Source: Fistulifera solaris
Taxonomy: Eukaryota; Bacillariophyta; Bacillariophyceae; Naviculales; Stauroneidaceae
DNA length: 64,000 bases
Assembly: GCA_030295235.1 (NCBI GenBank)
Contig: AP026149.1
Span: 744,001 to 808,000 of the forward strand
Direction: 5' to 3'
Shown piece by piece: positions 1 to 64,000 of this stretch; position 1 is the first letter of the stretch; the number at the start of each line of letters is the position of its first letter. The position numbers were made by a program, and so were the translations under genes. The notes beneath the pieces are model-generated. The model ran no database searches. It had not been told where the DNA came from and saw only the letters and a list, made by a program, of their open reading frames with translations.

Positions 1-672
1 AGACAATGTCGGAGCCGGAGTTGGAATCGGTTGCACCTCATTCGGTTTGACGACAAACACAAAGACCGCCATTCCAGCAATGCCCATGAGCGACAAGAAC
101 GTACAAGTGAGCGAAATGGGCAAAAGATACCGTGCATATTTGGGAGCAGACACCGCTTCTCCTTGCACGACAGGTGCGTGTAGAATCTCTAACAATTTTG
201 CTTCCTGTTGCTCATCGACAGGTTCCGCTTGTATATCGGGAGGCAACATGTACGTTTCTTTGCTTAGGACAGGATCCACATCGTCGCTATTCCCTGCTTC
301 CACAGTGCAAGCACTACTCCTGTTCGAGTGAAGACTTACAGTCCCCAATTCTTCGACGGATGGAGGTCTTTCTTCGTCATGTTGTTGCTCCTCATTATCA
401 TCTTCTTCATCGCTTTCTTCCAAATCCCAGGCATCCTCTTCTTGTTGCTCCGCAGTCATGACGCGACTCCCAATCATATGCACTGCACCCGGTTGAGAAG
501 GCAATTCTTCTCCATCCGGAAAAACATCGACACGAGAAGGCTTAATATCCGAATGACTTTCGTGCTGTGATTGTTGTTGATGCTGTTGCTTCAAACAACA
601 CGATGATGGTATGCCTGCATGAACCGTCAGTGTTCCTTGTTGATGATTGTTTGTTTCAGGTGCAGTTGTCAT
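1..672 (-). CDS. Partial single-pass membrane protein, LRR-receptor-like N-terminus
   Basis: The minus strand is open for 224 codons from an ATG at 672 to the window edge, so the C-terminus is missing. The first ~180 residues are disordered, with His/Gln runs, Glu/Asp-rich stretches and Ser/Thr. One hydrophobic segment lies at about residues 182-206. It is followed by a Pro/Thr stalk (PTPAPTLS). This order of acidic disordered head, one membrane span and Pro/Thr stalk matches the LRR gene at 3490-6178 in this window and many diatom LRR receptor-like proteins. The ectodomain that would prove it lies outside the window, so the LRR assignment is inference. It is divergent from the PLAC8-type gene, with ~570 bases between the starts. 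Confidence 0.65.
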   Translation of the reverse strand, partial: MTTAPETNNHQQGTLTVHAGIPSSCCLKQQHQQQSQHESHSDIKPSRVDVFPDGEELPSQPGAVHMIGSRVMTAEQQEEDAWDLEESDEEDDNEEQQHDEERPPSVEELGTVSLHSNRSSACTVEAGNSDDVDPVLSKETYMLPPDIQAEPVDEQQEAKLLEILHAPVVQGEAVSAPKYARYLLPISLTCTFLSLMGIAGMAVFVFVVKPNEVQPIPTPAPTLS

Positions 673-1245
673 GATTCTTTTAACGCTTTCTATTAAATTA
701 AATAAAATAGCTTGAAAACGGAAAGAGAGAGTGTTGCTTTTGAGATGTTTTTTTTTGTCACGACGCAGTTTCAAACAACGCGGTTTCGCTCGTCGCTCTT
801 TGCTGTTTAGCCTTTTTCTCCTTGGTTTCATTTGTTAGGTTACCTGGTACAGTCGGTACAGTATGCTTTTCACGACAAACGAAGCACGAATACTATAATG
901 TTGATGAGTGGTTTGAAATGACAGCGGTTCGCATGGCACTGTCTTGTAGAAAGCACTAAATGACTCCTCCTTCCTTCAAAATCTACTATGGGTTAAGAAT
1001 GCTCTGGGCACAATGTTTGCTAAGTATAAAAATAGTCTTCCATAGTACAAACTCTATTCTTGTCGTAGTCAGTCACGTTGACGTTTGATGCGTTGAATAA
1101 GTGGCAGATCCAGATCATAATTTCACTCCCTTTTTCTGCTTCCGCGTACAAAACAGTCCATTGGTTTGCAAAAGCACGAATCAATCTCGACGGCTGAGCG
1201 TAGCTTCTCTTCATCAAATAATAAAAAAAGTAAACGAGAAAGAGA
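673..1245. other. Intergenic, divergent promoter region
   Basis: No open frame here is convincing. It holds T-rich runs near 745-755 and the near-palindrome TACCTGGTA at 841-849, which recurs elsewhere in non-coding parts of the window. It presumably carries the promoters of both flanking genes. Confidence 0.5.
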
Positions 1246-2298
1246 ATGACGCTTAAAACAGTGGAAGTACTAGCACCCGGCAATCTTCCGGAAGGATATG
1301 TTTTTGATGCGACAGTCGATGGTGTTATCGTGAGTCTCCTTTCTCTTCTAAAAGTGAATAAAACGAATGAATATTCTCATGTTGTCTTTCCTTTCTCTTT
1401 CAACTAAGTTCGCTGTGACTGTTCCCGAGGGAGGCGTGGAAGAAGGACAGCCGATTCGTGTTGCCTATCCCGTTCCGTCCGCTCCCATCCTCGTTGCGGC
1501 GACACCGATTGTAGAAACGCCAAGCACATCCTCGTTTCTACAACCGGATGGAACACGCGTTACCGAAATCAAGAATACTGATGGGACGAGTACGGTCATT
1601 CGAGAGACGCCTCGTATCGAGGGCGGCTCAGAATATCAACCGTTGGCTCCAACGGGTCGCTTTCGCAACGGCATGTGCGATTGTTTCGAAGTATTTTGTT
1701 CTGGAAGATTTTGGGTGAGTTTTTGAGTGCGATTCTGACGTAGTGATTTTCCTCTCGTCGCTTCATACTGATGCATTTTCAAATCCTTTGTCACGCAGAT
1801 GGCTTGCTGTTGCATCGGCTGTTACATGGGACAGATTATGCAACGATTCAAATTGAATCCTTTCGGTGCACCGGGCAATTATCAAAACACGTGCTTGATC
1901 TGCACCGTTGCTTTCACCATCCTTATTATAGTGTCGTGGATTCTGACGGCTGCGTTTGGGACAAACTGTAAGTAGTTGATACGTGGTTAGATATTTGATG
2001 CGAGTCGAGAGGACACTCACTCGTATCTTTCTGGCCATGAATCGGAACGGGCAGTGAATGTTATTGTTTTAATTTGGATGACAATTGCTATTACTTTGAC
2101 ACACAGGGAATTTCGCAAAAGTACATGATTCCGCCCAAGTGCTGCGGAGAATCATGCTGGGGTGATTGTTGTTGCGCCTTTTGGTGTGGATGTTGCTTGG
2201 CCATTCAGATGGATCGACACACGCATGATGAGAAAATCTACAAGTACCAATGTTGCACGAATACCGGTTTGTCGCAAAGTGCTCCCGAAATTGTCTAA
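1246..2298 (+). CDS. PLAC8-type cysteine-rich membrane protein, four exons
   Basis: I read four exons, 1246-1329, 1409-1714, 1799-1971 and 2055-2298, giving 268 residues in one frame. The first two introns have GTGAGT donors and C/T-rich acceptors. The third junction is less sure: the better GTAAGT donor breaks the frame, while GTAGTT four bases later keeps it. The C-terminal half is very Cys-rich, with MACCCIGCYMG, a hydrophobic stretch (TVAFTILIIVSWILTAAF), then WGDCCCAFWCGCC followed by QMDRHTHDE. The CC-x-C cluster followed by Q-x-x-R-x-x-D is the PLAC8/Cys-rich family signature. Known members are membrane-associated and act in metal handling, cell size or Ca2+ transport in plants and animals. 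The N-terminal ~110 residues are Pro/Thr-rich and look flexible. Confidence 0.75.
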
Positions 2299-3489
2299 AA
2301 AAGGAATATTAGTGGATGAAAAAACAAGGCTCGGATCACATGGAATATAGTTAACGTACGATAAAGCCGACACAATAACAGCCAACTTTTTGACTGAAAA
2401 CTGAATTCAGGTCTATGTGAATCATCAATTACTGATAAAAAGACGGGGAAAGATTTTTCGCCAATGATTCGCAGCTCAACAATGACTGGAATTTTAGTCA
2501 CGGCTCGTGGCATTAGAATCCATCTCTTGTTTGTACATACGTTGCTTTTTCCAATCACAATAGCTGCAAATAAACTGCTGCTAATCAAATCATTAGGTTT
2601 GCACATTACAATATTCTCTGCGTTAAAATGTCTCCTTGATACGGAGTAATACAGTTTTATAATTACTATAGGCCTAATATGTTGTCTGTTTTTCGGCGCG
2701 ACAGGATTTCAGTCATGAGTCATGAGATATTTTTGTTTGCACCCTTTTGCCGTCCATTTTTCGCAAGTTTATGACTTATTACCACTAAAGCTGCATTGCT
2801 TTGCAGCAACTTCTCACGAGAAGCGACGTTAGACTTAGAAGAAGTATAACGAATACTCTCTAGTGCGTGCGTTTCAACATTTCTTCACGACGCTGGCCAG
2901 AATAGACGCTGCAAATCAATGCATGTCCTTCCATGAGTTATCTTTTGACGAAGTAGAGCTGTAATCTATGATATTCATTGATGATTTAATCTTTGTCGTA
3001 CATTTGCAATAAGTGAGGCAGTTATCGACGTCGCAATTCCCTTCTAGAATAGTTCGACTAAGATAGTATGCTACCAAAATGTAGGCGACACTTTACCACG
3101 ATTGCTTTTAGTCATGAGGCCAGATAGTGAGTCAGAAACGATATGACGGGAGACGGAAGGAGCGACATCTGGAATCTGGAGCCCGGAGCCACTTGGTAAA
3201 TGACAGAGAATTAGATAGTAGAATGTACCGCCATTAATGCCCAAGACTACTATCAACTATAAACGGTACGGTAAAAAGAGGAGTAAGATTTTTCAATGGT
3301 ATTTTGCGGAGGCGTCAAAGGTCAAAGCGACGAAGCCAAGCAGCACGAGCAAGAGACAGAAAGAAGTTACTTTCAAGAAGATTATTGAGTGGAATTCGTT
3401 CCACGAAATGAAAGATTAGTAAAGCAAACTCAAAGGAACCAAGCAGAAATAGGGTTTAAATGAAGTGAAAGGTCCACTTAGCAAAGCAC
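2299..3489. other. Intergenic, 1.2 kb, nothing recognised
   Basis: Only short frames occur, the longest being 60 basic codons at 3237-3419 with no recognisable domain. It is AT-rich and contains a small hairpin around 2793-2807 (GCATTGCTTTGCAGC). I see no RNA gene or mobile element. Confidence 0.5.
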
Positions 3490-6178
3490 ATGAAAAAGTC
3501 TCAAAGAATGAATCAAACGACGGAGGACGACTCCTCGTCGACGATGAACGACAGCAAAGAACCGCTGCCCGCAGAGGCCAATCAACAATCTCTCCACAAA
3601 ACAATAAATTATCTAAGCTTTCAATCGCTAACATCAAAGAAGAAAACGAAAAGGCTATATCCCAGCGATATGACGGACCGCTTTTCCGCCTTTCCATCCT
3701 CTTGGTCGTACGACGTTCACGAAAGGGTCTCTTCGAATCAGAACTTTCCCTGCTGCAACAGCAATCACACGACTGCGATTGCCGCCATAGACACGGAAAA
3801 CGGAACTGAAGCGAAAAGTATGGATAGCGACTCTTCTTCCGGAGATCCGAAGGATTGTATACGAATGTCACAAAACGCCGACAATAGCGCGTGCGAGAAT
3901 CGAGATATTCTTTTTCTGTGCCCAGCAGCTACCGTGTCTGAAAGAAAGGGAGTTGCTACTTTGTCGTTGGAAAGTAGAAGAAAACCCTCTTTGCTGGATA
4001 CATCGACAGATGATGAAGAAGAAGAGTGCCGGACACGGCCGCAAGATAGAATACAGGCACCATGGGATGACGAAGCTTACGGATCTTTTGGTAATATTAG
4101 CCCAGAAGTAACAACGAGAATCAATGATTCAAACCAAAGAAGATCCGGATCCGGTTCGCAGTTAGATGACAGACAAAGGCGGACAGTAATGAGAGGTCTC
4201 GATTACGAAGACAACAACAAAAGACTCTGGGATGATGAATTCATTCTCGAAAACCCTGAAGTGACGGAAGAAGCTATTCGGCAACATTCTATGATGTCGG
4301 TTCCGGGTGCTATTGCGGTTGCGGGCATCAACGCGAGATTCTCTCTGGGCGATTTTTCGGACAATCACACCACGATTTCGATGCAAGAAGCACTGAGACA
4401 AATATCTGCAACTGACGCGAGAAATCTCGGTGATCACGATGAGAGTGTTAATATGGAGTTGACAGAGTTTATTCGGCACCAATCTATGCTGTCAGTACCA
4501 GGCGCGATTGCAGTGGATGGTATTCAAGGAAGGTTCGAAACGGATGCCGACTCGGACAATGAGACAACTACTTCTATGAGACAAGCAAGGAGATGTAGTT
4601 CAAATATGGACCCTAATGATATACGTGTACAGGGAATCTTGGCAGCAGAAGAAACTGATGTGGGAGCTTTTGTATCTGTGTCGGTTATCAGACAAGCTCC
4701 TGTTATCGACGCCGAAGGTATACAGGTAATAAACGTGGAGGATGACGAGCTGGGTGAAACCGACGCTACTTCGATCAAAGTCAATCGCTGGGGAAGCGGA
4801 TTGGTTTTTATGGTGGTCATGGCTGCTCTCGTCTGCATAGTCATCTTTCTTATAGTTGAAAATCAACAACCAGAGGCAAAACCGCGCTTGGCGTCCACGG
4901 AAAGCCCGACGTTCGTACCAACGCTCTCTCCTACCAGCGCGCAGCTGCCAAAGCTCATTGACATACTCAAGTCCATTACCGACGAAAATATTTTACGAGA
5001 CCCTTCTTCGCCGCAGTTCATGGCGGCAGAGTGGCTCTCGCGAGATGTTGCCGAGAAAGACCTGACAGAGGAAAAGCAAATCCAGCGGTATGTTTTAGCG
5101 ATCATGCAATTCGCGTATGGCATCACAGCCGTGTGCGACGAAAAGTCATGTACTTATGACCGATCATCCACCCCGTTTTTAAAACCATATGATGAATGTG
5201 CGTGGGATGGTGTCACATGCAACGATGACGGAAAAGTGACACAAATTGTCTTGTTTGGCCGTCCGGCCGATTCCCTTCTGAATGGCATTGTGAAATGGAA
5301 GCAATCGTCACAAAAGTGGGCATGTTAACCTCTGAAATCAGGACGTTAACTGAGTTGTCGGTGTTGGTCATCGAAGGCTTTGATCTTTCAGGCTCAATCG
5401 ATCATGTTATCAATCCGAGTTTAAAGAATCTTCGAACTATTCGACTCGGGGGAAATTCTCTGACCGGATCACTCCCTGGTCAGATTTGGAGAATCTACCC
5501 GAACTTGGAAGTTTTAGATCTCTCTAACAATGAACTTAGTGGTCCAATACCCCAAAGCATAGGCCGTATACCCTCACTGAGTAAGTCACAATCATCTCTC
5601 GTTCGCGTACAAGGGCTATGTTCATTTTATTCGTTTCTTACAGAGTTATGTGTACAGAGACGTTAAACTTGCGGAAAAACAAAATTACAGGTCAGATCCC
5701 TTCTTTTATTGGGTTACTAACATCCCTTGAATTATTGAATCTCGCCCAAACACTTGTGGAGGGTTCTTTGCCCCGAGAGATTGTAGGATTTTCAGAGACA
5801 TTGCAGACTTTGGATCTCAGCAACACGAAAATGAGCGGCCCACTTCCAGTGGAACTTGAATTATTTACTTCTCTGCGAGCACTTAACTTGAAAGGGTGCG
5901 ACTTTTCCGGGACCATCCCAGAGCTGTCGTGCAGCAACGCTTACATGATTCGATTGAGCGATAATAATTTCTCGGGCACGATTCCTTCCTCCTTGGGCCA
6001 ATGTACCTCGTTGGAGCAACTAAAGTTGCGAAGTAATCCTCAGTTAACGGGGAGAATACCTGAGGCTCTTTGCGGTGACGCCTGGGATTATATTCAGCAG
6101 TTTACAAGTTATAGCGTAGACTGTGGCGTTGAATGTGATTGCTGTGATTTCAACCCACTCTGCGACGATGACTGGTAA
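3490..6178 (+). CDS. LRR receptor-like membrane protein, two exons
   Basis: The start is ATG 3490. Exon 1 runs to 5580, the intron is 5581-5657 (GTAAGT...CAG), and exon 2 runs 5658-6178. Residues 1-430 are acidic and disordered. They contain a duplicated motif of the form IR-x-x-S-M-x-SVPGAIAV-x-GI at about residues 263-285 and 328-350. A membrane span lies at about 435-456, then a Pro/Thr stalk. Next comes a Cys-containing LRR cap (CAWDGVTCNDDG) and plant-type repeats such as LRTIRLGGNSLTGSLP and LEVLDLSNNELSGPIP. The tail is a Cys cluster (CGVECDCCDFNPLC). The LRR face should be extracellular. The frame changes by one base near 5290-5294 (GTGAAATGG); adding one A restores it and gives 870 residues, so this is probably a sequence error. 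No kinase domain is present. Confidence 0.8.
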
Positions 6179-6459
6179 CAATAAGTGCTGCGACAGGAAT
6201 CACTAGCTATATACATTACCAGTAATAACTTTACTTTTGCATTAATAAAGAATGGTCATGAACAAAGTAGAAGACTCCTTTGACCCATCACCCTTGAACA
6301 GTTATTTCTTTCATTGACTTTCTAATCAAACGAAGCAGACTTGGTGGACATCAAGTCTGTAGTGAATCGCACACATATCTTACAACAGCCACTGCAAAGG
6401 CTAGCAATACAAACATTTTATTCGAAAGCAAGCTGAGTCTTAGCAGAAGTAACAGTTTA

Positions 6460-8134
6460 TCGAATATCGGAAGCACTCCTCATTCTTTATCCAGTGATTT
6501 TCGGAGAGAAGCCCTTATTTCATGACAGCTTTTGTTGGGAAGTAATGTACCGGTAAGGAAAATATGTAATGCGCACCTAAACTCGCAAATGATCTGATAA
6601 AATTATACAAGCAAAGAAGATGGTGAGAGCCATTTTTCTTTGTCAAGAGACAAAGTGTATCATACAGGCACAGCAAGACAAGGAATGAGATTTTGCATAT
6701 CCGAACTTGCTGTTGTAAAGTATGAGCACAGAAAGGTCCTAACTTTCCACTAGACAACCAAAGTCATTCGTCCTTCTAGGGCTTTTATGACCGCATGCGG
6801 AGACTTTGTAAACTCACGCTGCGGTAGAAACCACCCGTCACTACATATTATAGTCATAACACAGCATTCTGCAATATCGCTTACCGTTCACGACACCACA
6901 TGGCTCAAGGAGTGTCGTCCATTCTCGTTCGTTCTATGTTCTATCTTGCTTTCTCTTTCGATTGATCCAAGAGAAAATAGAAATCTATTAGAGCCGCCTG
7001 ATGATTCGGATCCCAGAACGAAGAATAATACATCAACGATTAATAACGATCGTATACTTGGAATCTTATGACGATCACGTGCGCGTCGTCAACAACTTTG
7101 GTACCGGCACGGTACCGGTACCGGTGTGTCAAAGAGCGAGGTCAAGGTTGAGTGTCGGACTGAAAGATTTATTCAGTCATGAGTTGACACGTCATCGGAT
7201 GTCGGAATGGTTCGAAATGACCGTCTAGTTTATTGGGAAAGGATTCTATTCGTGAAAGGAGTCTCGGATGTGTTTCGAACTATATGTTTGGGGATTTGGA
7301 ATCACGGAAGAATCCAGTATGCAATTATGGATGATGACTGTTGCTAGTTGCTAAGGAACATGCAATAATGGAGAATCTGGTGGATTGGCAGAAAGGGCTA
7401 TTTTATCCTAAAGTTGTTATTGGAGAAATGGACTTGGCAAGATCAGATTATGATCAGATCAAGATCAGATCAGAGACCAGTGAAAAGAGGAAAGCAAAAG
7501 TAATCGTAGGAAATCGTCATAATTCTGTAAACGAGTGTTTGGAGCAAAAGTTCGTTGTTTCAATAGTCTTTCGTCTTGGGTGTGTGGAGTCCCCGATAGC
7601 CGAGAGCAGTTACAGACCGCGGTAGAAATTTCAACACTGGTGTTCCCCGTTCACCTACTAGCTAGAGTACAACTTTACGTTTGAACACTTTCATTGCATC
7701 CAATGGACATGGACCGCATTTTTATTAATTTTCACCAAACGGAAGGACGAAAATAGATCACAGCAGACAGCAGCAACGTAAAGTACGAGGTACCTCTGCC
7801 GGTCGCCTTTACAAGCAAAATGAGTCGAATTCAATTTAACTTGATATTCTTCGATGTTTTCGGTGATGCCTCCTAGTGGGCTTTCTCATCATCAAATTGA
7901 CACACGACTACTCATATCTATTTACAGATCGTGTGTGAATGTTTTTTTACTTTTGTTCGTTAACCATCTATCTACCTGCAGGATGTAGTTTCTTGTTTCT
8001 TTTCTATATTCCAGTGTTCGTCCGTACAGTCGTAGAAATGCCCATTGAAAAAGGAGCGGGCATCGCACATTAGTGAGTGATTATGTAAATGAGATGCGTA
8101 CATGGAGTTTGATCTAACAAGGTCCACAGAGTTG
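6460..8134. other. Non-coding part of unit 1
   Basis: No credible gene here. Bases 6460-7106 and 7635-8134 match units 2 and 3. Bases 7107-7634 are unique to unit 1 and begin with clustered KpnI-like GGTACC/ACCGG motifs. The short frame at 6787 is kept in all three units but with different lengths and ends, so I do not call it. Confidence 0.5.
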
Positions 8135-8183
8135 TCACTTCCCATCATGGCCATTTATAGTAACAGTCCCGGTCCCACTTGGA

Positions 8184-8450
8184 CCGACTTGTGGCGCTGC
8201 TTGATCTGGTGGCGCTGCTTGGACTGGTGGCGCTGCTTGATCTGGTGGCGCTGCTTGGACTGGTGGCGCTGCTTGATCTGGTGGCGCTGCTTGGACTGGT
8301 GGCGCTGCTTGATCTGGTGGCGCTGCTTGGACTGGTGGCGCTGCTTGATCTGGTGGCGCTGCTTGGACTGGTGGCGCTGCTTGGACTGGTGGCGCTGCTT
8401 GGACTGGTGGCGCTGCTTGGTCTGGTGGCGCTTCTTTGACTGGTGGCGCC
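8184..8450. repeat. 18-base tandem repeat (15 or so copies)
   Basis: The unit TGGTGGCGCTGCTTGATC alternates with TGGTGGCGCTGCTTGGAC, making a 36-base higher-order period. On the minus strand it encodes APP[VD]QA hexapeptides and is the counterpart of the EEAIPV repeats in units 2 and 3. Confidence 0.9.
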
Positions 8451-8457
8451 TTGCAGA

Positions 8458-8525
8458 TTCAGTTAACCATTCTTCCGATCCAGTTAACCATTCTTCCGAT
8501 CCAGTCAACCATTCTTCCGATCCAG
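8458..8525. repeat. 21-base tandem repeat, three copies
   Basis: Three copies of CAGTTAACCATTCTTCCGATC, the third with one substitution. On the minus strand they encode the heptapeptide WIGRMV[ND] just before the TGA at 8459. Confidence 0.85.
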
Positions 8526-10449
8526 TTGTTGATTCGGGCAACCAGTAGTTCGATCCATTGTTCAACCACCCGTCTAAAGATATAACAAACAAAGCCGACA
8601 ATGCAACCTGTTGCTCCGCCAGATATGCCTAAGATAATAATATCCCAGGGTGTTTCTTCCTGTGGATTGGGTGCCGAAGATGTTTTTTCTTCTTTCGACG
8701 GTTCGGAAGGGGGGAGGGGGGCAGCTACTACCGGGACGGCCGTAGGAATCAAGGTTGGCTTGGAAGTCGGGCGCAACGACGGCGGGGTAGTGGGTGCGGC
8801 ACTAGTCACTACCGGAGATCTCGTAGGAGTGGCAGTTACCACATTCATAAAAGGAGGGAGAGTGGGCAAAACCGCGCACCCGCAGCATCCGCGCTCCTGG
8901 TACGTGAGACCTTCCATATTGTTGTTCTCCTTCAAATTCGTGGGTAGTAAGCTCGCAGGCGGACAGAGCGGTAGAACTGCCTGCTGTATGTTTTCCAAGC
9001 ACTCGCTCGCTGGCGAGCATTGCGATCCACCGGTAGCATACCGGATCGCTTCCAGCTCACACGGTGTGGCAGTGAATCTCGGACAAGATTCTATGGATCT
9101 TCTTGCCAACCGACTTATGGCCTCGTCGGCATCTACGAAAGCGCCTATCAAGGGCTTTTGTAGGATGTCGATACCTACCACACCGATGTAGCGCGCTGGT
9201 GTTACGGATCGGTCGTACACGGCAGCCGACACAGTAATGCCGATCTCACCGTTCCAGAACTCGTACGGCTCGGTCCAAGCCGTTCGTTGCGAGTTCTCGG
9301 ACGAGCTCAATCCAGCCGCAAATACCAAGTTGTATCCGGACATTGCTGCGACGATATCTTTGTCACTTTGAATTGGTGCCCAAAACCCGTCCACTAAGCA
9401 CGCCAGTTCGGCCAGAAACGGATGGTTGCTTTCTTCTGTTTCTTCTCCGTTTGTAACCGAGTAGGTGAACAGCTTGAGAGGATTCCCTCTTGCTGTCGCG
9501 TTCTTGATGCGCTCCTCCACCATACCTTTGAGCATGTCCGGACCGTCAGTATCTGATGGTTTTACTATACCGTCGGATATAAAGAGAATTGCGCTGTTGC
9601 AATTCACCGCCACGCCGTTGTCACGCGAATCATCGAGAATGTCGAAGGCCTTTTTCAGACCTCCGTACATGTCGGTACCGTCACCTTTTTCCTCTTTTTC
9701 TATGAGGCTGACAAGGATTTGCTTGTTCTCCTTAGTCGCTGGTAAGAGATACTGGCCTTGATCCGCCAGAGCGTTTACCGCCTTGTCGAAGAAGACGACC
9801 GCTACCCGATCGCTCGGGGTTAGAGTATTGATCACTCTTGCGGCGGCGGCTTTCATCAGACCAAATCGCTGCCCTTGCCCCATAGAACCACTCTTGTCGA
9901 GCACCAGGACGACATTCCTGGCCCCCCGCTTACGCCGCCGTACCAATCCCTAGTGGTACAGTCGTAAGCATCACACACTTTGGAGGGGCGTCCAGGGACA
10001 ATCTGGAACGCTCCCTCCTTTGACCCGAAATAAGCCGCCCACGGCTTCACACCTAACTCATCGTCTTGTTGCAATTGATCCTTGAACCAATCCGCCACTA
10101 CTCTGCCAAGGCAGATGTCCTCAATGAGACGCTGGTCCGTTAGAGTCCTGTTGGGGGCGGCCGATAGATGCTGGTGGTTTCGTCCATCCACCCCGAACAT
10201 CCTTCGCCGCATCCCTCTAAGGTATCATTGGTAAAGGGGCATGTCGGGTTCGGTAGCTCTGAGTCGCACTCGTGGTAGTTTTTACCCTCGCATGCCGCCA
10301 GAGAATCACATCGTATCGTGAATTCATATTCTATTCTGTCGCGTAAAGCTAGGACCTTCCTCTCCCACAAAAAAAGCCGTATCGTCGAAAGAGGTCGTGT
10401 TCAGTCCAATGACGAAGGTTCCTGTTAGTAGGACTGTCAGTAGTTTCAT

Positions 10450-11587
10450 GTTCTCCCTCTTACTTTTGAAATGAATGAAGAAAGAAGATTTGTTGTAGTG
10501 TTCCGAAGGATAGCATTTTGCTCACCGAAATAGGGTGCGCAGCGCGCATCCACTTGCAACGTGCAACACAGGTATGTCGCCGGTACTGTTCACGGTACTG
10601 TGAATTGACACTCAGAAAAGATTTTGCGTTGCGACCGCGAGCCCCTTGTTAGACACGATTCAGGTTCAGGAGTCCGCAGCTAGGTAATACGGAGCTGGGC
10701 ACTAGGCACCTGTGAACCTGTGAAGATTTGCTCCGTTCCCCGTTCCCGCTCCTTTCATCTTTCATAGTTCAAAATCTTCATAATTAGTCAAAAGCGAATA
10801 ATTAATGCTTTCGTGATTCAGAAATAGCCAATAGCCACTATTGCCCCCAGCCCCACTGGGCCCTGGGACCTGGGACTTGTAACCAGACACCGAGACACCG
10901 TTTTTCTGTCTCACGCGCGTCAAGGTTTACTTTCAAGTCCGTAAGATCTTGACGAATTGTTATGTCGTTTCTCGTTTCGTGATTCATTTTCTCGATAGGT
11001 AGTGTAGTAGAGTGTGGCGTTTCCCACGCCTGTATGATATGCCCTAAGTACAAGCTATCTCAACAAGACTGTACACTGCACTGCAACCATCTTATTTGTT
11101 TGTTTCTAGTTTCGTGATTCATTTTCTTCATTGGTAGTGTAGAATTTCAAAAGACGTGAGATACGCCCTCAGTACAAGCTATTTTGCTGTTTTGCTATTT
11201 CGAACGAAACTGTACTGCAACCGAAGGAGGAACAATAAAAAAATCCTACTTCGTAATATTTATTCCTAATTTCCTAAAGTCAGTACCTTTTTGTCTGGCA
11301 CGTGGCACGTTCGACTTCGGAGTGTCAATTTTCATGTCAACGAGCCAAGATGTTGCCTGTTGCCTGTTGCCTGTTGCCATGCTACAAAAGGTTTGTTCGG
11401 CATACCGACGTGACGCAAGACGCAAAGGAGTATATACGGCGTGCAGTATTGTTTTCCTTTGAAACGACATATATCAAGGAAGACATGGTTTTAAAAGTCC
11501 GAACGGCAAGTATTGGAAGACGGGTTGGTATACATGTTCGAAATCATGGCAACCAATTTCATTGCGGATGTTACGGACGACTTCCTG
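10450..11587. other. Non-coding part of unit 1, between VWA and TPR genes
   Basis: Bases 10450-11335 match 15178-16100 and 20625-21545. Bases 11336-11612 are unlike the other units and hold a short GTTGCCT tandem at about 11352-11378. I see no gene. Confidence 0.5.
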
Positions 11588-11893
11588 TCAGCAAATTTCG
11601 TGGACGGCCATGGAATCGATAAAAGATATTGGGTCATCCGTTAGATCCATAAAGACAGGAACGTTCTTGGCGGAAGATTGGGAAAATGATTCACTGTATC
11701 GTTGACACAATCGCAACTGAGCACGTCGCAACACATGCCATTCGTCTTCGACCGACTGATTGGTTAATATTTCTTTCATGAGGCGCGTCGCGTCGTGCAG
11801 TGTTGCCAACGCTTCTTTGAATAAATGGCGATGTAGCATCTCCACACCCATGTTGTTGAGCGCCATTGCGGTGCGTGACAAAACGGGTGACAT
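11588..11893 (-). pseudogene. Truncated unit-1 copy of the TPR-like gene
   Basis: The first ~93 codons, from ATG 11893, are nearly identical to the 260-residue genes at 16558-17340 and 22002-22784. Similarity stops at about 11612, inside the codons for DPISFIDSM, where unrelated sequence adds AVHEIC and a stop. The remaining ~165 codons are absent from unit 1. This looks like a deletion or replacement when the array formed, leaving one TPR-like pair. Confidence 0.75.
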
Positions 11894-13166
11894 GTTTTCA
11901 GAGTCTGAGATTAAAAAAATGTAAATAATATTATGAATCGAATATCGGAAGCACTCCTCATTCTTTATCCAGTGATTTTCGGAGAGAAGCCCTTATTTCA
12001 TGACAGCTTTTATTGGGAAGTAATGTACCGGTGAGGAAAGTGCAATGCGCACCTAAACTCGCAACAGGAAGAGAACAAATAATGATCTGATAAAATTATA
12101 CAAGCAAAGAAGATGGTGAGAGCCATTTTTCTTTGTCAAGAGACAAAGTGTATCATACAGGCACAGCAAGACAAGGAATGAGATTTTGAATATCCGAACT
12201 TGCTGTTGTAAAGTATGAGCACAGAAAGGTCCTAAACTTTCCACTAGACTACCAAAGTCAATCGTCCCTCTAGGGCTTTTATGACCGCATGCGGAGACTT
12301 TGTAAACTCACGCTGCGGTAGAAACCACCCGTCACTACATATTATAGTCATAACACAGCATTCTGCAATATCGCTTACCGTTCAGGACACCACATTGCTC
12401 AAGGAGGGTCGTCCATTCTCGTTCGTTCTATGTTCTATCTTGCTTTCTCTTTCGATTGATCCAAGAGAAAATAGAAATCTATTAGAGCCGCCTGATGACT
12501 ATTACATCAACGATCAATAACGATCGTATACTTGTATTAATAGTATGACGATCACGACATGCAGCAACAAAAAGGATGACGACTGATGACTATCGCGTCG
12601 TCAACAACTTTGGTACCGGTGTTCCCCGTTCACCTACTAGCTAGAGTACAACTTTACGTTTGAACACTTTCATTGCATCCAATGGACATGGACCGCATTT
12701 TTATTAATTTTCACCAAACGGAAGGACGAAAATAGATTACAGCAGACAGCAGCAACGTAAAGTACCAGGTACCTCTGCCGGTCGCCTTAGCAAGCGAAAT
12801 GAGTCGAATTCGATTTAACTTGATATTCTTCGATGTTTTCGGTGATGCCTCCTAGAGTGGGCATTTCTCATCATCAAATTGACACACGACTACTCATATC
12901 TAACTACAGATCGTGTGTGAATCTTTTTTTTACTTTTGTTCGTTAACCATCTATCTACCTGCATGATGTAGTTTCTTGTTTCTTTTCTATATTCCAGTGT
13001 TCGTCCGTACAGTCGTAGAGATGCCCATTGAAAAAAGGTGCGGGCATCGCACATTGGTGTGTGATTATGTAAGTAAGATGCATAAATGGAATTTCATCCA
13101 ATGACGTCCACAGAGATGTCAATTCCCTCCCGACAAGTGCTTTCGCGGCTGATTGACGGAGTTATA
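11894..13166. other. Unit junction and non-coding part of unit 2
   Basis: It contains the unit 1/unit 2 junction at 11937/11938 and ~1.2 kb of sequence almost identical to 17341-18615. It holds TACCAGGTA at 12763-12771. No gene is supported. Confidence 0.5.
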
Positions 13167-15177
13167 TTATTTCTTGCCGAACCAGCCATGGAACCAGCTA
13201 TATTGATGGAGATGTATAGTAACAGTCCCAGTCCCAGTCCCACTTGGACCGACTGGTATCGCTTCTTCGACTGGTATCGCTTCTTCGACTGGTATCGCTT
13301 CTTCGATTGGTATCGCTTCTTCGACTGGTGGCGCTTCTTCCTCATCTCTTCTTCCCCGGTTGAAAAATCTGTCCACCAATTTTTCGATCCAACGATCTCT
13401 TATCTCCAAGTAAATGCCAACAACAATGGCAATAAAACCACTTGAACCGACAATTCCGCCAACAATTGCTTTGACTTTTTCCACGGGTGTATCTTCCGAT
13501 GGCGTTGGTGCCGTAGATGATTCATCAGACCCTCCATTCGTCGGTTTTTTCTTCTTTCGACGGTTCGGGAGACGGGGGGACAGCTACTACCGGGACGGCC
13601 GAAACCCCGCTGGTCGGACATTCGAAGGAAACACGTTTTTCGTAAGTAAGCCCTTGCAAAACGGAGTTTGCTTTCAAATCCGTGGGATGCAAGAAGGGCG
13701 CTGCACACGTTGTCGCTTCAAACTGCCCTAAGGTAGAAAAACAAGTTGTGTCCTCCCGGCATATGGATCCTCCCGTAGCGTAGCGGATTGCTTCTCGCTC
13801 ACAAGGGTTGGTGGTAAAAGCTGGACAAGTTTGGCTTGATCGTCTAGCCAAAAGCTTAATGGCCTCGATGAGTTCTTCTTCTGTGTACTTGCCAATCAAG
13901 GCACTTAGTAGTATGTCGACACCTACCACACCTATGAAGCGCGCGGGCGTCACCGTACGGTCGTAGACGCCGACGGACACTGTCGTGCCTCTCCCACCGC
14001 TCCAGAAATCATAGGGCTCCGTCCAGGACGTCCTATTGGAGTTCTCGTCAGTGCCGAAGGTATTGGCAAACGCCTCATAGTAGTTGCCTAAGGCCGCGAT
14101 GATCTTCTCGTCAGAGTCGATCATCGTCCAGAAACCGTCTGCCAAACATGCCAGTTCCATTGGCAGAGAATGGACATCTCCATCTGCCTCGGGGTTTGTT
14201 ATCGAGTAGGTGAAGAGTAACACCGATTTGCCACTGTTACTTTTCGTCTGGTTGAGGCGGTCCATGACCATTGCCTTGAGCTCCTCCGGACCTATGTCCT
14301 CGGTCCGTTTCATCAATCCATCCGTCAAAAAGATGACAGCGGAGTTGCAATCCACCGCCACACCATTATCAATGGACGCATTTAGAATGTCGAAGCCCTT
14401 CTTCAGGCCATCGATCATGTTCGTCCCTTCGCCGACCTCAATCGACTTAATGAAACTGACTAAGGCGTTCTTGTTCTCCTTAGTTGCTTCAAAGAGGAAT
14501 TGGTCATCCTTTGCCAAGACGTTGACCGTCTCGTCAAAGAATACCACTGCAACCCGATCGCTCGGTGTGAGCGTGTTGATGATTCGGATGGTAGCTTCTT
14601 GCATGAGCTCCATACGGCCGTTGGTCCCCATCGATCCAGACTTGTCGAGAACCAATATGATATTCTTCGAGGCGGAACTTCCACCGATATACCAATCCCT
14701 CCCAGTGCAGTCGTAAAGACCGCACTCTTGGGATGGGCGACCAGGAAAAATTTGGAAGGCGCCTTCCTTACTACCGAAGAAGGCGGCCGAAGGACTAACT
14801 CCTAATTCTTTGAAAAAGGGTTTCATATTCTGCGCGAGCCATGGGTCCATCTTGCGACTCATGCAAATATTCTCAATGAAACGATGGTCCGAGGTATTCG
14901 TGTTCGGGGATGCGCGGAACACGCTCGTGGTCTCATCAATCCACCCCAGATTTGCATCGCAAGTCGGATGAGGCAATCGCGAGTCGCACTCATGGAAAGC
15001 TTGGCACCCATCCAACGCGGAGCAGCCTTCTTTGATATATCTTTCGATTTCATCTCGTAATGCGAGAAGGAATTCCTCAAGTTTCTTAGCGACTTGATCG
15101 AACTGCGCCGTGTTGAATCCATTGACTGAGGTAGCCAATGAAATGATGAGGTAAAAGAATGCTCTTTTAAAATTCAT
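13167..15177 (-). CDS. Secreted VWA-Cache (alpha2delta-like) membrane protein, unit 2
   Basis: I start at ATG 15177, because MNFKRAFFYLIISLATSVNG is a good signal peptide; the open frame extends upstream without support. Next is a Cys-rich region (EGCSALDGC, HECDSRLPHPTCD, GRDWYIGG) as in VWA_N/Cache halves. A VWA domain follows with complete MIDAS residues: DKSGS at D178, the Thr of GEGTNM, and LTDG. A second extracellular part holds YDFWSGG and FIGVVGVDIL. Then come a Pro-rich stalk, a membrane span (IVGSSGFIAIVVGIYLEI) and a cytosolic tail of EEAIPV repeats. This order resembles Ca2+-channel alpha2delta subunits, whose MIDAS binds divalent cations, though the partner is unknown. A run of six T at about 13542-13547 (five in unit 3) shifts the frame before the membrane span; it is either an error or a soluble-form mutation. 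About 669 residues if continuous. Confidence 0.75.
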
Positions 15178-16557
15178 GATCTCCCTCTCGATTTTGAAAT
15201 GAATCAAAGAAAAAGGATTAGTTGGGGTGTTCCGAAGGATAGGATATAGGATAGCATTTTGCTCACCGAAACAGGGTGCGCGGTGCGCATCCACTATCCA
15301 CTTGCAACTTGCAATACAGGTCACAGGTCACAGGTACGTCGCCGGTACTGTTCACCTTCACGGTACTGTGAATTGACACTCAGAAAATATTTTTGCGTCG
15401 CGGGTGCGAGCCCCTTGTTAGACTTCATTTTGTTAGACACGATTCCGGTTCCGGAGCCAAGCACTGAACACTGGGCAATGGGCACTGTGAAGATTTAGAT
15501 TTGCTATTTGCTGCGTTCCCCGTTCCCGCTCCTTTCATAGTCCAGAGATCTTCATAAGTCAAAAGCGAAAAAATCTTTCGTGATTCATAAATAGCCAATA
15601 GCCACTATTGCCCCTAGCCCCACTGTACTGGGACTTGTAACCAGACACCGAGAGACCGTTTTTCTGTCTCACGCACGTCAAGGTTTTGTTGCAAGTCCGT
15701 AAGATCTTGACGGATTGTTATGTCGTTTCTCGTTTCGTGATTCATTTTCTCGATAGATAGGTAGTAGTAGAGTGTGGCGTTTCCAGTTTCCCACGCCTGT
15801 ATGATGTGCCCTAAGTACAAGCTATATCAACAAGACTGTACACTGCACTGCAACCATCTACCATCTTATTTGTTTGTTTGTCGTTTCTCGTTTCGTGATT
15901 CATTTTCTTTGTTGGTCTTTTCCGAAGACGTGAGATACGCCCTCAGTACAAGCTATTTTGCTATTTGGAACAAAACTGTACTGCAGCCGAAGGAGGAACA
16001 TTAAAAAAATCTTACTTCGTAATATTTATTCCTAATTTCCTAAAGTCAGTACCTTTTTGTCTGGCACGTTCGAATTTCGAATTCGGAGTGTCAATTTTCA
16101 TGCTGCTGGTATTTTCGGCTTTTCATCTACTGAGACGGGCCAAATCGAAAATGGAAGTTAGCCGGAACCAAAATTGTAAATTGTGCTTTTTTGGTGCAAT
16201 GTCTGCATGACAGAGAGAAAGGCTCACACTTGACACTTGGCTCTGTGGGCGGCTCTTTCTAAATTATTTATGGTTGGTAGGCGAACGATTCCATCGTCGT
16301 CGTTGATTGCGCTCTCTCCATTCTTCCGTCCCTCCCCGCTTGCTTTTGTAGGACGGATATGTCTTCCCTCATACCTGGTATTGTTGCATGAAGTTCTGTA
16401 TGTTTTCATGATCACTGTTATAAAAAAAGGTCTCATAATTCGCACAAGAAAAAAGTCGACGGTACCAGGTAGACCGAGAGCGTTTCGGATCCTCCGCTGG
16501 AGCGCCTCGACTGCGTATCGCAGAGCCACTGATGAGTCGATGGACTCCAACACACTT
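15178..16557. other. Non-coding part of unit 2 between VWA and TPR genes
   Basis: It holds the VWA gene's 5' flank and the TPR-like gene's 3' flank. A 138-codon minus frame at 16224-16640 overlaps the TPR gene and contains a helical stretch (VALRYAVEALQRRIRNALG). It could be a downstream exon or a chance frame, and I cannot decide. TACCTGGTA lies at 16372-16380 and its complement at 16463-16471. Confidence 0.4.
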
Positions 16558-17340
16558 TCAAGAAAGGATGTTCGTGAGCGTATGTGACGGGAACACATGC
16601 AGAAACGATGGATGGAAAAAAAGTAGAATAATGTCAACAATCAGTGCGCGATGCGCGACCAAAAGACGGTTGATTGTCGGGAATATTGTGGGTATGAAGA
16701 CGCAATCTTGTCGCGCTTTGTTCCCTTCCAATTCCCGCGCTCTGGAAGGGAGCTCTTTCGACAGATGCGACAAATAAGGAATCGTTGAACAGCAGTGCCA
16801 GATGGCCAATTGAATTGTTGCCGCCTGAACGAAAAGGTCGTTCTCTTCTGGTGTGATTTGTTGTAAAAGCCTATCCGCAAGCTTCATCAACGAGGGCATC
16901 GTTGAGTGGTAATGCATAGCAAAGTGATTCGCTAAGCCAGTATTGTACAGCAGAATGGCAGATTGCATGTCAAGATCTTCGTAGCAGGCTGTGTCGATAT
17001 CGCTGATACGAATTGTATACAGCGTAGGATGATGTTGACGACATTGAGTGTTCTTCATGGAATCGATAAAAGATATTGGGTCATCCGTTAGATCCATAAA
17101 GACAGGAACGTTCTTGGCGGAAGATTGGGAAAATGATTCACTGTATCGTTGACACAATCGCAACTGAGCACGTCGCAACATATGCCATTCGTCTTCGACC
17201 GACTGATTGGTTAATATTTCTTTCATGAGGCGCGTCGCGTCGTGCAGTGTTGCCAACGCTTCTTTGAATAAATGGCGATGTAGCATCTCCACACCCATGT
17301 TGTTGAGCGCCATTGCGGTGCGTGACAAAACGGGTGACAT
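16558..17340 (-). CDS. TPR-like helical repeat protein, unit 2
   Basis: 260 residues from ATG 17340. The N-terminus (MALNNMGVEMLHRHLFKEALATLHDATRLM) has the A-x-x-N-x-G and EAL-x-x-x-x-x-A spacing of a tetratricopeptide repeat. A second pair starts near SAILLYNTGLANHFAMHY. These proteins are usually protein-binding scaffolds; no enzymatic motif is visible. The C-terminal 30 residues (IVDIILLFFHPSFLHVF) are hydrophobic and may be affected by a T-run near 16614-16620, so the true 3' end is uncertain. It is transcribed leftward toward the VWA gene, like its copies. The function is unknown. Diatoms have many such short TPR-like genes, but I cannot name a family. Confidence 0.6.
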   Translation of the reverse strand: MSPVLSRTAMALNNMGVEMLHRHLFKEALATLHDATRLMKEILTNQSVEDEWHMLRRAQLRLCQRYSESFSQSSAKNVPVFMDLTDDPISFIDSMKNTQCRQHHPTLYTIRISDIDTACYEDLDMQSAILLYNTGLANHFAMHYHSTMPSLMKLADRLLQQITPEENDLFVQAATIQLAIWHCCSTIPYLSHLSKELPSRARELEGNKARQDCVFIPTIFPTINRLLVAHRALIVDIILLFFHPSFLHVFPSHTLTNILS

Positions 17341-18615
17341 GTTTTCAGAGTCTGAGATTAAAAAAATGTAAATAATATTATGAATCGAATATCGGAAGCA
17401 CTCCTCATTCTTTATCCAGTGATTTTCGGAGAGAAGCCCTTATTTCATGACAGCTTTTATTGGGAAGTAATGTACCGGTGAGGAAAGTGCAATGCGCACC
17501 TAAACTCGCAACAGGAAGAGAACAAATAATGATCTGATAAAATTATACAAGCAAAGAAGATGGTGAGAGCCATTTTTCTTTGTCAAGAGACAAAGTGTAT
17601 CATACAGGCACAGCAAGACAAGGAATGAGATTTTGCATATCCGAACTTGCTGTTGTAAAGTATGAGCATAGAAAGGTCCTAAACTTTCCACTAGACAACC
17701 AAAGTCATTCGTCCTTCTAGGGCTTTTATGACCGCATGCGGAGACTTTGTAAACTCACGCTGCGGTAGAAACCACCCGTCACTACATATTATAGTCATAA
17801 CTAACACATTCTGCAACATACTTACCGTTCAGGACACCACATTGCTCAAGGAGGGTCGTCCATTCTCGTTCGTTCTATGTTCTATCTTGCTTTCTCTTTC
17901 GATTGATCCAAGAGAAAATAGAAATCTATTAGAGCCGCCTGATGACTATTACATCAACGATCAATAACGATCGTATACTTGTATTAATAGTATGACGATC
18001 ACGACATGCAGCAACAAAAAGGATGACGACTGATGACTATCGCGTCGTCAACAACTTTGGTACCGGTGTTCCCCGTTCACCTACTAGCTAGAGTACAACT
18101 TTACGTTTGAACACTTTCATTGCATCCAATGGACATGGACCGCATTTTTATTAATTTTCACCAAACGGAAGGACGAAAATAGATGACAGCAGACAGCAGC
18201 AACGTAAAGTACCAGGTACCTCTGCCGGTCGCCTTAGCAAGCGAAATGAGTCGAATTCGATTTAACTTGATATTCTTCGATGTTTTCGGTGATGCCTCCT
18301 AGAGTGGGCATTTCTCATCATCAAATTGACACACGACTACTCATATCTAACTACAGATCGTGTGTGAATCTTTTTTTTTACTTTTGTTCGTTAACCATCT
18401 ATCTACCTGCAGGATGTAGTTTCTTGTTTCTTGTCTATATTCCAGTGTTCGTCCGTACAGTCGTAGAGATGCCCATTGAAAAAAAGGTGCGGGCATCGCA
18501 CATTGGTGTGTGATTATGTAAGTAAGATGCATAAATGGAATTTCATCCAATGACGTCCACAGAGATGTCAATTCCCTCCCGACAAGTGCTTTCGCGGCTG
18601 ATTGACGGAGTTATA
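17341..18615. other. Unit junction and non-coding part of unit 3
   Basis: It contains the unit 2/unit 3 junction at 17384/17385. The rest is nearly identical to 11894-13166, with TACCAGGTA at 18210-18218. No gene is supported. Confidence 0.5.
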
Positions 18616-20624
18616 TTATTTCTTGCCGAACCAGCCATGGAACCAGCTATATTGATGGAGATGTATAGTAACAGTCCCAGTCCCAGTCCCACTTGGACCG
18701 ACTGGTATCGCTTCATCGACTGGTATCGCTTCTTCGACTGGTATCGCTTCTTCGATTGGTATCGCTTCTTCGACTGGTGGCGCTTCTTCCTCATCTCTTC
18801 TTCCCCGGTTGAAAAATCTGTCCACCAATTTTTCGATCCAACGATCTCTTATCTCCAAGTAAATGCCAACAACAATGGCAATAAAACCACTTGAACCGAC
18901 AATTCCGCCAACAATTGCTTTGACTTTTTCCACGGGTGTATCTTCCGATGGCGTTGGTGCCGTAGATGATTCATCAGACCCTCCATTCGTCGGTTTTTCT
19001 TCTTTCGACGGTTCGGGAGACGGGGGGACAGCTACTACCGGGACGGCCGAAACCCCGCTGGTCGGACATTCGAAGGAAACACGTTTTTCGTAAGTAAGCC
19101 CTTGCAAAACGGAGTTTGCTTTCAAATCCGTGGGATGCAAGAAGGGCGCTGCACACGTTGTCGCTTCAAACTGCCCTAAGGTAGAAAAACAAGTTGTGTC
19201 CTCCCGGCATATGGATGCTCCCGTAGCGTAGCGGATTGCCTCTCGCTCACAAGGGTTGGTGGTAAAAGCTGGACAAGTTTGGCTTGATCGTCTAGCCAAA
19301 AGCTTAATGGCCTCGATGAGTTCTTCTTCTGTGTACTTGCCAATCAAGGCACTTAGTAGTATGTCGACACCTACCACACCTATGAAGCGCGCGGGCGTCA
19401 CCGTACGGTCGTAGACGCCCACGGACACTGTCGTGCCTCTCCCTCCGCTCCAATAATCATAGGGCTCCGTCCAGGACGTCCTATTGGAGTTCTCGTCAGT
19501 GCCGAAGGTATTGGCAAACGCCTCATAGTAGTTGCCTAAGGCCGCGATGATCTTCTCGTCAGAGTCGATCATCGTCCAGAAACCGTCTGCCAAACATGCC
19601 AGTTCCATTGGTAGAGAATGGACATCTCCATCTGCCTCGGGGTTTGTTATCGAGTAGGTGAAGAGTAACACCGATTTGCCACTGTTACTTTTCGTCTGGT
19701 TGAGGCGGTCCATGACCATTGCCTTGAGCTCCTCCGGACCTATGTCCTCGGTCCGTTTCATCAATCCATCCGTCAAAAGATGACAGCGGAGTTGCAATCC
19801 ACCGCCACACCATTATCAATGGACGCATTTAGAATGTCGAAGCCCTTCTTCAGGCCATCGATCATGTTCGTCCCTTCGCCGACCTCAATCGACTTAATGA
19901 AACTGACTAAGGCGTTCTTGTTCTCCTTAGTTGCTTCAAAGAGGAATTGGTCATCCTTTGCCAAGACGTTGACCGTCTCGTCAAAGAATACCACTGCAAC
20001 CCGATCGCTCGGTGTGAGCGTGTTGATGATTCGGATGGTAGCTTCTTGCATGAGCTCCATACGGCCGTTGGTCCCCATCGATCCAGACTTGTCGAGAACC
20101 AATATGATATTCTTCGAGGCGGAACTTCCACCGATATACCAATCCCTCCCAGTGCAGTCGTAAAGACCGCACTCTTGGGATGGGCGACCAGGAAAAATTT
20201 GGAAGGCGCCTTCCTTACTACCGAAGAAGGCGGCCGAAGGACTAACTCCTAATTCTTTGAAAAAGGGTTTCATATTCTGCGCGAGCCATGGGTCCATCTT
20301 GCGACTCATGCAAATATTCTCAATGAAACGATGGTCCGAGGTATTCGTGTTCGGGGATGCGCGGAACACGCTCGTGGTCTCATCAATCCACCCCAGATTT
20401 GCATCGCAAGTCGGATGAGGCAATCGCGAGTCGCACTCATGGAAAGCTTGGCACCCATCCAACGCGGAGCAGCCTTCTTTGATATATCTTTCGATTTCAT
20501 CTCGTAATGCGAGAAGGAATTCCTCAAGTTTCTTAGCGACTTGATCGAACTGCGCCGTGTTGAATCCATTGACTGAGGTAGCCAATGAAATGATGAGGTA
20601 AAAGAATGCTCTTTTAAAATTCAT
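18616..20624 (-). CDS. Secreted VWA-Cache (alpha2delta-like) membrane protein, unit 3
   Basis: Near-identical to the unit 2 gene, with the same signal peptide (start 20624), Cys-rich Cache part, VWA MIDAS DKSGS, GVVGVDI segment, stalk, membrane span and EEAIPV tail, here with one DEAIPV. The stalk-to-tail region is in frame (SKEEKPTNGGSDESS), unlike unit 2. The frame changes instead at about 19776-19779, where a run of four A replaces five in unit 2, inside the VWA domain next to LTDG. Units 2 and 3 are thus each interrupted once at different homopolymers. Sequence error or independent decay could explain this; with one base counted back it is ~669 residues. Confidence 0.75.
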
Positions 20625-22001
20625 GATCTCCCTCTCGATTTTGAAATGAATCAAAGAAAAAGGATTAGTTGGGGTGTTCCGAAGGATAGGATATAGGATA
20701 GCATTTTGCTCACCGAAACAGGGTGCGCGGTGCGCATCCACTATCCACTTGCAACTTGCAATACAGGTCACAGGTCACAGGTACGTCGCCGGTACTGTTC
20801 ACCTTCACGGTACTGTGAATTGACACTCAGAAAATATTTTTGCGTCGCGGGTGCGAGCCCCTTGTTAGACTTCATTTTGTTAGACACGATTCCGGTTCCG
20901 GAGCCAAGCACTGAACACTGGGCAATGGGCACTGTGAAGATTTAGATTTGCTATTTGCTGCGTTCCCCGTTCCCGCTCCTTTCATAGTCCAGAGATCTTC
21001 ATAAGTCAAAAGCGAAAAAATCTTTCGTGATTCATAAATAGCCAATAGCCACTATTGCCCCTAGCCCCACTGTACTGGGACTTGTAACCAGACACCGAGA
21101 CACCGTTTTTCTGTCTCACGCACGTCAAGGTTTTGTTGCAAGTCCGTAAGATCTTGACGGATTGTTATGTCGTTTCTCGTTTCGTGATTCATTTTCTCGA
21201 TAGATAGGTAGTAGAGTGTGGCGTTTCCAGTTTCCCACGCCTGTATGATATGCCCTAAGTACAAGCTATATCAACAAGACTGTACACTGCACTGCAACCA
21301 TCTACCATCTTATTTGTTTGTTTGTCGTTTCTCGTTTCGTGATTCATTTTCTTTGTTGGTCTTTTCCGAAGACGTGAGATACGCCCTCAGTACAAGCTAT
21401 TTTGCTATTTGGAACAAAACTGTACTGCAACCGAAGGAGGAACATTAAAAAAATCTTACTTCGTAATATTTATTCCTAATTTCCTAAAGTCAGTACCTTT
21501 TTGTCTGGCACGTTCGAATTTCGAATTCGGAGTGTCAATTTTCATGCTGCTGGTATTTTCGGCTTTTCATCTACTGAGACGGGCTAAATCGAAAATGGAA
21601 GTTAGCCGGAACCAAAATTGTAAATTGTGCTTTTTTTGGTGCAATGTCTGCATGACAGAGAGAAAGGCTCACACTTGACACTTGGCTCTGTGGGCGGCTC
21701 TTTCTAAATTATTTATGGTTGGTAGGCGAACGATTCCATCGTCGTCGTTGATTGCGCTCTCTCCATTCTTCCGTCCCTCCCCGCTTGCTTTTGTAGGACG
21801 GATATGTCTTCCTCATACCTGGTATTGTTGCATGAAGTTCTGTATGTTTTCATGATCACTGTTATAAAAAAAGGTCTCATAATTCGCACAAGAAAAAAGT
21901 CGACGGTACCAGGTAGACCGAGAGCGTTTCGGATCCTCCGCTGGAGCGCCTCGACTGCGTATCGCAGAGCCACTGATGAGTCGATGGACTCCAACACACT
22001 T
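20625..22001. other. Non-coding part of unit 3 between VWA and TPR genes
   Basis: Nearly identical to 15178-16557, with TACCTGGTA at 21816-21824 and its complement at 21907-21915. I see no separate gene. Confidence 0.4.
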
Positions 22002-22784
22002 TCAAGAAAGGATGTTCGTGAGCGTATGTGACGGGAACACATGCAGAAACGATGGATGGAAAAAAAGTAGAATAATGTCAACAATCAGTGCGCGATGCGC
22101 GACCAAAAGACGGTTGATTGTCGGGAATATTGTGGGTATGAAGACGCAATCTTGTCGCGCTTTGTTCCCTTCCAATTCCCGTGCTCTGGAAGGGAGCTCT
22201 TTCGACAAATGCGATAAATAAGGAATCGTTGAACAGCAGTGCCAAATGGCCAACTGAATTGTTGCCGCCTGAACGAAAAGGTCGTTCTCTTCTGGAGTGA
22301 TTTGTTGTAAAAGCCTATCCGCAAGCTTCATCAACGAGGGCATCGTTGAGTGGTAATGCATTGCAAAGTGATTCGCTAAGCCAGTATTGTACAGCAGAAT
22401 GGCAGACTGCATGTCAAGATCTTCGTAGCAGGCTGTGTCGATATCGCTGATACGAATTGTATACAGCGTAGGATGATGTTGACGACATTGAGTGTTCTTC
22501 ATGGAATCGATAAAAGATATTGGGTCATCCGTTAGATCCATAAAGACAGGAACGTTCTTGGCGGAAGATTGGGAAAATGATTCACTGTATCGTTGACACA
22601 ATCGCAACTGAGCACGTCGCAACACATGCCATTCGTCTTCGACCGACTGATTGGTTAATATTTCTTTCATGAGGCGCGTCGCGTCGTGCAGTGTTGCCAA
22701 CGCATCTTTGAATAAATGGCGATGTAGCATCTCCACACCCATGTTGTTGAGCGCCATTGCGGTGCGTGACAAAACGGGTGACAT
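22002..22784 (-). CDS. TPR-like helical repeat protein, unit 3
   Basis: 260 residues from ATG 22784, differing from the unit 2 copy by only a few residues (for example FKDALAT for FKEALAT, HVLRRAQ for HMLRRAQ). It has the same TPR-like pairs and the same hydrophobic C-terminus, so both intact copies have kept an open frame. The role is unknown. Confidence 0.6.
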   Translation of the reverse strand: MSPVLSRTAMALNNMGVEMLHRHLFKDALATLHDATRLMKEILTNQSVEDEWHVLRRAQLRLCQRYSESFSQSSAKNVPVFMDLTDDPISFIDSMKNTQCRQHHPTLYTIRISDIDTACYEDLDMQSAILLYNTGLANHFAMHYHSTMPSLMKLADRLLQQITPEENDLFVQAATIQLAIWHCCSTIPYLSHLSKELPSRARELEGNKARQDCVFIPTIFPTINRLLVAHRALIVDIILLFFHPSFLHVFPSHTLTNILS

Positions 22785-22827
22785 GTTTTCAGAGTCAGAG
22801 ATTAAAAAATGTAAATAATATTATGAA

Positions 22828-24379
22828 GAAGCGAGAGTTGCTTGGGGCTAGGCAGTTTTGATTATTCATTCAGGATGACTGGTCAATGAGTATCGATGTG
22901 AGAAGCGCGACATGCGTTTTCTTCCTTCCTTCGTTTCTTCATCAACGAAACACGAAACGCCGAAGTCCGAAGTGGGAGAGATAGAACGAGAAACAAGATC
23001 AAAGAACTCCAACACGGTTATTCCTTTTGGTTTCCTCAGAATTCCACAAGGCCCTCTCGAAATCCGGATCAAAAAAATACGCACGAAAACTACATAGTAG
23101 TGGCATATGCCTGAGATCCGGAGAACATATTTGACGGAAATAGAGTCTTTTCTGCTTCGCGGGCCCGCAGACTACGATTAACGATTATCGATACGATGAT
23201 CGATGATTATAGTTCGACAAATATCGATATTTCGATTTTTACCGAATATCAATATCGTATTATACGATATAATAACCGATATTAATATCGGCGACCGTCT
23301 GTCTTCGCCCGCAAAATACAGACATTTTAGCGTAAATGCCTCAAATCCGTCTGTCAGGCGTACGAATATCGATAAATATCGATATTGGGAAAAATGGCTC
23401 TGATATAATACGTTATTATAACGTGAATATCGGTATTCGTTATTTGTTATTTTGGAGTGTGTCGAACTATGTCGATGATCGATGATGCCGCGGAAAACGC
23501 GGAAAAGCAAAGGGATTTTGTACACGCAAGCAGAACTAAAAATCGGAACTAGGGGCGAGAGAACAAAAACCAAAAGTTCGTTGTCGAAGTTCGGAGTTTC
23601 GTTGGTTTCTGTATCGTGAATTATGTAATATGTTTCGTCCTATTGAATCCGAAAAAAACAGAAGAGAAAAAAAGCCAAAAAGTCAGTTGTCCCTCTAGAG
23701 CCCCAACACTAAAAACGAAAATGTGCATTGAAGTGAAGTCTCGAGTCAGTCTCGAGGTCCACCTTTTCCTTTTACCTGGCTTTCAGCTTCGCAACATTGA
23801 AGAAGCCAAATTTTCACAAGAGAACGGAATATGACTATCATTTTGGATGATCGGCAATGGTTGGAGAGCGTTGTTCGTTATTCTGCAAGCGCTTTTGTCC
23901 TCGGAAGTCGGGATTTGAGTTCAAGCTATCTGCTGGGGGTATCATCACTCTAGAGTGAAGGCTTGGCGCCTTTGCTTCCTAGGTACCCCTATTATTCAGC
24001 TCTTTATCTTCCTTCTGCTCTTGGTTTAAACTATCGCCAGCAAATTTGTAGCCCATGGCAAAGATTTGGTCGCTTATAGTTGCTTTTTGGAGCAAAGAAA
24101 CTAAATACTGCAGATGGCTTCAGACAAAAACGTACAGGTTTCCATTTACATCATCGCCGACCTTCTTCTAAACGATTTAACCAAAGTGCATGATAGACAC
24201 CGACACTAAAAAAAAATTCAATTCTTTCGATGCGACACCACAATCTTTGTCAAGCTCATGCTGTTAAAAATGCTGGAAATAAGTTGACATCGCTTATGCG
24301 ATTCAAGTAAACCTTGGATCGTTCATCTTCTGGGTATTATGAACATGATGAGAGTTCGAACAATTCATGTTGAAACCAT
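22828..24379. other. Intergenic, 1.55 kb, with an ATCGATAT-rich stretch
   Basis: No convincing gene. Bases ~23170-23450 are dense in CGATA/TATCG words, including ACCGATATTAATATCGG and repeated ATATCGATA, giving many small hairpins. The rest is unremarkable. Confidence 0.5.
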
Positions 24380-26491
24380 TTAATCTTGATTTCGGACTGG
24401 TCGTGGAACCGTTATGGTATATTGCGACGGATCTTTTGAAAGATTCAATTTCATGATGGAAAAAGTGCCAATATCATCACGATTTCGACCTGAACTCGCA
24501 TCCTCGATCCATACATTACCTCTACAAAATATAAAGTCTTCGGCGTCATTTTTGTTGCGTGACTTCAAGTCTTCCAATGCAGGAATACTAAATGTGTTAG
24601 AAGGTAACGGCATAGCCTGTCCTTTCGTTGACAAGCGTTCCAGTGCCCCTTCCATCACAAGGACGCGCTCTTTCTTGGGCGGGATCTGTAGTCGAATGAG
24701 CAATCGGGCCGTCGCGTCGGTTTCTCCGGAGAAGGCCCATGTCCCACCAGCGGCTTTCTGTTGAGTTTCTGGATCTAAAATAGGACCTCCCGCTGTCGTT
24801 CCATCAACGCGCAAAATCAAGTTTTCTGACTGGTCCTTGTTATTTTCCATTGGTTCAAATCCTGTCGGAGAACGTACCATACGCCAAAATCCCACCAAGT
24901 GTTCACGACTAGGATACGGAGGAAGTACTGGCGTTTGTGTAGATGGTGCTTGAGACTTCTCAGCGATTAAGGTCCCGTTCTTATACTGAGCAAATATTGG
25001 ATTGTTTTCAATGGCAGGTTTGTCTTTCTTGGTAGAAAGTTGTTGCAAACTACGTTCACGAGCTCGGGAAGCGATGACGTTTTGAATTTTTTCCCGCATC
25101 CATCCATCCAACGCGGCCGGGTCTGGAGGAGACTCCGGTTTGTTCGGCTCGAGTATGGAGTCAAGTTCCACATTTTCTCGGTCGTCGACGTTCGACAATG
25201 CGTCGTTAGACTTAGCTTCAGATACACTTTGCCCGTATACTTGTTCCAATCGCTGTCTTGTTTTTGATAAGATAATGTCGTCCTCCTCGCTGTGCCTCGG
25301 TTCTGAATAAGCATTGCGTGGTTCTTCTTGGTTTTCTAGTTGGTTCGAATTCTTCAGCGACTTTTCAGCTTTTTGGATTCGTCCTTCTTGATAATCCTGA
25401 AATTCTCGTTCACGTCGCAGTATCGTTTGATTTGATCCAACGGGCAAAGGCCACGTTACACTTGGCCATGAAGCAAGCGCTTTGTTCTCTCCAGACAAGG
25501 CATAAAGTCCGATTTCCGGCAATCGCAGGTGATCTAGTCCTAATGCATCATCCATGTATTGTATCCAAAACAAAGGCGAAATCCCATTCCCTCCTTGATC
25601 TGATGTGAGTGTATATCGTTGATTGTTGTCGTCGTCTGCAGTAATATTGTGTGCGCTTTTTAATATCATTTCCCAGTCATCGGGTAACTGCAGGAAGGGA
25701 AGACGTAATTCTGTCTCTTGCTTCTGTTCCCGAGCCCAGGATAAAGTCCAAGACGACGACTGCTGAAGCAATGTTTGGTTCAAACTTTGCACAAAAGAGT
25801 TAACGCAAGGACTGACGTAGTCCGAAGTCGCAAACAAGACACTATTGTCGACGTTGTTTCCCTCCAATCCTTTCCACGACACCATCCACGGTTCCTGCTG
25901 CAATTCCGGTTGTTGTAATACAGTTTCGATGCATTCCTGCAGTTGCTGCAAAGCCTCATTCGGAACTTCTTCCTTCTTCATTTCGAGTTGCAATAAAGGC
26001 AGACGCAAAGCCGCCGCAGGGATGCACGCATGCACCAAAATGGGACAATGGTAGAGAATAGCGCGTTGGATGCTTTCCAATTCAAGTGCTAATTCGTGAC
26101 ATGTCTCCATCGGAACAGCAATCAAGTATTTTTGTGTTGATTGTTGACGGTTCATTTTCATGTTCTTTTTCCTGTCGTTGCTCGTCCAGTCGTCTTTATG
26201 GTTTTCATTCAAAAAGTTGCGAATGAATTGAGACATTTGTGATGATTCTTCGGGTCGTTGGGATAAAGCTAGAGGTGACCTTGTCGACACTTGATGTCGT
26301 TTTGATTGTTGATGAGGAAAAACCGTCCATCCTCGAACGGCATTCACCGCAAAAAGAAGGAAAAGCAATTTCGTGTTTGTGAGGAGAATGAAAGACATGA
26401 TTGCTTTACTATAAAACATTGAGATAATAAGAATCATCATCATGATCGTCGCGAGTCGCGAGAGGCGAGTTATGGCGTTTTGATTATACAC
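24380..26491 (-). CDS. Unknown protein, probably plastid-targeted, two-domain
   Basis: A single open frame of 703 codons. The likely start is the ATG at 26398 (MSFILLTNTKLLFLLFAVNAVRGW, a signal peptide); the longer frame starts at 26491. Basic and Ser-rich residues follow, as in a plastid transit part. Residues ~120-330 contain KYLIAVPME and two related segments, HACIPAAALRLPLLQLE and ETELRLPFLQLPDDW. These are reminiscent of 2H phosphoesterase-like folds, but I see no clear HxT pair. The middle is charged and probably coiled. The last ~150 residues (HLVGFWRMVRSPTGFEPM, GGTWAFSGETDATARLLIRL, DFIFCRGNVWIED) alternate as beta strands and may be a calycin-like barrel. I do not recognise a named family. 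Confidence 0.7.
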   Translation of the reverse strand: MYNQNAITRLSRLATIMMMILIISMFYSKAIMSFILLTNTKLLFLLFAVNAVRGWTVFPHQQSKRHQVSTRSPLALSQRPEESSQMSQFIRNFLNENHKDDWTSNDRKKNMKMNRQQSTQKYLIAVPMETCHELALELESIQRAILYHCPILVHACIPAAALRLPLLQLEMKKEEVPNEALQQLQECIETVLQQPELQQEPWMVSWKGLEGNNVDNSVLFATSDYVSPCVNSFVQSLNQTLLQQSSSWTLSWAREQKQETELRLPFLQLPDDWEMILKSAHNITADDDNNQRYTLTSDQGGNGISPLFWIQYMDDALGLDHLRLPEIGLYALSGENKALASWPSVTWPLPVGSNQTILRREREFQDYQEGRIQKAEKSLKNSNQLENQEEPRNAYSEPRHSEEDDIILSKTRQRLEQVYGQSVSEAKSNDALSNVDDRENVELDSILEPNKPESPPDPAALDGWMREKIQNVIASRARERSLQQLSTKKDKPAIENNPIFAQYKNGTLIAEKSQAPSTQTPVLPPYPSREHLVGFWRMVRSPTGFEPMENNKDQSENLILRVDGTTAGGPILDPETQQKAAGGTWAFSGETDATARLLIRLQIPPKKERVLVMEGALERLSTKGQAMPLPSNTFSIPALEDLKSRNKNDAEDFIFCRGNVWIEDASSGRNRDDIGTFSIMKLNLSKDPSQYTITVPRPVRNQD

Positions 26492-27123
26492 TTCGCGCTT
26501 TTGTTTGTGGTCAGTGGCGTTTCAGGGTCAGGTGACTGAAATTTAGTCGCGATCGCGTACAACCAACACTTTACCGTTATAGTGAAAATGGCAGTCGACG
26601 ATACGGGGGCTTTCGACACAGATAGTTGCGTTTCGAGTGAAGAGGATAGTTAGTTCATGTATTGGTATTTTCATGGCATTTATACTGATAACTATTATGT
26701 AATTATGTAAGGATCAGTTGATGTCATCGTCGTCTTGCAGAGAAAGAAAGTATTGATGACATCCAGGCCTACAGGACGATAGGTTTTAGCAAAATACACA
26801 GGGTATGAGATCCCGCATGGGTTGGGTGATCCGGTCTCGGCTAAAGTAGGCCTGTACGTAGTAGTGCATGCGGGTGAAAAATAGATCCTGCTATTCTTAT
26901 CTTTCGAAACAAAGTTCGATCCAGCAATGAAAAAGCCCTCCAAGTGAAAGTGAAACTCGACATGCAGTGCACACGAGGGGAACACACGTGACACGAGACA
27001 TCTTGACACATGGTGATTGTTCAGCAGCAATTTGTTTGGTTTGCATGTTGCTGCGTCATTCATAGGGATAGTTCAGCTGAGATTCGGAATTCGTTCGTTC
27101 TTGTGCATAATTTGGACTACTTG
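26492..27123. other. Intergenic / 3' flank of the thioredoxin-like gene
   Basis: It contains the SECIS-like hairpin at 27020-27059 (minus) 65 bases after the stop of the upstream-lying gene. The 122-codon minus frame at 26695-27063 overlaps it and has no recognisable features. Confidence 0.5.
27020..27059 (-). promoter_or_regulatory. SECIS-like hairpin in the 3' flank (candidate)
   Basis: On the minus strand, ATGAC is followed by GCAGCAA, a 17-base loop region containing AAA 12 bases after ATGAC, then TTGCTGC and TGAA. GCAGCAA pairs perfectly with TTGCTGC. TGAC/TGAA flanking the stem fits the UGAN/NGAN quartet of eukaryotic SECIS elements, and the unpaired AAA fits the apical AAR. Weak points are a stem of only 7 pairs and a poor lower helix. 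It matters because three in-frame TGA codons lie in the gene just upstream. Confidence 0.4.
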
Positions 27124-27830
27124 TTAGAGCTCATCACCCGCAGTGGACTCGGTCTTTCGTGCAGCAATCATCTTGGAAAGGATGCGACGGCGACGTAGAT
27201 TCCATTCTTGTAATCCCTCTTGCAATCGCTCGACATCCATACGCGAAATACGCTGATACTCCTGCTCAATTTCCTCCAACGTTTTAGGACTCATGCGCTC
27301 CAAGTAATCAACTTCATGCTGATTGCAATTGGTGTTATCCAATCCACACAAAACCGTCTTTCCGTACTCTTCAATGTAATCGACCATGGCATCAAAGGTA
27401 CCGAGTTCATCGCAGATGGATTTGGTTGTTTTCTTGACATACGAACCACCTTCGACACCCGTTTCACTCGTAAAGTAACGAATGGTCGGCCAACCGCCAC
27501 TGCCCGGATTGTGAGGAGATCCTCTGACATCGGAGCCGGCTTCGGCTAAATTGATGTCGCCTAAGACGACATCGTTGTTCCCCTGAAACGCCCGCACGGC
27601 ACGATTCCATGCGGGCGCTTGCTTTCGTCATCACCCTCATCTCGAACTGGCTATCCAGCGAACGAAAGCGGTTTTGCCGTTGGAAGAAGCTGCCGTGACA
27701 AAGTTTCGAGCGCTTCGCGATCTTGGATTTCCTTCACTAGCGAAAAGTGTCCTTCGGGGTAAATGGCTTGCACAACAGTCATCGAGCACAGCCAATAAAT
27801 GACCGCGAGGCCGCTGCTAAACGCCTTCAT
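27124..27830 (-). CDS. ER thioredoxin-like protein, possible selenoprotein with TGA codons at the redox site
   Basis: The start is ATG 27830, with signal peptide MKAFSSGLAVIYWLCSMTVVQA; the protein ends in GDEL, an HDEL/KDEL-like ER-retention signal. Thioredoxin-fold features are SLVKEIQDREALE, then NGKTAFVRWIAS (central strand), then RKQAPAWNRAV, the helix after a CxxC, and GGWPTIRYF with its cis-Pro. Between AS and RKQ the frame reads S-R-TGA-G-TGA-TGA (27639-27628). Aligned to W-C-G-x-C-K-K, both cysteine positions are TGA. The frame continues unbroken across them. One upstream base is missing from the frame at about 27704-27706 (CGAAAC, expected GAAAAC), probably an error; counted back, the frame is 235 codons. 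Alternatives are a decayed gene, or an intron from GTGAAG (~27757) to GAAAG (~27626) that would delete the redox strand. Confidence 0.6.
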
Positions 27831-28074
27831 CGCTTTATTTACACGTCTCCTGTCGCTTCTCTTTCTTATGAGCTGTGAAAATATTACGCACCGATAAGGA
27901 ACGAGCAGTCTTTGTGACAACAGTTTTGGACTCGAATCTTCTCTCTTTGATTGTCACCAAAAGTCGGCAAAGCAGCAAGACTGTGACCGTTGGTGTTGTA
28001 TTGTGTGTTGTGGCGGATCAGGTCGGAAAACAACGTACGTCGACAGACTGTACCGCTGCGACAGAGAACAAAAA

Positions 28075-29539
28075 CTAGATACCATCGGCTTCGAACGTAA
28101 TAATTCGTCCACAATCGTCCATAAGTTGATTCATGCGCAAAGATGGTTGATCGGTTACATCAATGAAGCTTCCAATGATTCGCGCCGGTACTCCTACTGC
28201 CACTGAATGTGCAGGAAGATCGGCAATCACCAAAGTTCCAGCTCCAATTTGACATCCGTCCCCTTCAGCACGACACAAAGTTAGTCAGTATCAACTAAAG
28301 ACATGACCCATGAGTATCAACGTATCTCATAGTTCTTACCGATACGAACGGGACCGAGCAGTGTGGCACCTGCTCCCAACAAAACACCATTTCCGACTTT
28401 GGGATGTCGATCGACGCCTTTCTTTCCCGATCCGCCCAAAGTTACATGATGCAAAATACTGCAATTGTGACCAATAGATGCCTGTAAAGCACGAAATCGC
28501 GTGCGTATCCAGAAATTAGACTCGTGGAATGACGTCGAAATGAGACTCTTTTTCGTCTTACCGTAGATCCAATCACAACACCCGTCCCATGATCGAGTAA
28601 AATACCGCTCCCCAATGTAGCCGCTGGATGAATATCAATTTGAAATGTTTGTGAACTTTGTGATTGCAAAAGAGTGCTTGCGTATGTTTTCCCTGACTCC
28701 ACAAATAATGCGCGACGCGGTGGGTTTGGAGAGCGTGAAAGCCCTTAAAGTACAAAAAAAGCATCGGGCAAGTAGCTGCAGGCAGGATCACGATCCCGTA
28801 CAGCCATAATATCTGCTCGCAAAGATCGTCGAAACACTGGACTGTGTTGCAGAGCATCCAAAACGAGCGATTGCAACTGTGTTGAAATCATCATAGCAGG
28901 GCTTTGTAACCGATTGGCTAGCAAGAAGGCCAGTGAACTTTCGAGAGATGGATGATTGAGAATCGTGCTGTGCAGAAACGATACCAGTAGTGGCTCTCGG
29001 TTGGCTTGCTCGTAAGCTTCATGGCGGAGGAGATCCCAAACGCGATCAATTTTGCCATCTTGACTGTAGACTGTTTCGGGGATGCTGAGATCAATGTCGG
29101 GATAAAGGGGAATTATCGATGCCTTCACGTCTTCAGACGACAACGTCAATGACGATGAAAGTGTATTGTCTGGATTCGTAGCGGCAAAGTGTTGTTCGTC
29201 CCATAATGCCGAACGCAAAGTCTGTGATGTTTCATCGTGGGCTACCACATGATGTGTTGTCACGACAGAAACGTTGGTAGTCGTTGCTGTAGCTGTGTCT
29301 TCCGAAGACACTGAAGCAAGGCTGACATACGATATCTTATTGTGGACAAGAGATGGCTTTTCCACGGGGAGAGGAGCAATCCAGTGTTTTGCCGCATCCG
29401 TGTTGTCATCATCTTCTCTTCCTAGTTTGTAGCGAACACCGAAAAGAGAAAATGATATTCTTGCGAACGATGCATGCAGAGGAAGCCACGCCGCCGTCAG
29501 TGCGGGAAAAAGGAGGCGCAGTAGGTATAAAAACTTCAT
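28075..29539 (-). CDS. SAT: Serine O-acetyltransferase, three exons
   Basis: It transfers acetyl from acetyl-CoA to serine, the committed step toward cysteine. Exons (minus) are 28562-29539, 28340-28481 and 28075-28262, with GTAAGA and GTAAGAAC donors, giving 435 residues. The start at 29539 (MKFLYLLRLLFPALTAAWLPLHASFA) gives a signal-like N-terminus that may be a plastid presequence; 33 bases more are open upstream. The SATase N-domain includes ADIMAVRDRDPAC. The catalytic left-handed beta helix has DIHPAATLGSGILLDHGTG, IGHNCSILHHVTLGG, GVDRHPKVGNGVLLGAGA and IGAGTLV, with the conserved His pair in DIHPA and LLDHGTG. The frame leaves and returns between a run of seven A at 28754-28760 and a T run at 28687-28690. 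In between it reads FLYFKGFHALQTHRVAHYLWSQGK, which is family sequence, so both are probably errors. Confidence 0.88.
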
Positions 29540-29769
29540 GATGTAATAAAAGTAAAAGATTAGAATAAGCACGGCTGATTATGATGATTTGATATTTGAT
29601 TGAAGATCGGACTGCGAGAACTTCATATTCATCAAGACTGGATTTCAGTCATGAGAGGAGAACGATTCTTTTTGTGCGCGCATAACCCGCGTTGTTGTGT
29701 TTGCAACTTACGTATACTTTCATGCCTTAGGTGAGAATATGATTAAAACTTAATATGAGTAACATCGAT

Positions 29770-30190
29770 TTCAACTGATGAGGTAAAAAAAGGAAAGATG
29801 CACCGCTCTTAAACTTAACGTGATTTTGCGCTTGGCCGCCGTAGCATATTCATCGATGTCTGAGGCAAACCCGGATGTGCTCCCTTTTCACCACTCCATT
29901 TGTAGACCTGCTTTTGCACCAAAAGTAAGTTTCACTTTCACCAACATTAATAGGCTTACCGTCAAGCAACGAGAAACAGCTATTTTAACTGATAAGGTAA
30001 AATCGAGGAAAGTTGCACCGCAACGAGAATCTACGTGTGTTTCACGTCCGCCTCGCAAAACTTATCGATGTAAGGGTTACCCGGATCATTGCATTGAGTA
30101 TCTCGACATCTCCATTTACAAGCCAACTTGACACCAAAATCGCTTTTACTTTGACTGACATCCTTAGAGTGGCATCGATTTCAACTCAAA
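29770..30190. repeat. Diverged tandem repeat, ~210-base period
   Basis: Paired landmarks recur in order: CTGATGAGGTAAAA/CTGATAAGGTAAAA, GATGCACCGC/GTTGCACCGC, ATCGATGT, ACCCGGAT, CTCCATTT and ACACCAAAA/GCACCAAAA. A third partial start (ATCGATTTCAACT) appears near 30173. The copies are clearly diverged, so the duplication is old. Confidence 0.6.
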
Positions 30191-30238
30191 CGTAGCAAAT
30201 TGGTAAGACGCAACGCTTTTACGTACTACAGGAAGGAA

Positions 30239-30303
30239 CGTTAAAATTCTGCCTCCCATTACAAGATTCTACGTAGCGTCTACGACAAGGCAGAATTTTA
30301 ACG
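30239..30303 (+). mobile_element. Small MITE-like hairpin element, copy 1
   Basis: 65 bases with perfect 16-base terminal inverted repeats (CGTTAAAATTCTGCCT / AGGCAGAATTTTAACG) around a 33-base core. The same element lies inverted at 30480-30544. It is too short to code; mobility is inferred from the terminal repeats and the second copy. Confidence 0.6.
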
Positions 30304-30479
30304 CCGTTCCCAGGAATGGTACGGACATTTGTTTATCGACTGAGCGAAAGAGATTTGCCAGAAAGTCGTACAGGTACCCGTATCCCTTAAAAATCATACT
30401 CACATGCTTTAACCTTTTTTACTGGGAACTGGGAAGTAGAAGTCCTATAGTCCTACCGGTAGTACCGTACCTTGTACGG

Positions 30480-30544
30480 CGTTAAAATTCTGCCTCGTCG
30501 TAGACACTATGTAGAATCTTGTACTGGGAGGCAGAATTTTAACG
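30480..30544 (-). mobile_element. Small MITE-like hairpin element, copy 2 (inverted)
   Basis: 65 bases with the same perfect 16-base terminal inverted repeats. Its 33-base core matches the reverse complement of copy 1 at about 29 of 33 positions. GTACGG occurs just outside on both sides (30474-30479 and 30553-30558), but not directly abutting, so no clean target duplication is proven. Confidence 0.6.
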
Positions 30545-31029
30545 TCCTGCGCGTACGGTACTACGTAGTAGTAGAAAAGTGTTCGACATACAAAGTACCA
30601 TACCATGTATAGAGACCATAGGTAGCACGAAGCCGCGAAGCCTCGAAACCCCGAAGTAAAACGCGATGAAGATCTCGCGGTGGTCTTTGCTCATAAATAA
30701 TGATCTTGACTATTATTGACTCGTTTGATATGTATTTTGGGTCTACCTTGCTAGCGATCAATCCCGTTTTCGTCGGAGATGCAAATTGGCGATCGAAAAC
30801 TGGTCTCGAAAACGGAAACGGCCGCGAAAACCGCTCCCCGCACGACACTCGACAATCAACCATTTGCCATTTGCTGCCTCTTTTCTTCTCACAAATCGCA
30901 CGTTGTGTCAAATCACACACGAAGTGCGATTTGTCACTAACGAAGCAGTGCATCTTGTCACTTGCTCACCTTGCTCTTGTTTCTCATTTGCTTATTGCAG
31001 TCAGATATTACAATGATCTTCGTCCGCAG

Positions 31030-31960
31030 GGAACCACACCTTACCGACGGGTAGTGCACGGACCCTGCGGAGTAGCCCCTACCACAATGGGAGCAAGAGA
31101 AATCGCGTGTGCCTTGAAGCCTCCGTCCTTCTCTTGCTCTGGAGAGAGGCCGAGTGATGTGCTGAGCCCTGAGGCCTTCACCGCTCCTCGCCTCAAGTTC
31201 TCTGTGTCAAGGAATTAGTGATGTGCTGTGCCTCGGTGCCTTCGCCGCTCCTCGCCTTGATTCTCTTTTTTCGATAGACCATGGCAAAGACCATGGTCAA
31301 AGTGCGGCCTGAGGGTAACTTCAGTGCTGGTACCAGCGTATGCGTGGCAGGGTGCGGAAGTAAGAGGAGAGTCGCTTACTCGACACCCATAGATGGTGTC
31401 GTGCTGGAGGAAAAACTCCAAGCACAATAAATCCACGGTGACGACCTGGTATGCAATCACTCCGTAAAGTTGCCATGGAAATTCCACGACAGAGGAGGAT
31501 GGCACCAACGGCGACGGCCTCTAAGGAGGACCGATACGACCGTTTGCGATGACCATACCTAGCCCGGTGGCGTCCCCCAGATTGGCGGCCGACCCCCGCT
31601 AAAGGAGGGCCGGCTGGAAACCAGCTGGAAGAGGTTAGCTCCATATTAAGGCAGCATGGTAGAAATTCCACCCGAAGGATAACCCCGGCGACAAAAGTCG
31701 ACTGAGAAGGCATACCTTGAGGTGGCGGCCCCGTGTTGAGGCCAAGACCCAACATCGAGAAGGCTCGCTCTACCCGACCCCAATTGGGTTGTTTGATTGC
31801 ATTTTAAGCATACGCGTCCTCCGTCCGACAAAGGGCGGCGCCTAAAAAAAGGTGGAAAATGGATCACAAAAGTGTAAGCTCTCTTCCACACTGTCTCAGT
31901 CAAAGACTGAGACTGCGCCAGCCAAAGCTGGCTCATAAGATCAATCTGAAGCAAAAGTAA
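31030..31960. repeat. GC-rich structured repeat-like block, possibly a non-autonomous retroelement piece
   Basis: It is more GC-rich than its surroundings and has no coherent frame. Hairpins include GTCTCAGTC-AAA-GACTGAGAC, GCCAGCC-AAA-GCTGGC and CCATGG...CCATGG-like pairs. A ~66-base tandem duplication lies at about 31153-31265 (GTGATGTGCTG...CGCTCCTCGCCT). The right end passes into an A-rich stretch. Such features suit an untranslated part of a LINE- or SINE-type element, but no reverse transcriptase is present. Confidence 0.35.
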
Positions 31961-32689
31961 AAGTTACATAAATAATACATAAACTAGAATCAAACAAGAC
32001 AAAAAAGAAAGGTTTTAGTCTATGTCTAGTTGCAGCAGTAGTTTGACTTCATTCCCTCGAAATAGTTGTTACGAATTGCATCGCTTTTAAACGGCGTGTG
32101 CAACATCATCGTGCAGGAAGCGTTGAATATTGACTCGAGTGAAAAACGCACTTCGTCCCCTTGCCTTCCGGTCAGCGCTCCTATTAGCAACAGCAATGCG
32201 AGTACTTTGCTCTCATATACAGCGCTTCTTGCGTCAACATCAAATCAACGATCGATCGCACTCCTCGAACGAAAGTAATAAAATTCATTTGTCAATAGGA
32301 TTTTGTCTGTGTCAGCGCGATGCCTGATAAAGCCAGCGGAGCGGGTTGCGGAAGGATTTATCAACAATGCCTTCAGGAACTCAAACGAATTGCACGGTCT
32401 TTGTCGTAGGATTTGGTTGACCTTTTTGATCCTTCCACTCTCTTGACATAATTAAGATCTCCTTTTGATTATCAAGACAGAAAAGCAAAAACTATCGATC
32501 GATTCGATCGGACGATGAACGTGCCAGTGGTCTGAACTGTCGGGGTTCTCTCAAGCGCGAAAACCATTTTAGATACTTTCAAAAATCCTTCCCTCGAAAA
32601 CGTTTCACATTCCGGCGTCTGTTACAGTTAACCCGCTTCATTGATTTAACGCTGTGTCTGCTCGTCTCACAACGCCAAGTGTAAATTCA

Positions 32690-32970
32690 GTGATGTTTCA
32701 TCGTGGATTATCACGCATCAAGCTGAAAGGAAAGCCACGTTTGCAGCCGTTGTTGTAGCTGTATTTTCCGGACGGGGTCGACTGCAGAACAGAAAGAGGT
32801 GATACGGAATGCTCTGCCGCAACCGCTGACGTTGTCTTCGTTATTTCTGCGCGGAATGATGGGTGGTGTGCATAAATAACAGCGACGAATGCAAAGGAAG
32901 CCACGCCGCCGTCAACGACTTCAGTTGTGAATTCCCTGGATCAGTCGGGAAAAAGTGAACGCAATAGCGA
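32690..32970 (-). pseudogene. Decayed 5' fragment of the serine acetyltransferase gene
   Basis: Blocks match 29230-29530 in order and orientation: GTGATGTTTCATCGTGG, GTTGTAGCTGTATTTTCCG, GGAAGCCACGCCGCCGTCA and GGGAAAAAG...CGCAATAG. It corresponds to the signal peptide and disordered N-terminal part only. The sequence between blocks is diverged and frames are not kept. Confidence 0.6.
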
Positions 32971-34119
32971 CCCAACCTTTCGGATATAACGGTTCTTGTG
33001 ACAATCGCAGGGCCGTACGCTCGTAAATAGAATCATCATTCACTTGAACACGGATAGCATTCGACCGAAATCTCCCATTCTTTTCCCGCTACCTTGCATC
33101 GCATTAGAAGAAAAATCTGTGACAATTCGAAAATGTCCCGTATTTATCTTAGTTCGGACGAACCCATCTTGTATACCCAGGTACATTATTCGGTAAGACT
33201 GTCAGTAAAATCGTTTCGTCATTCGAAATGTTTAACGGAGAAGAAAAGGAAGGATTAAAAATGGTCGAGCATCGATATGAGCTTGACAATTCTATACGAT
33301 CAAAACTCCTTTTGTTACAGAGAGAACGCAATGGCAAAGAATTAACAGGTAGAGCGCCGAGGGCAAGAAACGAGGGAGAAAAGGGCTTTGTATCGTGGTG
33401 ATTTTCGAAGATTCGGTCACAATAAAAAAGGCTGAGATTTTTTAAGCTGGGTCATCGGACAGAAGTCAGAATATTGGTAAATTCTTCCATATATCGTGTC
33501 TTTTGGGTCCCCAGAAAGTCTGGGGACGCATACATTTTGGGTGATCGAACGGAAATCTGTTTTACCAATAATCAGAGTAGCATTATTTCAAGGCATGATG
33601 GCGCGCTGTCAATTGTTCTTCATGTAACGTTTATTCACTTCAAATTCTGCTCCATGAGAACGAATGACAACAGGAGAGGTACCTGGTAGGCATGTTTTTC
33701 GCAAGGAAAAGGATAATTGTTCCATCGATCTGGGTTGGTTCCATGGTTCCATCTCCTATCGTCCTTCGACTTGCGCAGTCGAACGTCGAACACCAGACAG
33801 ACGGGAAGAGCAAGAATGCAGCACATGTGGGTTTAGACTGGCGTGATGTGTCAATAAATAATAATAGCGATGATCTTGTACTTTTTTCTAGGCAGTCTCG
33901 CCATGTAACATTTGCAGAGCTGCAAACCGCAAACGGCAAAGATTCAATAGGAGTAGCTCATACCGGTAATATCTTTAACTACTTGTACTCTGCAACTTTG
34001 TTCAATCAAATAAATAATCATTCATTAAATAGTTTCGCAGCACAGAGGGAAAGAGGCTCTTGATTTCATGCATCATGTGGAAAAATCTTTTTACGGGAAG
34101 GCAAAACCATGCAGATGCA

Positions 34120-37100
34120 ATGGGCCAAGAGGAATTGCCGAGCAGTGCCTCTGCGTAAGTACTTTTCTTGCATACTATCTCCTTGAAAGGACAAGAATAA
34201 TCCATCTCATCTTCGATTCATATTTCATGTTATGTTATGTTATGTATATTACAGTGAATCTCCGGGTCGTAATAGCAATGAAAAGCCACAATCGCAACGC
34301 TCTTTACAACTCCGCGCGAGTGAGACAATTCAACTAGAGCGAAAAGTGAGTATGGCGGCTCGCGAATTAGTCGAAAGCGTACAAAGTATTGTTATTGAAG
34401 CAAAAGAGAAGAAACTTGACTGGAAAGAAAGCCTTTTGCTGTTGCTGGGGGAGACATCGACCGCCGAGGAAGAAGAGGAAAAAGTCGAGGCACCGATGAC
34501 AGTTTTATTGACGCACCGCAAAACGTTACCCACCTTTGCAGCACGCTGTATCGAACAAGAGCTGCCTCCCAATCTCATTCACTGTTTGCTTCTCCTGCGG
34601 GTGCTTGAGTTGAAAAACACGGATACCGAAACGCCAGCGGCGTTCAAGGCAACACGCAACACGCTTCACCTCCTCATGGCTCTCTGTACTACTACACAAA
34701 CAGGAGAGCAATTACAGTCGCACTTGTTCGGATTACTAGCATTGAGTGGAGCTAGTTATCCAGAGACGGGATTAGCGGTCGCGATGGCGGCTTCCTCGGT
34801 CATCATAGCATTGGCGCAATACTGCTGGACGCCGCAAATTGTTTGGTATATTCACGATCGAAAGATGATCTTTCACATGACCGATGACATTAAAGATTTG
34901 ATGCAATTATCGACTGCCACTTCTGCTCCGGCTAGTACATCCTCAAATGCGTCGGTGGGTGACGGAGGAAGTATTGTTTCAAATGAATCGTCGGCTACGA
35001 ACGGTTTGGTCGGCGCTGCGGCAGAAAAGGCAGGATTGTGGAGTATGGCACTGAAGACGCTCGTTTCGTTGGTCCATTATTCCACCCAGTACGGCAGTAC
35101 TTCTTTGGTAGAGGATTTCGTGGCGGCTGGAGGTTTGGCTGTTCTTAAAACGGCTCTGGAACAATCGACAGCACCTCACGGGCGTGAGCTGGTCGAACTA
35201 ATTCCATTGTTGGTGTGCTGTGGATATCGAGTGGAACAAACCAATTTGGATGAGATTGTTCCGAATCGCACTCAACAGGCGTACGATTTAAAGCTCGTGC
35301 AACACCCGGTAGCGTTGGAGCTCTTTCAAACTCTTTTGCAGGAAACAAACCCGCTTTTCGATGAAAAGAAACAGTTCAATCATTTGTTTTCCCGGAAGCT
35401 CTTTCCGCGCTGACAAGCCGGTCCTTGACTCGCGCCTCAAATGCTGAGTGCCAACCTAAATATGCCTTTGACCTTCAAGGCGAATTTATGAGCATCTTGT
35501 TACGCTTATTTGCAGACCACCCTGACAACTACGAGCTGCTGGAGGAATCATACCATGCATTGACCTTTAGCGTTTTAGCTTTACCATGTATGCCTGTTGA
35601 CACGAAAAATCTTGTTCTCAAAACGCTAGAGTTTGTTTTGACGGGTGTTGGTGTGAAACAGCAGCTGTCACCGGTTCATGCTTGCGTGGAAATCTTCATG
35701 GCGTTGATTCACGGAACGCTCACCGAGAAAGACGACAAGTGGGTAGATGACGCAGCTCTCATGGCAAGTACTTTGGAAAAATGGCTGCAATTTGATCAGC
35801 GCGTTGCGCCACTTTTGCTGCAAAGCGGTATGATGACGGCGAAACTAGAATCGTTACTGGGATGGCTAGAACCGCAAGTCGATTTGTCTGAATCGTCCTT
35901 ACATGTTTTGCCTGCTTTGAATATCGTTTGCAGGGTGTATCGGTTGCTAGTACTACATGTACCACCACCAGAGCCGAATGTGCGGCATCCGTTGCACAAG
36001 CTACTCGAAATGACTGTTCTGCGAGATTGGAGTTTGGACGCCTGTCAAATGGTAGCTGGGGTCATAGAAAATTTTCTGATGGTACATCCACAGGACATAG
36101 TATATACCTTCGATCTTGTGATGATGATAGAAAATTCTCAGTCAAAGAAATCTATTCTCTTGTGGAATATGATTCGAAATGTTCTCGAAGTGGCAGGCAA
36201 AGACTTGTTTAGGGAGTGTGGAGGCTTCGAAAAACTTCTCGAGTGCGAAACGTTACCTTTAAATATCCTGTTGTCGGTGGTGGAGGCAGCACTGGGGCTA
36301 TCGAAAGCGGTGTCGAATTCAACTGGCAAGAAGGACGGTTTGTATTGGCAACCGTCATGGGTGGATCCCTACAGCAGTCAACTCGTTCCTTGGAGTGATA
36401 TGACTCGAAATCGATGTCATTTACTTCAAACGGATTTCTATTTTAAAGTAGCCAAAAGGGTCAATGCGGAATACGAGAAAGCATTGGACGCTGCGTTTCA
36501 ACACGTGAGACGTGACAAGGATACCATTCGAAACCCTGATGCAATCCGCTTACTAATTGCTTTAGTGAATACTCGGCCACCGCCAGAAACAGCGGCCTTT
36601 GGAGCTGTACAGCAGTTGTTGGAATGGACTGACTCGCCGAGCCTTCTGCAGCAACTTGCAAGTATGGGGCTAGTTCACTTTCTTACTGACGGAGAATGGT
36701 GGCAACCTATTCGACTTCGACTCGCAAGTTATCGTCTGTCGCTTACTGATTTTGTCGACTTGCTGCGATCCCATGCCGGCCCTTTGTTGCGACAACAAGA
36801 ACGCATCAAGGTACCCATTATTTCTGGGAGCAGTCGTAGAAGGACTGTGGGTGAGTTTGACGAGGGTCATGTAGTCGCTTGTTTGCAAACATTGGTTGAG
36901 GCTGCCCGTGCTTCTTCCCAGGCTATGTCGTCTGTGATGTTAGGAGGAGATTCAATTAATAGTTTAGCGGTGCTGAGACACGATGTCCCTTTGGTCGATC
37001 GTCTCCGAGCTGTTGCCGAAGAAGGCCGTCTGCATTACATGGAATTGGAGGCACTATCGTCTGCTGAAGAAAACGTCGAATCTACGCTGAATAGTAGTGG

Positions 37101-40100
37101 CTTTTCCTACTCACTTTGGTTTCGTCACTCGTCGGATTTTTCTAAAGCACAAGGTAATCTTTATGTTTTGGACCTGGCAAGCTCTCTTCCCGCGGAATCG
37201 ACAGCAGCAACGCCAGCAACGAATCAAGTATCGTACTTGACCGTATGGTATGACGTTTCTGACCAGCGATTCAATGTGTGTACGTCAGCGCGCGGAGAAA
37301 GCATAGGCTTTCCAGTTACGCCGCTGGCTCCTTACGTCTGGCATCATCTTATGTTAACTTACAGCCCGGCAAAGCGAAGCATGATGTCGCGAAAGAGCAC
37401 TGTCAGTTTGTACATAAATGGTCGTTCCCTCGAAGCTGAGGTCCGCGTTGACGCTGTAACCTTTCCGAGCAAATCAAAAATTTCGATTGGAGTCCCTAAT
37501 CCTACTTTGGCTGTGAGTGGTATCGTACGAGGACGGATGCCAACATGGGAGGCCGGCAATTTACTCCTTTTACAACAGTTTTGTTGGATTATGACGCCAC
37601 CGCCATCTATTGCTACGGGCCTCATTTTCCTGGGTTGCTATGGGGTGACCGACCGCAGCGCACAAGCCTAGCGGCCACCGCAACATCATCTTTGCGCAAT
37701 TTGCACTCAATCAGGAACCTGGAAGCTTAGCCAGTGCTCTACGCAGGCGTGATATAGTTAAAATGGAACGAGCTGGTTATTCGAAACACAGCGACGAGCT
37801 GCAATCCCTTCATTTGTACTGTCAAATTCCACCAGACGTTCTTTTAGCAGCATTCCAACCAGGAACGGCGCAGCGGACTAATCATCGGATCATGCAACAT
37901 CGCCTCAATAATCTTGCGGCGCTGTCAGGATCGGAGTCAGTCGCCAGTGATGCTATATTAGTGGGGCTATCTCCGATCATGGTGCGACATCCTTCTTGGT
38001 TTGCTGACGCTTTATGGCAAGCAGGTGGACCAGACTTACTTGTGCCCCTAATTCACGCCGCGCCCTCGAGTGTAATTTTGGAGCAATGCTTAGCATTGAT
38101 GCGCTTCGCCGTTCGTGGTCACATCCCGAATTTAAGTCGGTTACAATCAGCTGGCGGTTACCGAGTTCTGGGTGTCCTGCTGCAAGAAAAGCATGCTGTT
38201 GATGTAAACTGTATGGATCAGTGTCTTGCGTTCGCCATTTTCGATTACTTCCAAGAAGGGAACTGGACTTCGTGGATTCTGCAAGATTTGGATGCGATGA
38301 AGCATTTGTTGTTGAATCACAAGGTTTGGGACTTGCGTAAATATGGACCAGAGGTACCGTTGAGGCTCCTCAGGGCACTTAACCTATTGGTGGATCACCG
38401 TTCAATACACAAAGCATCCAATGCTCGTCGTCTACATCAGGTTGGTATAGTACGTTGGACCATTCATTTAATGATTGAAGCAGCAGAACTTTACATGAAC
38501 GACAAAGAGAAAGCATGGGTCTGCGACAGTCCGCTGGTGACTGAAATCACTGTGGGTGGAGATCCAGGGAACATGTTCTTGTTGGAATGCAAGAGTCTTT
38601 TGAGACGAGTGTTGACATTCATGTTGACGCCTGGCGATCTAGGGGCTTTGGCTGAAGCTTCAATTTACACAGTAAGCATCGCAAAAACAACGCTCCTAGA
38701 GACAAAGCCGCAAACGATATCTATATGCAGCCTTCGTCTATTATGCGACTGCATTTAGTGAGATTGATGGAGGAATTAATTGTCGATGGCGTCAATGAAA
38801 TTGTCGCTTCGCACACCATGAATACTGGGAAGGCTGATCGAGGACGTGACGCGGTATTCCAACCGCACAGTGGAGGTGTTGCTAGCCCCGGTCAGCCATA
38901 CTTTTCAACCCCTAATCGTCGTGGTATTCAAGCCGATGGAGTGACACTACACCCCAAGCACCAACAAGCGCAGGCCTTCCTAGCAGCGTTTTCGGGATTT
39001 CTCACCCCTGTTTGGTTCGCAACTTTGCTGGAAGGTGGCCGCGAAGAAGCAAGTGTTGCGGCTACTTTTCGATTGATGATCTTGTTATTGCAGGGCTCAA
39101 GTAGTTTTGAGTCAAGCTTCCAACAAGCTGGTGGATTCACTCCATTCGTCTTATCGGTTCCGCGTTACTCTACTTCTCCAGGCCTTGCTATCGCAATGCT
39201 GAGTCAATTGTTAAACGTTCCGATCTTGCACTTGCATTCTTTACCATATCTGGACCCTGACCAGCTCTGTGAGCTGTTTGATGCCGAAGGAGACGCTTAT
39301 ACCGAAATCCCTGTTGACGACGATCCTTCAGCTGGAATTTTTGCTTTATTGGCAGAGTGCCTAGGTCGGAACATAAAGATTTCGTACGATGAAACATCGG
39401 ATTTATCTGTCCGAGCTACTGATACCAATCAGGCAATCTTTCAGCTGCTACTGCATCGATTCGACGTATCGCCGAATTTCCGCGAGTTTTGTGCCAAAAA
39501 TTCTTTCTGTGTTCCCTTATCGCAGACGTTATGCTCAATCTTGGGTTCGAAGCTTCCGATCAAAGTAAGCGCGACGTTGGCAGAAGCGCCGCAAGGACCT
39601 AGCAAACCCTCTGAAATGTTCATCGGGAACAACCAAGATAAACATGCTCAGGGTATGGGCTTGGTTCGATTGCTGCGTCGTATTTTACTATCGAGTATCA
39701 AGGATATTCCCTTAACAGCTGCTACAACTGTTCGAACTCTGTTCCGTAGTTTTCCCATCCATGCAACGCCCGACCAAGCCCAAGCGTTCCATCTGATTCT
39801 ACTAGAGAATTGTTCGTTCTCGATGGAAAAGGTATTAGAGGAGGGTGATGCAATCGCTGTTGCGAATTGTGTTGGGATAGGCTCCGTTTTGCTGGAACTT
39901 GTCGTGCAAGGATTTTTTTCTGGACAGGCATTACTGCAGGCATTTCAAATCACAGCCGGGGTTTTGGACAAATTAGTTAAATTCGAAACCAATTCTGTTC
40001 ATTCTTTGTCCAATGCGGAACATTCTTTCATGACGCACGACGCAGCACACATCACTCAAGCCATGGCAGCAGTAGCCTTACAACAAAGCGCGATTGCACG

Positions 40101-43100
40101 CCCTTACTTGCGAATGGGAGACGAAGATCTACAAAGTGCTCTTTTGCAAGAACTAACTGAGCGAGTAGACATCGTGCTTCTCGTGCCGTCAAGCGATCGG
40201 CGCCATGCGCGGCGCATCCCAGCTCACAAGTTTCCACGCCCCGCACCAGGAAATAAAATGTACCGACTGTGGCTGTCGACGTCTGTAGCTCGAGTCATAG
40301 AAACCAGATTCTATCCCGATTTGGCTTCCAGTGAACGCCCTGATTTAGCAGTATTGGCGCCTTTACTCGTGGTTGTCTACCAACTACTCGTCGACGGACG
40401 AGATGATATTCGTGGAATGTGTATCACTATTTTGGTCCGTCTATTAAAGCATCGCGAAAAGGCGATGACTGAGTTACTCGTTGCTCAATTTCAACAGTCA
40501 GATGGAACCGTGGAGCGGGTCGACATTGTGACACGCGGGGGTTTTCGTGCTCTTTTGTTGGCGTACGAAGAAGGAGGGACGCCCCAAAGCCTACAACGGC
40601 GTTATGCATCTTTTTTCGAGTGGTTAGATCGTCAGGGTGAGCAAGTCGACGTTGTTTTTGATTCTGTCCAACGTGTTAGCAATGATCTGTTTCCAGCGCT
40701 TTCGAGGTATTCCACAAGCAGTCAGTCGCCAATCTATGCTATAGAAGCAGAGCAAAAGCGTATGCTGCTCAAACTGACAGCCGAAGACTCTGATCGTACT
40801 ATCATCGGAGGTCTAGAGCGCTCTGAATTATCCCGTCACTGTAATGAACGAACATTAGAAAGGCACAATCGATGGAAGCGACAAGGTTTTGACGATTTAG
40901 CTTACGGTGCCATGGCACTCAAGATCTTACTTCGAAGATTAAAAGGCCCTTTTAGCGTATGGGAAGGCAACCAATTGCCTTTTGAAGACGTAAAACATTG
41001 GAAATTAGACATGACTGAAGGGCACGAAAGACAACGACGGAGGTTGCTGCCGAACTACGAATTTCATGACTTGTATAACTTAGACGTGACTATCCAGGAG
41101 GATTCGCCTGTTGCGGAAGTAGGCATCGAACAAGAAGCCGAAGAGTCGATTATTGAAGAACGCGTGGTTGCTTTGGAAGCTACGGCTGAGTTACTAAAAG
41201 ATTTGAAACTGAAGCGAGCTCAGCATCGCGATGTGGAAGACGATTTGGAAGAGTTCAATGAAGATGCTGCTGAAGATGTAACTGTCGCGACCACAGCAAC
41301 GGCTGCTAGTTCCATGGATGGTAGCACTCTTGCTGATTCTGAAACAAATGAAAAACCCGCCGAATCGAAGGAGGAAGTTTCGGACGAGGAGAGCGAAAAG
41401 AAGGTCCCAGCAACGACGATTCGTACGAGCTGGTCATTGGATTACTGCGAAAGGGAGACTGGCCATTGAAGAGTTATAATTGTCGACGCTGTACTGGTTT
41501 AGAGGTTATGCAAGCACTTTTCTTGTTCTGTCAGGAAGCTGTTTACATTATTGACGGTTTCGAACAAATTAACGGAGAAAAGATTTCACGCGTTGAGCGG
41601 GAGAAGTCCTCATACCATGTCTCGCTGCGACCGAAAGATTTTAAGACAACGGAGGAAGAGGATGCAGAAAAGGGAGGAACAGCCAAGGCAATTAGTAGCG
41701 TAAAAACTCGGGAAAAGGATACAAAGAGACACCCCGGCGATTTGACTGCAGAAGTCTTGCACCAGCATCGGAGTCAGCGCATCGAGTTTTCGCAGCTATA
41801 CTCAGTTTTGCGAAGACGCTACCAGTTGCAGCAGAGCGGACTCGAGTTCTTTGATATTCACAAAAATGCCACCTTAATTGCTTTTGATAATAACAGCGAT
41901 CGCGAGGGAGGTTCTTACCAAAATTCTCTCCAGCCAATTGCACCCGGATAGCATTTTTTCCGTTTTCGGTTCTTCCAACTACGTCAAAACGATTTCGAAT
42001 TACAAGCAACGGATCATTTCTCAATGGATGAAAGGTCAAATGACGAACTTTGATTTCCTTATGCATCTCAACAGTCTTGCCGGCCGTTCGTTTAACGATC
42101 TCACTCAATATCCTGTGTTTCCATGGATTATCGCCGATTACGATTCTGAAGAAATTGATTTGCATGATCCCAAAACATACCGTGATTTGAGTAAAAACAT
42201 GGGGTCACTGGGCGAGGAGCGGGCACAGCAATTTCGCGAGCGATACGAAGCACTTGAGTCGACCTACTTCGGAGAAGACGATCCACCACCGTTCCACTTC
42301 GGTACTCACTTTTCCTCTGCAGCTTACACACTTTACTATCTCATGCGCCTTGAGCCATTCTCAAGACTTGCGTTAGCTCTTCAAGGGGGTCGATTCGATG
42401 TAGCAGATCGTCTGTTTCACGACATTGGTCGGTCTTGGAAAAGTGCATCCTCCGAGAACCTGCAAGATGTTCGCGAACTTATTCCCGAGTTCTTTTACTT
42501 ACCAGATTTCCTCACCAATACAAATGGATTTGATTTTGGTGTCACACAGAAAGGGAAATCAGTTCATGACGTTACCTTGCCGAAGTGGGCCAAAGGCGAC
42601 CCTGAACGATTTGTGAGAATCAATCGACAAGCGCTTGAAAGCACGTACGTGAGTCAACACTTACATCAATGGGTCGACCTGGTGTTCGGATATAAGCAAC
42701 GCAGTATTGAAGATTTAAACGTCTTCGTACATGTAACATACGAAGGAGAAGTAGACCTGGAAAGCATGACCGATCCAATTCAACGAGCAAGTACAATTGC
42801 GCAGATCCAAAATTTTGGACAAACTCCTAGTCGTCTAGAGCGAAGACCTTTCCCGGCTCGTCAAGTCGTCTCTGTTGTTCGTGATAGCATGATCGATTTC
42901 AGTGTCTTGCCGCAGCTGGCCTTGATGACTCCGCCGCTTTGTGTAATGGGTGCACCACACCTAGTAAAGCTAAGCATGACACACTCTGAGACTGTGAGGT
43001 TAGGTCTGTTTGGACAAGTCGATCGAACGGTTGGCGATTTGTTTTTGGTGAAGGGGCAAGTCATGGGCGTCGGTCGCATGTGCACCATGATGATGGCTCA

Positions 43101-43935
43101 GAAGAAGTACATCCGCTATGGCGGCTTGACAAATGGCATCAGCATTTACAATTGCGCAGCACCAAACCGTCACCGAGAAGGCGGAAACTTATTCAGTTTA
43201 CACGATGGGTTACACCGTATGCCCATATCTGCTGCCAAAGCAAGCGTGCGCGGAGATTGGATGGTGACCGGTAGCTTGGATTCAACAATTCGCGTTTGGC
43301 AACTCACATCCGATAAGCTTCATTATCAAGCCGTCCTCTCGGGGAATGACGGTTACCCGATAACTTGTCTCGATTTGTGCACTGAGTTTAGCATGATCGT
43401 GAGTGGTTCAGAAAAAGGTCGCGTTATTGTTTGGGATCTGCGCTCGTTGAGTTTCGTCCGCCACTTGCCAACTCTTGAAGGAAAACCCGTTCACAGTGTT
43501 TCCATCAACAACAAGAACGGGAATATTTTGAGTCTCGCAGGGTCACAGCTTATGCTAACCACTATCAATGGCAAAGTACTTGGCGAACGAAAGTCATTTT
43601 CTAGCCCTCCTACCTACGCTGTGGCAACCGATTGTCCAGAATGGATGGAAAACGGCGTGGTAGCAGTGACAGGACATGCTTGTGGTAAAGTGTGCTTATG
43701 GAGCTTAAATATTCAAGCGCGTGACTTTATCTTGCGTCACACGCTTGAAGACAGTCCACACAAGAATGCCATTACTTGCGTGCGAGTAGCTGGGGATACG
43801 CGACAGGATCATGTTTTGGTCGGAGATTCCAGCGGCAGGATGTCTTGCTGGAAAGTCTTGCAACTGGAAATGGTGGACGCGAATGAGTTGGAAGTCATCA
43901 CGGAACAAATCATTAATGATCGGCCTTACATTTAA
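34120..43935 (+). CDS. Giant BEACH-domain protein (LvsA/neurobeachin/WDFY-like)
   Basis: Exon 1 is 34120-34154 (MGQEELPSSAS) with donor GTAAGT; exon 2 starts at 34255. The whole is ~3,239 residues. The N-terminal ~1,000 residues are armadillo-like helices. A concanavalin-like domain lies at ~37100-37590 (YSLWFRHSSDF, WHHLMLTYSPAK, VSLYINGR). More helical repeats follow. A PH-BEACH part is at ~41480-41600 (GLEVMQALFLFCQEAVYIIDGF). The BEACH domain is at ~41970-42850 (SQWMKGQMTNFDFLMHLN, YPVFPWIIADY, FHFGTHFSS, ELIPEFFYLPDFL, HQWVDLVFGYKQ). WD40 repeats are at ~43200-43900 (DSTIRVWQL, GRVIVWDLRSL). Relatives scaffold membrane traffic, lysosome and autophagy events. Single-base frame changes occur near 35387, 37580, 37670, 38685, 41407 and 41908. 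The protein sequence is family-like on both sides of each, so I treat it as one functional gene. Confidence 0.88.
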
Positions 43936-44547
43936 AAATATCAGCTATAGACATAAACAGCTTACCATCATTGAATTCTAAAAGGGTCTGTTCACGGAAG
44001 GTTTGACGGGAAATTACTTTTCGTCACCCGCACGTACCGGGACTGAAAATTGGCTGAGTCGTAGAAAATATGTGCCTACATTTTATGAGTTAGTGAATAT
44101 CTTGCCATCCACTCGTAAGCACCAGAGAGAGGCAAACGCAATGAACACAAATACAATTACAATGTTCGATTAACGGTATCTGGCTTGAATGGTATCGATA
44201 TGTCGTTTGTAAAAAGACGCCTCGTTCTTGCGCTCCTTGACGATTTTCAAAGATCTAGTTAAGTACCGGTACGATTTAAAATAAAGATCCAAGTTACGTG
44301 CGTCAGTTGTCTGGCAGCCTGTCCTTCCAAGAAAGACACGTTTTTGGACAACAGCTTTGTGGACAGTACTGAAACGCAGCAGCATTTGACACCCATCAAT
44401 TTTCGACAGTAACTAAGAACAAGAACAAGAACAACAACAAAACACCAAAAACCCAAAGCAAAAGCACAGAACAGTTGCGGCTCATCTCGTTCTTTATTTC
44501 TCTCTCAATAATAATCGTCTTCATTATTCAATCCCTCTTCATTTAAG
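43936..44547. other. Intergenic, 0.6 kb
   Basis: The 3' flank of the BEACH gene and promoter of the trigger factor gene. It holds TACCGGTA near 44266 and an A-rich AACAAGAACAAGAAC tract near 44413-44440. No gene. Confidence 0.5.
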
Positions 44548-46355
44548 ATGAAGTATTCATTCTTGGTATTCGCAATCACTTTGGCTTTGTCGTGCCCTTC
44601 TAGTTTGACGTTTACGCTCCTTCCGAAATCGCAAAGATGCTTTTCATTCTCGCCTTTGCACATGGCTGATACAAGCAATCGCGCCGTAGTCACTCGTTTG
44701 CCCGACTCAGCGGTCGAAATTCAAATCCCTGTTCCTGGTAGTGCTACGAAAGCCGCTTACGAAAAAGTGGCCGCCGAATTGTCAAAAACTATTGCTGTTC
44801 CGGGCTTTCGCAAGGGTAGCAAGATTCCTCCACAAGTACTCGAGCAAGCCATGTCGGCAAAGGGAGGAAGAAACGCTTTAAAAGTACAGGCAATAAACGA
44901 ACTACTGCGCGAGCTCGTAGAACCAACTTTGAAGCAAGAAAATCTAGATCCCATCGGACAAGCTACATTGCTAACCCCTGCCGAGACTCTAGCCGAAACC
45001 TATGTTCCTGGACAAGATATTACTTTACCTGTGCGTTGTGATGTATGGCCCGAAATCAAGTTCAGTGGACCTTATACCGGATTGAAGGGATCCTACACCC
45101 GAAAGCCCTTTAATCAAGAGAAATTAGAGAAGGCTCTCTTCGATTTGAAGGAACGATACGCGAAACTGGAAGCTATCGAGGATGCTTCTTACGCTTTGCA
45201 AATGGGCGATGCCTGCACAGTGAATATGGAGGGTTATATGGGAAATGGAGATGGTTCCAAAGGCGAACCTTTGCCGAACGCTGCTTCGGGTGACAATGTA
45301 GAAGTTATTTTAGGGCCGGGAAGATACATGGAAGGTCTGGTGGAAGGATTAGTAGGAGCCAAAGTGGGTGAAACACGAACTGTATCGGTGGCCTTCCCCG
45401 AGGTAGGTGAAGTTTGGATCTGACAATATCTTCGGCTTTCTATGCAATGTCTGACACTGCTAAATTGTGTACGTTGCAGAAACTTCGTGACAAGAGTCTG
45501 GCCGGCAAGAAAGCGATTTTCGATGTCGAGGTGTTGCAAGTAGCAAAGCGTGTCGTACCTGAACTCACGGATGAATTCGCCGCTCAAGTAAAAGCGGGCC
45601 TGACCAAAGAAACGCTCTTGAGAGAACTTCGTAAGGCTATTGACGAAGAGGATGCTAAGGAATTTCTTCCTGCAAGAAATAAGGCACTCGGTGAAGCTCT
45701 CTCTAAAATCGTGGAAGTGGATGTTCCCGACACACTTGTCACAAACCAGGCAAGAGAGAAATTTGCCGTCATGATGGCGGATATGCGTGATAATGGAGTC
45801 GCAGACGCCGAAATTAAACGACAAATCAACCCAGAAAACTTTGCCAAGTACAAGGAGATTGTAAAAGATGACATTATCCGAGATTTTAAGGTCAGCATGG
45901 CAACAGATGAAATTGGCCGACTAGAGGGTATTACAGTTCCTGATTACCAGGTCGAGGAGCAAATGCAGTCAATCCAAAAAGATATGCAAAAAGGAGAAGA
46001 GTACGACGAAAACATGATTCGAGCACGAGTGCAAGCAACGCTGGAACGACAAGCCGTCATGAATTGGTTGGCAGAAAAAGCTGATTTGGAGGTGATTGAA
46101 AAGACGGAGGAACAATTCGATGCGGATTTAATGGAAAAGTTGGCTCAAGAATCGTTGGAGCGCGAACAAACGCTGGCGGCCAAGAAGGTAGACGAGACTG
46201 CCACCCAGGCACCACAGACCGGAAAGAAATTGGAGGATATGACGTTGGAAGAAAAGGCCTTTCAAGCTCTTGTTGATGCCGGTGCTGTAAAACCGAATGA
46301 CGATCCCAACAGCCCCGACTACGATCATTCTACTGATAATGAAATTGCGTCGTAA
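44548..46355 (+). CDS. tig: Trigger factor, probably plastid-targeted
   Basis: A ribosome-associated chaperone and peptidyl-prolyl isomerase of bacterial type. Exons are 44548-45402 and 45480-46355 (intron GTAGGT...TTGCAG), giving 576 residues in one frame with no defect. The N-terminus (MKYSFLVFAITLALSCPSSLTF then TLLPKSQR) reads as a signal peptide plus transit peptide, as expected for a nuclear-encoded secondary-plastid protein. The ribosome-binding domain has the family signature GFRKGSKIP. The FKBP-like domain is marked by LQMGDACTVNMEGYMGN and VEVILGPGRYMEGLVEGLVG. The helical C-terminal chaperone domain follows (VEEQMQSIQKDM, MNWLAEKADLEV). A charged extension of ~70 residues closes the protein. 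Convergent with the next gene. Confidence 0.92.
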
Positions 46356-46463
46356 CTTTCCTTTAGTTGAGGGATAAGTTGCACCACTGCGTTCTACTAA
46401 CTTTCAATTAATGAGATAAGTAACACTACCATTATCGTTGACATCAAAAATGACAAAGAGTGC

Positions 46464-48524
46464 TTAACGAGCAAAGATGAGGCTCATGCTGGCCCGTCGC
46501 CCACGTTTATGAGACCCACTGATAAGACTTCGTGCTTCGGACTGAGCATCTGAGATTGTGTTTAGAGCTTGTCCTGTCCCCTTTGCTGCATCGCTAGAGT
46601 CTCTCTTATTGTTCTCATTTGCTTTATCAATAAAAGCTTGGTCACGAACAAAAATCTTTCTACATTCAGCCTGGAAGTCGTCCTCCCGAAGCTCGTTCCC
46701 CTTCTTCGATTGGCTTTTCTTCTTAGTCGTCGCGGTTATGCTTTTAACTCTCTTCGATGGACTAACATTTCTGACGGGACTCGAATGGGCCGACGAACTA
46801 TTTTTGCCCAAATACTTCGAAGTTTTTGCCAGCAGTTTGTCCACTTTTTTCATTTTCTTGGCCTGGACATCACTATTGTCGTCTGAATCACTTTCGGAAC
46901 AGTAAGAAAAGACCGGATTTTTTGTAGCAGCCCCGCCTTGGTTCACTGAAGATGGCTCTGAAGCATTCGGCATGGGTTTGCTGGATATATCACAGTCTAC
47001 GGTTGCATCTACCGCACACTCCTGGTGCCAAGAGCTTTCGCGCAAAACATTTTCTAGGGAGCGATCGGAATCATTGCAATGAGAAAGTAGCCGTTGAGAC
47101 AGAAGAAGAGCATTGCTGCTATCTCCATCCGAATACTGAAAATCTGAACATGAAAGGACTTCCAATAGTGTGATTGTTTCACCAGAATCAAAGAAATTTC
47201 TCAAGGAATCCGGTTCAATCTTCTGGACATCCAATAGCGTCAGATCTTCCCCTTCCATAGTACTTTCCATCATAGCAGCAAGTTCTGCCTTTGCTCTCGC
47301 AATTTGGCGTTGTAGTCGCTCGATAACCAATTTCTTTTCGTATTGCGCCAAAAGCTTTCTCCTATTTTCCTCCCATACTTCTTTTTCAAAATCGATTCGA
47401 TGAGCGTCTTTGATTTGATCCTGCATGATTTTCAGCGAACCCACTTCAGTTCCTTTCATTTCGTGATGCAAGTTAAAAATATTGTCGATCGCTCTCATTT
47501 TCTCTGCAACCGTTTCTCCACGTGTGACTCCATTTCCGACCGAGCTACGCCTTTTTGCCTTTGCGGTATGTGTCACGTAATGTTGCATGATGGATTCTTC
47601 TTCCCGTGTCAGCTTGTTGAGCTCCTCAAGTTTTTGTTTTAACACCGGGCGTGGCTGTGGGCTAGAAAGTAGATCACTAAAGGGAATTGAACCCGGACCG
47701 CATGTTTGGTCGGTGCGTTTCTTAGCTTGATCTTCCGCTTTTTGTTCAGAGGAGTTCAAATTGACAAAAGGCAACTGATAGAGTCGGTTGTCCTGCTCAG
47801 ATCTACTGGAATCTGTTTTTTCAAAAATATCAAAAGCCGGTTTGATAGATGCCGGTAGCGCTTTTCGACGTGGAGAATTAAGCGGCCTATCGGAGTGCGA
47901 GCCGGCTGTTTGATCTTCTGAGCCGTCCACTGTCACTTTTTCCCATACTTTTCCTCGTTTGACGAATCGAGCCGTTTTTGTCGGTGATAAACTTGTTGCC
48001 CTAGGAGGCCTATGTTCAAAATGACCTTTGTTTGTCCCGTATTCCGACGACGAACTTATATTCACAGGCATTCCCGTTGAGTTACGACGATTACGAACAC
48101 ATCGCTGAGGCTCATCCCTTTGATTGACATCACCGTATTCGAAAACAGCAAGTCTGTCTACTATAGAACCCTTGCCATGTCGCGAAGGCTCACAAGCATT
48201 CGTAGGCTGTGAAGAATCATCGCGGAGTGTCGTGTCATGGCTTTCAAACAGAATAATCTTTTCTGACACGGAGCCTCTACGATGCCTTGATGATCTGTAT
48301 GTCGAAAGTGAATCATCTCTGCGTGTTTTTTCGGTGGAGTCGTATAAACTGCTCCGATCCGCTCCAATACTTCTTCGCCTTGATCGAATCTGAGAGTCGA
48401 TTGTGTTCGTAATAAAGTCCTCCGTATTATAACAAAAAGTCGATTCCGACGTCGAATGATCATCCACATTATCGTTTTCGGTGACTGAATGCAACGACAT
48501 AGGAAGCGACGACATAGACGACAT
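46464..48524 (-). CDS. Disordered coiled-coil protein, family member A
   Basis: 686 residues, uninterrupted, start 48524. Ser/Arg-rich disordered protein with basic sites such as RSRRRSIG and RHRRGS. Short FE motifs recur: SVSEKIILFE, SIVDRLAVFE and LPASIKPAFDIFE. A central helical segment has GNGVTRGETVAEKMRAIDN and IFNLHHEMKGTEVGSL, then ~80 residues of coiled coil (DFEKEVWEENRRKLLAQYEKK). Nearer the C-terminus is a KVDKLLAKTSKYLGK motif. The same FE motifs, coiled coil and KTSKYL motif occur in the gene at 49359-52087, and FE motifs occur in the one at 56042-58573. These three are a linked gene family. No named domain is recognised; many RxxS sites suggest kinase control. It lacks the LRPGM repeats of the other two. 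Confidence 0.75.
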   Translation of the reverse strand: MSSMSSLPMSLHSVTENDNVDDHSTSESTFCYNTEDFITNTIDSQIRSRRRSIGADRSSLYDSTEKTRRDDSLSTYRSSRHRRGSVSEKIILFESHDTTLRDDSSQPTNACEPSRHGKGSIVDRLAVFEYGDVNQRDEPQRCVRNRRNSTGMPVNISSSSEYGTNKGHFEHRPPRATSLSPTKTARFVKRGKVWEKVTVDGSEDQTAGSHSDRPLNSPRRKALPASIKPAFDIFEKTDSSRSEQDNRLYQLPFVNLNSSEQKAEDQAKKRTDQTCGPGSIPFSDLLSSPQPRPVLKQKLEELNKLTREEESIMQHYVTHTAKAKRRSSVGNGVTRGETVAEKMRAIDNIFNLHHEMKGTEVGSLKIMQDQIKDAHRIDFEKEVWEENRRKLLAQYEKKLVIERLQRQIARAKAELAAMMESTMEGEDLTLLDVQKIEPDSLRNFFDSGETITLLEVLSCSDFQYSDGDSSNALLLSQRLLSHCNDSDRSLENVLRESSWHQECAVDATVDCDISSKPMPNASEPSSVNQGGAATKNPVFSYCSESDSDDNSDVQAKKMKKVDKLLAKTSKYLGKNSSSAHSSPVRNVSPSKRVKSITATTKKKSQSKKGNELREDDFQAECRKIFVRDQAFIDKANENNKRDSSDAAKGTGQALNTISDAQSEARSLISGSHKRGRRASMSLIFAR

Positions 48525-49358
48525 GGCTAATATGCACGTCTCAACGAGGATTCACACTCGATGCCGATCCGCAGAAGCAGTGACGATAATTTGTATTTAG
48601 AAAAGCACGATCAATCAGCGGCAACAGACAAGAGGTTGTCCTGTTGTTGGTTGTCGTTTAATAGATGATAATGAACGGACCTTTTCAGGAACAAGAGGCA
48701 TGCGTTCCCGGTACCGGTACGTGGTACTGTAATTATACTATTTCTAGAATTTACTACAGTAATTGAGCTGGAAAAGCCCCCCGCAAAATCAACTACAGCC
48801 TACTTTCTTGTTGACTGTGACTTCGTGCAGGAAAACGCTCGTCCAAACTTTTTATCACTGAATGAGGCAAGACAAGACAAAAAAAAACAACCGACATATT
48901 TTAGAGTCTATCGACCCCTCAAGAAAATATCAAGAATGGCTTTGAAGTGGTGTAAAATCACTTGAAAATGACGCGGTTAACAATGAACGGTCAACGGGCT
49001 GTAATTGGACCGACAAGTCATCGTCATCGTCATCGTCATCGTCGTTCTTTCCTTTTTTTCTGCGATCCTTCATTGCAAAGCCCAATGAACACAACCAGGA
49101 CTTTCATTAATGCTCTGAATCGTAGCAATGCTCTTGAACTTATTACTTTACTAAAGTATCGAGGAGAAGGCAAATGATAACGATTGACTTCTCGAGAACT
49201 ATCTCCTTTGGTATTGTCGGTCCGATCGCGGCGAAATCGTTCTTGTGCAAATTGATATCCTTTTACTTGTGCGAACGACAAACAAGCTATCAGGTACAGT
49301 AAACGGTCGGCCATTATTCTAATACAAAACAATTAACGTTACGCGTCAATTTGACGTT
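48525..49358. other. Intergenic, 0.83 kb
   Basis: It lies between two minus-strand paralogues. It holds GGTACCGGTAC near 48711 and a CATCGT triplet run at 49020-49043. I see no gene. Confidence 0.5.
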
Positions 49359-52087
49359 TCAGCTGCTGTTAACTTGATCACTTTCACGATTACTAAATAT
49401 CACTGATTTTCTTCTTTTCTCGCCTCGTATCCTTCGTTCTATCTCGCCGCTTATTAGTGTCATCATCTCTTGAACTTTTCTTATGCTTGACGTGCTTTTT
49501 TCTTTTCGTCTTTTTTTGTGCTGCTTTCGCTGTTTCTTATCATCTCGATCACCGCTTCTTGAAATGGGGACGCGACGCACAGGCACGGCTTGTTTCCCAT
49601 GCTCGGACAAGTACTTTGACGTTTTATTGATAAGAGCATTAATCTTTTTGTTGGCAGCATCGCTATCCGAGCTATAGTCAGAACTGGACCCAGACACCAC
49701 GCTGCTATTGTCTGAACAAGCTGAGTCGTTATAAGAGGGAGAGAAGCAAAAGCTGAAGATCCATACAAGCTGGATTTGTTGAGCTCGGATGCAGAAGCAT
49801 AAAAACCTGCAGTAGAGGCATTTGTTAGATCCATGGATGTATTGGCACTTTGATCATCGACCTTCAAATAAGCCGAATCATTTATGTCGGGCCTATGGGA
49901 AGATGTTTTGCTTTTGACTTCGTCGTCCATATGAGGTTTATCACCAAACGAGTCGCCTCTTGTCATACCAGGACGCAGACCCGAAACACGATGCGAGCGA
50001 CTCTTTCGTTGCTGATTCTCGTCTTGGTCATAATCTTCTGCAGCACGTTGCACAGCGGAATCGTTCAGTCTATTTCCATAAGAATCGCCTCTCGTCATTC
50101 CTGGTCGCAGGCCCGAAACACGATGCGAGCGACTTTTACGTTGCTGGTCGTCAGCTTCATCGTCGACATCGCCAGCGCGCTCTTGATAGGAATCGTCCAA
50201 TCCATTTCCATAGGAATCGCCTCTCGTCATTCCTGGTCGCAGGCCCGAAACACGATGCGAGCGACTTTTACGTTGCTGGTCGTCAGCTTCATCGTCGACA
50301 TCGCCAGCGCGCTCTTGATAGGAATCGTCCAATCCATTTCCATAGGAATCGCCTCTCGTCATTCCTGGTCGCAGGCCCGAAACACGATGCAAGCGACTTT
50401 TACGTTGCTGGTCGTCAGCTTCATCGTCGACATCGCCAGCGCGCTCTTGATAGGAATCGTCCAATCCATTTCCATAGGAATCGCCTCTCGTCATTCCTGG
50501 TCGCAATCCGGAAACATGGTGTGATCGATGATTTCGAGATTTATCCGCGCTATACTCATCGTCTGCACCATGTTGTTCATAAGAGTCCTCTAACCCGTTG
50601 CCATATGAGTCACCCCTCGTTATCCCAGGGCGAAGACCAGAGACCCATTTTGCCCTGTTTCCACGCTTAACAAGCGTTTGTATTGATAAGGGACTAAGGT
50701 CATCATGATCGTTTCCCAAGACCGCGGGCAGAGAGCCGCATGACGCATTGTAATCAAGGTGATCAGCTACGCCCAAACTTTGACGCTGATATTCATGCCG
50801 AAGTTGCATGATTGTAGCATTATCCCGTTTTTGTATCCTTGAGGTAAGTCGGTAACAACATGCATGGATCTTGCAATAGTTTGCCTTCGACTCATCTTTC
50901 GTGACAAAACTTCCGCTTGCTGCACAGATTTCTTCACTACCTTCTTGTTTATGAGGTCGGATGTTTCCATCATTTGCCTAGCAAGCTCTTCTTCTTTTCT
51001 TAGCTTTCTCTGAACTTTTTCCATGCGTACGTTCGTTTCATATCGATCGAGCAGCTCTTTTTTCTTGGCTGCGCGGACTTCCTTTTCAAAGTCTTCACGA
51101 TGCGCACACTTGATTTGCTGTTGCATCTCAGCAAGGCTCCCAATCTCCGTTCCTTTAATTGCATGATGTAAATGAAACATTGCATCAATACGTTGCATCT
51201 TTTCCTCCACAGTTCTGCCACTAATGGTGCCGTTACCAGCAGAGCCTCGACGTTTTGCTTTTGTTCCCAGCGTTCCGATCTGATTTTGAAGATCCTTCTT
51301 CTTTTCGCTAGCTGACTTAGCTTTTCAAACTTTTGCAGTGTTGTTCTTAAATTTCCAACAGGTTTTCGGTAAGTACCACGATGGTCATAATGGCCAGAAT
51401 CACTGTCGTCGTCATCGTCAACATCAATAATTGACCCGTCGTCGTCCTCGACACTATTTACTGGTCCTCGCATCAAGTCGCGCACGCTAGCTCTTTGAAC
51501 ATCGTCTTTTTGATACATTCTTCGACCTTCAAAGACATTAAGAACCGGCTGAAGAGCCTCGGGAAGGGCTTTTCGTCTCGGTGAACTTAGCACGGGTTGC
51601 TGTTGGTCGGCCTTTGAGCTTTTCTCGTAGAGCGAGGCCTTTTCCCAAATTTTAGTTCGTTTCGCTCTCTCAATGGCTTTGACAGGCGATACGAGAAACT
51701 CCTTTGATGCAGATGACTTGCTGGGGCTTGATAGGTCAGCGGGTACTGAGCTAGCCTGAATTTCGTGCCCTGACTCCTGAATTCTTCGACTGACGGCGTT
51801 TCCCTTTGCAACAATACGCCTTGGCGAACCAAAGTCGCTCTCGGATTCATCCCTACACGAAAGGTCTTCATACATAGTGATCTTTTGGGAGATTGCTGTT
51901 GGAATTTGTCGTCCTGCTTTGAAATATGCGACAGACGGTTCCGAGCCACTCGAGGAGTCGTCAGAATCTAAGACAACGCATATTTCGTCTTCTTTTGCGT
52001 TCTCCTGCAAAGAGCGTGCGCGTTATTCGCTTGAAAAGGATGCCTAGATGGAGGAGTTGTCATTTTGTGGTATGCTTCAGCATTCAT
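49359..52087 (-). CDS. Disordered coiled-coil protein with LRPGMTRGDS repeats, family member B
   Basis: The start is ATG 52087 (MNAEAYHKMTTPPSRHPF); ~910 residues. FE motifs are AISQKITMYE and ALQPVLNVFE. The helical core is GNGTISGRTVEEKMQRIDA, MFHLHHAIKGTEIGSL and DFEKEVRAAKKKELLDRYE. Six repeats of ~43 residues follow, with core VSGLRPGMTRGDSYGNGL and acidic linkers. The tail has KINALINKTSKYLSEHGK. Core and tail align with the gene at 46464-48524. The reading frame loses one base at about 52009, 51302, 50837 and 49737, mostly in short homopolymers. Counting each as one base gives an exact frame, and family sequence lies on both sides, so sequence error is likely. The function is unknown. 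Confidence 0.75.
50085..50510. repeat. Near-identical 129-130-base coding repeats
   Basis: Three to four consecutive copies of the block starting at GAATCGCCTCTCGTCATTCC are almost identical at the DNA level. They encode LRPGMTRGDSYGNGL plus an acidic linker. Flanking copies are more diverged, so the middle has been homogenised recently. Confidence 0.85.
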
Positions 52088-53607
52088 GGAGCCGCCGTCG
52101 CTTTTGAACTCAACAAGATGATGATCGAGATGCGCTTCCACACATAGTCAAAGCCGTCAAAAATGAGAAATAATATTCTCAAAGCGACTACCTGGTACGA
52201 CCGACGACGCAGAGAAGAAAGGAACGAGAGAAGAGAGAAGAGAGAAACGAGAGAAAAAGGCCCAACGTGAATATTATGTCTCTGAAAACTGAAAACATAC
52301 GTAGTAAGTAGTAAGTGATTGGACACTGGACAAGCCATTGGTCACTGGGTTCTCTGAATATGAATCGTAATGTACTACTGTTCTTCAACTAGTTCGTTGT
52401 AGGAAAATAGAAAGCAGGATTGCGGATTGCGGATTGCGGGTCATTGCGTTCCACATCGTGAATCATGATGACTCATGACTCACGACTCATGTTTTCTCTC
52501 TCATCACCTCATCGCTCATCGAGCAGGACCACCTTGCCTCGAATGAAAAATGAAAGTGGTTTCTAGGTTTTCTGGTAGTTTCTGAAGTCAAAGGATGAGT
52601 GCATCATAGATCCTGCTCCTCTAAACATAATTCAAATGAAGTACAACAGTTGCTCCTCTCACCAAGTTTGCAGCACAAATAATACAAAGTATGGAGGTAA
52701 GGTTAGGCATTTAAGGCAATAAATAAAATTGACAAAAGGGGCCTGACGTGAATGATGCAAGTGAAAAACCAAGCCCCACATTTTCTGGGTACGTGAAAAT
52801 AACACACGCCCACATTTTCTGGGTACGTGAGTACAAAGTACGGAGTACGTGAAAATACTACACCCCCACATTTTCTGGGTACGTGAAAATACTACACCCC
52901 CACATTTTCTGGGTAAGTAAGTACAAAGTACGGAGTACGTGAAAATACCACACACCCACATTTTCTGGACACGTGAAACTACTACACACCCACATTTTCT
53001 GGATACGTGAAAATATCACAAATCACAACCCACATTTTCTGGACATGGGAAAATACCACACACCCACATTTTCTGGAGACGTGAAAATATCACAAATCAC
53101 AACCCACATTTTCCGGACACGTGAAAATACCACACACCCACATTTTCTGGCGACGTGAAAATAACACACTCCCACATTTTTTGGATATGCGAAAATACCA
53201 CACACCCACATTATCTGGAGACGTGAATATACCACACACCCACATTTTCTGGAAACGTGAAAATACCACACACCCACATTTTCTGGCCAAGTGAAAAAAT
53301 ACCACACGCCCACATTTTTTGGATATGCAAAGATACCACACACCCACATTTTCTGGAAACGTGAAAATAACACACAACCAGATTTTATGCGGACGGATGC
53401 ATATTGTGCTGCGCATTGGCTTCAACCGATTTTTCTGAGCGCAACAAATGCGTCATGCGTTTAATATCGCACATCCTCGTCTCTTTTACGAACATAACAT
53501 TCGAATACTCCGGTTCGTCGAAATCACAGGCGAAGTACTCGAGCGAGGGGAAACAGATACCTGGTAATTCTTGATATTCTTTCGAAAAAAGTCGAGGCGG
53601 ACGAAGA
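52088..53607. other. Intergenic, 1.5 kb, mostly minisatellite
   Basis: TACCTGGTA lies at 52189-52197 and 53558-53566, the latter ~40 bases before the next start codon. The minisatellite fills ~52770-53380. A short CGGATTG triple repeat lies at 52415-52440. Confidence 0.6.
52770..53380. repeat. Minisatellite, ~34-36-base unit, about 16 copies
   Basis: The core CCACATTTTCTGG is followed by an ACGTGAAAATA-like part and CCACACAC. Copies differ by substitutions, some longer spacers and TTTTTTGG or TTTTCCGG variants. The minus strand stays open in more than one frame because of the unit's composition, giving MWVCGIF/ENVGVWYF shadow peptides; I do not call these genes. Confidence 0.9.
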
Positions 53608-54582
53608 ATGCAGCTAATCATACTGCCAGGATTGTTGAAAACCACATCACGAGGGAGTCGTAGCAACGGGAAGTTTATGCGCCCAGGCAACAACTGTCAT
53701 GTATCTTGCAAGGACCGGCCGAGACGTCAATCTGCTACTTATCATTCACCGTCTTTATCGCCTAATCCTTCTCGACCTGTTCTACCTCATTCATCACCAT
53801 CGTACGATTCCTTATCAGTGTCATCCAAATTCTGGATTATAGCACCACGTGCTATCCTGGCTGCCGGTTGGGTGTATGTTGTTCGAGAGTATTGTTTCGA
53901 TTTCACACAATGTGAAGGTCCGAGTATGTACCCCACTCTCAAGCCCTTTGGAGAAATCATTTTACTGGAAAAGTTCTGGTGTCGTCGTGCCATGGCGGGT
54001 GGTAGTACCGGAAAAAGTCGCATTCGATATGCTCAGCAACAGCAAGGAGAGGAGGAGCAAGCCGTTTGGTGGGAACCCAAAGTTTCGGTCACGGAATTAA
54101 ATCGCTATCAACCACTTTCGTTATGGGGTAAACTCCAACACTTCTTTTCACCACTCAGTGTGGGTGATTTAGTCGCAACGTGGCATCCGAATCGACCAGG
54201 AATGATTTGTAAGCGTATTTTGGGATTGCCTGGCGATCAGATTTTGTTGTCTCGGGAACAAGCGGAACGATTCCATCTACCTCCGCACCAACGACTGTTG
54301 GTGATTCCTGACGATTATTTGTGGTTAGAAGGTGATAATCCATTAAATTCGTCGGATTCGCGTGATTATGGTCCTGTACCCACGGAGCTGGTCATCGGAC
54401 GTGTTCTATTGCGGCTGTGGCTCATTCGGAAACGAGCGTGGTTTCGTCGTGGCGAGCCTCCCGTCCTTCCTCATACTTATGGAGCCGAGTCGACAGTTTT
54501 GCCAACCGGTTATCAAGGACAAATGATTGTTCGGAGCATTCCGCCACAACCGACAACTAGGAATAAACAACAAAAGACATGA
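53608..54582 (+). CDS. Signal peptidase S26, mitochondrial inner-membrane-protease type
   Basis: 324 residues, single frame. A Ser/Lys protease that removes sorting peptides on the outer face of the inner membrane in mitochondria, or signal peptides in plastids. The N-terminus is basic and Ser-rich, like a presequence. A hydrophobic anchor (WIIAPRAILAAGWVYVV) precedes the catalytic box EGPSMYPTL, Ser at residue 106. The general-base Lys is in MICKRILGLPGD, residue 202. Box E is YLWLEGDNPLNSSDSRDYGPV. A ~55-residue insert between Ser and Lys (RRAMAGGSTGKSRIR onward) is longer than in yeast IMP1/IMP2. Which of IMP1, IMP2 or a plastid enzyme it is cannot be decided here. Convergent with the pyrophosphatase fragment. 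Confidence 0.85.
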   Translation: MQLIILPGLLKTTSRGSRSNGKFMRPGNNCHVSCKDRPRRQSATYHSPSLSPNPSRPVLPHSSPSYDSLSVSSKFWIIAPRAILAAGWVYVVREYCFDFTQCEGPSMYPTLKPFGEIILLEKFWCRRAMAGGSTGKSRIRYAQQQQGEEEQAVWWEPKVSVTELNRYQPLSLWGKLQHFFSPLSVGDLVATWHPNRPGMICKRILGLPGDQILLSREQAERFHLPPHQRLLVIPDDYLWLEGDNPLNSSDSRDYGPVPTELVIGRVLLRLWLIRKRAWFRRGEPPVLPHTYGAESTVLPTGYQGQMIVRSIPPQPTTRNKQQKT

Positions 54583-54693
54583 AATTTAGGACACAGTAGA
54601 CAGAAGCAGCACTTTACTTTTCTTTTAGCTAGACATCTTTAAGCTAACGGCCGGCATATCATATATTATTATTTGGTTCAGAGACATAATGAT

Positions 54694-55493
54694 TTAGCCC
54701 ATCTTGAGAAGACCCTTTCCAGCGTTAACGGCGAAGAAAGTATCCGCAAAGACAAGAGCCAAGACGGCCTGCAACTTCATGACAATGTTCAAGGCTGGTC
54801 CGGACGTGTCTTGGAACGGATCACCCACAGTGTCACCGACAACCGCCGCCTTGTGAATGTCCGATCCCTTGCCCTGAAGTTCACTGTCCGGAGAAGCTTT
54901 TTCAATATATTTCTTAGCATTGTCCCAAGCACCACCCGAGTTGGACATATGTGGCCAACTGAATGGAAGCGATCAAAGAACCAACCAAGAGACCCGAGAC
55001 AGCCGAAACTCCAAAGAAGATACCGGTCAAAAGAGGAGTGAAAATAACCATGGCCGCAGGGGGAACCATTTCACGAAGAGAAGCCTGAGTACTGATGGCA
55101 ATGCAAGCATCGTAGTCCGGTCGTTCCGTAGGGTTGGCATCCAAAAGATGAGGCTTTTCGTCAAACTGACTCTGGACTTCCAAGACCATAGCCATGGCGG
55201 CTTCACCAACACTCTTCATGGTGAGAGCAGCAAAGGCGAACGGGATCATACCACCCACAATCAAGACCACCCACAATCAAGAAGGCAAACGTAACAGGCT
55301 CCAACATATTGACACCATCGGCAAAGACTTCGTCTCCGGAAGCATGGCGAATGCGTGTAACGAAGGCACCAAAGAGAGCGAGAGAGACAAGAGCCGCGGA
55401 ACCGATGGCGAAACCCTTTCCGATAGCAGCAGTCGTATTACCAGCAGCATCCAAAGCATCGGTCTTTTCGCGTTCGGAAGGATATTGCGTCAT
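54694..55493 (-). pseudogene. 5'-truncated H+-pumping pyrophosphatase (C-terminal third)
   Basis: The protein sequence is clearly membrane H+-pyrophosphatase: [79 protein letters not shown] and [13 protein letters not shown]. This is only the last ~265 of the usual ~700 or more residues. Nothing upstream to 56041 encodes the rest, so the copy starts abruptly at [11 protein letters not shown] 16-base duplication near 55256-55281 (CCACCCACAATCAAGA, repeated) and a frame change near 54950 add damage. It may be a partial duplicate of a full gene elsewhere, or an assembly artefact. Confidence 0.7.
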
Positions 55494-56041
55494 GAGGAGT
55501 CATGACTCTTGACTGAAGTGCAGTGTGCAGTGGTGTCCTCCTACAGCGTGGGTGTACAAGGATAGAAGGAGGTAAACGCTGGTTGCAATATTCTCGATGC
55601 TCATCAACGCAAAAGCTATTGCCTGTCGTAACATCATAAGCTTGAGAAAGTTTCAGAATGGACAGAGGATTGGGTGCGATCCGGCTCGAAATATATTACG
55701 GAGTACTCCGTATATCCATTCGTATATGCAAATGAACGTCAAATTTGCATTCTGTCTTGAGGAAATTAGGAATAAATCATATTATACCTGGTAGTAAAAA
55801 AAAATCGTCTTCGTAATTCGTGACTGAAAGCACTCGTGGCGGAAAGTCGCGTACACTTTAGTGCAGTATCAGTATCAGTATCAGTTTAATGTTGTAGGGT
55901 ACACCAATCATTCGCGGTCATCTTTCTCGTCGGCAATCAAAACAACAGAAACAAAAAGTCATCTTCGCAACGCGATATCCTGACAATATGAAATAATAAT
56001 GATTCGATCATCCCTGAGAAATATATAATATCGTGTTACAG
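55494..56041. other. Intergenic, 0.55 kb
   Basis: It holds an AGTATC hexamer run (55863-55886) and TACCTGGTA at 55785-55793. The missing 5' two thirds of the pyrophosphatase is not here. Confidence 0.5.
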
Positions 56042-58573
56042 ATGAAGTCCACATGTGGTGAATCGATTGCGGCGAAGTTGGCACTCTTTGAAGCAACGAT
56101 TGCGACAAACGATGAATCGACTTCCCGTTCGTTCATTGCAAATTTCGCGAAAAAGGAAAGAGGCCAAATGCGCCGAAGGTCTTTAGCTTCTTACCCTCCA
56201 TCAGTTCCCGTTCAAGTCGAATCTCTGGAAATTGTAGAAATGAGCGAAGTCACAGAAACAGAAAGAGGCGAAGACATCTTGGAGTACTCGAACAGAGAGC
56301 GCTCCGGAAACCAGCGTCGTCTTGTCCCCGAGCATTTCGAGCCCAGAGCTAGGCGACATAGCATGACAATGACCAGTAGGAAGCAAAGTTTGACGGATTG
56401 CCGACATAGTTTGACTGGTTCTCTGTACAAGTTAGACGCAAGTACCGATGATTCGCATGATACAAGTGCATTTTCGCGACAAGACACGGTCAAAAGCATA
56501 GCCAGGCAATTCGAGGCACAGCATGAAAAGGATGACTCGACATTCGACCTTGTTCAGCCTGCAAGACACACGTCTGCTGCTTTACAGCCAACGATTGAAG
56601 CCTTTGAGTCAGTGCAACCGGTCAAACATACCGATGACTACGAAAATTACAAAGAAGAGCTTGCACAGACTTGCTCGGGGTTATTAGACCAAAATCGAAG
56701 AGTATTTCTCATACAGCCAGAGGAAGCGCGGGAAACGAACTCAAGACTATACGTGAGAAAAAGTTCTCGCAGAAAGACTGATTCAAGTAGTGTAAGGCCT
56801 CATGGATTGGACGAAAGAGCGGACGAAGAGTCATTATCAAGCTCGGAGGAAGACAACGACAGTTCATTTTCGAGCCATTCATCCGATGATCAAAGCCATA
56901 CTGAGCCGAGCAATGGTGTAGACGACCAGTCTTGTAAGCGTATTCACTCGTTAAGACCGGGAATGGAGAGAGGGCATAGTATCGAAAATCTAAATGAAGA
57001 GATGCATTTGATGCACACCCACGAATTGACAGGAAGTTCTGAGTATCAGGATGGAGACTACGAGCGACCCCGTAGACGCGTCAACGCTCTTCGCCCAGGA
57101 ATGGAAAGGGGGCATAGTGTCGAGAACCTCTCAGAAGAAATGAAACTGGTAGAAACTGCTGCAACAAGGAAAGGGAGCCCTGCCATTCCGGATGGAATCG
57201 ACGAGCGACCCCGCCGACGTGTCAACCCACTTCGTCCGGGAATGGAAAGGGGGCATAGCGTTGAAAACTTATCAGAAGAGATGCAGCTGGAGAGAAATAC
57301 TGGAATGGAAGAGAGTTATTACAACCTGGATGGAAAGGAAGAGCGTTCTGGTAGGCGTGTCAACCCGCTTCGCCCAGGAATGGAAAGGTGGCATAGCGTC
57401 GAAAATCTATCAGAAGAGATGCATTCAATGCACAACTCTGAAACGCGAAAAAATTCTTCTGAAGATGAATACCCAAATAAAAAAGAGCGACCTCGAAGAG
57501 GTGTCAACGCACTTCGCCCAGGAGTTGAGAGGGGGCATAGTATTGAGAATTTGTCGGAAGAAATGAGCTTGTTGCACATATCTGCAACGGAAGATATTTT
57601 CGAAAATCGATATGGCGTGGTCGAGCAACCCCGTACACGTGTCAACGCTCTTCGACCGGGAATGGAAAGGGGGCACAGTATTGAAAACTTATCGGAAGAA
57701 ATGCAGTTGTTGCATAGCTCTACAAGCAGAGAAAGCTCTGATCATCAAGATGCAGTAGTCGAACGACCCCGTAGACTTGTCAGCTCTCTTCGACCGGGAA
57801 TGGAAAGGGGACACAGTTTCGAGAACCTGTCGGAAGAGATGCAATTGCTGCATAACTCTACAAGCGGAGAAAGTTACGAACATCAAGAGGCAATAAACGA
57901 GCGTCCCCGTCGACGAGTTAACGCGCTTCGCCCGGGAATGGAAAGGGGACACAGTTTCGAAAATCTATCCGAAGAGATGCAGTTGATGCACAATTCTACA
58001 AGTGGAGAAAGTTACGATCTTCAAGATAGAACGCACGAGCGTCCTCGTAGACGTGTCAATCCTTTAAGGCCGGGAGTCGAGAGGGGACACAGTATTGAAA
58101 ATTTAGTGGAAGAGATGCAGCTAGGGCACCAATCTGAAAAGGGAGCAAGTTCTAGTGGTCATGATGGATACGACGAACAAAGTCGGAAACGTGTGAACCT
58201 TTTAAGACCGGGAGTGGAGAGGGGCCATAGTATTGAAAACTTATCGGAAGACATACATTTGTTGCAGACTTCTATAACGGGAGAAATTTCAGGTGGTAAC
58301 GATGCAAGGGATGAGCGACATCGTAGACGGGTCAATACGCTTAATCCAGGCATAGAAAGAGGCCATAGCTTTGATGACGATGTAGAGGGCCTCGTCGCCA
58401 TGCAGTCCTCCTTTGCAGAGGTTGGCGTCGCCGATGATATGAGTTCAGCTTACTCTTCATCATCTGACGAAAGTGATGACTTTCCGATAAAGGAGATTGC
58501 TTTTAAGCGTCGCCGCCGCAGAAGGAGAAGAAAATATTGGAACGACTCACATGCGGCGAGAGAAGCTGTTTAA
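56042..58573 (+). CDS. Protein with eleven LRPGMERGHS repeats, family member C
   Basis: 843 residues from ATG 56042, with a possible acceptor CAG just before it, so an upstream exon is conceivable. The N-terminus has FE motifs SIAAKLALFEA and ALQPTIEAFE, as in the two paralogues to the left, plus many RxxS sites (RARRHSM, RRRSLAS). From ~56920 to 58400 there are eleven repeats of ~42 residues. The consensus is RPRRRVNALRPGMERGHS followed by [IVF]ENLSEEM and a variable acidic linker. The last copy is degenerate (LNPGIERGHSFDD). The C-terminus is a Ser/Asp stretch, then KRRRRRRRRK, a likely nuclear-localisation signal. The core RPGMxRG[HD]S is shared with the gene at 49359-52087. The function is unknown; the array could be a multivalent phospho- or partner-binding platform. 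Confidence 0.8.
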   Translation: MKSTCGESIAAKLALFEATIATNDESTSRSFIANFAKKERGQMRRRSLASYPPSVPVQVESLEIVEMSEVTETERGEDILEYSNRERSGNQRRLVPEHFEPRARRHSMTMTSRKQSLTDCRHSLTGSLYKLDASTDDSHDTSAFSRQDTVKSIARQFEAQHEKDDSTFDLVQPARHTSAALQPTIEAFESVQPVKHTDDYENYKEELAQTCSGLLDQNRRVFLIQPEEARETNSRLYVRKSSRRKTDSSSVRPHGLDERADEESLSSSEEDNDSSFSSHSSDDQSHTEPSNGVDDQSCKRIHSLRPGMERGHSIENLNEEMHLMHTHELTGSSEYQDGDYERPRRRVNALRPGMERGHSVENLSEEMKLVETAATRKGSPAIPDGIDERPRRRVNPLRPGMERGHSVENLSEEMQLERNTGMEESYYNLDGKEERSGRRVNPLRPGMERWHSVENLSEEMHSMHNSETRKNSSEDEYPNKKERPRRGVNALRPGVERGHSIENLSEEMSLLHISATEDIFENRYGVVEQPRTRVNALRPGMERGHSIENLSEEMQLLHSSTSRESSDHQDAVVERPRRLVSSLRPGMERGHSFENLSEEMQLLHNSTSGESYEHQEAINERPRRRVNALRPGMERGHSFENLSEEMQLMHNSTSGESYDLQDRTHERPRRRVNPLRPGVERGHSIENLVEEMQLGHQSEKGASSSGHDGYDEQSRKRVNLLRPGVERGHSIENLSEDIHLLQTSITGEISGGNDARDERHRRRVNTLNPGIERGHSFDDDVEGLVAMQSSFAEVGVADDMSSAYSSSSDESDDFPIKEIAFKRRRRRRRRKYWNDSHAAREAV
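56920..58400. repeat. Coding tandem repeat, ~126-base period, eleven copies
   Basis: The best conserved DNA part encodes RPGMERGHSIENLSEEM (CGNCCNGGAATGGAAAGGGG...). Linkers vary in sequence and by a few codons, so the array is older or more diversified than the one at 50085-50510. Confidence 0.85.
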
Positions 58574-58896
58574 CTATACTTTACTGCAATTATTGATGGT
58601 ATCGATCAAATATCTAGTGCAGTCTTTCATTGTTAGCCAAGCTATAAGATCATTAGAAATGCCTCAGATCATGTTGTGTCAAGCTTGGCAACCGTAGATC
58701 GTCTTAAAAAATCAAACGACACCAGACATTGATAAAGCATATTGTTTTGATCTCTAACCCGTTCCATCACTCTAGTTGAAAACAGGAGTATGGCTGAGAC
58801 ACATTGTCGTCATTAAAAAATCGCATGTCCGAACAATATCCTCCTTTTTGTAGTCACAAATGTCAGTAGACAACATACTCCCCTTTAAAGTCGGTT
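58574..58896. other. Intergenic between convergent genes
   Basis: 323 bases holding the 3' ends of the repeat-protein gene and COX10. Nothing else is seen. Confidence 0.5.
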
Positions 58897-60155
58897 CTAG
58901 GTAGCCGATGCCTCCTGCTGAGAATGCTGCGCTATCTTCTGGGTGGCTTGCCTTGTAATCGCCACAGGACATGCCTCATCGCCTTTCTCTGCTGCCGCAT
59001 ATTCATGAGGGCACAAATTACGTCCTTTGTTTCGAACGGCATGAACAGTGTCATGCAAGTACCGTACGACTGGATCGTTCATCTCGTCTTCATCCCATAC
59101 TTTTGAATGCAATAAATACAACATAAGCCAGCACGGCAAGTACCAAAGAGACGTCAGAAAAACCTTGCGAGCGTTTGAGTTTGTTTGCTCGTTACAAAAC
59201 CTTCGAGCAATTTTCATCGCGTAGGCGTTCAAAACAATACCTTCCAAAGCAAACATATTACTGGTCATTCCGGCCGCAGTAGAAATGAATGGTAGCGTAG
59301 CCAAATACCATGTGTACCGCACAATTAGTTTCGCAGCTCTGTCCGGATCTACACATGAGAGCATCTGAAAGCCACCGCGGGCATAATCAATACGATGCAT
59401 ATACGACAAAGCGAAAAAATGCGGCATTTGCCAGACATACAACGTCGTCCCTAACAAAATAGCTTGAGCATCTAATGCACCTCCCGTGGCGGCTGAGTAA
59501 CCAATCTGCAGTCAAGTCGCGAGGGTAAGAAACGACCGATGAACATGCATGATGTGAAATCGCAAACAATAATCTTACCAAAGGCGGTACTGCTCCAACA
59601 ACAGCTCCCACCCACGTATTTATAACGGATCGAGGTTTTAGGTATGTGTACACCCCCGAGTAAAGAAGAATATTGCCAAACCCCAGCGCGGCGGCAATAG
59701 GGTCGGTCATAGCCAGAAGCGCAGTCCCACCAGCACCCCATAACGTTGCGGCAGTTTTAGCTTCAGCGATAGAGAGTGCACCAGTAACAAGCGGGCGTGT
59801 CTGAGTCCGTTTCATGCGAGAGTCTTTATCTACTTCAAATATTTGATTTAATGCGGCCGCACTACTACTGCAGAGCGCCGTTCCCATCATACAAAGCGCA
59901 AATTCAGACGTTAGAACAGGACCAGCAGCAGCCACATATCCTGCTGCGCTTGTTGTTACAACAAGAGCTGAGAGTTTGGCTTTAGCCAAATCTGAGTATG
60001 CCGCGAGCATTGAAATTCGAGGGCGCATTGAGTTTTCAGTCTCAAAGGATGATTTAGATGAACTAGCAAACGGTCTGGAGAAAGCAGACGTTCCGCAACC
60101 AGCCTTTCACTGTATACTCTATGGATTGAACCGACAGTCTTCGTATTCTTTCCAT
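58897..60155 (-). CDS. COX10: COX10, protoheme IX farnesyltransferase (heme O synthase)
   Basis: A mitochondrial inner-membrane UbiA-family enzyme that farnesylates heme B to heme O for cytochrome c oxidase. Exons (minus) are 59579-60155 and 58897-59505; the intron 59506-59578 is GTAAGA...TGCAG. Family motifs are AKAKLSALVVTTSAAGY, NQIFEVDKDSRMKRTQTRPL (the prenyl-diphosphate binding Asp motif), GAVVGAVPPLIGYSA and LYVWQMPHFFALSYMHRIDY. Hydrophobic segments fit the usual nine spans. The N-terminus is unsure: ATG 60155 gives a basic presequence (MERIRRLSVQS) but needs a one-base frame change before SAFSRPFASSSKSS. The first in-frame ATG after it is 60028. The C-terminal tail (~50 residues after the last span) is hydrophilic and Gln/Ala-rich. 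Confidence 0.88.
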
Positions 60156-61012
60156 TGAGGATTGGCATATTCGATAAAGTACGAATGAATTCACGATCGG
60201 ATAAGCGAAGAATCGGTGCAAACTAACGACGCAATTGTTTTCTCGAGTAAGTCGAAGCTCCAATGACTCGCCCAGCTGACGCAATGAATCACAACAAGCA
60301 GAAAAGATTGACTCTCCGAAATGAAGCAAAGAAAAAAGTTAATGATGATGATTAGTCTTCAGTCAAAACATCGCGTTTTTCCGCAGCAAGACGCGAGCGA
60401 TGAGGATGAGGCGAGCAACGAAACAACGACGGATGACAAGCAGACCAATGGTTGTCTCTGCCGCCCGTAATCCTTATTGTAGAAAGTACTTCGTGGAAAT
60501 ATCGACTGCACTATAATATGTCGAACGCACGACGCTTCGAATGTTTACGAACTCTCACCTAGCTCTGGTAGGGAATTAGAAAACAAAACGTTGATGGAAC
60601 TAGTCACGCAACGCTTCAAATGTCTACCTACGTTTACGTAGCTTTCCTACGGAAATTTATCGACCTAGGGATACCCGGATATCGTGTAATTTTGGTCCCA
60701 CTATTATTCGGGTCTTTTGGACGCCGATGTCAACATTACTTTGCCCGGTATCAAACAATAATTGACTTTGAATTGAGAGCAATGGAGAGTTTCTAATTCA
60801 TAAAAAAGTAGTTGCAATGAAGTAATGAATACGTTTTTGCTAATATCTCTTGCTCCGTCCGCACCGGTCCGGACATTTCACAGTAGGGACTTATGAAGGA
60901 AAGAAAGGATACTGCGTAGTCTAATTAAGGTATATTTGCCAAGCGACATTAGTGAGGAACACATTCCAGCGCTTCGTAGGCCAGACTGTGTTGAAAATAT
61001 TATCGTATATCG
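60156..61012. other. Intergenic, 0.86 kb
   Basis: No gene. Two diverged short copies occur near 60527-60556 and 60604-60632 (ACGACGCTTCGAATGTTTACG / ACGCAACGCTTCAAATGTCTAC-like), about 80 bases apart. Confidence 0.45.
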
Positions 61013-62983
61013 CTAAAATTTCGCGGACTCGTCAATGCCACAATCGGCGTCCAGCACCAAAGGGGTGTGCAGGAACAACTTGAGCGCCCTTACTCCCTTC
61101 CATGTAATATCCGTGTTTCGAAGACACAACCATTTCAAACTTGAATGTCCCATAATCGCCTTGGCAATGTCCAGAGCAGCCACATCCGTAATACGATTAC
61201 CATCAAGGCGAAGGTCTTCCAGCTTTGAAATACAGTAAAGATGAGATAGTCCTGCATCATTTATCCGGTTGTTTGCGACGTTCAGCGAAATCAAACTAGG
61301 GTGATTCGTTTTATCTCCAAATACGCTTTTGCATATCTCTTGAAAGCCGAGGTCGCCAATGGAATTCCCTTCCAGATCGAGTCGTAACAAAGAGGCATTG
61401 TCGGCCAGCGCCCGCGCAATCTGCGATGACCCGTCCCCGAGATCACATCGTTTCAAAGAAAGGCAGCGAAGTGTTGTATTCTTTATCAGAGCTTTGGCCA
61501 ATGCAACAGCTCCGTTAAATCCAAGTGGCGTATCTTTAATGTAAAGTCGCTGCAGATTTACTTGATTTGCCGCAACGACACACTCGGAAAGCCTCCCGAC
61601 ACTGCGGCGCGAAACCATTGATCCTCCAAATGATGCGCTCGTTACACACGGTTTGAACTTCGCCAGACTGACCATGATAGCCAGCAGCTCTTCGTCGCCA
61701 TGCTTTTTCTTCGTCAAATCGAAGCAGATCATTTTCTTTTCCTTAATATCCCGCAATATCTTTCCTAACCAACCTTTTTTATTTTCTCGAAAAGCAAACG
61801 CAGCATGGAGTTGATTTTCAGCTTCATCCGTCAAGACATTCTGCTCGAAATAGAGCGTCTTCAATTTGATCGGGTGGCGGCACACGACATGAATGAATGG
61901 TGATGGATCTCTCATTTGATTTCCAACCAAGTTCAACTCCTCGAGAGCCATGTCGGCCTTGAGAGACTCGGCTAAAACCTTAATTCCGCTATCACAAATG
62001 AAGTTACACTTCAGATTCAAATGAGTTAGCGCTGAGTTTTGCATCAGCATTTCTGCCAAGAACCCAGCGCCCGCGTCTTTAATACCATTCCACGATACAT
62101 CCAAACATTTCAAGCACGTGTCGTCGTTTTCAATGATTCCCTGAGCGACCAACCGCACACCATTATCGCCAATACTATTCCGAGATAAGTTCAATTCTCG
62201 CAGGGTGTGATTGAATTTTAAGACAACGCCAAACGCTTCGGCCCCTTCGGTCTCGATGTTATTATCCATCATGTTCAACATTTTCAACGCCTTGTTGTGT
62301 CCTTTAATAAATGCGTCCGCTAGATGGTAAGCTCCGCTATAGCCAATTTTGTTGTTGCTTAGATCAAGCTCTTCCAGTAAGCATTCGGGTGAAGCTAGCA
62401 CTTCACCAATGATATGCGCTCCCCTGTCTCCCAGCTTATTTTGCGATAAATCTAGACGCACGAGACGGCCGAGATAGAGCCCCATACTCTTTATAGATCT
62501 TCCAAAACTGTTATGCGAAAGGAAAAGTTCACGTAAAGAGTGTTCTGATCTCAAAAGCGAGGCAACGACCGATGCACCTTTAGCTCCTAGCTTATTGTTG
62601 GATAAATGGATCGACTCCAAACGACATGTCGGCAACAGCAAGGCGTGGTCGAGCAAGTATGAGAGCCCTTCCGGCTTGATTTCATTATCTGATAAATCGA
62701 TTTCACAAAGAAGTTCAGTTTGTTGAATAATGCGAGCCAGCGAAGGAACCGATTCTGTTGTCAGGCCATTCTTGGGTAGCCTGAGAGACCTTAGTTTGAC
62801 TTTTTCATGATTTTCGAAGAGAATAGTATGTAACCTCGCAATATCTTTATTTTGAAAAACGTGCGAGCAATGAATCTTCTCAATATGCGCAATGTTGTTT
62901 TCGAGATACTGAAGGATTTCGTCGCTATTAATAAATGATTCGTCAGAAGGTATCTTGTCGAATTTTGCGACGGCTGTATTCAT
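61013..62983 (-). CDS. RNase-inhibitor-type leucine-rich repeat protein
   Basis: 656 residues, uninterrupted, start 62983. After ~60 residues it is made of ~28-residue LRRs of ribonuclease-inhibitor/NLRC3 type, for example LCEIDLSDNEIKPEGLSYLL, LRELNLSRNSIGDNGVRLVA, LTHLNLKCNFICDSGIKVLA and LRLDLEGNSIGDLGFQEIC. About 18 repeats are visible. An interruption at about residues 385-440 (GWLGKILRDIKEKKMICFDL) splits them into two blocks. There is no NACHT or other ATPase domain, no signal peptide and no membrane span, so it is probably a cytosolic protein-binding scaffold. Members of this class include RanGAP-like and flagellar or regulatory proteins; I cannot choose. No diagnostic RanGAP Arg finger was identified. 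Confidence 0.8.
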   Translation of the reverse strand: MNTAVAKFDKIPSDESFINSDEILQYLENNIAHIEKIHCSHVFQNKDIARLHTILFENHEKVKLRSLRLPKNGLTTESVPSLARIIQQTELLCEIDLSDNEIKPEGLSYLLDHALLLPTCRLESIHLSNNKLGAKGASVVASLLRSEHSLRELFLSHNSFGRSIKSMGLYLGRLVRLDLSQNKLGDRGAHIIGEVLASPECLLEELDLSNNKIGYSGAYHLADAFIKGHNKALKMLNMMDNNIETEGAEAFGVVLKFNHTLRELNLSRNSIGDNGVRLVAQGIIENDDTCLKCLDVSWNGIKDAGAGFLAEMLMQNSALTHLNLKCNFICDSGIKVLAESLKADMALEELNLVGNQMRDPSPFIHVVCRHPIKLKTLYFEQNVLTDEAENQLHAAFAFRENKKGWLGKILRDIKEKKMICFDLTKKKHGDEELLAIMVSLAKFKPCVTSASFGGSMVSRRSVGRLSECVVAANQVNLQRLYIKDTPLGFNGAVALAKALIKNTTLRCLSLKRCDLGDGSSQIARALADNASLLRLDLEGNSIGDLGFQEICKSVFGDKTNHPSLISLNVANNRINDAGLSHLYCISKLEDLRLDGNRITDVAALDIAKAIMGHSSLKWLCLRNTDITWKGVRALKLFLHTPLVLDADCGIDESAKF

Positions 62984-63437
62984 CGCTTTTGTAGCAAATT
63001 AAATCATCACATACTCCGTGCTGCTTTGGCAATTGCACCTAGTAAGCAGCAAAACGAGCGCACTGACTGTGTTTGTAACCTGAAAAATATCACTTTCGAC
63101 GAGAATGAAGACACTCCGTAATCCGTAATGAATATATAATTGGTTTGGTTGCTTGATTGTTGCTGTTCAACGCGAGCGCGAGGCTCGTTGTTTGTGGTTG
63201 AGCGGACGGCGTTCCAGAAAAAATCGTAAACGAATCTTAGCGGTACTTGTCTCCTTGTGACATGTGACATGCAATCCGCGCCTTTTTCTCCGCAACAAAT
63301 ACTCCGGAGTAAATAAACGACCCGTAACCCTTGGTTTTCTAATTTTCCCCGCATTCGCATTCAGCACATTCATTATTCTTTTTGATCAAAGAATCATTCA
63401 TTTCATTATTTGTTGCTTCGCATAACCATAAAATCTT
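62984..63437. other. Intergenic, divergent promoter region
   Basis: It lies between a minus and a plus gene. Minus frames at 63007-63373 have no recognisable domain. Nothing else is seen. Confidence 0.45.
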
Positions 63438-64000
63438 ATGTCGTGCTCTTCTTGGCTGCGCTTGCTATCCTTCGTCTGTTATTGTTGCTTTTTTTTGGCT
63501 GCAAAGTCCATCGACGGCGTCCCTTGCCTTCATCTCTTCACATAACAATATTCATCGTAAGCGATCAGCTTCTCCGTTACGACAAGAGCCACATCAACAA
63601 GAAGAAAATATTCAAGTATCAGATGCACCAAAGGAATGTCCTTATTCGATGCGGTTCTCACCGCAACGGATTAATTTGACGCGACCCAAACAATTGCCTC
63701 GCAAAAGATCCTCGGATTGACCTCCTTCTTTCCGGGACGTCGGAGTCGTTTCGAGCAAACTATTTCCTGTGAGCGATTAGAATGGTGCAAAGAAACAGAT
63801 GGTCTTGCTCTTCTTGCTAGACTTTTTCATACAGCAGCCACCGCAACTGAAAACAATCTTGTCATGGCGTTTCCGGATGCGTCGGCTTATTCATTGCTCC
63901 AAAATGCTGTTGAGATTCTTGGCCCATACGCTACACAATGGGATCTACAAATGATATGGGAGCCTCTGCCGCATATCAAATTCAATAAAACAGTCAACTC
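63438..64000 (+). CDS. Partial protein with plastid-type presequence, unknown
   Basis: The start is ATG 63438: MSCSSWLRLLSFVCYCC is a signal peptide. After a frame change in a T run (63490-63497), SPSTASLAFISS gives an ASLAF|I site like the ASAFAP motif of diatom plastid presequences. A basic, Pro/Arg-rich part follows (RFSPQRINLTRPKQLPRKRSS). A second one-base change near 63712-63716 leads to an open frame to the window end (GLTSFFPGRRSRFEQTISCERLEWCK, then LLARLFHTAATATENNLVMAF). No domain is recognised in the visible part, and the C-terminus lies outside. Homopolymer errors are the simplest reason for both changes. Confidence 0.55.

Follow-up and report, generated by a model that had tools for sequence, protein, structure and literature searches.

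The window, the whole 64,000-nt stretch of Fistulifera solaris DNA analysed here, carries on its minus strand a nuclear gene that in all likelihood encodes a small thioredoxin-like protein of PDI_e type, probably located in the ER lumen; the three TGA codons of its U-G-U-U site would be read as selenocysteine (Sec). The genome, which is described as allodiploid (PMC5935921, PMC13276009), contains two homoeologous triple-Sec genes, one in the window (C31) and the other on contig C30, beside two Sec-free paralogues on C25 and C26. A 25-base primer designed for one homoeologue of an F. solaris gene (PMC13276009) has a single, mismatch-free match in the genome, and its reversed control has none. 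Judged from these sequences, the three TGAs very probably encode Sec at the active site, and we infer that Sec is actually inserted and has a redox role.

The window gene spans 27124..27830 (-), from an ATG at 27830-27828 to a TAA at 27126-27124, as defined by translation of the frame and comparison with the C30 homoeologue. From start to stop it measures 707 nt, a multiple of three plus two. The first part, from the ATG, translates as MKAFSSGLAVIYWLCSMTVVQAIYPEGHFSLVKEIQDREAL and includes a hydrophobic N-terminal stretch, MKAFSSGLAVIYWLCSMTVVQA (27765..27830, -), which reads as a probable ER signal peptide. From 27702 onward the translation is FVTAASSNGKTAFVRWIASSR U G U U RKQAPAWNRAV and continues to a C-terminal GDEL (27127..27138, -), presumably an ER-retention-like tetrapeptide. 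The only stop-type codons between 27702 and the final TAA are three TGAs, at 27639-27637, 27633-27631 and 27630-27628 (-). Together with the intervening GGG they form TGA GGG TGA TGA (27628..27639, -), assigned as the U-G-U-U active site by alignment to the WCGHC of PDI-type proteins and by the TGAs of the C30 gene. Retranslation of the minus strand returned exactly the frame and TGA positions given in an earlier sequence-only reading of this DNA, and agreed with its statement that neither TAA nor TAG interrupts the stretch.

A protein search of the genome (51.7 Mb in 61 contigs) gave 11 matches: the window gene, C30, C26, C25 and seven weaker ones. The C30 match (91%) has three TGAs, and those on C26 and C25 (51%) are without stops. 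The C30 gene is unbroken from ATG to TAA over 234 codons, including three TGAs at positions identical to those of the window copy, and its active-site region reads SGUGUURKQAPAW (GUGUU). The two copies differ at 35 of 193 codons (21 synonymous, 14 nonsynonymous), so retention of all three TGAs shows that the pattern is real and not due to chance. Past the last TGA, differences number 8, 3 and 19 at codon positions 1, 2 and 3, respectively (p = 0.0012), and the 167 codons after the TGAs give a dN of 0.041 and a dS of 0.146 (dN/dS about 0.28). The concentration at third positions, together with dN below dS, points to protein-level selection on the part that follows the TGAs. Between 27702 and the first TGA the corresponding counts are 1, 0 and 7. 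The residue preceding TGA 1 is Arg (AGA) in the window copy and Gly (GGA) in C30.

When phmmer aligns the protein to TXNDC5 and PDI, both cysteines of WCGHC are matched by TGA 1 and TGA 3, with TGA 2 immediately before the second, which is the placement that the sequence-only reading had proposed. The best E value, 8.5e-5 to TXNDC5, applies to the whole chain, as no single stretch is significant alone in the best-scoring chains. Against Pfam Thioredoxin the score is 18.5 bits, short of the 23.5-bit cut-off, and at E up to 1 Pfam gives nothing for the C26 paralogue. A structure model built from four sequences is poor (mean pLDDT 49.9) and gives a hint of the fold at most. With this low-confidence model, Foldseek found 42 PDB chains at E <= 0.001, with titles naming thioredoxins, PDI-type proteins and designs. 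These weak sequence and model matches are to a thioredoxin-like fold. The hydrophobic N terminus, together with the C-terminal tetrapeptides of the family (GDEL in the window copy, SDEL in C30 and GNEL in C25 and C26), suggests a location in the ER lumen.

The C26 and C25 paralogues (L011, L012) resemble the C30 protein in sequence (48% identity), in their hydrophobic N terminus and in ending on such a tetrapeptide, whereas at the active site they have H-A-D-C and no TGA. These four residues occupy the same columns as U-G-U-U without any gap, with the third U opposite Cys. The sequence-only reading would have counted homologues with ordinary residues and a clear intron here as a refutation; these homologues have ordinary residues, and their ungapped alignment argues against an intron. 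Our scanner found no SECIS-like site within 700 nt after the stops of either paralogue. Two further cysteines (161 and 168 in C30 numbering) are identical in all four family sequences and could act as a relay pair.

Downstream of the window gene lies a SECIS-like element (27021..27059, -), located with our own scanners and descriptor and composed of ATGAC, a 7-bp helix, a 17-nt loop with AA, and TGA. A 7-bp helix is short for the SECIS class. The hairpin, ATGAC-GCAGCAA-loop-TTGCTGC-TGA, begins 65 nt 3' of the stop. Its C30 counterpart, ATGAC-GCAGCAA-loop-TTGTTGC-TGA, has one G-C pair of the helix replaced by G-U and an 11-nt loop. The descriptor (ATGAN, a helix, a 9-30 nt loop with AA, then TGA or CGA) was written after viewing these UTRs; within the first 600 nt of the 3' UTR it finds exactly one site of at least 5 bp for 8 of 10 selenoprotein genes, namely SPS2, two TrxR, two SELENOT, SELENOU and both PDI_e copies. 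The same 600 nt of the two GPx genes yielded no site, because their hairpins have a short loop without AA. By eye, these genes (L028 and L029, on C19 and C20) have a common post-stop hairpin consisting of ATGAT, GGTATTTA, a loop and TGA. Scanned on both strands, the window gives five descriptor sites of at least 5 bp, and the single one of at least 6 bp is the 27059-27021 element. The background, 322 kb of strand from 47 further loci of the genome after omission of 21 loci (selenoprotein loci, overlapping loci and the C30 stretches), contains 24, 11 and 2 sites at thresholds of at least 5, 6 and 7 bp, respectively.

A first general scanner, applied before any tuning to 700 nt of seven UTRs, gave matches in SPS2 and both PDI_e copies; it missed both TrxR elements, giving one other TrxR site, and both GPx. 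With widened spacing, sites appear in five of the seven UTRs and nine occur in the window, where the element comes third by energy and is the best of those with ATGA. Rfam returned no SECIS_1 (RF00031) match within 26000-28300 at E up to 10, and none among the 133 of 985 first-look candidates scored across the genome. As the genome has clear selenoprotein genes, this blank makes the model uninformative for F. solaris, and it is also why we call the element SECIS-like. Compared with shuffled sequences, the 66-nt window element folds better than most (z = -2.61, 6/200), the 68-nt C30 element is not better than most (z = -0.65, 47/200), and an 87-nt window stretch folds no better (z = 0.15).

The sequence-only reading had made recoding depend on a selenocysteine machinery in the genome, and tRNA-Sec, SPS2, SepSecS and eEFSec are all found. 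Rfam lists 14 tRNA-Sec matches, six of them above cut-off; the control genomes gave matches in 14/14 and above cut-off in five, so weak matches mean little. ARAGORN assigned the anticodon TCA to five tRNA genes in the four loci scanned. The Rfam matches are paired on C27 (L002, 205 nt apart) and on C29 (L004, 210 nt apart) and single on C3 and C4; ARAGORN confirms both members of the C27 pair and one only on C29. Several tRNA-Sec genes have also been reported for another diatom, Fragilariopsis cylindrus (PMC5330540). SPS2 on C16 reads KGUACK and scores 128.3 bits against a cut-off of 125 (above cut-off in 2/14 controls), though a second TGA in this match may be intronic. All five SepSecS matches, on C9 and C10, are above cut-off (controls 3/14), and eEFSec domain III has three matches on C12 and C11 (controls 0/14). 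SelB-like matches beside two tRNA-Sec genes were rejected as eEFSec, the translated one (L051) being EF-Tu-like by eye, as was a further SelB match (L054) that appears IF2-like; the eEFSec-specific domain was used instead. Other selenoprotein genes are likewise present: two of seven GPx matches have a single TGA (C19/C20), TrxR on C45/C46 ends in GGCUG, SELENOT on C13/C14 reads CTSU, and one of nine SELENOU matches, on C4, has a TGA.

Relative to C30, the window copy has a single-base frame break in 27703..27707 (-), where the C30 homoeologue is one base longer. To place this break in context, open frames of at least 200 codons from 38 kb of C30 were compared with the window by tblastn. Among the 12 C30 frames with a match in the window, three (2403, 808 and 476 codons) shift frame four, one and three times, respectively. 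A further 325-codon C30 frame, in the adjoining apparent serine acetyltransferase gene, changes frame once in the window, which may equal an intron. Two of the C30 frames have no window match above 60% identity. When 13 window frames were in turn compared with C30, those of 612 and 687 codons shift there, and those of 727 and 331 codons have short tail matches in another C30 frame. Breaks of this kind are thus no rarity in the assembly, and the one at 27707-27703 is most simply, and in our judgement from the sequences most likely, an assembly error. The sequence-only reading had given as a caveat that the missing base must be an error. An error is supported by the intact C30 frame with its extra base and by the other breaks in the contig, although a real mutation may also account for the break.

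Elsewhere in the window, the four shifts of the 2403-codon C30 frame fall within 34229-41433 (+), which points to indel errors at the base level in the window contig. The gene is flanked upstream by an open frame at 28745-29572 (-) with SATase_N, the serine acetyltransferase N-terminal domain (E 3.1e-27), and this gene seems to extend with introns to about 28075. Serine acetyltransferase catalyses the first step of cysteine synthesis. The downstream neighbour, at 24380-26491 (-), has an AKAP7 2'5' RNA ligase-like domain (E 5.6e-6). Three similar ORF copies, about 5.4 kb apart at 11609-11893, 16558-17340 and 22002-22784 (-), match one C30 ORF, C30_14623_15279, with proteins 85-88% identical.

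Several other explanations of the TGAs have to be weighed. If they were intronic, the mature protein would have no redox loop, and the sequence-only reading had itself cautioned that such an intron could keep the frame. Suitable splice pairs do exist: 23 GT-AG pairs of 40-250 nt in C30 would excise all three TGAs with the frame kept, and the window copy has 10 such frame-keeping pairs downstream of 27702. However, none of the candidate donors starts GTA or fits GTRNGT, whereas the apparent introns of the upstream neighbour start GTAAGA (by eye). The C25 and C26 paralogues, moreover, are continuous through the TGA columns, which disfavours an intron, and EST alignments of PDI_e in several organisms are reported by Jiang et al. 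(PMC7539508). We regard the intronic explanation as very improbable. Even less credible is that the TGAs arose by sequencing error or act as ordinary stops, with the downstream similarity a mere fossil. The frame breaks elsewhere in the assembly lend this idea something, but the same three TGAs stand on the homoeologous contig, the region downstream of them is under selection, and the published PDI_e has the same motif (PMC7539508).

A more serious alternative, although still an unlikely one, is that the window copy is decaying as a pseudogene, which would leave C30 as the one working PDI_e gene. The one-base break and the Gly to Arg difference immediately before the first Sec would both fit decay. 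On the other hand, the differences after the TGAs cluster at third positions, the window copy retains an intact SECIS-like element, and the repeated breaks of three long C30 frames in the window contig look like assembly errors. Recoding at a thioredoxin-type site, as the sequence-only reading had proposed, is thus supported by the homoeologue, the intronless paralogues, the SECIS-like element and the machinery genes.

If the two triple-Sec genes are decoded in this way, the three UGAs would be read as Sec by tRNA-Sec and eEFSec, with insertion directed by the putative SECIS hairpin of the 3' UTR. Sec 1 and Sec 3 would then take both redox positions of a CxxC-type site and may form a diselenide, with Sec 2 predicted to adjoin Sec 3. 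On balance, we consider it fairly probable that one SECIS drives three close Sec insertions, two of them consecutive, that the product is an ER thioredoxin with three seleniums (a UxxU diselenide and a vicinal Sec), and that the Sec form and the Sec-free HADC form are each kept as a homoeologous pair. Were this so, two chemistries, Sec and HADC, could be compared within one editable organism. Efficient genome editing has been reported for F. solaris (PMC13276009), and an editable species with both forms therefore allows direct tests of how a three-selenium site is used and how adjacent UGAs are decoded from a single SECIS.

Such a site has a precedent. The sequence-only reading knew of no described U-G-U-U site, but PDI_e, defined by Jiang et al. 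in 2020 by three neighbouring Sec in GUGUU, is exactly that (PMC7539508). PDI_e is described there from 12 genes in 10 algae, mainly Haptophyceae and SAR and with no bacterial homologue, with EST alignments and SECIS predicted in several organisms, and is presented as the first selenoprotein in which two Sec are consecutive (PMC7539508). In the literature we searched, as judged from listings, consecutive selenocysteines were a feature of PDI_e only, and a search for Fistulifera with selenoprotein gave no other paper on the triple-Sec gene. Pattern searches for relatives in two sets of viral and prokaryote contigs gave 3 and 28 matches in viral_contigs and 36 in genome_contigs, none of them confirmed. 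EhSEP2 of Emiliania huxleyi, identified following 75Se labelling, likewise has a single PDI-type thioredoxin domain with Sec in its active site, though one Sec (UGHC) as opposed to the three of the F. solaris gene (PMC6254913).

We assign the C30 and C31 genes to PDI_e by motif, domain, SECIS-like element and taxon, comparing them with the published description of the family. The Rfam SECIS_1 model, which they do not match, does not belong to that description. C30 has GUGUU with three Sec codons, as in PDI_e, and the window copy, RUGUU, differs at the first Gly. The domain is likewise thioredoxin-like, here by phmmer and by Foldseek with the low-confidence model, Pfam being below cut-off. Both F. 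solaris copies have a SECIS-like element by our own scanners, in keeping with the SECIS predicted for PDI_e, and F. solaris (Bacillariophyta) belongs to SAR, within the host range of the family. According to the published account, the F. solaris homologues have lost the motif (PMC7539508); those homologues are presumably the C25 and C26 paralogues. Unlike in that account, two genes keep UGUU. The present case corrects the published statement, and suggests that F. solaris, reported to have lost the PDI_e motif, still has it.
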